Shown here one piece after another: positions 1-51,025 of a DNA stretch of 51,025 bases (the stretch's first letter is position 1; the number at the start of each line of letters is the position of its first letter). A program made the translations under genes and the position numbers. Source of the stretch: Terramyces sp. JEL0728 (Eukaryota > Chytridiomycota > Chytridiomycetes > Rhizophydiales > Terramycetaceae); NCBI GenBank assembly GCA_027603945.1, contig JADIIU010000094.1:1-51025 (forward strand). The letters are read 5' to 3'. Below the pieces are notes generated by a model, which worked only from the letters and a program-made list of their open reading frames with translations, searched no databases and was not told the origin of the DNA.

Positions 1-17
1 ATTTCTTCCCCCCTAAT

Positions 18-1090
18 ATGCCAGGAATTGAACTTTCATCGGACCAACTCAGAGCGCTTTACATATTTAGTAACCTATTCGTAACCAGGTTTTGTATGGT
101 CAGGAATAAATGCTATCCTAGTCTCAATACTACTGTCCAACTACATCTCCAAAATTATCGGAACGCCAGTAGCAAGATACCAGATACTTTTTATTTGTTT
201 GAACCTCGCATCTATTATAGCACTAATCTTCAACATTGTCGGGATTGTCACACAGAGTGGAACAACGTTTTTTACCTGGTTGTTGGGTTTGATGTTCTTT
301 TGTCACAATACATTTACGGATTTGATAGAATACGAGATACTGCGTGTGATTCTGAATCTGTTTGATAACCTTTCCGAGAACACCGTTAATGTTATCCAGA
401 TTGTGTCGATTTTTTTAAATTTGTTTCTAGGATGGAGTTCTCTAATAGGGCCGTATATTAGTACACTCGGGATATCTCCGACCTCCGCATTAAGTCTAGT
501 AACCATATTTACTAATATAGTACATGGGATCTTCATTTTTTGCTCATGTAGTGTATGTAGCATTTCACGTGGTGATTCAGTCCTTTATCGTAATGTCCAA
601 ACTAGTGGCATTCCACAAGAAAAGCCTGACGCTATTTTCATTGTCGAACGACCAGCAAGCAATTTCTAGTTTGCGACATAGAACGATGTATGCCGTTATC
701 GCAATCATTTTGTTCTTAATCTTTTGGATTGGCACGCTATTATTCTTTTTCATGCAACCAATTTCAAATTCGAATTCAGAACAAGAAATACTCGTAGGTG
801 GATTAACGAATATGATTCATGGCACCCTGGCCTTCTGCAACGTACTCTTTTCTGCAAAAGTGTACTTTTTGCAGAATATCGCTACAGGGTCAAGCAGAGG
901 ATCCGTAAGCAATCCTAGAAGCAGCGGATCTAGTAATTATAATACTAGCAATCCATTATTACGCAGAAAAGCTTCAGTGGATTCGAAAACCGAATCAAAG
1001 CAATTGGGCACTATCTTGGAAAGACAGCCCATAATTCCTGAAGAAAGCAAATCTTTAACCGAGGTTGATGTGATTGAATCCATGGATTAA
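18..1090 (+). CDS. seven-transmembrane protein, copy A (candidate GPCR-like)
   Basis: Exons 18-69, 89-498 and 521-1090 give 343 aa; introns are 19 nt (70-88) and 22 nt (499-520, containing tactaat before atag). I see seven hydrophobic segments, roughly at residues 15-40, 50-75, 80-100, 120-145, 155-180, 205-230 and 240-270, then a Ser/Asn-rich hydrophilic tail. That layout suits a receptor-like 7TM protein, but I recognise no family motif. The exon 2 frame is supported by copy B, where substitutions keep the same frame open. The stop overlaps the stop of the minus-strand gene at 1087 in a palindromic ttaa. Function is inferred only from topology. Confidence 0.75.
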
Positions 1091-1534
1091 TTACCGTTTG
1101 AAATAGATTTTTGACTATGCGATTTTTGATCTATTTTCAATATAGCTAATTGAGTACTCCATCTATCGTAACTACTTGCATTATTTGAAGCAATATTTCC
1201 AAAATCAAACACAAAAAGATATGGTTTATGACAATTCACACCAAAAATCTTACAGAATTCCTTTGATTCATAACAGTGGATCAATAGACGAGCATTACGT
1301 CTCAATAAAGTTTTTCGATATGTGTGGACGGATTTGGTTTGTTTAATCAATTCTGGCAATAAGCGGAAACTATCCATTTCACTTGTAGTTGTTGAATTGG
1401 CTTTGAAAAAAATCCTGCAGAATGCTAGTGCGGCAACAGTAGTGACGCTCCTTTGCACTCAGATTGCTAAAATACTGCGACTTTTGTAAATCGTAAAATA
1501 CAGTGCGAATTCCGCGATGCAAAATTCTTTCCAT
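1087..1534 (-). CDS. small hypothetical protein between the two 7TM copies
   Basis: The frame ending at 1087 is open to about 1458 and looks protein-like (for example SKEFCKIFGVNCHKPYLF). An upstream ATG at 1534 begins a second plausible segment, MERILHRGIRTVFYDLQKSQ, which can be joined by a 22-nt GT..AG intron at about 1427-1448. The 5' splice sequence (gtcact) is weak, so the model is uncertain. I recognise no family and no membrane segment. It lies in the spacer of the tandem 7TM pair and is not repeated after the second copy. It could be a decayed fragment. Confidence 0.35.
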
Positions 1535-1937
1535 CAATCCACCAAAAATTCGATACGCTCAGAAGCTACAATAACGATACTTAATATCCATCTGTTGTTG
1601 GCAATCTGTTAAAAAGTAATTCCAGTGTGTGATCTAGCTGGTAGAAGGCTCTGGTATACAGATGTTCTTAATTAAAACCATTTCTGTCGCAATATTTCAA
1701 TATCAATGTTGGTTTATTCTAATACGCCAAAATCAGCTTTGAAGGTGGTAGATCTATAGTTGGGATATTTTTAGGAAACCAATTTATTACTATTTTTGAA
1801 GTTGATGATCTATATTCCGTCCAGTTCCGCTCAAAGAATTGTTACCAAATTGAGTAGTAACTCGCTATTTTGCTGAATAAATTCAAGCAATATCCAACTC
1901 TCGAAATATTTTCGCGTGTCATTTCTTCCCCCCTAAT
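1535..1937. other. spacer between the small gene and 7TM copy B
   Basis: AT-rich, with no convincing ORF on either strand. It contains a small palindrome (cgaaa-tat-tttcg, about 1893-1905) just before the tandem repeat resumes at 1921. It presumably holds the copy B promoter. Confidence 0.4.
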
Positions 1938-3007
1938 ATGCCAGGAATTGAACTTTCATCGGACCAACTCAGAGCGCTTTACATATTTAGTAACCTATTC
2001 GTAACCAGGTTTTGTATGGTCAGGGCTAAACGCCATCCTAGTTTCAATATTACTGTCCAACTACATCTACAAAATCATAGGAACGCCAGTAGCAAGATAC
2101 CAGATACTTTTTATTTGTTTGAACCTCGCATCTATTATAGCACTAATCTTCAACATTGTCGGGATTGTCACACAGAGTGGAACAACGTTTTTTACCTGGT
2201 TGTTGGGTTTGATGTTCTTTTGTCACAATACATTTACGGATTTGATAGAATACGAGATACTGCGTGTGATTCTGAATCTGTTTGATAACCTTACTGAGAG
2301 AACGGTGAATGTTATCCAGATTGTGTCGGTTTTCATCAATTTGTTCCTAGGATGGAGTTCTCTAATAGGGCCGTATATTAGTACACTCGGGATATCTCCG
2401 ACCTCCGCATTAAGTCTAGTAACCATATTTACTAATATAGTACATGGGATCTTCATTTTTTGCTCATGTAGTGTATGTAGCATTTCACGTGGTGATTCAG
2501 TCCTTTATCGTAATGTCCAAACTAGTGGCATTCCACAAGAAAAGCCTGACGCTATTTTCATTGTCGAACGACCAGCAAGCAATTTCTAGTTTGAAGCAAA
2601 GAACAATATATGCTGTCATCTCCATCTTGCTCTTCCTAATTTTTTGGATTGGCACTCTGGTCTTCTTTTCCGTCCAATCCATTAACAATACAGTTTCAGA
2701 TCAGGTACTACTGGTAGGTGGGCTAACGAATTTGATTCATGGCACCCTGGCATTCTGCAACTTGCTGTTTTCGATGAAAGTGTACTTTTTACAAAATATT
2801 GCTATTGGGTCTGGGAGACCGTCCACCATTACTCCTAGAAACAGCGGTTCAAGTAATTATACAAGCAATCCTTCAATGAATCGCAAATCATCTTCAGACT
2901 CAAGTGGCGAACCAAAGCTACCTGTAACAAGTTTCGAAATACAGCCAATGATACCTGAAGAAAGCAGGTCGTTAACAGAACTCGATTTGAACGATATCAT
3001 AGTTTGA
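1921..3007 (+). repeat. second unit of a tandem duplication (first unit at 1-1090)
   Basis: Positions 1921 onward match 1 onward with a constant offset of 1920. Identity is complete over about 1-104, 160-372 and 427-673. It is interrupted by diverged patches at about 105-159 and 373-426, and similarity drops after 674. The first unit begins at or before the window edge. Alternating identical and diverged tracts suggest gene conversion after duplication. Confidence 0.9.
1938..3007 (+). CDS. seven-transmembrane protein, copy B (candidate GPCR-like)
   Basis: Exons 1938-1989, 2009-2418 and 2441-3007 give 342 aa, with the same two intron positions as copy A (1990-2008, 19 nt; 2419-2440, 22 nt). 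The seven TM segments are kept. The last third (from TM6 onward) and the Ser-rich tail have diverged from copy A, while the N-terminal two thirds are almost identical and both introns are identical. Most early differences are synonymous or conservative (I to L, S to Y), as expected for two working genes. The convergent biotin gene ends 43 bp downstream. Confidence 0.75.
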
Positions 3008-3050
3008 CTGCCGTTTGAAATAAATACATTTTTTCGTATGTTACATTTTA

Positions 3051-5240
3051 TTATAAACTTTTCGCAACAATATCCAGTATTTCGTCCATGACCTTTACTT
3101 TGGTAGATTGGGCCGCCATTATATAAACAACATTCCCCAGATTTCGGACAAAGATTCCGTTCTCGTCAAGTTTCTTGACAAAATCACCAGAAGCATTACT
3201 CAGATAACCAGATTCGCTTGACGCTAATTCCAAGACTAGAACAGTTCCAAGGGAGTTAATTCTTTTGATTTTTTCATTCTTGCTTAGCTTTTGGATTTTT
3301 ACCATATTCCAGCTGTTTCCCTTTAGCGTACTGTACTGTTCAAGACTTTCTAAAGCAACGGAACAGCCTACAGGGTGTGCAGTGTATGAATGTCCGTGCA
3401 ATAGCGCATCCATTTTAGTGTTGCCTTTGAACGACTGGAATACCTCGTCAGTTGCCAGAGTTGCTGCTAATGGTAATAAACCCCCTGTTAAACATTTGGC
3501 AAATGATGTAATGTCAGGCTGAACCCCAAGTAGCGGTGACACTGTGGGTAAATCAAATCCTAAACGGTACATTCCAACAAAGATTTCATCAAAGATCACC
3601 AAGTCAAACAAAAATTACCTGGTACAATTGGGGATTTCGGATTCCACAATTCAGGCTTCCTAACTATTTCAACAATGGTTCTTTGGAATAGCGGATCAAT
3701 AAACAGCATTCCTCCAGCCCCTAAAACAACTGGCTCCAACACAAGAGCCCCAAATACAAACCCGTCTTCAGTTGCTTTCTTTAAACGGGAAACAATAATT
3801 TCCGAGTAACAGTCTTTTAAATCACTTCTATCTAGTGCGAAAATTTCAGCAACACTGTTGTATTCAACAGGGTCGCGATTAGGAATGTTGGTGACTCTAT
3901 ATTTTCCATCTACCAGTTCCCAAACTGGTCCATCAAACCAAAGTCCTTTTCCAGTGTACCAACTCACCCTAGAATTAAAGACATTCGGATCAGACAAGTC
4001 CATAGCACCAATAGTATCACCATGATAACCACCTTGCAGTCCAATGATTTTTAGATTATCAGTTGAAAGTTTGTTTTGATTGTTTTTGATAAATGTATTG
4101 AATGCCATTTTGACAGCGACTTCCATGGCGGTTGAACCATTATCGCTGTAAAATACACGTGAATAGTGATTGTTTGTCAACTGCAGTAGTTTTTGAGTCA
4201 GAAAATGCTTTGGCTCGTGAATTGTTTCTGGAGAAATAACATGTCCATACCTACCAGCAGCTTTGCTTGCCGCAATAGATAATTTCGTATTTCCATGCCC
4301 CAATCCTGCATTTAGCAACGAATACCTTGAGTCCACCAAGAAGCACATCCATCAAATAAAGGCCGAATTTCCCCATTATTATAAACATTAAAGTTATCTC
4401 CAATTGCTGAATCAACCACCATCACTTTTTTTACCAAAGCATGTTGAGTGAATGGCCACCAAACTCCATCTGCTTTCTTCATTTGGTTCAACACATCTAT
4501 CCTGTTTTTGTGATAAGCATCCAAGTGATTTGCGATGCTCTTTGTTTCTTGCTTTTCAAAATACCGAATCAGATTGCTAGTATCCACATCTGCATCGCTG
4601 TCCTTACTTGGCGGTTGATCGAGCAGAAATACTTTGGTGTTGCACTCCTTTTCTATAATTTCATGGTTCTTGTAGTTTGAATTGAACATTAGTATCAACG
4701 GGATCTTGTATCCTCTTAACAGCAGGGATTCGTATGCGCTTATGGTCGTTGAGATACCACCAAGCTTTGCATCGCCAATGAGTATCGCATCATATCCAAA
4801 TTCCTTGTACAGCTCTCCTTGTAATGTTCCATTGATAGTTGGCGAGTTCACCCCTTCCATTACATACATTTACCTCCAGCGGTTTCAATAAATACTATAT
4901 GTGATTCCAATTGGGCTTGCTCGACTGATCCTTTTAGTTTAGCAACAAAATCCTCATCCTGGATTACCCGTGATTCTTGGATGGCTGCTAGATGCGGACT
5001 AACTGGATCCGTATAAGTATAAAGCGTATCAACAGATGCGGAAGGGACAATGTTTTTTATAAGCCTTGCATCACTATCCACAGGAAATCCTGTTTGTACT
5101 GGCTTGACAAAACTGGGTTTGTTGGATTTGAAAGCAAAAGTCAGGGCAGCACTAGCAATGGTTTTGCCAACATCAGTGTTTGCTCCAAATACCACATACG
5201 TTGGAACATGGATTCGTCTGAAGAGGTTTCGTATCTTCAT
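3051..5240 (-). CDS. BIO3-BIO1: bifunctional dethiobiotin synthetase / DAPA aminotransferase (fused BioD-BioA)
   Basis: Exons (minus) 5240-4874, 4853-4326, 4305-3619 and 3598-3051 give 709 aa. The N-terminal BioD domain has the P-loop GANTDVGKT (residues about 19-27) and FIETAGGV joined across intron 1. The C-terminal BioA domain has CASWWTQGLGHGN (across intron 2), AAGRYGHV, VIFDEIFVG and the PLP-lysine segment SFAKCLTGG (about residue 560). Together they convert DAPA synthesis and ring closure to dethiobiotin; eukaryotic homologues are mitochondrial. Introns 1 and 2 are canonical 20-mers. Intron 3 (3599-3618) must be removed to join VP to VIFDE but ends in GG. The fusion architecture is typical of fungi and plants. 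Overall identification is very secure. Confidence 0.93.
3599..3618 (-). other. 20-nt GT-GG intron in the biotin gene
   Basis: Read on the minus strand it is gtaatttttgtttgacttgg. Exactly 20 nt must go to restore the conserved ..VP-VIFDEIFVG frame of DAPA aminotransferase, and no AG lies in range. A branch-like ttgac precedes ttgg. Confidence 0.6.
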
Positions 5241-5324
5241 TTTTTTCAGAGTTCAATTAAGGAATGCGGTCGCATCTCCGGTCATTAAATAGACTTGCCG
5301 TTGATTTGATTAAATTTAATTATT

Positions 5325-5523
5325 AATATGCGGGGTTGAATTATCATCGGATTCGCATTCCAATGTGTAGACTGCTCAGAGATTCTCGAGTGTTGGATTC
5401 GTATCGTAAAGAGCCGCTATGGGTACTCCCAGAAATCATAGCCGTGCTAATTCTGCTTGTAATTAATTCCCCAGTATTCATCACCAAACTGTTATTAAAA
5501 ATATCCAATAAATTACATTTTTT
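5325..5523 (+). pseudogene. truncated relic of a third 7TM copy
   Basis: taatatgcggggttgaatta followed by tcatcgga resembles the start region of the tandem 7TM genes (taatatgccaggaattgaac then tttcatcgga) with small deletions that break the frame. Downstream, a frame reads LWVLPEIIAVLILLVINS then FITKLLLKISNK, which resembles TM1 of the 7TM copies (FVWSGINAILVSILLSNYI). The similarity stops where the MFS gene begins. No intact ORF spans it. It could alternatively be an unrelated short TM-encoding ORF. Confidence 0.45.
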
Positions 5524-6877
5524 ATGCAGAATCGAATCCACATTTTGTTGCTGGTTTCAACAGTAATCCCAGAGACGCTTTTGGATTCGATTTTAACTCC
5601 ATTATACCCATTTGTTATTCGACACATGATCCCGGAATTACCAGAGGAACAGCTGGGCTACTATTTGGGTTTAATTCGCATATTCTACAACGCACCAATG
5701 CTAGTTACCAACTTGCTTTGGGGCAGGCTTTCTGATATGTATTCAAGAAAGGTGCATTTGCTTAATTTAGCCGATTTTATTGCTCGGAGTAGCAGCTTGT
5801 TTCTTTACAACCATTGCCATTGGATTTTCAACTCAATACTGGCAATTGGCTTTGTGCAGGCTGGTTGCAGGGATATTTGGATCAAATTCGACGATTGTAA
5901 AAGCAATGATTGGAGATTTTGCGCCAGATCTTGAAACTAGGTCCTGGGGATATGCAATATATGGAAGCGTCTTTGGAATCACGGGAATAATCGGCCCAGT
6001 TATTGCACGAGTATTGGCGCCAAATTCTCAAGAACGGTGCAGCAAAGGCATTTTGTGTGAATATCCATATCTAATGATTTTGTCAAGTGGGGCTGCAATA
6101 GTATTTATTGCGTTTGTATTGGGCACCTTTTTGCCTTTTAAACCATTTGTATACAGCCCGATAGAAGAAGTTGAAACTGGAAACAACCAAGAAACAACCT
6201 TCACGCCAAATGCAAACAATCGTGAAGATGGTCAGTTGGTTGATGAATTGGAAGATTACTCACAAGCACAGCTTCCATCGTCGCCGTTAGCAGATTCAAA
6301 CACGGTTTGTATCTTAATACTGTATTGTATAATAGCCTTTGTTAATACAAACTACAAGGTCGGAATTCCACTTTATTTTTCTGCAAAGGAATACGACGGA
6401 GGACTAGGATACGATGCCAGCTATGTATCTGGCACTTTTGCGTTCCTAGCTGGGGCAAAATTAGCCTGCCAGCTTTTATTATTTCCTCAGCTGGTGAAAT
6501 ATTTCGTGCGGCCAATACTAGTCTATAGAATGGGGATGATGCTCTATATACCTTTGCATTTGCTATTTCCATCCATTATTTATCTCGCTAATGCCAGGGG
6601 TATGGCAATTATTGGGCTAATGCTGTCTATGGGCTTCTGCGAATCAATCTCCTACTTGTCTATTATATTGTTGATTACCGAATCTCAATCAAAACACCTT
6701 GGATTTGTACACGGAATATCTACCACAATGACCGCATTAGTATATATTTTAGCACCTAGCATAGCCGGCTTACTCTGGCAAGTTGGGGTATCAAATCATG
6801 TGCCCTGGATTGTATTTGTGTTTGGTTGCATACTGTCCACCATAGCTGTATTATTATCATACTTTATTAAAAATTAG
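5524..6877 (+). CDS. major facilitator superfamily transporter (ZIFL/tetracycline-resistance-like)
   Basis: Exons 5524-5751 and 5771-6877 give 444 aa; the single intron (5752-5770, 19 nt) falls just after LWGRLSDMYSRK, the loop 2-3 signature of MFS carriers (G-R-x-S-D-x-x-x-R-K). Twelve hydrophobic segments are visible, with a long acidic central loop around residues 205-250. The typical motif after TM4, LCRLVAGIFGSNSTIVKAMI, fits the fungal/plant zinc-induced-facilitator-like group. The substrate cannot be told. I start at the ATG at 5524, directly before TM1; upstream sequence belongs to the 7TM relic. The 3' end overlaps the convergent Sel1 gene by 11 bp. Confidence 0.85.
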
Positions 6878-9048
6878 CAGCTTTTATTATTCCAATTTCC
6901 TTCATTTCCGACAGTCTTTGAATAGCTTCGCCGTTGTTTCGCTTAGATGCCTATATTATTAAAGAAATACCTCCTTGTAGAGTTTTATGGCCTTTTCCAT
7001 ATCCATCGTGACTTCTGTTCCTGATTCATACAGCGCAGCCAAGTTAAACATGGCTCTGGCGTGCCCTTGCTTCACAGCCAATCTATACCATTCGATCGCT
7101 TGCTTAATATCGGGAGATTCGTCCAAACTCCCATGCGAACCAACTTCACAAAGCTCTCCCAAGATATTTTGAGCTTCTGGATCGCCCAGTTTGCTCTCTT
7201 TTACCTGATTGTCGTCTCGCTCGGTATGAATTGTATTTGGTTTAGGTCCAGCAGCCGATAGCAGATATTTAACTGCTTTTGGAATGTTGATTAGTCTCTC
7301 GGGACCGCAAATCAATATCGAAGATAGTCTCAATATTGCTCTGGCATGGCCCTTTGCTGCTGCCTCGTCATAAAATCGTATTGCCATATCTGCATCTGGA
7401 TGCAAAATCGTACCTTCAGCATCGCTACAGCCAATTTCATATAAATATCCAAGATGATAGCTTGCATCCACACTACAGTTAAATTATTTTACCTCCCAAG
7501 GGCTTTTGCAAGATAGAATTGCTGTATTGCTTCCAAAAAATTCCCTTCAAGGACAAGAACAAATCCAAGATTGCTGGTGGCATTTGCATGTTTCTTGTCT
7601 GCAGCTTTTTTGTAGTATATTTTAGCCTGTGATAGATCCTTAGGAACTCCGTGTCCTTCTTCAAAACAAATTCCAAGATTATTTTGTGCTGCAGCGTATC
7701 CCTGATCAGACGCTAATTTGTAGTTTGCAACGGCTTGAAAGCAATCTTTCTTGACCCCGACTCCTTTGTAATAGCAGTTACCCAAAGCATTTTGCGCTCT
7801 TGCGTATCCCTTGCCTGCAGCAATTCGATAAGTTTCTATCGCATGCTGATGATTTTGATTGCAGCCTATTCCATGCTCCAGCAAATAAGCTTTTGTCAAC
7901 AAGTCATTACCGTAGTTGTTTGTTGCATCTACTTGGCCCAGAGAGCTTGCTTTTTTATATAAAGCATACGCGGTTTTGGTGGATACTTCACAGCCCTTTC
8001 CAGTTTCATATAGCCTGCCCAAGTGATTCATTGCGTCTGCATTATTCTGGTTGCTAGCTAGAGTGAAATATTTGACAGCCGCTGCCATGTCTTTTTCGTG
8101 TCCAATTCCAAACTCATTCATCACGCCAAGCATGTTGGTTGCTTCTGGATAATTGAGATTAGATGCTGCCTAGATTAACCAGACTTACTTGATATCGTTT
8201 ATATGCCAAATCAAACGATTGGGGAACTCCACAGCCAAGCAAGTATTTTTCGCCCTGCATGTAGAGTATCTGGACATCGCTTGGCTCCAACTCTTGCCAA
8301 TCTGTGATTCCAGTCGCAACCGCCAGTTTGTTCAGATTTGCTGATGTGGTTTTCTGCTTTGTGTCTTGCTCTTGAGACAAAATATTTCCCAAGTTCAACA
8401 TCAAGTTGACCCATGACGTATTCACTTCAACGTTTAAATCTGTCAACTTTCTTTTCCTGGAATTGGAGTTTAAAATTGTTGTGTTTGAGTTTTCGTATCT
8501 TAGGCATTTATCATTCATTAACCAAATGTTCTTTTGAAAGTCGTAAATCCAATGTTCCAAAGTGGCCAGAGTTGAATCTGGACGAGTGAATGGATGCTGT
8601 GAAGGCGGACTGGAGGGAGTTTCCACTTCCAGCTTTAATTTAATTCCTGGAGTCTTTGGGGGAAGTTGGCTGATTTCAGAATTTGAATGAATCTCAATAT
8701 CTTCTTGTCTTGCAGTCATAGATTCCCATGTTAACTTGGCCTTACCTTTATTTCCAAAATTTGAGATTGGATTTTATCCAAATCTGGAATGACTTGAGTT
8801 AGATTTGACAGCCCTTCCTGTAACTGCTCTAACAGAATAACGCAAGACTGAGCGCTGATTGTATTTGGAATGCGTGCTACTCTAAGGTTATTCGGTTTCA
8901 TTGTGAATATAGATGTGCTTGGTCTTCTGGTTTGGAAATTCAAGTTAAATTTCACTGTTGGTTCTGAACGCGGTACTGTAGTTACATTAATTGATTCCAG
9001 GTTTGTGCTTGGAGGAATTGCAAGAAAAGGAGGCTTAACTGCAGCCAT
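6867..9048 (-). CDS. Sel1-repeat protein with extended N-terminal region
   Basis: Exons (minus) 9048-8746, 8725-8189, 8169-7493, 7472-6971 and 6950-6867 give 700 aa. The C-terminal 400 residues are Sel1-like repeats (for example AQNALGNCYYKGVGVKKD, AQNNLGICFEEGHGVPKD), helical scaffolds common in adaptor proteins. The N-terminal 300 residues have a helical segment (LLEQLQEGLSNLTQVIPDLD) and no recognised domain. Introns are 20 (8726-8745, ending GG), 19, 20 and 20 nt. The last intron (6951-6970) moves the end into a further exon, so this stop lies inside the MFS coding region on the other strand. The ATG at 9048 is the first in frame. A less likely reading splits the first exon off as a separate gene. 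Confidence 0.8.
8726..8745 (-). other. second candidate GT-GG intron (Sel1 gene)
   Basis: Minus-strand gtaaggccaagttaacatgg. Removing 20 nt joins ..QILEIK to ESMTARQEDI.. in frame; otherwise two ORFs would lie only about 10 bp apart on the same strand. There is no homology support across this junction. Confidence 0.45.
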
Positions 9049-9087
9049 CTTTAAATTTAATTGAACTTTATTCAACACGCCAAAAAA

Positions 9088-10799
9088 TCATGACGTAACT
9101 TTGGCGAGTTTAGCTTTTTTTTCAGAGTCTAAGCTCATATCAATAATGATTTTCCTCTTTCTATCGGTTGGAGTCTCAGGTATCGTGGTGGGTGTAGCTG
9201 GTATGTTGGGAGTTTCTTGGGGATCCCCTTCCTTTCTCTTTCTAGTGGCAATCTTTGAGAAGGTATCGACTCGCATGATACCATAAGGGGTGGATTCAGG
9301 AAATTGGAAACCACCAGTCTTTTCCGCCGCCTTTTCCTTTTTCTTTTTAATTACAGAGTATTGCATTGATAGAACTGTTCCGTCAATCAATCCAGCAGGC
9401 CAGAACGATACCATGGTTTGATATACAGCTTTTCTTACAGCTCCTTCTGTAAATTTCGGGTCTTCTTTAGTTAAACGCCTAGGTGAAATAGCTTTTACTT
9501 CATCTCATTATCTAGCTCCGCCATCTGCCATTCCATACATAAAATATTCCAGAAAAAGTATTTAACATGATCTGTAAACTTGAACTTTTTGTTTTCCTAA
9601 ATAAGAAATATCTACAGTATCGCCAGTCGGGGTTTTGGGGTCGGCAGCTTGTTCTTGAACTAGTTTGCCAACTAATTGTTCTAACTGTTTGTACATGCCA
9701 GCCAATTCGTCTTTGAATTTCAGTATTCTATCTTCGTATACACTTCTGCTAGCCAATTTCTACGTTAAATCTAGCTACTCTCATTGTAAAGGTATTGTAA
9801 GGCAAGATTGAAATAACATGCTGCCAAAAATCCGTGTTCAAGACATTATAATCCAAAGCAGTGCCGACAGCTTGAATAAAGAATGGTTTCAGCTCTGGAG
9901 GAAATTTGCTCTTGAGGGTAAAGTCTGCTTTTTCAGCGTTCACCCGGAGTTTCTCCAAATCGTCCAAGACAGGGGATGGCATGTTAGCCTACAGCATAAA
10001 ATAAAAGAGTACCGCTTCAAGCACGCTAGGTGTCGATTGTCGAACAATATTTGAGCTTGAACTTGGACTTACAAGCTCCTGCAATTTCCCAGGTTTTTTC
10101 GGAGCTTTCTTTTCCTGCTTCTTTGCACTTTGAGTTTTCTTACTATCTTCAGTGGCAATTGCAGCAGCAGGAGTTTGGGGATCTGCTTTACTGATGGATT
10201 TCCTTTTCTTTACTGGTTTCTTGGGACTGCTCTTTTTTTCTTGGCCCGGTTCGTTCTCCTCGTCCTTCTCCTCATCTTCCTGTCTTTCTGGTGGTAATAC
10301 TACGGCAGATGCTTCGGTATGTAGTTCAGATTTTTTGAGTTTTGCTTTATCACTGCGTTAAAAGTCACGCACCTATTTTGAAAAAGCGTCTCGATAGATC
10401 CTTTCCAGGCAAAGAAACCAAATTGCCATATTTGTGGTTCTTCTAGACCTTGAGTTTCTCCATCAAATAATTCTGAATCGTCGATAAAATCGTCTTGGAC
10501 GTCGTAATCGTCTTCTGGGTCAAACTTTGGTCTTCGTTTCTATGTAAAATTCAGGTTACTCTGCCAGTAGCTGCAGCTTCTTCTACTTCCGGTTCTTCTT
10601 CTGGTTTGTGAATTAATGTCGAGGTTGTGGCCGTTGGAGCAGTGATGCGAGCATTTTTCTGTTGAATTGATTCTGTATGTTCTTTAACTAGCTCAGCAAA
10701 ATTGAAGATGTTCTGAGCTGGATTATCTTGATCAAGTCGCACTGTAATCCTCATCGACTGTACTGTTGGGGTTGGGACAACTACTTCCTCGCCAGTCAT
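9088..10799 (-). CDS. HPC2: HIR histone-chaperone subunit Hpc2 / ubinuclein
   Basis: Exons (minus) 10799-10560, 10539-10373, 10352-10013, 9988-9779, 9759-9616, 9596-9499 and 9478-9088 give 529 aa, with introns of 20, 20, 24, 19, 19 and 20 nt. Exon 2 encodes the Hpc2-related (HUN) motif RRPKFDPEDDYDVQDDFIDD followed by SELFDG, the segment that binds Hir1/HIRA. After a Lys/Glu-rich linker comes the ubinuclein middle domain (LDDLEKLRVNAEKADF to FWNILCMEWQMAELD). The order and spacing match the family. The product should act in replication-independent H3.3/H4 deposition in the nucleus. It lies 39 bp upstream of the Sel1 start on the same strand and diverges from SMC3. Confidence 0.88.
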
Positions 10800-14934
<4,135 letters not shown>

Positions 14935-14982
14935 GGATCGCTTTTTAATATATTGTTTTTGCTAATTATTTTTCTTGACAAA

Positions 14983-15807
14983 ATGTTGGACGAGGAAAAA
15001 ATCGCTCTGGAAAATATTAAAGAATCCTTGGCTCAAAAACAAAAATACAACCCGGAAATACATGACGATGCCAGACTACTTCGATTCCTGCGCTCGCGAA
15101 GCTTAAAAGTAGCCTTGGCAGAACAGAAACTACTCGAGAGTGATAAATGGAAAGAAGAAACGGACGTACAACATATTATCGACCATTTCGTATTTGAAGA
15201 AGCGGGAAAAGTATTTAAATTGCTCCCAGCGTACTATCACAAAACTGACAAAGATGGTCGGCCAATGCTAATTGAATCAACAAAGTATTTAAAGATGCAA
15301 GAATTGAAGAAAGTTACTACTGAAGAAAGGTTCATGAAGAACCATATTTTTGAAATAGAAAAATCTGAAAAATACAGGTGCAAGGCGTCGAGCAAGAAGC
15401 ATGACAAGCATGTGGATTCCTTATTCCAATTGATTGATGTGGAGGGTGTGTCAATGTTCCAGTTCAACGAAATAAGGCTAGGACTGGATCAAATATCAAA
15501 AATCACGTCTGATTATTACCCTGAAATTTTGGGCAAAATGGTAATCATAAACGCTCCATATATTTTCACTGTAATATTCTCTATCTTGAAGATGGTAATT
15601 GATCCCAGGACAATGGGAAAAATTGAAATACTGGGGTCGAATTACAAGGAAGTGTTGCTGCAGCACGTTGACGCGCATAATCTGCCTGTTGAATATGGCG
15701 GGACTTGCCAGTGCGAGGGAGGTTGTGGAGATATCGGGCCTTGGAACGATGGTAGCGTTGGAGGATTTCCAATCGAGCATTGGGAGCGACCATTCGAACG
15801 AGAATAA
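14983..15807 (+). CDS. SEC14-like CRAL-TRIO lipid-transfer protein
   Basis: A single exon of 274 aa from the ATG at 14983. The CRAL-TRIO N-terminal motif DDARLLRFLRSRSLKVALAE is followed by the lipid-binding domain: DKDGRPMLIE, LIDVEGVSMFQF, YYPEILGKMVIINAPYIF and the gate region. The end LPVEYGGTCQCEGGCG is the typical Sec14 'P.EYGG.C.C..GC' close. Such proteins exchange phosphatidylinositol and phosphatidylcholine between membranes. An upstream in-frame methionine-like codon at 14953 is not ATG. Without introns, unlike most neighbours. It ends 18 bp from the convergent gene at 15826. Confidence 0.92.
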   Translation: MLDEEKIALENIKESLAQKQKYNPEIHDDARLLRFLRSRSLKVALAEQKLLESDKWKEETDVQHIIDHFVFEEAGKVFKLLPAYYHKTDKDGRPMLIESTKYLKMQELKKVTTEERFMKNHIFEIEKSEKYRCKASSKKHDKHVDSLFQLIDVEGVSMFQFNEIRLGLDQISKITSDYYPEILGKMVIINAPYIFTVIFSILKMVIDPRTMGKIEILGSNYKEVLLQHVDAHNLPVEYGGTCQCEGGCGDIGPWNDGSVGGFPIEHWERPFERE

Positions 15808-15825
15808 CTGAATACATTAGTTTAT

Positions 15826-16830
15826 TTAAATAATATTTTGTTCACGAAGCTTCCTTAAAGTAGGGGACTTTGCTATTGATATAGTTCTATCAGGAATCAT
15901 GCTTGAAATATCTGGCATCTCTCTAGTTGTGAACGGTTTTAAAGCTTCCTCCTGGGAAGACGTTGGAGACACTGGCCGGAATTTAGATGGTGGACGATAC
16001 ATATCTGGAGAGCGGTATCTTTCCGGAGAACTTTCTAATTCAGGTGAAGATATCCTTGGTTCTGGTGTTAACGGTCTCCATAGAGGAAGTCTATTTGCAT
16101 CTTCTTCAATTGAGGATTCTTTTGAAACTGGTGAGAGTGGAAGCGAATCATCCCATTCTTCGTCATCAGATTCCACTGATTCTTCGTCCTCTTCTGGTGG
16201 TGGAGATAGCATTCCTATTGGAGAAAGACGTATATCTGGTGAATCCAGCCAGCTTTCCTCATCAGAAGCGTATGATTCTTCGTCTGATTCGTCTGTTGAG
16301 AATTCTGAAATGGAGGCAATTGGTGTCCTAAAAGATACTTTTTTTGGTTGGTCATTTACTGATTTGGAATATGCCAGCAGGTCCAACGACAAGTTTGATA
16401 AATTGGCAGAAGTTTTGAGGATGGTATTTGGGTTTTCATTTTTGAATATATCTTGCATCATTAGCATCGTCTCCTGAGATAATCTGAGCTGCATATTTAC
16501 AGGAGTTACTGCTTCTGCTGAAGATATGGAGGAGGATCTTTTATGTCCTTTTGTAATGGCTGACAGGGATTCGCTGCGTCGTGGTATTTTCGCTTTTTGT
16601 TGATATTGCATCGGAACCACTCCCACTTGAACCAAACTCTTTTCTAACTTTGTTTGTCTAAAGAAATCCATTGGTTTTCTTTGGCAAAGGTCTGTTTTTA
16701 TATCAAGTGCCACCAGGCCGCATTTGGATAGGAAAGGCTGTTTCAGACGATTGTTTCAGACGATTGTTTCACTCCAACTAAAAGAATTGTAAACGGGCTT
16801 GCAAGACAAGGATTCAGCGGGTTTATCCAT
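15826..16830 (-). CDS. acidic Ser-rich protein with a PP1-docking-like motif
   Basis: Exons (minus) 16830-16762 and 16737-15826 give 326 aa. The N-terminal exon, from the ATG at 16830, joins through a 24-nt intron to PFLSKCGLVALDIKTDL, an open frame with no ATG of its own nearby. The protein is largely disordered: KKVSFRTP (an RVxF-type PP1-binding motif) is followed by acidic Ser runs (STDESDEESYASDEESW) and many S-P/T-P sites, typical of a phospho-regulated scaffold. I recognise no folded domain. If the first exon is wrong, the ATG at 16671 would start a protein of about 281 aa. Confidence 0.6.
16738..16761 (-). repeat. 24-nt intron built from a 13-bp tandem repeat
   Basis: On the minus strand gtctgaaacaatc is followed by gtctgaaacag, so the intron is nearly two copies of one short unit. 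Both the 5' gt and the 3' ag come from the duplicated sequence. Confidence 0.5.
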
Positions 16831-17164
16831 GGTTAAGCATCCTTCTTGTCACAAGGAACAAGCACAAGGTAGTCTTGTGCCATCAGAAAAAATCCTAATG
16901 TGATTGTTTATCCGCAGGCTGATTTGTGTTTAAATTGCATTGAGACGTCATTTATGAATGAGAATGCCCAATGAGTCGCTTGCACGTCGATTCCACACGT
17001 TACCAATCGATGCTGTTAGCAATCTTTCAGATCGGCGATAGATTTAATGGTTGGCAGGTCCCAGCTTGTTTTAATTACAGTGACACTGTGCAGTTCCCAT
17101 AGTTCAGCGTAACTGGAATATTTACGCATATGGCAGTTGCTTTTAGTTTCAGTTTAGCAATGCA
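16831..17164. promoter_or_regulatory. divergent intergenic region with ACAAG/CTTGT inverted repeats
   Basis: No supportable long gene. It contains cttgt-c-acaag (16845-16855), gcacaag-gtagt-cttgtgc (16862-16880) and further acaagg copies in about 50 bp, between genes on opposite strands. It may be a cluster of factor-binding sites. Confidence 0.35.
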
Positions 17165-17344
17165 ATGGCTGAATGGTTTCCTGAAGCACATATTGATCAA
17201 CTGGAACGATTCAATAGAAACTGTTTGAGAATTGGGAGACTAATTGCACCAGATTCAACCAACTTCTGTGCTTCTGCCAACACAATGCCTACGGATAATC
17301 AATTGGCGCTAATTCCACATTTAAGGCCAGATATGAGTGCCTAA
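17165..17344 (+). CDS. possible 59-aa protein
   Basis: An ATG-started ORF beginning MAEWFPEAHIDQLERFNRNC and ending HLRPDMSA. It has no TM segment or recognised motif; two cysteines lie about 20 residues apart. It sits 91 bp before the acyl-CoA synthetase start and shows no intron. Its composition looks protein-like, but there is no homology evidence. It may instead be part of the 5' leader of the next gene. Confidence 0.35.
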   Translation: MAEWFPEAHIDQLERFNRNCLRIGRLIAPDSTNFCASANTMPTDNQLALIPHLRPDMSA

Positions 17345-17435
17345 TTGTAATATCACGATAAACTGTTTATACAGCTCTTAAATTATAAAACCGCCACTTA
17401 GGAATGCAATTTAAACTTTTACCAAATCATCTAAA

Positions 17436-19635
17436 ATGCTCGACACATGGTCAATTATATTAGGATCCGCAATTGGTAATTCACTCTTAATCAAGTCGTA
17501 ATAAGTTTTCTTGCTGTCAAACCCGAACCTGATGTCCATCCCGCCGCATTTAGAGAACAGGCAGTCGTAAACAGCTATTAATGTAGGCAACCCGCACCAG
17601 AAAACCTCATGAATCTGCAATTTACAGAAACAAAAACAAGTACCATGGAACCCCGCTGCTCGATCGTTTGGAAGATAAATCCACTGCTTATGAACTGTTT
17701 TGGGAGGCAGTAAAGGCATTTGGAAGCAAGCCATTCCTTGGACAGCGAGGCCAGTTGTATACATTTTCACAGATAGCTGACAGAGTGCAAGTATTTGGAA
17801 AAGGGTTGATTGAAGCTGTTAAATTGAAACCGAAAGTTGATGATTTTCACGACACTCTTGCAGCGCAATTTGTTGGGATTTATTTGGGGAATTCCATTGA
17901 ATGGGTGATTGCGGATTATGGTATTTGATTATTGACCATAGCCTGTTTAACGTACGGGCTGGTGTCTGTTCCGTTGTACGAATCGTTCGATAAGGACGAC
18001 TTGCACTACATTTTAAACCATACAGAGTTAAAGTGCATCATTACTTCAACAAAGAGCTTGGAAAAGATCCTAGACTCGTGCGCTAAAGGGAATCGCATAA
18101 GAGTAAATTTGAATTAATGGAAGCATATTGTTTTGTCGGATTTGGATATTATTGATGAAGAAAACAAAGATAAAGCAGATTTGGTCGGCGTTAAACTGGT
18201 TTCATTCAAAGAGCTGGAGGATGCAGGCAGATCGATTCAAAGATCTCATTACGTACCACAGCCAAGTGATATTTTTACAATCTGTTTTACTTCTGGAACA
18301 ACGGGCGAGCCGAAAGGAGCAATGATTTCACATCGTAATTTGGTTTCACAGGCTGCTGGGACGCTTGATCTCATTCCAATCAAACACCGCATTAATCAGG
18401 GAGACAAGCACGTTTCATTTGTAATTGCTTTATTTGACACTAGATGCCAATGTCCCTCATGTTTGAAAGATTGAATTTGCATACTATTGCTTCGCAGGGC
18501 TGTCAAATTGAAATATTTGACGGAAATTCAAGCGAGTTGCTCGAAAAATTGGAATCCTTTAAGCCAACTGTAAGAAATCGCTAATTTAGATCTTTCTGAG
18601 TGTTCCGCTGGTAATAAACCGCTTGTACGACCGCATACAACAAAAAGCCAAAGATCTGCCGTTTATTTACAAATTCTTGTATGATTTGTCTTTCAAAAGG
18701 AAACTATACATGCTTGAAAATGGATTGTTAAGGCAAAACTCAATTTACGATAAATTGATATTCAACAAGTTCCAAAAAGTCATTGGCGGGAATACCAGAT
18801 TAATTGTTTCTGGAGGAGCACCAATCAATCCAATAGCAACTGAGTATTTGCGAATAGTTTTTGGAGCAAATGTGCTACAGGGATATGGCTTAACAGAAAC
18901 CTGTGCGGGTGGATTTGTCACTCAATTTGGTGACTATGATCAATCATTCGGAAGCCATGTCGGTGTACCACTATCTTCTGTCGAATATAAACTGATTGAT
19001 ATTCCAGAATTAGGATACTTGGTTACGGATTCTCCAAATCCCCGTGGCCAAATATGTATTCGTGGGCCAGGGGTAGTTGGTGGATACTACAAGAATGAAA
19101 TCAAAACAAAACAAGTAATAACTAATGATGGTTGGCTGCTTACAGGAGATGTAGGCGAAATTCTTGAAAACTCTACTTTAAAAATCATTGATAGAATGCA
19201 CAATATTATCAAAATGTCGCAAGGAGAATTTGTAGCGCTGAATTCGATTGCTGCAAAACTCAAATGCCCTTATTTCTCGCAGATTTACGTCCATGGGGAA
19301 TCCCTTCAATCTTTCCTGTTGGCAGTTATAGTACCCGACGAACAGCTTTTGAAAGAGTGGGCAGAGGACAACAACATTAAGGAAGATTACTCAAGTCTTT
19401 TGAAATCATCTAAAGCCAAGGAGATGCTGTTGGAGAAGCTAAAGGAACAGGCACTGGCGGTAAGATGCTTTAATGATAGATGAAGATGAGACGGATTGAA
19501 ATACCAAAAGATATTGTTGTGGAAGGCGAACCGTTCTCTGTTGAAAATGATTTATTAACTCCTACCCTCAAAAATAAGCCAAGAGCATTTGCAGCCAGAT
19601 ATGCAAAAGAATTCAAGAAAATGTATTTGCAATAA
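17436..19635 (+). CDS. long-chain fatty acyl-CoA synthetase
   Basis: Exons 17436-17475, 17496-17566, 17587-17920, 17942-18102, 18124-18420, 18444-18569, 18590-19459 and 19480-19635 give 684 aa; introns are 20-23 nt. An N-terminal membrane anchor ([17 protein letters not shown]) is followed by [12 protein letters not shown], a typical eukaryotic ACSL opening. The AMP-binding motif is [45 protein letters not shown] and the FACS signature [12 protein letters not shown] follow. It activates long-chain fatty acids with ATP and CoA at ER, peroxisomal or lipid-droplet membranes. The first two exons were recovered only by splicing; an antisense ORF over the same bases is a shadow. Confidence 0.94.
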
Positions 19636-19750
19636 AATTATATTTGTCATGGCCCATTTTTACCACTGCTAGGCGGTTATTAACCCATGCTATCGCTATC
19701 AAAGTGCCACCATTTACTACACGTCACTTTTCAAATCCACCCATACCAAT

Positions 19751-21076
19751 ATGGACAAGATCAAATCAGTGTATACTTGCTACTAACTAAAGGGTATTTA
19801 ATTTGCGATACACCTCGTCCAAAATAGTGGTAGTCAAAGACTTTCGCCTCGCGCTAATCTACTATTCTGCACTGATATTAATCACTGCATATATCATCTA
19901 CAACATGGTATATACCACTAATCAAGTTATCTTCTGGAAGCTATATGGAATTGCTATCCCCGGTAGGAGGATCCGTCCGGACAACTGTGAAATTTGGACT
20001 GCCACTCTCTACAAACACTCCTTCCTACTGCGCACCAGGTATATACCATGTAATCGAGGCACATATAACTCTGATGGCTGTATTTTCTGGACCCCAGATC
20101 AAATTGTATTCCCGTACTCTGGAGAACAAGGGGTATTATTTATCACGACAAGAGTGTCAATTACAAATATTCCAGCACCAACAAACTGCAGCCTCTCCAT
20201 TCCTACTTCAAGAGCCTGTTCCGGAAGCAATGTTAGTGGAATCAAGAAAACATACTACGTCTCGGATGTAGAATCGCTCACCATCCAAGTTGACCACACG
20301 TATCTAAAGCTAATGGTAGTGTCAGAGTGCAAAGTACGTATGGGTTTGGATCCGCTGCATTCAGAACAGTTGCTTCACAAAATATGACTGGACAGATGGT
20401 GCGTTCTTGCGATAAAGGACCGCTCGGATTTGGAGTTTATGACAACAATTACAGAACTACCAGACCATTCAACACTGCTTTGGATATTGTGAGTTTTTCA
20501 CAGCTGATGGAATCTGGCAACTGTCAAAAAGGGAATTTCAGTTTGGACGCTGTATCTACAGCGGATAGTGCTGGACCAAATGAAACTATCCGTTCAAATG
20601 GTTTGATCCTATCTAGTAATTTTTACTAACAAAGTGCCTATTTCTTACAGCAATGCCGGAGGAGATATTACCTATAAATATTTACCAGCAAATATCGATG
20701 GATCTTACTTTAAGCTGGAACAGATTCAATACAACGCAGATGGATCCTACACCATCTTCGATCGCCACGGTGTCAGAGTTATTCTTGTCCAAACAGGCAC
20801 AATAGGAATATTCAATTTTATTGCTCTGATTATGAATTTCGTTGCTGGATTGGCTCTATTTTCAATCGCTGGTTCTCTAGTAGACTTTTTAATGATCCAC
20901 TTCTTGCCAGACAGAAGAAATTATGTCGAAGCTAAATTTGAAGGTAACCAAAAGTAATGGTAGAAACAGATGATTTTTTGAAAGCCGTTGAGCGGGAAGT
21001 GAGTCGGCGAACTTCCAAATCGAAAGGGAGAGAAAAACAGGGCGAGGAAAGCCTTGAAGTCGTAAAGTCTCAATAA
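19751..21076 (+). CDS. P2X-type ATP-gated cation channel, paralogue 1
   Basis: Exons 19751-19770, 19793-19907, 19927-20038, 20059-20299, 20320-20615, 20635-20943 and 20964-21076 give 401 aa, the usual P2X length. TM1 (LALIYYSALILITAYIIYNM) follows SSKIVVVKD; an ectodomain with several cysteines contains VESLTIQVDHT; then HGVRVILVQTG leads to TM2 (FVAGLALFSIAGSLVDFLMI) and the YxxxK trafficking/gating motif NYVEAKFE. P2X subunits form trimers gated by extracellular or vacuolar ATP. The lysine expected before the GxR motif is replaced (DRHGVR), so ligand binding may differ. Six introns, three of them missing in the neighbouring paralogue. Confidence 0.88.
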
Positions 21077-21173
21077 AATTGGTTGCTGTTATTTTTCAAA
21101 ATGGGTACTGTAATGTGCCTCGTGAAATTCGGTTTTTTGCTTTTTGAAATTTCCAGAGTAATTCAAGAAACAA

Positions 21174-22494
21174 ATGGATAAAGTAGCAAAATTGTAAATG
21201 TTTCCCTCACCTAGTGTCAAGAGCTTTAGTTATGCTTCAGCCAAGATTGTTGTTGTCAAGGATTACCGACTTGCACTTATCTACCATTCGGCACTACTCG
21301 TCATAACGGCATTTATTATATACAATATGATTACCACAGGTAGTTATATGGAGTTGCTATCACCTGTTGGCGGTAGTGTGAGAACAACGGTGAAATTCGG
21401 TAACGGGAATCCAACAGCTACTCCTGCATATTGCACGCCAGGTTTGTTGTCAGTAACTTAGGTCCGTTCAATCCTGATGGGTGTCTATTTTGGACTCCAG
21501 ACCAGATAGTCTATCCTTACGCTGGAGAACAAGGAGTATTGTTTATTACAACCCGTGTTTCAATTACAAATGTTCCGTCCCCGTCTGGATGCAATTTATC
21601 AATACCGGCTTCAAGAGCTTGCTCTGGAAATAATATTCAAGGGAAAAAAAAGACTTATTTTGTTTCAGACGTAGAGTCGTTGACTTTCCAGATTGACCAT
21701 ACGGTGCGCGTTCAGAGTACGTATGGGTTTGGATCGGCAGCGTTCAGAACTGTTGCTTCACAAAATATGGTTGGGCAATTTGTGCGTTCTTGTGATAAAG
21801 GACCGCTCGGATTTGGAAATTACGATAACAGTTACAGACAAGCAAGATCGTACAATACTTCTTTGGATATTGTTGGTTTTTCGCAAATTATGGAAGCTAG
21901 CTATTGCGGTTCAGGCAATTTCAGTTTGGATGCCGTATCTACTGCAGACAGTGCTGTGCAAAACGAGCCAATTCGATCTGACGGTTTAATTGTTTCTGGT
22001 AATTTTTTATTTACATAGTTCCTATTTCGTACAAAAACAGCGGCTCTGATGTGCAATATAAATACCTTCCTGCCGAGATAGATGGGTCATTTTTCAAGTT
22101 GACTGAAATCCAGTACAACGCCGATGGTTCATACACGATTTTCGATCGCCATGGGGTAAGATTCGTGTTTGCCCAAACTGGAACTATTGGCATCTTCAAT
22201 CCATTGGCATTCATGATGAACGTTGTCGCGGCACTCGCTCTGTTTTCAATCGCCGGTGTTTTAGTCGATTACATCATGATATATTTCCTGCCAAACAGAA
22301 AGAATTACAGTGAAGCAAAATTCGAAACTGCAGAATTCAAAGAGCTTGTAGAAAAGGAAATTCAAAGACAGGCGTCGTCTGTCCTGCAAACTATGGACCG
22401 AGAAGAACTGGAAAAAAGAGTCAACGGCACTCTTCGGGAAGCCAAAATAGAAGAATACAGGGAAAGTCAATACACTATTATTCAAAATATATAA
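21174..22494 (+). CDS. P2X-type ATP-gated cation channel, paralogue 2
   Basis: Exons 21174-21193, 21215-21441, 21462-21998 and 22019-22494 give 419 aa. The start MDKVAKF matches MDKIKSV of paralogue 1 with the phase-2 first intron conserved. It shares GSYMELLSPVGGSVRTTVKFG, GEQGVLFITTRVSIT, VESLTFQIDHTVRVQ, TM2 and the YxxxK-like NYSEAKFE. The C-terminal tail is longer and charged (EKEIQRQ..REELEKRVNG), predicted cytosolic coiled coil. Tandem with paralogue 1 (97 bp gap), so a local duplication; sequence divergence is large enough that it is not recent. Confidence 0.88.
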
Positions 22495-22520
22495 TTGCGC
22501 ACCAATAAAAATCAAATCTT

Positions 22521-23842
22521 TTATAAATGGGAGTTGAACGAGATATTTCTCAAATCCTTTCCATATCGATCAATTGTTGAAAATGATTCCGGAAAGTAGC
22601 TGTCCACATCCATTCCTAGTATCATTTGACTTGCTGCTTTTGCACATAAATGTGCTCTTGGCATACCATGTCCCGAGAATCCAGCTACAATATACTGATT
22701 TTTCATGTGCGGAATTGGTCCAACTAATGGGAATCTATCCAGAGTCCATCCCATAATACCAGCCCATTCATTTTCTACAGATACTTTTTGCAAAGATTCA
22801 AATTGAGAAGGAAGATGGGCGGATAGTGCCTCAGAGACGCTCTTGTTTAATACACCATCATCAGCTTGATTGATATCTTGGTTTGGAGCGAGGTATCTGA
22901 ATCCTCCCAATACAATCCTCCCGTCTTCTCTTGGCGACATGTATTGATAGCCCGCGTTTGCAGTAATGGCAAAATCAAATGGGACTTTGGTTGGTTCGGT
23001 GACCACCACTTGATTTCTAATTGGAGTAATGTTGGCACTTGGCAGTAGCTCGTTGGTAAACGCATTGGTGCAATAGACGATCGAATCTGCCTTTAATACA
23101 CCTTTTGAAGTTTTGATTTCCAATCCGTCTTTTCCATTTTCTACTGCTTCCACTTTGGTGTCGGTGAAAACGTTCAATCCACCCTTTCCTTGGTCAAATA
23201 ACTTTCCAGCTTCTTTGATGAGATGGTAGACTAGCGAAGCGGGCCGCACTCTGTATGCTGATGTTAGTTAAACGTACCCAGGCGATCATGGACTGCGCCA
23301 ACATAATCTTGTTTTATTTTCAACCGTTCATCCAGTTCCTTCTTGTCCCAAGTTCCGATATCCAAGCACCCACCAACGCTCTTCATTTCTGCTATCTCTC
23401 TCTTCCATTCGTTCAACTCGTTGATGTCTGTGAACAAATGAACAGCACCATTTGGAAACTTTTCCAATTTAGGATGATTTTCTACATCTTTTGGTAGCTT
23501 GTTGCAGAATGCTTCAATTTCACGTACGTTAATCATTGAGAATTCAATCAGCTGTTTTGCTTTTGCTAATCCATGCTGCTTAACTAAATTGCTCCACCTA
23601 TCCGGCATGCTTGGCCAGAGTAAGCCGCCATTCCTTCCTGTCGCTCCTCCTGAAATCCCTCTAGCCTCCAAGATAGTAACAGAGATATTTGGATTTAATT
23701 TGGCGAGATGCAATGCTAAACTTGCCCCAGTTATACCAGCACCAACTATTGCAACATTGGCCTTTGCCCATTTTGAGTTTGGCCTTGGGTTTGTTATTCC
23801 TTTGAGCCAATACGCAGATTGAGTAGGATTTGCTGCTAGCAT
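22521..23842 (-). CDS. FAD-dependent oxidoreductase of the DAO family
   Basis: Exons (minus) 23842-23278 and 23257-22521 give 433 aa, split by one 20-nt intron (23258-23277). The dinucleotide-binding motif is VAIVGAGITGASLALHLAKL, followed by ISGGATGRNGGLLWP, characteristic of the DAO/GlpO-like fold, and a C-terminal FAD contact MGWTLDRFPLVGPIP..YIVAGFSGHGM. Relatives oxidise amines or amino acids such as gamma-glutamylputrescine; the substrate here is not clear. No signal peptide or peroxisomal tail is evident (ends FNSHL). The P2X stop lies only 26 bp away, convergent. Confidence 0.87.
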
Positions 23843-23924
23843 TTCGATTTTAATTAAATTGGATGACGTTTTTAACCATATGACTGAATTAGCCTAAAGT
23901 GTCCTACTGAACAATACAAACTCT

Positions 23925-24140
23925 TTACGATTGCAGAAAAGCACTAATCTCAGCATGAATGTCAGACGACGGCATTGCGACTTGAATCAAGCCAGACTCA
24001 TACAAAGATTGGAATGATTGCGAATCCAAGTCAAGTGATTCTAATAGGAAATGTAACAGTCTGAAGTCAGAGAATTAACACTGTGCGTACACCGTTATAA
24101 TCTGGGCCAATCAGACTGAAAAGTAATCTTTTTGCAATGA
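23925..24140 (-). CDS. small unrecognised gene, 5' end unresolved
   Basis: Two exons (about 24140-24080 and 24060-23925) join through a 19-nt intron (24061-24079) into AKRLLFSLIGPDYNGVRTVL followed by LHFLLESLDLDSQSF and ending HAEISAFLQS. The frame is clearly protein-like over about 60 residues, but no ATG opens it and I could not find the first exon in the 200 bp upstream. No family recognised. It lies head-to-head with the rhomboid gene. It could be the tail of a short gene with a tiny first exon. Confidence 0.4.
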
Positions 24141-24235
24141 TAGAGAGAAAAAACAATCAACAAATTCTTCCTCTACAATAATGCAGATTTAAGTACAAAT
24201 TTTTTTTTGAATTTTCAAACGGAAATATTCCAATT

Positions 24236-24243
24236 CACGTGAC
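24236..24243. promoter_or_regulatory. CACGTGAC E-box-like element
   Basis: Palindromic CACGTG core with a TGAC-type flank, as bound by fungal Cbf1/USF-type bHLH factors, between the small minus-strand gene and the mitochondrial rhomboid gene. The factor is inferred. Confidence 0.35.
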
Positions 24244-24507
24244 CGCGAAGGTTTAGCTTCTTTTTAGAGTGGGACGAATATATTTTGTTTAAAGTCTTTC
24301 TGTTCTAGCGACGGAAGATCATCAATTGTTCCATACCGTCAAATATCCTTGGAAATGGACAAAGTAGAAATAGTGGAAGGCGTGAAACCCATTACTCTCC
24401 TTTCTGTTAGTTGGTATCGTACAGTTGCTTTCCATCGTTGAGAAAACTAATTGAGTGTTTTCCTGGTGATGAAATCCCATTCCGTGATTGTTCCGCTAAT
24501 CTCAAAA

Positions 24508-25237
24508 ATGTTGTTCCAGCGAATATCAGTATCATTCAAATTCAGCCAATTCCAGTCAATTCGAAATATTTCAAATTCATTCAAATCCGGATTCCAGAGA
24601 TCTTATCGACAAACAAACATTGTCCAAAGATATACAAGAAATAACCCGGAAAAAACCATAATTTGGTCTCTAATAGGGATAAATTCAGCAATATTTCTTA
24701 CCTGGATTTATGCGGACAATATTAAATCCATTGATTCTTCATTATTGCGATTTATGTACAAGCATTTCACGCTACACGGGCAATTCTTGGACTATCCGCA
24801 TACGCTAATTACTTCCCACTTTTCACATAACCAGCCTATCCATTTGGGGATTAATATGTTTGTCCTGTATCAGTTTGGAACAACGGTAAGCCTAGTTAAT
24901 GTAGATGATCCATACTTTGGGGACCAGAGGGTTTATGGGGTTATACATTCTATCTGGAATGCTCTCAAGTGCCTCTTCGATACTCTTTAACAACTCCACG
25001 TTTTCATTAGGCGCCAGCGGTTGTATTTCTGGATTAGCAGTATCCTACGCCATGTTATATCCATATTCTTCCATCATGGTATTGATATTCCCAATGCCGG
25101 CCGGTGTAGCAATTGGAGGAATAGCAGCATACGATTTATACAGCTTGCTTACAAAGAGAAAGACTGGGATAGATCATGCTGGACACTTGGGCGGTGGGCT
25201 AGGCGGTCTGCTATTCACTCTGCTCCTCAAAAAATAA
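24508..25237 (+). CDS. mitochondrial rhomboid protease (PARL/Pcp1 type)
   Basis: Exons 24508-24885 and 24905-25237 give 236 aa; the intron is 19 nt. The start MLFQRISVSFKFSQFQSIRN is a basic, Ser-rich, acid-free mitochondrial presequence, so I chose this ATG over the one at 24469. The catalytic serine is in GASGCISGLA and the catalytic histidine in DHAGHLGGGLGG; HLGINMF supplies the His/Asn of the oxyanion region. Mitochondrial rhomboids cleave inner-membrane substrates such as Mgm1/OPA1 or PINK1. An overlapping frame over the presequence (24411-24644) reads as low-complexity and is rejected. Confidence 0.88.
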
Positions 25238-25301
25238 ACAAAGTATCTACCTTTCCCGTATATAACGAATATTCAACGGATCAAACTAACGGCTTTATTA
25301 T

Positions 25302-25943
25302 CTACTTTTTCTTAAATATGACGCTGGTAATAGTTTGTCCTTGCTGGCCTCCAAAAGTAAATGTAGGATATTTAATCAAATCGTACACTTCAAAATCACC
25401 GCCAAACCGGATCTTGAGCTCCTCTGTGGTCCAATTACAACTGGTAATCAAAAACAATCCATCTTTCTTGACCAATCTGCTCACACACTCAACATACTGC
25501 TCAGTAGGTTTCTTTTCCTTGATTGCAGAAAGTGAAATGGCATCAAAAGTGCCTTTATCCAGCAATAAATCAAATTCGAGATCGACAGGCTCCAATATAT
25601 CCATTACTCTGAATTCAATCTCCATTTCTTTTTCGTTGGCAATTGTCTGGCATAATTCAATTGAATTTGGTGCATAATCAACTCCTAATAGATTGGTGAA
25701 CCCCATAGAGTGCAGTTCAAATAATAAATGTCCATTTCCAGTTCCTAAATCTAGGATTGAGGTATTTGAAGGCAAGTTTTCCTGGACCCATTCACACATT
25801 CGTTCAGCTGAATCTTGTCCAAACCAGATTTCGCCTTCATCCCCAAAATCATTGAAATTTTCTACTTCTTTTCGATATAGTTTGTCCCAGTATTCCAGTG
25901 TTCCTAGTTTGGATGCATTCAATTCCTGTAGTTCCTCTTGCAT
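25302..25943 (-). CDS. EFM4: eEF1A lysine methyltransferase (EFM4/METTL10 family)
   Basis: A single exon of 213 aa from the ATG at 25943. Features: LGTLEYWDKLY, GEIWFGQDSAERMCEWV, the SAM-binding motif ILDLGTGNGHLLFEL, GVDYAPNSIELC, and the post-motif FDLLLDKGTFDAISL that is distinctive for the Efm4/See1 family. The enzyme methylates a lysine of translation elongation factor 1A in the cytosol. An upstream in-frame ATG at 26018 would add a hydrophobic stretch not seen in the family and would overlap the neighbouring gene, so it was not used. Confidence 0.9.
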   Translation of the reverse strand: MQEELQELNASKLGTLEYWDKLYRKEVENFNDFGDEGEIWFGQDSAERMCEWVQENLPSNTSILDLGTGNGHLLFELHSMGFTNLLGVDYAPNSIELCQTIANEKEMEIEFRVMDILEPVDLEFDLLLDKGTFDAISLSAIKEKKPTEQYVECVSRLVKKDGLFLITSCNWTTEELKIRFGGDFEVYDLIKYPTFTFGGQQGQTITSVIFKKK

Positions 25944-26004
25944 TTTCCCAAAAAAAAGTAGACTAAAACCAAACCTGTCAAAACCAAGGAATACAAATAT
26001 ATTA

Positions 26005-27564
26005 CTAGTTATATTCATTTAATATCTCAATTTGTTTTTTCAACATACAGATTTCTTGCTTGATTAACGGTGTTAGATTCTCATCTCCAAGTTGCTCCAA
26101 CTCTGTTCTGACAGACTTGTTTTGCAAGTCACAGAAAATTTCAGAGTAATTTAACAGTGTGTAGAAAAATAGAGCAGTAAAGGCAACAAAATCATCAATA
26201 TCTGCGTCTGGGAGAGGTACCAAATCCGCAAATGACGATCGTGTATCAGATCTAGAAAATTGCCTCGACATCCTTCTATCGGCTTTGGAAATCCGTCCTA
26301 ATTGCGGTGACATTGTAACCGAGCTTTCCTGCAAATCAAGTAAATGGTGGTTTTCAATTCGTACTCTGCGAGCTCTTAATTCAGTATTAGTTTTCATGTA
26401 TAAATATAGCTTTGAGTTTGATAAATCAATTAAAAGCTGATCTAATCCTTTTAAATACGACTTTATCGCTTCATCCGAATCTGTTTGAATTTGCGAAGAG
26501 GCACAGGGTATGCCTCCATCTTTCGGTATCATCAGAAATACTCTATTTTCTACTATAGTATCATATTTGTCAGGAATGGTTTTAATGATTGTGCTGATAA
26601 GATCGTTAATGGAGGCTTCCTGGCCCAACTCTCCAACTTGCGTGGGTATTTCGTTAAATATGACTTGGTGCAGCGCCTTCCATGATATGTTATCCACACT
26701 TAGATGGCTAAGCGGTCTAAAGTCATATTTCACTTCCTTTTTCTTTAAAACTGTATATCCCCTTGGTTTTTGGGTTTCTGAATCTATTGGAAACAGCGAA
26801 TCCCTTCAGTTAAACACATCATACCATAATACATCAAAGGAAACCCAATACGAAGGATATTTGAAACGAGCAACGTCGAGAATTAGGACCATGTTAAGAT
26901 CCGCGTTGTAACTAAATTAGGACAGTAGATACCCTCCAACAGGGCTAAAATGCCCATCACCAGTTTGGCCAAGTGTCTTGCGGCAATAAGAAACAACCAT
27001 CACTTCCCCTGGATTTTTGCAAGATTCCATCAAATCCTTCAGGAAAATTTCCTTTGTCCTAATATTATCCTTTGCTTACGTTTGATCAGCTCTTTTATGC
27101 GCGCTTTCTAATCCATTACACCTTGCTACACAGCTGAACTCTGGCAGAGTAATCCCATTCAAAATTACTTGATCCAGCGGTCTGCAGCAATCCAGCATAG
27201 ATTCATCATACCACCTCCAAACACCTTTCCATTGTTTTAGTGGATCAACGCCTAAAGCATTCAGGACCATGCAAAGTGAAGACAGTCCACAAAATGCTGG
27301 TTCAGATTGAGTTAAAAAATGTTGCGATAATTCAAAATAACTCTCCATATAAACATCATTCAAAGCTTGCCTGAATAATTGTCTCCCTTCTGATGAAGTA
27401 AATGCAATGCAAAGCTTGGGCAGTTCCCTCTTGTAATAGCTGTATTGCGGTGTGTTATCCTGCCTTTTCGCCATAGTAGCGAGGCTCGTACATGAGATGC
27501 TGCTACAGCTACTGAACCCAGACGATTTTGATTTTGAATTATTTTGCGATAATGTAAATTGCAT
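26005..27564 (-). CDS. phytochelatin synthase
   Basis: Exons (minus) 27564-27080, 27058-26933, 26911-26825 and 26803-26005 give 498 aa; all three introns are 21 nt. The papain-like catalytic triad is visible: Cys in SEPAFCGLSSLCMVLNA, His in GDGHFSPVGGY (joined across intron 2 to YNAD), Asp in LILDVARFKYPSYW. The enzyme makes phytochelatins from glutathione for heavy-metal binding, or acts as a glutathione-conjugate peptidase. A C-terminal region of about 250 residues lacks the Cys-rich metal-sensing tail of plant enzymes. Alternative start at 27474 (MAKRQDNTPQ) gives the more usual N-terminus; the upstream ATG adds a Ser-rich 30 residues. Confidence 0.9.
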
Positions 27565-27635
27565 CTTGCAGCCAAAAAAAGAAACAGATGTCACGAAAAA
27601 TCGTGATTCATCGCCAAATTAAATATCTATTTCAT

Positions 27636-28634
27636 TTATTCGCATACCCCTTGCAAGTTGGAGTTTCTAGCTGTCACTGCAGTGTCAAAGAATGAAGAGT
27701 CGGTCAAGTACTTGCTGTAACCACAATCGTTAGATCCGTAAAGCGAGATGAATGAGGAAACTGCGCCAGAAATAAAGTTTCGATAATCTACCGTTATTCT
27801 GTTATTACCGTCGAATGGATTCTTTTTTGGATCAGCTACTGAAGCACAAAAGTGAGAATAGTGGGCTGCCCAAGCGACAGGATTTGGGGACAAGAGATCC
27901 GCATGTCCAAAAGCTGTTACTTTGAACATGTATTTTGGTACATTTGTAAAAGCATCGTAAAAGTGCTGCGAAGAGAAGCCAACTGGACAGCAAGGGGGGA
28001 AAACGTTTCCTACGCTGATCCCACTTACCTCGCCGAGTCCAGAGGCAACAACAATAACCGGCTTATCATAAGCTACTGTTCCGTTGATTACTGGTTTGGT
28101 CCATTTTACTGGGTCAGAATCAACAGGATCAAGCAAAATCAATCCCAAAGATGGTGTTGCGAGCCCCATTTCAACTGCAATTTGGTTGCCAGAAGAATGA
28201 GCAGCGAAAAATAATCTTGATGGATCAACCTTTACTTTGTTGGCAAAGTTTTGGTTGATGTAATCTTGAAGTTTGGTTTGGCAGAACCCAAGGATCTTGT
28301 TGGTTCTATTCAATATCCCAGGCATATCCAATGGATTGCTTTCAGTTAGCCCATCCCAAGCAACTACAACAGCACCATGCGATTTGCTTGCTATTTCAGA
28401 AAGAACTTCCGAGTAAGCAGCAGTAGGCAAATTTGACCCAAATCCAGAAAAGAAGAGTACTAGCGGATAGGTATCGTCGCTATCCTTTGGCACAAATATA
28501 TGAAGGTTTTCGTCGAACGCAGGATTTGTTCCTGTTTTCCACAGTTCTTTGTTTTCTCCATTTTGGCCAGGCAGGTATGGATTGATTTGTGCAAAAGCAA
28601 TTGCAGCCAACGCAAGCAGAGAATGTAGTTTCAT
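27636..28634 (-). CDS. secreted chlorophyllase-like alpha/beta hydrolase
   Basis: A single exon of 332 aa. The signal peptide MKLHSLLALAAIAFAQ has a clear AxA-type cut site. The nucleophile elbow is AHSSGNQ (Ser), the histidine is in AFGHADLL, and LILLDPVDSDPVKWTKP matches the DPVDG region of chlorophyllases, which cut the phytol chain from chlorophyll. Paired cysteines (FPPCCPVG, NDCGYSKY) fit an extracellular protein. Substrate is not provable from sequence; a lipase or cutinase-like role is possible. In an alga-feeding organism chlorophyll breakdown would make sense, but that is speculation. Confidence 0.82.
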   Translation of the reverse strand: MKLHSLLALAAIAFAQINPYLPGQNGENKELWKTGTNPAFDENLHIFVPKDSDDTYPLVLFFSGFGSNLPTAAYSEVLSEIASKSHGAVVVAWDGLTESNPLDMPGILNRTNKILGFCQTKLQDYINQNFANKVKVDPSRLFFAAHSSGNQIAVEMGLATPSLGLILLDPVDSDPVKWTKPVINGTVAYDKPVIVVASGLGEVSGISVGNVFPPCCPVGFSSQHFYDAFTNVPKYMFKVTAFGHADLLSPNPVAWAAHYSHFCASVADPKKNPFDGNNRITVDYRNFISGAVSSFISLYGSNDCGYSKYLTDSSFFDTAVTARNSNLQGVCE

Positions 28635-28916
28635 TGGCAATGTTTTTTTTCTTTTGCCTTTTAACTGATCCCATTCACCAGTGCAACCTTCCGGATATGG
28701 CGAATAAAGATTTGCGGCCCCAAGCAACCAATGCAGTGTGGGAACTGAAAGGAATTGCTTTATCGATTGAGCTCCAGTTTAATTTATCCTTGTAAGTCGC
28801 GCTGATATTTGAGATTTACACAGCAATCATATCATGGTGGATAGACATTTGAACGCATGGACTACTTGCAGGATTCCTTTTCGGATTTGTCAACCGACCT
28901 AATAGACTGTAATAAC
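28635..28916. other. intergenic region with possible short plus-strand ORF
   Basis: An ATG at 28697 opens 33 codons (MANKDLRPQATNAVWELKGI..) that could extend through a 22-nt GT..AG intron at 28792-28813 to a nearby stop. It has no recognised motif and part of it faces a similarly open minus-strand frame. I do not call a gene with confidence. Confidence 0.25.
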
Positions 28917-30080
28917 TTATTTTATTATTCTGGTAGCTCGGCAATCGCCTGAATTGTCCTTTTTAGAAGATAAACTATCAATTTCAGCTGGGTTTCTATC
29001 AAACAATGATGATGAAGGGTTGCTTATTTGAATTGCGTGCTCTGGTAGTTTTTCAGTTGCACCATCTTTCGACGGCTGCTGTTGAACATCTGAACTGGAA
29101 CTTATGTTGGCACCAACTGCTTGAAAAAAGTACTTTGTCTTGTTCTTTTCTAGTATTTTCTTGTATGAACGCTCCAATATACCAGATACCAAAGGCACGT
29201 ACGGATAGATTGTTTTGTTTGCTCCATTTGATAAGAAGTTGTGGATGGGGGCAAACGTGATAAGCAATACGGTAAAAGCACTGTAGTATACATTGAATGC
29301 AGATGGAAACGTCCATATTAACAGCTCCGCGACTTTGAGCGTCCCAAGGATTGGCAATGCGTATCCTGCCTCTAGCGTTTGAAATAATACATAGTTGGGC
29401 ACATTAGATTTCTTTGCAGTGCTAATCATTGTAGCTTGGCTCTTTGCAAGCTGGATAAAGGATTTTCGAGATAAAAAGCAACTATAAATGGTAATAACGA
29501 GTGAATAAAAGTACATTAGAATGACAAATATAGACTTGATATTCGGCAAGATCCAGTGTCCGCAAATAGTGACTATTGCGATTTGTCGAAAGTGTAATTC
29601 TATCCAAAATCCACTACAGAATATTATTCCTGGCACAAAGCTTAGTGCAAAGAAATAGTGCGGGCGTTTGATTATAAACTGTCGCAGCTTTGTGTCTGTA
29701 TCAGCCATGAGCTGCTGGAGCGCAAGTATCTGTAGTATCCCAGACGTATAGACTCCGCCCAAGAGCAGCGTATATATATTTGCATTGTAGTAATGCAGCC
29801 ATATGGTTGGCGATAGTTGTATATTTGGAACGTCGTAGTAAACTACTTTGTCAGCAGCGTTTGAAACGGCGATCTCTCGTTTTGCAAATGCGGATGCGGA
29901 TATTATCAGTGCTGTGACTGTGGTTTGCGTTAGCGTACTGTATAGCAAGGGCTGCACCCGCTTGTTGAAAATCGCCCTTACGATTCCAACAAACAACGCG
30001 AGCATTAATAGCATGCACATTATATCCACATAGAATAGGGTGGAAATGTACGTTATCGGTAACTTTTGTTTATAATCCAT
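28917..30080 (-). CDS. seven-transmembrane protein (candidate receptor)
   Basis: A single exon of 387 aa with seven hydrophobic segments at about residues 8-37, 45-66, 100-125, 143-165, 185-208, 250-275 and 280-300. A hydrophilic Ser/Gln-rich C-terminal tail of about 75 residues follows. No DRY, NPxxY or other family signature is obvious. Unrelated in sequence, as far as I can see, to the tandem 7TM pair at the window start. A GPCR-like role is inferred only from topology. Intronless, unlike those two. Confidence 0.6.
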   Translation of the reverse strand: MDYKQKLPITYISTLFYVDIMCMLLMLALFVGIVRAIFNKRVQPLLYSTLTQTTVTALIISASAFAKREIAVSNAADKVVYYDVPNIQLSPTIWLHYYNANIYTLLLGGVYTSGILQILALQQLMADTDTKLRQFIIKRPHYFFALSFVPGIIFCSGFWIELHFRQIAIVTICGHWILPNIKSIFVILMYFYSLVITIYSCFLSRKSFIQLAKSQATMISTAKKSNVPNYVLFQTLEAGYALPILGTLKVAELLIWTFPSAFNVYYSAFTVLLITFAPIHNFLSNGANKTIYPYVPLVSGILERSYKKILEKNKTKYFFQAVGANISSSSDVQQQPSKDGATEKLPEHAIQISNPSSSLFDRNPAEIDSLSSKKDNSGDCRATRIIK

Positions 30081-30190
30081 TGCGATATTTGGTATTCTGA
30101 CTGACGTAAAGAAAAGAAACGTAATTCATTACTCAAAACAAGCTAAATTTTGGCATAACCATAATACTAATCGTCCTGGCGATGAATTCT

Positions 30191-30703
30191 TTATTTCTCT
30201 ACACCAGCGGAACAGAAATCTCCATCTTCAGTAACCTGTCTCTCATCCTCTCGTATTTCCACATCATTAATACTCGCATTCCTCGTCTTCATCAACCCAT
30301 CTTGATCAAATGTCCAATGCTCGTTCCCATAAGCCCGGAACCACTTGCCATCCACCGTCCTGTATTCGTATTGGAATGTAACTGCAATTCTATCATCAGA
30401 ATGACAAAAGTAATGCTTGCGCAGCTTGTAATCTAGCTCAGTTTCCCACTTTCGAGTCAAGAATTGCACAATCTGGCTTCTACCTTGTATGAATTGATCT
30501 CGGTTTCTCCATTTTGAGTTTATGGTGTATGCTAATGAGCAACGGGCTGGATCTCTAGAGTTCCAGGCATCCTGGGCTGCACGGACTTTTAGCAATGCTG
30601 TTTCTCTCGTAAACGGGGGGACCAACTTCATATGTTCCATCTCAGATTCTTCTGGTTTTAATACATGTGGCGCAGTGATGGTTGTATTTTGGTAGCGGAG
30701 CAT
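30191..30703 (-). CDS. DUF1348 (SnoaL-like, NTF2-fold) protein
   Basis: A single exon of 170 aa. Signature stretches are [87 protein letters not shown] and [14 protein letters not shown]. These are nearly invariant in the mainly bacterial DUF1348 family (also found in fungi), small alpha+beta barrels of unknown activity. No targeting signal. The strong bacterial-like conservation and lack of introns allow an old transfer, but fungal homologues exist. Its start codon faces the PITH gene start across 16 bp. Confidence 0.88.
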
Positions 30704-30719
30704 TTTTATTCATTTAAAT
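30704..30719. promoter_or_regulatory. 16-bp gap between two opposite start codons
   Basis: tttattcatttaaata separates the ATG of the DUF1348 gene (minus) from that of the PITH gene (plus). Any promoter or 5' UTR must overlap the opposite coding sequence or be almost absent. Confidence 0.6.
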
Positions 30720-31353
30720 ATGCCTTGCAATTCTTCAGATCATAGCGGATGTGACCATATCGTGGATGAAGGAGCCGACATGTCCCTGTTCTCTCAAATC
30801 AACCTTAACGCAACCAGATGCTTGAATGCCGAGTCAGAAAAGTAATCCAAATTAATCTAGTGCCTTCAATGATGTATTTAAGCCTTGGGACGATAGATTT
30901 GACACTTCAAAAGTGGTCCGAAGCGATGCGGATGAACAGCTAATCATGTATATCCCGTTTACAAGCAGCATCAAATTGAAATCTATCGCAATTCTCGGTT
31001 TAAACGACGATTCAGGACCAAGCAAAATCAAAGTATACATTAACCGCCATGATGTAGATTTTGATAACGTTGAAGGTATTGAGCCTGCCCAGGTATTCGA
31101 ATGTGTGCAAAATTGTCCGCAAGGAACAGTTGCCCAATACTTGACCAAAGTAACCAAATTTACAAATGTACGCGATTTGACTTTGTTTGTGCCAAGTAAC
31201 TTTGGTGCAGATCAAACGGTAATTTCGTATATCGGTTTAAAGGGCGAATTTCAAACTGTTAATCGAGATCCAATTATTACAAACTATGAGCTTGCTGCTA
31301 ATCCTGCTGACCATAAACACAAATTTGAAGTTTCCAACCAAAATTTAATATAA
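30720..31353 (+). CDS. PITH-domain protein (PITHD1 type)
   Basis: Exons 30720-30841 and 30861-31353 (19-nt intron) give 204 aa. The protein is a stand-alone PITH domain: DMSLFSQINLNATRCLNAES, FKPWDDRFDTSKVVRSDADE, QLIMYIPFTSSIKLKSIAIL, GLNDDSGPSKIKVYINR, DFDNVEGIEPAQVFE and FGADQTVISYIGLKGEF are all family hallmarks. It is found alone here, without the thioredoxin domain of TXNL1. PITH proteins bind the 26S proteasome regulatory particle. The N-terminal Cys/His (CNSSDHSGCDH) fits the family. Confidence 0.93.
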
Positions 31354-31444
31354 GCATTCATTTTAATGTTTCCCGAAATTAGTAGCTATTCGAAATAATT
31401 TGAGGACAAACTATTGTAGATTTAACAATGCGATATAAAGCAAT

Positions 31445-34400
31445 TTATTTCTTCATTCCGAAATTATAACTAAACTTTGGGGTTTCCTTCTTCTTTTCCA
31501 AAGCCGCTGGGATTTGCCCAACACTCTTTTTCCTCTCCAACCTCTTATCCTTTATCTTTATATTATTTACGCAAATCTCTAGTTGACTGCCTGGCCCGTC
31601 GATGCCGTCAAACTGGTTCAGCACTTCCATAAAGAACTGGATGTCATTCAACAATCTTGTTTTGCCGGCGCTGCTGTATATTGAGAGTTTCTTGTATTCT
31701 TCTTCTAGTTTCTTGTTGTAAGTTTGGAATACATTTTGCATGATCATCTATATTAGCCAAAGTTACTTTTGTGCTTTCAAGCTGCAGATATTTGGACAGC
31801 AGTTTGTGCAGCGTAGCGGTTTCAGTTACTAATTGATAGATTGGCTGAGATATTCCTTCAGGTGTCAAATCTTTTTCTTCGGGTGTATCCCAATTAATAT
31901 TGGCAATGGTTTGTACATGAATTGTTGATCGCTCGCTCATTGTGTTGATCAGATTAACAAACAGCTCATTCTGGTGGTCCTTGTAGTCTCGCAGGATCTT
32001 TTCAAAATCATTGAGCAAGACCAATTGTCTCTGGCTCAAGAGCTCGGAAAGCGCCTGCTTGATATACGGAATCATTGCCATTACAAGCCCAAGCGTTTGA
32101 CTACCCAAAGTAATATGTTTGGCAGTAATGTTTTCCAAGCCGGCTGATCTAATTGCTCCAGCGCCAAGAATCAATTGGCACACTTTAGAATTAAATAGCT
32201 ACATTAAAAACACTTACTTTGAGTGACTCGAATATTCTGTTTAGTATTTCTGGCACAAGCACGGTAATGTTTTGGCAGCATTCAATGTAATCAGTCAGCA
32301 TTTTCAAAAACATTAGTACTGATACTACCGCGTAGTATTTTTGGCCGTCGACTACCAAATAGTTGCTACTGGCTTCTCCCTTCATTGAATCACTACTATT
32401 CTGCTTTCTAGCTAATTGCGTCAAATCAATAGATCCGTTTTCCGGTGTTTTTACCATCGTAGATTTAAATGTCTTGTTTTGCAATTGCTCGATAAGGTGC
32501 TGGTAGTCGATTGGTATATCTGCTTGAATCCATTGCTCATTTTCCAACAACAACGAAATCTGTTTACTCTTTTCTTCGTGGAAATTGTTAATGAACGATT
32601 TAGCTTGTGAGAGTATACCACTTTTTAGGCCAAAGCACATTCGTCCACAAATGGTTTCGGATGAATTCACAAATTCGTATACGCAGCAGAATAGCCGGTA
32701 GAAATCTTTTGGGTTCAAGTACTGGATTTGATCGCTTTTAAATGTCAAGAGTTTCATTAGTCTTGCGTGCATTATATCTGCACAGTTGTTTAGTACGTTA
32801 GCGATATCGGCTGTCGTTTGAGAGTAGGAATTTTTGTCAACAGGGTCTTTTTGTGCCAGCAGGTCGAGAGTAGAGATACCTATATTACATTGATTTACCT
32901 ATATCTTCCTCTTCTTGATCAATAACAAACTCGTCTTTGGTATCATTTGGCAGTTTATCACAGCCAATAACAATTTTTTTTTCTTGCGCAGACTTTAATA
33001 TCTCAACCAAGATTTCATTAGCAGTAGCTTGTTTGGACAGGTATTGAATATAAAAAATCGAGAGATTCACGATTGTTTTATAAAACTGTGGAAAAGTCAT
33101 TTGCTTGATCTGTTTGGAAAGCTCTTGATCAATCAAAGCTTTTTGTTGCTGAGATAGTTCTTCTTTTGAGCTCTTTTTTGGAGATTCTGTTTTTAAATCT
33201 TTGGTGGATTTTCTCTGATCTTCCACAGATTTTGATTTTTCTATTTCTTTGATTTTATCATAGAATTCCAGTGGAATGGGATAGTACTTTTTTGTAAAGT
33301 TTTTCATTTGAACAATCATTTTTTCCTTGTACTTGTTTATTCCAGAGTCAAACCTGTCTAAGCGCAACAAGCAAAGCATTAGTTGTGTTAAATTTGTCTT
33401 TAGTTCCCTTTCCCTATCAGTGGATTTGTCAAGTGTGCGTTCTTTTGGGGTAGAAAAGTATTCTTCGCTCTGGATGCTTTTAATGCACTTTTCAAACGTC
33501 GCATCGTTGCCAGTGACTGTTTCATTGTAGTTGTCCAAATATCTGCTGAAATACTCAATCAACACTTTGGTGAATGAATTGGTAGTCAACAAAGAGATCT
33601 GTTGCTTGATATCTAATAACTGCGTTGATAAATTGGTAATCGCACTGATTCCTCTCAAATCCAAATTCTTTGGTATAATTGAGGTATTCTTTTTTATGCT
33701 GATTCCCCTTGTTATTTCTATTGAATCTAGTTGCTCTGGATGTCCCTTTAAGGAATTGTTGACCTCTTCGACTAAATCCAAAGCACCCAAATAGTCATTT
33801 TGAGTTAACAGTTCTTTGATTATTGGTTGTGCGTGTCTAATTGAAGATACCAGCTTTACTGCCCCATACAGGACCGAGCAATTGCTTTTCGTTTGCAGCA
33901 AATCAACAATCTTGAGACTATTCAAGACATTTTCCTGTTTGATTTCTTTCAAGCTCGACCGCAGATTTTGAATCTTTTCTAAACAATCTTGCGATTCCTT
34001 TTCCAAGTATTGCAAGTTGTTTAAAGCGCCAAAAAACGACGCGCTTCTATTACCAATCTCCTTTAACAATTGTACTTGCACTGTATCGCTGTACAAGACA
34101 AGCTTATCTTGCAATGCTCTATAATGATTTTCGTTGCTATTCTGCTGTATAATATCCTTGTATTCCGTTACTTCCGAGAATACATTTGGATTAGAAATTT
34201 GAAAATTGGGATCAGAGAATATCTTTGGCACTTGTTTTAATTGTTTGCTAGAAGATAGCATTCTCGTTCGATTTAATTTATCCATACTCTTATTAACCTG
34301 CATTAAAAACGTTTACTTTTAGTAATAGTACAGCGTTTAGTTCCTCATACACTTTTTCTTCCTCCTCGTCATCTAAATCCGGGATTCCTTCCAGCGCTCC

Positions 34401-34583
34401 TTGGCCTAGTGCTTTGTGAAGTTGGTACTTGTCTATTACACGCGCTATGGAAGCCAGGTAAGGCTCAAATTCGCTGTTTAATACTTTTCTCAGGGGAGTT
34501 GGCTGAATGAGCTGTGTTTCTATTGGGTTGTTTGTTATTATTGATGATATAGAGTGAGTGCCGATATCTTTTGTTGACCACAT
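31445..34583 (-). CDS. VPS54: GARP complex subunit VPS54
   Basis: Exons (minus) 34583-34317, 34297-32899, 32879-32218, 32198-31767 and 31747-31445 give 1020 aa; all four introns are 19 nt. Family features are LVDLLQ-like VDLLQTKSNCSVLYGAVKLV followed by SSIRHAQPI in the N-terminal coiled-coil, and LILGAGAIRSAGLENITAKH in the C-terminal VPS54 domain. GARP tethers endosome-derived vesicles to the trans-Golgi. Two lysine-rich low-complexity insertions lie in exon 2. Intron 1 and intron 3 are near-identical in sequence. It diverges from the mannosyltransferase gene. Confidence 0.88.
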
Positions 34584-34699
34584 GAAATTTAGAGAGAAAA
34601 TTACAAGCTTTTGAACGACGTGGTTCCTTATCAGCTACCTAGCAATCTAATAATAGAAATTTGCAAGATATATAGTTGCCCAGCATGAGGGATTTATGT

Positions 34700-34741
34700 A
34701 TTGCTACTCTGAGTAGCAATCGCAACCCAGGTTGTGATTGC
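34700..34741. repeat. overlapping inverted repeats in a divergent promoter region
   Basis: attgctactc-t-gagtagcaat (34700-34720) is a perfect palindrome with 10-bp arms. It overlaps gcaatcgcaacc-ca-ggttgtgattgc (34716-34741), 11 of 12 paired. The 260-bp gap (34584-34844) between VPS54 and the mannosyltransferase otherwise holds no gene I can support. Confidence 0.6.
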
Positions 34742-34844
34742 GCATTGCAACTCTAGATAGGACAGATTCCTATAGGAAATAATAATTATCTGGCAGTCGA
34801 ACGAGTGTGTAACATCTCATTGCGGGGCACCAAGTTTTCATAAA

Positions 34845-36127
34845 ATGAGGAGAAACAGAATCTTGAAATACCTGCTATTCTGTTCAATCCCACTGGTAAT
34901 TTTATACACCCTAAGATTCAAGCAGGAACCATGGGCAACACATGAATTATACACTGAACTAAAACAAGAGTTCCAACATGTAAAACAAAATATACTGAAA
35001 GAGCCGATACCCACATACAATGGAAATGGAATAGTAATGACCTTGACAGACAAATCAATCAATCTGACAATCCTTTATTTGAACCACTTGCAAAACCATT
35101 TGAAAACTGAACTGCCAATTCAAGTATTTTACAACCAGGATGAATTTACAAAATTTGATTTGTTGAATGTCGAGTATCAAGAATTCAAGACTGAAGGGTA
35201 TCTGTTTCAGAAAGGATCGAGCAGTATTAAGCCATTTTACTACAAGAATTTAGCAATATTGCAATCCAGGTTATTCTGCTGTAATATAGGTAATGGTATT
35301 GTTAATGAGGTATACGAAACTCATGTAGATTTGAAAATGTATTATTTCTGGATCAGGATAATTTAGTTTTGAGGAAACCAGACTTCATATTTGATTCCCC
35401 CGAGTTCAAGTCTACTGGAATGATAGGTTATTGTTGCTGATATAGGCAAGTCTGGTTCTAATATAGGTAAGACCTTTTACCAACGATAGGTACGGGCAAC
35501 AGTAATATTAGGTAGAATAAGATTAACGGTAGGTAAGAAGAAACTAAAAAGTTTGGAAAGATAATTTCATCAACAAGTGCTCAACTCCTTTATACAAAAT
35601 ACTGGATTTACCCTGCCATTTCGAATTTGAAAAGGAATCTGGACAATTCTTGGTAAACAAATCCATTCATTACCATTCACTAAGATTATCAACATATTTA
35701 ACGCAACATGACAGGTATCAACAAGACAAGAGGATGCTGTATGGAGACAAAGATACCTTTCACTTGTCAGCGGATACCTTGGGATTGAAATACCAAACAA
35801 TACCATCCGCTATAACCCAAGTCGGTGACTATAATAATGGAATGTGCGGATACGCAATGTTACAAAGATGGTTTGATGATCAACCGCTTTTCCTTCACAC
35901 TAATGGATTAAAAGGAAGAAAGAGTTGTGCGAAATTAGATTACTATTCTGTTCCTATATTTTATCTAGGAGGAATGGATTTTGATTATGGCGGCGAGAAA
36001 GGATGTAATAGGTATAAATTTGGTTCATTTCATTACAAGATCCAGGAAAAGTAATTTGTATTAACTTGGATGGCCCGAAATATTTAACCAAGATTTCTTT
36101 GATTCAATCCCTAAATCTAGCTGTTAG
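34845..36127 (+). CDS. MNN1/MNN2-like (GT71) Golgi mannosyltransferase with stacked introns
   Basis: Exons 34845-35269, 35329-35426, 35552-36050 and probably 36070-36127 give 359 aa (341 aa if the stop at 36054 is used). A short cytosolic basic N-terminus and one TM (ILKYLLFCSIPLVILYTL) make it a type II Golgi protein. After removal of a 59-nt block the frame reads KNLAILQSRFENVLFLDQDN (DxD-like catalytic motif). After a 125-nt block it reads PEFKSTGMIVWKDNFINK, matching the FKSTG..W.D pattern of alpha-mannosyltransferases; FEFEKESGQFLVNK, QVGDYNNGMCGYAM and FDYGGEKGC follow. Its job would be adding mannose to glycoproteins or cell-wall mannan. Both blocks consist of stacked mini-introns. Confidence 0.85.
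35270..35328 (+). other. array of three tandem mini-introns
   Basis: Units: gttattctgctgtaatatag (35270-35289), gtaatggtattgttaatgag (35290-35309), gtatacgaaactcatgtag (35310-35328). They abut exactly with no exon between. Removal of all 59 nt restores LQSR-FENVLFLD of the mannosyltransferase. Confidence 0.8.
35427..35551 (+). other. array of six tandem mini-introns
   Basis: Units at 35427-35445 (19 nt), 35446-35466 (21, GC-AG), 35467-35489 (23), 35490-35511 (22), 35512-35532 (21) and 35533-35551 (19). Each begins GT (one GC), ends AG and has a branch-like tgat, taat, caac or taac. They tile the 125 nt with no remainder, and removal of the whole restores FKSTGMIVWKDNF in frame. Confidence 0.8.
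36051..36069 (+). other. third candidate GT-GG intron (mannosyltransferase 3' end)
   Basis: gtaatttgtattaacttgg. Splicing it replaces the stop at 36052-36054 by a protein-like tail KWPEIFNQDFFDSIPKSSC ending at 36127. The end acttgg is the same as in the biotin-gene intron. No homology test is possible from here. Confidence 0.4.
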
Positions 36128-36249
36128 TACTACTAATAATATTTTCTTTTTCTATTGTATCTTGAGTGACTGACTAGTATCTTGAGAAAGAATCCAAGCG
36201 ATATTCTAAAAGTGTCCAGGAGCTGGACAAGTTTTTCACCAGAAATCTA

Positions 36250-39200
36250 ATGAAGAGGAAATTCCAAGAAGATGTGCTGCTAAATTTGTACAACAAAATA
36301 GATCCTAAAAACCAGTATCCACTCCAACCGCTAGACTTGGATATCAATTCAAGCACCGCCTTTGCAAATTTACAAAACCATTTAATTGTAAATGGCACAA
36401 CCGCATTTCTCTTTCATCAATTTTGTCGGTTGCGAGACTATTCGCATTTAAAAGAGTTTTGCGAGACTGTATCCCTTGTTTCCTTTGGTAAGAGTGCCTA
36501 ATTTAGATGAATTACTTTTGGAAAAGGTATATTCTCCAACCAAAAACGTAAAGGTTTCTAAAGAGGAAATTTTGGTAGATTTGGATGACCAGAGCCCTTT
36601 ATTTGATATGGAAAAGAGCGAGCCGATTGATCTTACCGTTGATCAATTAAAGAGTATTCAAGATGAGTCTAGTATGGTGCAATCGCAACTAGACTCTCAA
36701 ACTGAGTTACCACTAGATTCCATTCACGTCCAAGAAGAGTCTCAGTTAGAGGAAATCAAAGCTGGCCAAGATTTAGAACTAATTACTCAAGAACAATCCG
36801 AATGGGTTCAAGAAAATCGATGGGATACCGAATCTGTCATTTTTGAAAGTACTCCCAGTGATTTCAAAGCAGTTGATGATTTGTACTTTGCAATCAAGAA
36901 TCAACTAAAATCATATTCACTGGAATTAAGACAAGAGCAGTCTAGAAATAGCGAAAAAGAAATTACTATACACAAGTTGCGAGAATCAATCAAGAAATTG
37001 GATAGCGACTTGTGCAGTATGAAACAGGCAAATCAATTCGATATTCAAAAGTTGAAGCTTCAACTTGAAGAATTACAAGGTGAACTATTGGTGGAGGAAA
37101 TGGCAAATGAATTGTTGAGCAATACCCTTGTTAGTTCAGTAGTATTTGAATGCAACTCGCGCATCGCATCTTTAGGACCAGCGTTAAAAGAAATAGAATA
37201 CTTGAAAACCTTGGAATTAAAACTGACCGGTCAAATAAATGAATTACAAAGCAGAGTAACAAGTAATGAAGATCTGGAAAACGAATATCTAAAATTGAAA
37301 AGCCAATTGGAAACTGAAATATCTAAAAACAGTGCATTGCAGAAACACGAAATACAGCAGAGTGAATTGCATGAATTGTTACAGCAAAAGAATTTAGAGA
37401 TTCAAGTATTGGAAAAAGTGATTAGTGATTTGGAGACAAAGAATGCTGAAAAACAAAAAGAGTTTTATGCGCTCAATGAATCAAATACTACTTTTTCAGC
37501 TCGAGCTATCCAATTGTCTGGCGAGTTGGAATCAATAAGGCTTGAAATACACTCGCTTCAAAACGAAAAAGAAAAGAATGAACTGCAGGTTGAAGGAATG
37601 CAGAAAGAAATTTACAATTATGAATCAAACAAAGCGCTTTTGGAGCAACACCTCGAAGAATTGGAGGCTCGTTGCGAATCACTACAGTCTGAAAGTAATG
37701 GATCGCAGTTGAAGTTGACCCAGAGTGAACTGGATATAAATTTAAAAGTTGATGAAGTAAATAGTATCAAGGAGCAATTGGATACTAGCTTGGCAATGAT
37801 CACTGAATATGAGCAAGAAATCGTTTTGAAAAACCAACATATCGAAAAGCTGAATGAATCTGCACGTCAATTAGAATCCAGCAAAAATTCATCAAAATCT
37901 GACTTGGATCAACTGATGAATGAAAAAGCAGACATTGCCAGACAGTTACAGGATTTGCAATCCCAATTTACCAAAGAGCAGATTGCAAGCCGCGAAACTG
38001 CCAAACAGCTTGAAGATAGATTGTTAGAGGTCAGCCAGCTGCAATCAGAAAATGAACAGTTTAAGCAAACCATATCTGGCTTGGATGATGCAATGAAATC
38101 AACTGAACAACAAGCAGCAAATGCAAAAGAAGAGCAAAGGCAACAATTGAATTCCTTGATTTTGGTAAAAGACGGACTAGAAAAAAAAGTGATAATGCAA
38201 AGTGCGGAAAACGAGCAATTGGCGAGCGCTGCTTCAATTTTAGAGTCTGAATTGGAAACTGTGAATTTGCAACTTGTGAATGCAGCAAATGAAAAGGAGG
38301 AAATAAGCTCGGCAATTAATCAATTGAAGCAAGAGTTGGAACAAGCAAATGATATCAAAGAAAAGTACAAACAATTGATGAAAGAATTTGATGCTAACGT
38401 TATTAAATACCAGGACCTTGAAGACAATCACCAGTCGCTACTTGGATTCAAAGTCAAGTACGAATCATTGGCATCCGAGTTTGCTTCTTTGCAGGAAAAG
38501 AATTCAGAATTGGAAAAACTAGGCTCTTTCAAGCAAAAGTATGATGATTTGAATGTACAATATCAAGAGGCATCGAGCCAGCTGGAATTACTGAGTGGAT
38601 TTCAACAAAAATATGATGATTTGAAAATTGAATATGCCAGCAGCATAGAAACGAATGCCCTTTTGCAAAAAGAAATGGAATCAACAGTTGATCCTCAAAA
38701 AAATTATGACGATTTGGCAAGCAAATGGAATGAACAAAATGAAATTAATGTGCAAAAAGAAAAAGAAATTGAAGAAGCCCGGGTGCTGTTACAAGATTTG
38801 AAATCACAGATAGACCAATTGACTGGCGAATGTTCTGCGCAAACAGATAAGTGTTCTGAATTGGAAAAAGAAACTAAAGTCAGAAAAGCTGAATTGGAAG
38901 AGTATGAAGCCAAACATTCTTCCCTTAGTGAAGAACGAAATCTGCTTTTGGAGAAATATGCTACTTTGGAAAAAGAACACTCCAGCCAACTGCTCTCGCT
39001 TCATGAATTACAAAGCCAGATTGAAACATTCAAGACTAATAACAAAGAATCGGAAAAGGAAAAGTGCAGGATTACTGCAGAGCTGCAATCAAAGCTTGAG
39101 CTTGTTGCTCAACTTGAACAAACTTCAAATGCTCCCGAACTTGAAGAGAAACTAAAACAATTGAGCTCTGAAATTAGAGGTTTGAGTGATCGCAACATTA

Positions 39201-41010
39201 CCCTCCAATCTGAAAAGTCAAACCTAGAATACGAAAGTTCACTCAAAGATTCAGAAATTATCCAATTAAAGAATGAAAAGTCGCAACTGAATAGTTCGAT
39301 TAGTGAAAAGGATGAATTGTCTCTGAAAAACAACGAGCTGGTCGCCAACCACCAATCCCTTAAAGAATCTATTGACTATTTAGAAAAGGAAAAGCTAAAG
39401 TATATGGAAACAATCAAGTTTATTGAGCAGGAACAGAACAGTACCAATGATCTTTTGGAAAAGGAAATGCAAAAGAGTGCCGATTATGAATCTAAATTGG
39501 AATCCTTGCATTCCCAAATCGAACAAATGAAGGAGCAAATAAATAACGTTGAATCGCTCGAGAAACAATTGAATGCTATGAAAGAAACTGGGGAATTGCT
39601 AAAGCAAACAGTCCATGACACGGAAAGTAAAATTGCTGAACTTGAAAGACAAGTTGAATCAAAGCAAGATTTGGAATCGACTGTTTCAAAGTTGAATATC
39701 GAAATTGATGTATTAAAATCAACTGACGAGTCGTACAAAAAAGATATCAATAAACTTCAAGGCCAGCTACAACAATTCCAGCAAGAATACACCAAAGTGG
39801 CAGGGCAGAACAAAGCGTTGCAAAATGAAAAAGAAAAGGCAGACACACAGGTGACTCTGCAATCAAGCGAATTGGATATGCTAAAGTCCCAAAAAGAAGA
39901 ACTGGAGAAAAATAATGCGAAATATGCAGCAATAGTCCAAGAGTACACGAAACAGCATGAAAAACTCCAAGAATCCTCAAAAACACTAAAGCAATTGGAA
40001 GCTCTTAAAATTCAAAATCTTGAATTAGCGAAAACAGTGCAATCCCAGAGAAATGTGATTACAAATATCAATGCCGAGCTGTCTCAAGTAAAGCTTGCCA
40101 GCCAAAAAGCTGCCAAGAGAAAAGTACAGCCAAAGATGGTGGCTATACCCGAGCTTGGTAATCGTATAATAACACAAGATACTCCAAAAAAGAATGATGA
40201 AAATGCTGAGCAGAGCGCAGACAGTCAAGAAAAGAAAAAGAAACCGAAAAGAAGGAGAGAGTCGATTTTACTAGATGCCAACAATGAACAACAAGACGAA
40301 GAGGAAGAAGAATCCACTCCAATGAAACGAAAGTCTGCCGAGCCAGAAGAAACTCCCGAGTCTCAAAGAAAGACAAGAAGCAGAAGCAGAGGCAATGTGT
40401 ACATTCTACTGTCCGGGTTCAAAGAAAATACTCAATTTAACGGCAAATTGCGCCAAGTAAGTCTTTTTTAACAAGAAACTTGTTGAATGCGCTGAGAGCT
40501 TGACTGGAGTAGAAATCATCAAGGAAACTGAAGGCAAAGCAATATTCGATAGACGCACAAGTACCATATTTCTAACAAGCCCATGTTATATGCCCTCCAA
40601 ACACTCGCACATTGAAGATTTTGGCGGCATCTCTATCTGGTGCTTGGATTATCAACGATCCAGAATGGTTAATTACCTCAAATTCAAGGAACAAATTGAT
40701 GGATGAGAGTGCGTACGGATTTAAATCCTCCAGTAACCCTTTACACGAAAAGAAGATTTTCAAATCCAAATCTTTCAACGATTTGGTTGCCGAGAATAAA
40801 GGTACTGCATATGCACAGTACCCCAAATTCCTGGATGTCTTATTACGTAAAGTATCCGGTGGACAGTTTGTCGATGATGCTGACGAGGCTGATTTCGTTA
40901 TGGTTGCCGACAATGATTCTACGTAATATTATACTAACTGTAGTAGCTATAAAACAGCACAGCGGCTATCCTGGGCTGACTTGATTGATTTAATTCCAAT
41001 GGGCAGCTAA
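36250..41010 (+). CDS. long coiled-coil protein with C-terminal BRCT region
   Basis: Exons 36250-36487, 36507-40456, 40476-40560, 40580-40922 and 40944-41010 give 1560 aa from the ATG at 36250. About residues 200-1290 are nearly unbroken heptad coiled coil (Glu/Gln/Lys/Leu rich). A basic, Ser/Glu-rich linker (KKKKPKRRRES; RKTRSRSRG) is probably a nuclear signal. The C-terminus is a BRCT domain: VYILLSGFKENTQFNGKL, DRRTTHVICPPNTRTLKILA, ASLSGAWIINDPEWL, with a possible second one after it. The BRCT joins need three canonical mini-introns. BRCT domains bind phosphopeptides in DNA repair or mitosis. The frame is open upstream to 36178 without an ATG, so a first exon may be missing. Confidence 0.82.
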
Positions 41011-41117
41011 TATAATTTCTTTTTCACGTTAATGTTGCGCTGAGTGCAGCTGCTCCATGGTTCACACATGAATTCCATATCTAAGGTATAACCGATACTA
41101 TTGAATTTATTAATACG

Positions 41118-41515
41118 CTATTCTTGCTCGCCTCCTTTCTCAGCTTCAATCTCTTTTTTGCTACGTCTCTTCCTCTTTGGTTTCTCTGATTCTTCATTGG
41201 GATCAGGTAAATTCTTTACCAAATCCAACAGGAAATCAAATTTAGGTTCCTTTTGTACTGCAGTTTTACTAAATTAAAATAAATTGTACACATGAGCTAC
41301 GGTCATCTTTTTAGCTTCCCTTTGGCTAGTTTCCACCAGGGTTTGTTTAACGAGAGCTTCAAGGAATGATTCCAGGGCTTTTGCAATCAAGACTGGGGTT
41401 ACTTGGGATACTTTTCCTACATCTTCGTCCAGTCGCATTATACGTTTTATACGGGCCTACAATAAGTAGAAACTACTGCTGGGAACTTTGTCTTGATCTT
41501 TTTGGGTTGAGGCAT
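41118..41515 (-). CDS. negative cofactor 2 alpha subunit (DRAP1/Bur6)
   Basis: Exons (minus) 41515-41477, 41456-41290 and 41268-41118 give 118 aa; introns are 20 and 21 nt. The histone fold reads KTKFPA-ARIKRIMRLDEDVG, KVSQVTPVLIAKALESFLEA and LVKQTLVETSQREAKKMTVA, then HVKTAVQKEPKFDFLLDLV, matching NC2-alpha. With NC2-beta (Dr1) it binds TBP on DNA and represses or tunes RNA polymerase II transcription. The basic tail KPKRKRRSKKE is a likely nuclear signal. The gene is too fragmented to show as a long ORF, and was recovered by splicing. Confidence 0.9.
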
Positions 41516-41598
41516 ATGGGTTTGCAGCGATTTCCTCTTTTTATAGATGCTCTTCAGCCACCATTGTGGCTGGTACTTTGAATTCAAGTGAAAACCAA

Positions 41599-42639
41599 CT
41601 AATTATCGTTGTATATTACTTTTTTGGTTCGCTTAATGAATTTTGTCAATAAATACTCTAGATCGTGCAGACACATTGCTAGAATTATCGAGTCGTAAAA
41701 CTCTACAACACGTGCAAGCGTTGATCTAATAAGTATGTACTCTGGATGGCGATTAGGTCCAGCGGTTTTGTTTAGCCAAAACAGCAAGATGGAAGATGAT
41801 TGATCAAGGAAGAGCAGCAGATTGTTTCGATACTGGCCGCTTGACTAGGTTAGTAATCGGTTGCCTTTTTGAATATCGTTACTTTGAATCGCGGGTCTTC
41901 ATTATTTAGATATCGAAGCTTTTTGCTCTTTGCATTAAATCGATATTACCAGAAACGCGCGACAATTGTCTTGTTCAGCCATAAAATCTTGCATTCCTTG
42001 TTTGAACATATTGATATTCGTTATATATGGATCGTTTTGCTGAATTGATTTCAATTTTGACAATGGCTTTTGTAGTTGTTGCATTGCTTCCTCTTTTACT
42101 TCAAAGTCGGGAATCCTAATGGGCTGGCTCCAAACATCTGCCGGTACATACAATCCTGGTTCAATAAATGCTCCGTGTCTGATTGATAGAGCAAGCCTAT
42201 GCAATTTCTCTATAGGCGCTATTAGTTGGTCCTGAGAATAGCTGTCGGGAAGAGAATCAATTCGCAGTATATTAACCAAGCTCTGGTTGTAATCTACAAA
42301 GTGGTGAGTTCCTTTTAAAGCTAGCGAAGTGCTTTGCTTCCCATAGCAAACTTTGTCTTCAGATTCCAGCTGCGGCCAGAGGATTGAAACCCGGGAGATA
42401 TACTTGTCTCTTTTTGATTGAATGAGTTTTCTCTTCCGCTCAATTTCCAGCGTCAGCGTTCTCTTCCTGGACTGTTTGTTGTAATAAAATAACACTTGTG
42501 TGAGAGTATCGACCACACTGTTGTAAGAATTAACGGCAGTTTTCAAGTCATTTTGAACATCGGCATTTAACCCTTTGTAACTTTCCTCAAGCGCTCGCTC
42601 CAATGCCTCTTTTATTTCCACTGGGTTGTTTAAAAGCAT
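41599..42639 (-). CDS. unrecognised helical protein
   Basis: Exons (minus) 42639-41950, 41927-41865 and 41844-41599 give 332 aa; introns are 22 nt (41928-41949) and a 20-nt GC-AG intron (41845-41864) with a perfect tactaac. The protein is mostly helical and charged (ALERALEESYKGLNADVQND; ERKRKLIQSKRDKYISRV), with a C-terminal conserved-looking block QYRNNLLLFLDQSS then VVEFYDSIILAMCLHDLEYL. I recognise no family. A longer N-terminus is possible: an ATG at 42761 opens MPTIESLFAGAIRVSDKFNC.., very protein-like, but no canonical intron links it to this frame. Confidence 0.6.
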
Positions 42640-42875
42640 TTCGGATTGTAAAAAGTAGGCGTTGCCAAATTGACAACCAGCGTGAAATATCGGGCTGCAG
42701 CGCAATTGAACTTATCCGACACTCTAATAGCTCCCGCAAACAACGATTCAATAGTTGGCATGCTAGTTCTGAAATGGCTCAGATTGGCACTACTACCGGC
42801 AAGTAGAGAGAGAAATATTCCGGCCCTTATTCACGATTTCCGTTTTGCAAAATATTACAGGTAATGTCTAGAATT

Positions 42876-42956
42876 ATGTTGTCGCAGTCATCGAAAGTGG
42901 CGAAGTACATAAAAAAAATTGAAGAGAATATTACTTGTCTTTTTTCGGATGTCTAG
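42876..42956 (+). other. upstream ORF overlapping the eIF4G start
   Basis: An ATG at 42876 opens 26 codons (MLSQSSKVAKYIKKIEEN..) ending at 42956, past the eIF4G ATG at 42949 and in another frame. If the leader includes it, ribosomes using it could not start eIF4G directly. Confidence 0.5.
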
Positions 42957-45900
42957 TCAACCGAAGAAATCTTATTCAGCTGCAGCTACAAAGGATACGA
43001 AGGATAATTCAATCAAATTTGGATCCACAGCAACCCAGCCAGTTTCAGTGACTGTCTCAAAGCAATCGCAACAAAAACAATCTGTTCCAATTACAAATGG
43101 AAAACCACCAATAAAAAAGATGATTGATAGCAAATCTCCAGCAGTGACAATCAGCCCAGCCGTTGCTCCAATCAAGAGGTATTTTTGATCTTAAGTTAGT
43201 GCTTGGGGAACTGGAAAACCATTATTTGGAAGCACTAATACCACTAATCCAGATTTAAATATTTCAAGAACAGCATCTGCGCCTCCTGCAGTAAACTCGG
43301 TGCCTGTTCATTCGATTCAAGTGGAAAAGGCACAACCTCCATCCGTTGCGGGCAAAGTACCTGTTCCAGGGATCAACCCAGCCGTTCCTAACGTGGTTAA
43401 AGTAAACAAAGCGCCAGGCATTCCTGCAGCAGGAGCTGTGCCAGTAGCAGCAACTGCTCCAAATTCAGTTCCTGGACAGCCAGTGCCATATGCTCGTCCC
43501 CCAGTGAGAAATACTCCTCCATATCAACAGCAATACTATCCACAACAGGCATATTATCCGGGACAGCAGCAGTTTTATGGACAGTTCCCGGCTGGATACG
43601 TGCCTCAAGAATATTATCAGCCATACAATCCAAATTTCCCAGCTACACCTACACAAAACACCACCCCTGTGGTAGTTCCGGCAAAGAAAAGTGCGATTAA
43701 GATTGTTAACCCTCTTACAAAGAGCGAGATTGTTTTACCTCCAAAACCTGCAACCCCATCTTCTGCAGTGAAAACTACAACTGTTACCCCTTCTGCTGAA
43801 CCAGAATCTCCAGTCAAGAAACCTGCAGTTCCAGTGACTCCAACCCCTGAGGTTAAGCGAGGAATCGTCTTGAAGGATCCAAGCACTGGAAAGGTATTAA
43901 ATGTCAAGCAGACTACACCAGCCCCTGCAAAGATTGAAGAGCCTGTGCTTGAAGAACCAAAGGAGGAAATTGTTGTCAAAGAAGTTGTTGAGCTTGAAGT
44001 GACAGTAACAAAGGAAAAACAGATTGACTCGGAAGAGGAACTAAATGAAGTGACGGTAACAAAGGAAAAGCAGGCTGACCCAGTAGAAGAGGAATTAAAT
44101 GAAGATACCTTGGCGCCATCTTCCCCACTGGTTAATGAAAGACTTGCTCAAAGCCCAGAGCCGGTAGAAAAGGAGGAGCCAAAGCCTGAACTCGAAGAAG
44201 GAGAAATCGCTGAATCAAAACCTGAAAGAGTTTTTGCCAACCAAAATGCAGTTATAATTGCAGATAGCTCCATCGTACAATACCCAGAAGGAATTGCCAA
44301 CCCAAATATCAAAGAAGGAGAGCCATACAAGTATGATATCGACTGGATGTTGATCATTGGTAAATTGCAAGGTATTGCGCCGCCAGTGGGCACACCCGAA
44401 CACAAAGATATTTATATGCATGATAGACAGCAATCTACCAATAAAGGAGGTAGTGTATACATGTCTAGACAAAACTCTGGTTTTGAATCTAGCCGAGGTA
44501 GAGGAGACAGAAAGCGCGGTGGACAAAAAGGAGTGTCTATGTCCCGCCAAGCATCTTCGCAGCATAGAGGGCTACCAGGAAAGCGTGGACGTAGAGATAC
44601 CGAAAAGCCAGTTATTGCACCATTGGAAAAAGGCGAAAACGCCTGGGATATCAAGAAGGTTAGCCAGTTGCTTGATGAAGATGGCGCTACACTAAACAAA
44701 TTGAGAGGTATGTTGCAGTTTAATATCAGGTTTGTTGAACAAAATATCCAAAGACAACTATGACAGAATCCTTGGAAAAATGATGGATCATAAGATCTCT
44801 ACTGAAGAACTCTTGGAAGGGTTCATGAAAGTCATTTACGACAAGGCTGTTTTGGAGCCTGTGTTTTCTGCTTTATATGCCAAATTATGTTACGATATCA
44901 TTTTCAAAATGCCAGAAAAGGAAGCTTGGATGTCCCCTGATGGCTTGGTCGCAAACAACATTTTCAGAAAGAAATTGCTATTGAGGTGCCAGAGTGAATT
45001 TGAAAGTGAAACTAAATGGATTGACGACGAATCATTAGATCTTGAAGAACGATCTAAATTAAAGAGAAGATCTATTGGTAATATCCGATTTGTTTGTCAA
45101 TTGTTCTTGAACGGTCTCTTGTCGGAAAACATTATCCATCGATGTGTTGTGCAACTGCTGCGAAAAGAAGTGCCTGATGAAGAGGATGTGGAAAGTTTAC
45201 AATCTGTTCTCCTTACCTGCGGTAAAAGACTTGACAAGCCGGACAGAGCCCAGGTGTTGGATGGATACTTTAGCCGTATTGATGCGATTTCCAAGCCATT
45301 GGAAGAAGGCAGAAGCAGAAAATACTTTATGCTCATTGAAATGCTGGACTTGCGTAAAAACAACTGGGTTCAAGGTGTCGTCAAAGATGATAAGAAGAAA
45401 CCAGAAAAGAAAATATTGGACAGAAAATCAACTAATCCACGTGGCAAGAAAGATGACTTTAAGAGAGAAGACAGCAAATCCGGAAAGAAAATCTCTATTG
45501 AAAAACGCAAAGGCACAGATGACGGATGGACCTCGGTCAAAGAAAAGATTTCTACTACAGATAAGCCCACTCTTGCACCTGCAAGATCAGCGTGGGGCAA
45601 AAAGGACAAACCTACTGAAAAATCCACAAATGTCTTTGATGCACTACATAGCAATGATGCAACCCCTACTTTTGTAGATGAAGTTGTTTCGCCAGAAGCT
45701 GCCGAACCTGAACCTGTGGCACAAACGCCTGCATTGTCGGACAAGGAAACGCTTGAAAAGGCTTTCAAGGAGTACAAGGAGTCATTTGAATACTCTGAAC
45801 TCGTTGAAGATATCGCAGGGGTCACGGAAGAAGAAGTCCTCAACGCTTTGCCAGGAAAGATTATCCAATTCTTGTTGGACGATAACGGCAAATTTGTATT

Positions 45901-46812
45901 AAAGTTGGTAATTCTTGTAAAGAGATTGTACCTCGCAGAAGGGTCTCCTTATGATAGGTCTATCTTCTGGAATGGATTTGCCAATTTTTTGGGAGCCTTT
46001 GAAGACGATAGATACGATTATCCAAATTGCTTCAAAAACTTTGCACAGCTGCTTGTCCCACTCTATACTGAAGACAATTCGTATTTCTCATGGGAAGACT
46101 TTAAAACTGTCGTTGAACCAGTTACCCAATATGGCGGAATCAAACCAGCCGCTCCTGACTTTGTTGCAGCATTGCTATCAGAATTGCCAAATGGCGCGCA
46201 AATTCAATATTTGTGGGAGAATCAAGTGGATTTAAAGAATTTCTTTCCTGGAAAACATGCCAACAAAGATGCAATTGAAAAGTGGATTAAATTCAAAAAG
46301 CTGAATTCAATTTCTCAGCTAAACAAGATTGTTACAAAGACTTTCGAGCAATGCGGTTATGAGGTTACATTTAACGAGTCATACAGAGCTTTCGAAAAAG
46401 AACGCGATGCAGAAATCCTCGCAAAAGATGAATTTGAACACTCAGTGGCGATAAGCGTAATCGCAGTTGTTTTCGAGCAGGCTGTGTTTGATGGTGAAGT
46501 CTCCAACCCTGCAAAGAAAAGAAGCAAGGAGGTGTTTAGTGCACTCAAGTCTGAAATTTCCACAATGGAATGGTTTAAACAAGTCGTTTCCAACTCTACC
46601 AATTGGCTAAGCGCAACAGAAACATATTTGAAGTCTATCGATCTTTTGGGTAATTATGAATTAATCCAGATTATTTAGAAGATATTTATAGAATATTTCT
46701 CGAATTAGAATTTGCTTTAGAACCGGCTCAAGTTCGATACATTGAATCCAAAGACTGTGAAAATGGAGAAGATTTGAATGGATGGTTGAAATATTTGAAG
46801 GAAGATAATTAA
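42949..46812 (+). CDS. translation initiation factor eIF4G
   Basis: Exons 42949-43178, 43200-44707, 44730-46649 and 46670-46812 give 1266 aa; introns are 21, 22 and 20 nt. The N-terminal third is Pro/Gln/Val-rich. The eIF4E-binding site is YDIDWML (YxxxxL-Phi with Met for Leu), about residue 456. MIF4G follows: LLNKISKDNYDRILGKMM, ALYAKLCYDIIFKMP, IGNIRFVCQLFLNGLLSENI. Then come a charged RS/RG-like region with WTSVKEK and RSAWGK, an MA3-like and a W2-like region ending WLKYLKEDN. It bridges the cap complex, eIF4A and eIF3. The last exon was recovered by splicing. A uORF overlaps the start. Confidence 0.93.
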
Positions 46813-46886
46813 ATATATGTAACAATGATTTACCCGGATTTAAGTGGGATACCACATAATCGAATACCATCCAGCGAGGAAATTCT

Positions 46887-47880
46887 TTATTTATAATACA
46901 ACTCATCTTGCTGGTGGATGTTGAAAAATTCTTCCAGCCCTTGCTTTGAGCAGTCGTCCAAAGTCATTCTCCCTAAATGTCCATTTCTATACAGACCGAC
47001 AAATACTTCTGCTGCTTTATCCATGTCGTAATCCTTTATATCCAATAACCGGTTAATTCTAGTATTTTCATCAACTTGAAATTCATACTTTTTGCACACT
47101 CGTAACAATAAATCATAAATATTATCTGTGGGCTCCATATCCAGCAATTGACAATAGTATTTGTAGTTTTTGGAATTGTTTAATCTGAACAGCAGATAAT
47201 CTGCGACATTAATCTGGGTAGTTAGGGAATCGTTCGTTCCACCAGTTAGGGCAATCTTTAGACATTCAGTTGGGGTTGAAACTATTGGATTAAATATCCC
47301 AGGTGTATCTGTTAAATAAATAGGCGGGTCCGGATGAATCTTTACTCTGGTCTGTATCATTCTTGTAACTCCAGCTTTAGGTCCAACTTGTGTTACTTTT
47401 TTCTTTTTCATTCCCAGGTTTCTCAACTGATTTATAAGTGTCGATTTACCGACATTTGGAGCCCCAACAACTACAACAGATAAATAAGGAAATCTAATTC
47501 AACACTACTTACCTGATCGGGTCCGATTTACAATAATCTATCGCATACTTTAGTATGCTTTTGATGTTAAATCCTTCATTTGCCTTTGTGAAAATTACAT
47601 CCTCTTGTCTATGCTTGTAAAGAAATTCTTCAAGTCCTGGTAGCATTTGTGGATTCGCCAAGTCAACTTTGTTGTACACTACCAATTTCTTTCTATTGAG
47701 TATTACCGAATTTAAACAAGTAAGTGGTATTCTGGCGTCTCGCACTTCGACAATCAAATCAATATGATGGATTCCATTCTTGAGTTGCATTAGCGCCTTT
47801 GCTTGATGCGGAGGGTACCAAAATATTTTGGAATTAAAATCAAATGTTGTCCTGAAGCCAAATTGGTTTGTAAATTTCAT
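46887..47880 (-). CDS. MTG1: mitochondrial circularly permuted GTPase MTG1 (YlqF family)
   Basis: Exons (minus) 47880-47513 and 47493-46887 give 324 aa; the intron is 19 nt. The G motifs come in permuted order: G4 VVYNKVDLANPQM, then G5-like FTKANEG, then G1 VVGAPNVGKSTLINQLRN, then G3 DTPGIFNP. The upstream HIDLIVEVRDARIPLTCLN is family-typical. MTG1 helps assemble the mitochondrial large ribosomal subunit. The short N-terminus (MKFTNQFGFRTTF) may serve targeting. The C-terminal RNGHLGRMTLDDC matches the G-x-L-G-x-x-T-L end of YlqF proteins. An alternative 18-nt splice near 46890 could change the last residues. Confidence 0.9.
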
Positions 47881-47907
47881 GAAAAAAAATCAAATCTGAA
47901 TTTGAAA
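47881..47907. promoter_or_regulatory. 27-bp gap between MTG1 and ABCC start codons
   Basis: A-rich sequence (gaaaaaaaatcaaatctgaa then tttgaaa) is all that separates two opposite ATGs. Transcription of both must start within it or inside the other gene. Confidence 0.5.
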
Positions 47908-50900
47908 ATGTCCAACTATCAAAGATTACCAAATGAACAGAGAGCAATTGATCCGAATTGGTATCAATATATTTCCGCGAGCTGGCTTAATCCGCTAATG
48001 AGATTGTCAAAGAAAGGAGGATTAACCGAAGGAGTAAATTTAAACTAATGTAGGATTTATATAAATTAAAGGAAAAGGATAGGGCATACAAGATATCTAA
48101 AAAGCTCGATTGGTTCTGGGACAGGATGAGCAAACACAATCAAGATCCCTCAGTTAAAAAGCCAAGTATGTTTCAAGCGCTATTCTTTGCAGTCTATTCA
48201 CCATTCATTGGAAGTATGTCTGGGAACATGATTTGCACGACTTTATCATTGGTAGAGCCGATATTTCTTCAACAAACGATATTGTACCTTGAAGGAAGAA
48301 GAGATCTGATTATAAATGATGGCAGAATATTGGGACTGATTCTTGTATCGATTCAACTCCTGATTAGCATTATCAATTCGTTTGAGGTTTTAACTGCGCG
48401 GAAATACCGTCTGATTACGAAATCAATATTTACTTCTGGAATATACCAAAAGTCGCTACGCTTGTCCCTTGGGTCAAGAGCTAGCTATTCGGAGGGGAAA
48501 ATATTGAATATGATTAATCAGGATATAGACGTTATTATTATGGGATTGCTTGCTTTTGAATGTTCGTTTGTAGTGCCAGGGCAGATTGTATTCACCATGT
48601 TCATGTTGTACATGCTGTTAGGAAATTCATCCCTGGTTGCCTTTGGTATTGTTGGCTTTATTGGGATAATAACTGCTGTAATCTCACCATTGATTGGGAA
48701 AACATACTCTGCTTGGATAGAAGCAGGTGATAGAAGGCTGGCCATTGTTAGAGAAATGCTATACGCCATCAAAGTTGTTAAATACGAAACCTTGGAAGGA
48801 TTTTTCAAGAAAAAGATTGGAGTGGTTAGAAATGAGCAAGTGAAAAACTTGAAATGGGAATTTGTTTATTGGAGTATTTTGGAAGTATTGGTAATCTCCT
48901 CTGTTGTTATCATGATTGCCGTGACGTTTTCCGTGTATTCGCTGCTTGGGAACGAGATGAATGCATCAGTGATCTTCCCTGCAATTTTGTACTTTACCAA
49001 ACTGCAAAAACCGTTGGACATGATTTCGTGGATGGTTTCATCAATGATTACCGGTTACAAGTCGATGGGACGTATTTCTGAATTTATGTTGGCTGAAGAA
49101 ACCACATTGCAAGAGAGTATTAAAGGAGACGGCAGTATTTCGATGGAAAAAGCAAACTTTTCTTGGGGTAAACCAGATCAAGAATTGGAATTCACCAATG
49201 AAAGCACACCGCTCCTTTCCAACTCAAACGGTGCAAGTGCGTTCAAATTGCAAGACGTCAAACTTAATATCAAGCCTGGAACTACAGTCGGTGTCGTTGG
49301 TGCGGTTGGATCTGGCAAAAGCACCTTGCTATCTTCAATTATTGGCGAGGTGAGGCTAGAATCTGGGCTTTTTAGCGTTAATGGAACCGTAGCTTATTGT
49401 ACTCAACAGCCTTGGATATTGACTGGCTCTATTGAAAAAAATATCTTGTTCAATGCCGACAAAGACGGAGAATTGCTTCAAAAAGTAGTCAGCGTATGTG
49501 GACTTGCTCAAGACTTGAATTCGCTAACGAATGGGCTTGAAACCGAAATCGGAGAAAACGGCGTGAATCTTTCTGGCGGACAGAAAGCTAGGGTTGCATT
49601 GGCAAGATCTATTTACAGCAACGCAGATATTTACCTGCTTGACGATCCATTAGCCGCACTCGATGCTCATGTTGGAAAGCACGTCTTCAAAAATGCAATC
49701 CAAGGAGCTCTGAAAGACAAAACTGTTCTCTTAGTCACTCACCAGTTGCAATACCTGAATCAATTGGATCATATTTTGGTAGTGGACAATGGACAAATTG
49801 TCGAGTCTGGCACTTATACAGAACTAATCGATAAAAATGGCAAATTTAGCCAAATGATTCAGAACCATACCATTGAAGATCCAGAACACGACCACCATGA
49901 AGAAGAAAAACTTGAAGTTGCCCAAAGTAAAGTAGACCGAGTGGAAACTTTTATTGAGGATGAAGAACAGAATAAGGGCAATGTTAAAGCACAAGTATAT
50001 ATCGACTTTTTCAAGGCGATTGGTGGACAAAGGTATCCTACTGTGTTCTTTATGCTAATTTTTGGCATCACCGTTGTTCAAACGATTACACCTCTGTTAT
50101 TAACTGCATGGACTTCTTCTGAAAATGACAGAGACTCGATGAATTACCTGATTCAATACTCTGGAATTAGTGGGGTTTCTATTGTGTTTAGTGCTTTAAT
50201 CCAAATAGTGTGTTTGTTTATGTGCATTAGAGCAAGTTGCAACATTCACGATTCTGCTCTATCTGCCATTCTTAGAGCACCATTATCATTTTTCGACCAA
50301 AATCCTATCGGCAGAATATTAAACAGATTTTCCAGCGATGTGGAAAAATTAGACCGAAATATAGGTTACCAATTATTGATGTTCACTCTTAATCTAATTG
50401 CAATTGTGTGCAACATTATCCTGATTGCGATATCTAATTATTTTGTGCTTGGCATATTCATATTGATTGGGCTTTTTATCTACCAATGGTTTATCCTCTA
50501 TCGACCAAGCAATTTGGATCTCCAGCGAATACTCTCTGTTAGCAATTCCCCGCTTGATGCACATATTAGTGAAACTTTGGCTGGAATCGCAGTTGTCAGG
50601 GCTTACAAGCAAGAAACCAAATTCATTGACAACCAAATGAATCTATTGGATAAAGTTATGGCCATAACTTACACAAAACAAACGTTAATGGTGTGGTTTA
50701 AATTCCGAGTAAACATGATGGCAACGTGTGTAACACTTTTTGTTGTTGCATATGCTGTTCAAGCTGAAAACCTGAACTCTGCATATGTTTCTATTATAGC
50801 TTTGGCCCTAACCAGAACTTCATCTTTAGGAAGTATGATTTTGGAATTCATGAGAGAATTTGGATATCTGGAAGCAACTGTAAGTTTTCACTAATCATAG

Positions 50901-51025
50901 ATGAATGCGGTGGAGAGATTGACTCACTACTCTCAAAATCTGCCAGAAGAGAAAGCTGCGTTGCTGGATTCAGATCCAGTTCATTGGCCGACCAAGGGGA
51001 AAGTGGAAATAAAGAATTTGGAGCT
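47908..51025 (+). CDS. ABCC-type (MRP) transporter, cut by window end
   Basis: Exons 47908-48033, 48054-50879 and 50901-51025 (runs off the window) give about 1025 residues so far; introns are 20 and 21 nt. WYQYISASWLNPLMRLSKKG at the N-terminus is the ABCC lead-in. The first TM domain is followed by NBD1 with Walker A VGAVGSGKSTLLSS, TQQPWILTGSI, signature LSGGQKARVALARSI and Walker B IYLLDDPLAALDAHVG. The second TM domain (SFFDQNPIGRILNRFSSDVE; SETLAGIAVVRAYKQETKF) leads to the linker before NBD2. Such pumps export glutathione conjugates and drugs from plasma or vacuolar membranes. Its neighbours do not suggest a substrate. Confidence 0.93.

Follow-up and report, generated by a model that had tools for sequence, protein, structure and literature searches.

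A gene for a putative mannosyltransferase in the chytrid Terramyces sp. JEL0728 (order Rhizophydiales) is interrupted by 125 nt that divide into six consecutive units, each with the ends of an intron and with no exon between one unit and the next. The sequence supports reading this block as an intron array whose removal the protein requires, and the arrangement is not unique in the genome. We consider it likely that the six units are working U2-type mini-introns, separated by zero-length exons, that would be removed in successive rounds. For the genome as a whole, we think it reasonably probable that this fungus carries serial arrays of two to perhaps ten introns of about 20 nt per site without exons between them, that these are spliced separately and in any order, and that units are being gained and lost at present. 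That a fungus has introns of about 20 nt is remarkable in its own right. Should every unit be spliced, a single position of the mRNA would go through at least six splicing rounds, and the arrays would test how small and how close together spliceosomal substrates can be.

Six Units in Series in a Mannosyltransferase Gene

The window (contig C94, the whole stretch of 51,025 nt under analysis) belongs to a genome of 15,016,339 bases in 231 contigs. Within it, the 125 nt at 35427–35551 on the forward strand have a single tiling into GT/GC..AG units of 17–26 nt, namely 19 + 21 + 23 + 22 + 21 + 19, and the coordinates and sizes given in the earlier note proved exact (Table 1). The tiling was also unique at unit sizes of 15–30 nt, and 13 tilings appeared once units of up to 45 nt were allowed. 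All six units end in AG, and five begin with GT and unit 2 with GC, as had been claimed. When the interior of the block was shuffled with the first GT and the last AG held fixed, none of 20,000 dinucleotide shuffles and none of 20,000 mononucleotide shuffles tiled; this comparison had been named beforehand as one of the refuting tests, and the real block does tile. One chain of four AGGT at a spacing of 15–28 nt was found on the two strands of the window, against none in 100 shuffles.

The units were scored with an intron model with flexible branch position, trained on 124 introns (Table 1). Single introns under this model have a minimum of 5.5, a 5th percentile of 9.7 and a median of 12.6; four of the six units fall below the 5th percentile and none below the minimum. 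A 39-intron model, whose training set lacked any array intron, gave 4.99, 8.29, 7.01, 6.26, 7.36 and −0.45 for units 1–6, placing three of the six under the range of the training set (mean 10.3, minimum 6.5). Unit 6 has the lowest score of the six and yet bears the outermost acceptor. The earlier note had described a branch-like motif in every unit, which describes units 1, 2, 4 and 5 well (branch match 4.0–5.6); the matches in unit 3 (−0.2) and unit 6 (0.5) are weak.

Joining the three exons flanking this block and a second one upstream, with 125 nt and 59 nt removed, yields a stop-free protein of 341 amino acids that matches the Pfam family Mannosyl_trans3 (PF11051) with an E-value of 2.7e-34. 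Ten homologs were recovered at E ≤ 0.001 among 493 candidate proteins, the closest from the chytrid Kappamyces sp. JEL0680. All seven rows of a seven-sequence alignment run without a gap at both joins, and pairwise BLASTP alignments were gap-free within 5 residues for 10/10 homologs at the three-unit join and 8/10 at the six-unit join. This result, with the intact frame, agrees with the earlier description of flanking exons that join in a conserved way. Retention of at least one of the six units would introduce a stop codon in 60 of the 63 possible combinations; the three combinations free of stops retain unit 2, unit 5 or the two together, which adds 7 or 14 residues to the protein. The ten homologs include no Terramyces protein, and perhaps the arrays broke the public gene model.

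It is highly improbable, in our judgment, that the tiling arose by accident in a repeat, a misassembled stretch or a broken gene. Identical units are error-prone in assemblies and do occur in some arrays on C128 and in repeats on C25, but the units of the six-unit array are not mutual copies, no shuffle reproduced the tiling, the reading frame is unbroken and its conservation extends over both mannosyltransferase joins, and the same pattern recurs in conserved housekeeping genes. Translational bypass, DNA elimination and a pseudogene were likewise set aside, since splice signals recur in each unit and the frame is conserved.

TABLE 1. Exons and array units of the mannosyltransferase and SMC3 genes in the window (unit scores from the 124-intron model).
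Feature	Position	Strand	Details
SMC3 predicted gene model, provisional start codon	11066..14931	+	one 2-unit array and 11 single introns, 19–22 nt
SMC3 two-unit array, unit 1	11200..11219	+	20 nt, GTTTGTAGAATTAATATTAG
SMC3 two-unit array, unit 2	11220..11239	+	20 nt, GTGCATTTATGTTAATTCAG
Mannosyltransferase exon 1	34845..35269	+	Pfam PF11051
Three-unit array, unit 1	35270..35289	+	20 nt, GTTATTCTGCTGTAATATAG
Three-unit array, unit 2	35290..35309	+	20 nt, GTAATGGTATTGTTAATGAG
Three-unit array, unit 3	35310..35328	+	19 nt, GTATACGAAACTCATGTAG
Mannosyltransferase exon 2, between both arrays	35329..35426	+	reading frame, homolog alignment
Six-unit array, unit 1	35427..35445	+	19 nt, GTTATTGTTGCTGATATAG; score 9.1
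Six-unit array, unit 2	35446..35466	+	21 nt, GC donor, GCAAGTCTGGTTCTAATATAG; score 9.5
Six-unit array, unit 3	35467..35489	+	23 nt, GTAAGACCTTTTACCAACGATAG; score 7.9; branch match weak
Six-unit array, unit 4	35490..35511	+	22 nt, GTACGGGCAACAGTAATATTAG; score 10.0
Six-unit array, unit 5	35512..35532	+	21 nt, GTAGAATAAGATTAACGGTAG; score 11.4
Six-unit array, unit 6	35533..35551	+	19 nt, GTAAGAAGAAACTAAAAAG; score 6.1
Mannosyltransferase exon 3, TAA at end	35552..36054	+	reading frame

Two Further Arrays in the Window

The second array of the mannosyltransferase gene (35270–35328, 20 + 20 + 19) was absent from the earlier note. Twenty-one of 20,000 dinucleotide shuffles of this block tiled, one of them scoring as well as the real sequence. 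Unit 1 of this array and unit 1 of the six-unit array have a similarity of 0.59, which is no evidence of copying, since 110 of 7,626 pairs of single introns equal or exceed it. A two-unit array in SMC3 (11200–11239), also missing from that note, sits between AIR and FVLGD; two PDB SMC3 chains align gap-free across the join when the first 321 residues are compared. All 11 units in the three arrays of the window, which measure 40, 59 and 125 nt, have a GT donor (one GC) and an AG acceptor.

Gene finders recovered these arrays to different degrees. A run on the window that predicted 79 introns, some surely false, with a mode at 19–21 nt, recovered the three-unit array but only unit 1 of the six-unit array. 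Two earlier runs did not call the six-unit array, and a length-blind scan called neither of the mannosyltransferase arrays. All six units were recovered in another gene-model run, in which the mannosyltransferase was fused to the next gene with a false 17-nt intron at 36023.

An Intron Population Centered on 20 Nucleotides

All intron calls reported here are predictions of models built in this analysis. A length-blind gene finder was applied to the window and to twenty 10-kb stretches (251 kb together) and returned 181 introns, including 30 of 19 nt, 56 of 20 nt, 28 of 21 nt and 8 of 22 nt. Their motif is GTAAKT, followed by YTAAY ending 4–5 nt from the end and then TAG. Calls of 27–160 nt accounted for 52 of the 181, and just two of these tile; the remaining 50 we took, judging by eye, to be mostly false joins of separate genes or frames, though some introns longer than 26 nt may be real. 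A permissive model in which any intron of 17–200 nt competed gave 1,433 introns, mostly spurious, and was discarded.

Parts of a U2-type splicing apparatus are encoded in the genome, including U2 snRNA (140.2 bits) and SF1 (SF1-HH, 66.2 bits). A U2AF-large-like match of 251.7 bits fell below the family cut-off of 310.3 in a six-frame search, in which the match is broken up by introns.

Arrays Elsewhere in the Genome

A genome search for further AG/GT-tiled arrays, a check proposed in advance, found arrays of three to seven units at other loci. In the loci scanned there are 18 arrays of at least three units, two with seven units, two with six, one with five, eight with four and five with three, as well as six two-unit arrays. 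These counts rest on partial sequence of the genome, and most of the loci were drawn by an array-seeking pattern with 48 matches, compared with 24 in a backward control. A gene-model run over the same loci gave an equal unit number for 15 of the 18 arrays; it found six of the seven units at L004, split L025 otherwise and left L016 (on C51) outside any gene. Delimited by hand, the C51 array extends to about nine units and may include a tenth; two of the nine have low scores (2.7 and 2.9). The longest AGGT chain, at C91:18567–18768, has ten boundaries spaced 21–23 nt, judged on positions alone.

Sequence chosen without this pattern also contains arrays. In the unbiased 200 kb, there was one array of three units and one of two units. 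The whole 251 kb holds two pairs, two triples and one sextet, where shuffles gave 0.8, 0.1 and 0, respectively; three of these five arrays lie in the window, and the two-unit arrays show no clear excess (2 vs. 0.8).

A simpler search, for three AGGT with 15–21 bases between them and no branch requirement, gave 230 matches genome-wide and 724 in a backward control, so the count alone shows no excess. Among 100 listed of the 230 triples, however, a branch match was present in both units of 43, in one unit of 22 and in neither unit of 35, where shuffled interiors would lead us to expect both in 1.9 ± 1.4; the triple search escapes the bias of the array-seeking pattern for the branch site only. 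The 43 branch-matched triples fall into 31 loci, some of which are near-identical copies. Repeats of identical units at C25:18172 were rejected as an array; they are absent from the 43 and look like coding repeats. A cluster of AGGT chains on both strands was noted at C128:21693–23334, several with identical or near-identical units, and C27:90556 and C27:117269 form a segmental duplicate about 26.7 kb apart; both copies have the same intron pair, which differs in length by 1 nt.

By Pfam or PDB match, genes with arrays encode SMC3, topoisomerase I, USP7 and proteasome alpha-6, as well as proteins with TPR, WD40, ING, VLRF1, dynein heavy chain N-terminal, CBS, LRR_9 and TB2/DP1 domains. Some of these genes are essential in other fungi. 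Homologs are gap-free at the array join in 119 of 120 cases for topoisomerase I and in 118 of 120 for proteasome alpha-6; the one alignment for USP7 has no gap at the join and a gap about eight residues downstream. Topoisomerase I, chosen for a check of all intron sites since it bears an array, has six sites in its conserved part (the array and five single introns of 19–21 nt), at which 111–119 of the 111–120 covering homologs are gap-free.

The translated genes can be compared with public Terramyces sp. JEL0728 proteins. Topoisomerase I read from C17 is 98% identical to its public counterpart, and the proteasome subunit read from C30 is 100% identical (96% of the query covered). Each of the two public gene models treats its array (64 nt in topoisomerase I, 81 nt in the proteasome gene) as one intron, and both also accept single introns of 19–20 nt. 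A 21-nt stretch that we call an intron is treated as coding in the public topoisomerase I model, and 119 of 120 homologs are gap-free without it. The arrays may account for errors at such places in some public gene models of this strain. In the public topoisomerase I of Boothiomyces macroporosus, four additional residues lie near YDVINQGKPV, where Terramyces has its array, and these may perhaps represent a part-retained array in a relative.

Splice Signals and Proposed Removal of the Units

Internal and outer splice signals were compared in 17 arrays of at least three units, leaving out the C51 array, whose ends are uncertain. The branch score was 3.94 for the 52 distinct non-last units and 3.93 for the 17 last units, against 4.54 for single introns and −0.91 ± 0.36 for shuffled interiors. 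Donor positions 3–6 scored 0.41 at internal donors (51) and 0.23 at first donors (17), a comparison that favors internal units because the array-seeking pattern (A at donor position 3, T before AG) was combined with a score threshold; the references here are 1.65 for single introns and −2.06 ± 0.36 for shuffled sequence. Internal and outer sites are therefore alike in strength, and array units are somewhat weaker than single introns (3.9 vs. 4.5 for the branch, 0.4 vs. 1.65 for the donor). In the 18 arrays, only 7 of 60 pairs of adjacent units exceed the 99th percentile of between-array pairs, and most neighbors are unrelated. That unrelated units all keep their signals suggests that each unit is used, and we infer that selection is the reason why the internal signals persist.

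We propose that units of about 20 nt are recognized by U2-type spliceosomes through intron definition. Every unit has a putative donor, branch site and acceptor of its own, spaced as is usual for this genome, and is probably removed separately, so that several rounds of removal would occur at one position of the mRNA. Since every junction is AG|GT or AG|GC, any unit could be taken out in any order and leave a valid junction, which would make the order irrelevant and an exon between steps unnecessary. The array would remain spliceable until the exons meet, in the six-unit case as ATAG|TTTGG. An AG before each internal donor is a good exonic context for U1 pairing, and each internal acceptor is followed by G. 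Complexes of the size of the spliceosome are unlikely to engage two adjoining 20-nt introns at once, which would imply serial removal.

The 125 nt might instead leave the transcript as one intron, in a single step that uses the first donor and the last acceptor, with the internal AG|GT junctions as unused remnants of duplication or insertion. We regard this as unlikely, even if it would require fewer spliceosome cycles, has GT and AG at the outermost sites, and accords with public models in which a single intron spans the 64-nt array and another the 81-nt array. The match of internal branch sites and donors to the outer ones, in units that are mostly unrelated, speaks against it, as does the recurrence of both branch matches in 43 of the 100 listed triples where 1.9 were expected. 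Introns above 26 nt may exist elsewhere, given that 50 of the 52 long calls do not tile, but the intron-length distribution has a sharp peak at 19–22 nt. A single long intron would moreover use a poor end, because unit 6 has the lowest score and a weak branch match (0.5). Stepwise excision is the reading we favor, on the grounds that internal signals equal the outer ones.

Turnover and Origin of Units

Two near-identical loci differ by one unit of an array. The array on C56 consists of GTTTTTGTGATTAATCTCCAG, GTATTAGATTGGCTAATCTCCAG, GTACACCCAACTAATCTCCAG and GTACATTGGAATTAATAAAG, and in its counterpart on C37 the third unit is present twice. The next array lies 513 nt away on C37 and 492 nt away on C56; one 21-nt unit makes up the difference, and apart from one base in the strings compared that next array is the same on both contigs. 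Over the 3.5 kb before the array, measured from a string common to C37:31706 and C56:24857, the lengths differ by 29 nt. These are near-identical copies with a one-unit difference, be they alleles or duplicates and be the change a gain or a loss. Identical neighboring units were also seen on C30 (three in a row) and C90 (two), and near-identical ones on C48. The identical neighbors and the one-unit difference between C37 and C56 point to tandem duplication of whole units. We suggest that arrays gain and lose complete units, in part at least through tandem duplication of one unit, and that the units would then diverge while keeping their splice signals.

The six-unit array itself is less telling in this respect. 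Its adjacent pairs have similarities of 0.30, 0.18, −0.07, 0.16 and 0.20, all below the between-array 99th percentile of 0.535, and unit similarity reveals no copied neighbors within it. Since neighbors within it resemble each other no more closely than units taken from different arrays often do, insertion and old duplication followed by divergence both fit. The earlier note had proposed a zero-length-exon array made by repeated insertion; the array is borne out by the tiling, the protein frame and its recurrence, and for the insertion part old duplication fits as well. An origin of the array by repeated insertion of unrelated introns into AG|GT, for example by reverse splicing, in place of tandem duplication, is a possibility that we hold to be somewhat doubtful. 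The absence of any adjacent pair above the 99th percentile in the six-unit array would agree with it, whereas the identical or near-identical neighbors on C30, C90 and C48, the two near-identical loci that differ by one duplicated unit, and the greater mean similarity of adjacent units (0.254 in 60 pairs, vs. 0.154 for units of different arrays) argue for duplication. Neighboring units of arrays range from identical to unrelated.

AG|GT junctions would make an array neutral to its number of units, so intron gain could be caught at a high rate with the protein unchanged. The arrays also make intron gain directly testable, because strains and alleles can be compared for their number of units.

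Comparison With Known Systems

The mini-introns of chlorarachniophyte nucleomorphs, at 18–21 nt, are similar in size to those of Terramyces, in a different lineage and type of genome, and we know of no intron arrays in these nucleomorphs. In the ciliate Stentor, introns are 15–16 nt long and GT-AG, with a near-fixed distance from branch site to acceptor; most intron-bearing genes have one intron, and the part of the report available to us does not mention back-to-back arrays (PMC9505925). Terramyces is a fungus with introns mostly of 19–22 nt, and it has in common with Stentor the GT-AG ends, a near-fixed distance from branch site to acceptor and a size far below that of usual introns.

A parallel to removal without an exon is found in the ratchet points of recursive splicing in Drosophila and vertebrates, which have 0-nt exons at which AG|GT abut, so that each step regenerates a donor (PMC8605326). 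Terramyces arrays share with ratchet points the abutting acceptor and donor, and they would work in a similar way on a far smaller scale, leaving nothing in the mRNA. However, ratchet points as described there lie inside long introns, of about 73 kb in the case of Ubx, and involve a cryptic exon with its own donor that is recognized first (PMC8605326), whereas in Terramyces complete introns of about 20 nt abut in coding sequence, where a cryptic exon would not fit. The arrays of the window are 40, 59 and 125 nt long with the next unit following immediately, and they lack the long intron and downstream cryptic exon of a ratchet point.

Stwintrons are, like the arrays, fungal and composed of several U2 units, and they are excised consecutively, with an inner intron interrupting the donor, branch or acceptor of an outer one (PMC7138796). 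No unit of a Terramyces array interrupts another; all are complete and in series. The six-unit array is no stwintron, since its only tiling at 15–30 nt is serial and its units are complete.

Introns can also be gained when a segment that contains AGGT is duplicated in tandem, as the AG|GT junctions yield a new intron at once; what is copied there is an exonic segment or an exon-intron boundary (PMC4974935). In the Terramyces arrays a whole intron unit would be duplicated beside itself, so that no exon is added. Units that are copies of adjacent AGGT-bounded sequence are seen on C30, C90 and C37/C56, and none is visible in the six-unit array. In titles and abstract openings of the literature, with subscription papers and preprints mostly outside the search, we found neither exonless tandem arrays of complete spliceosomal introns nor, within the same scope, 20-nt introns in a chytrid.

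Other Features of the Window

A tRNA search of the window found none, and a search for plasmid DNA gave no match. On the reverse strand, 5186–3614 (open frames to 5252 and 3051) has AAA_26 and class-III aminotransferase domains in one gene, which looks like a fused biotin-synthesis enzyme with a dethiobiotin-synthetase-like AAA_26 part. Positions 1–1090 and 1881–3007 on the forward strand are tandem gene copies that are, by eye, near-identical over much of their length, and they have in common a predicted 22-nt intron, GTAACCATATTTACTAATATAG, identical in both. A second tandem pair of paralogs, at 19748–21073 and 21165–22488 on the forward strand, has six and three predicted introns, respectively, and this difference in number offers a chance to study intron gain or loss.
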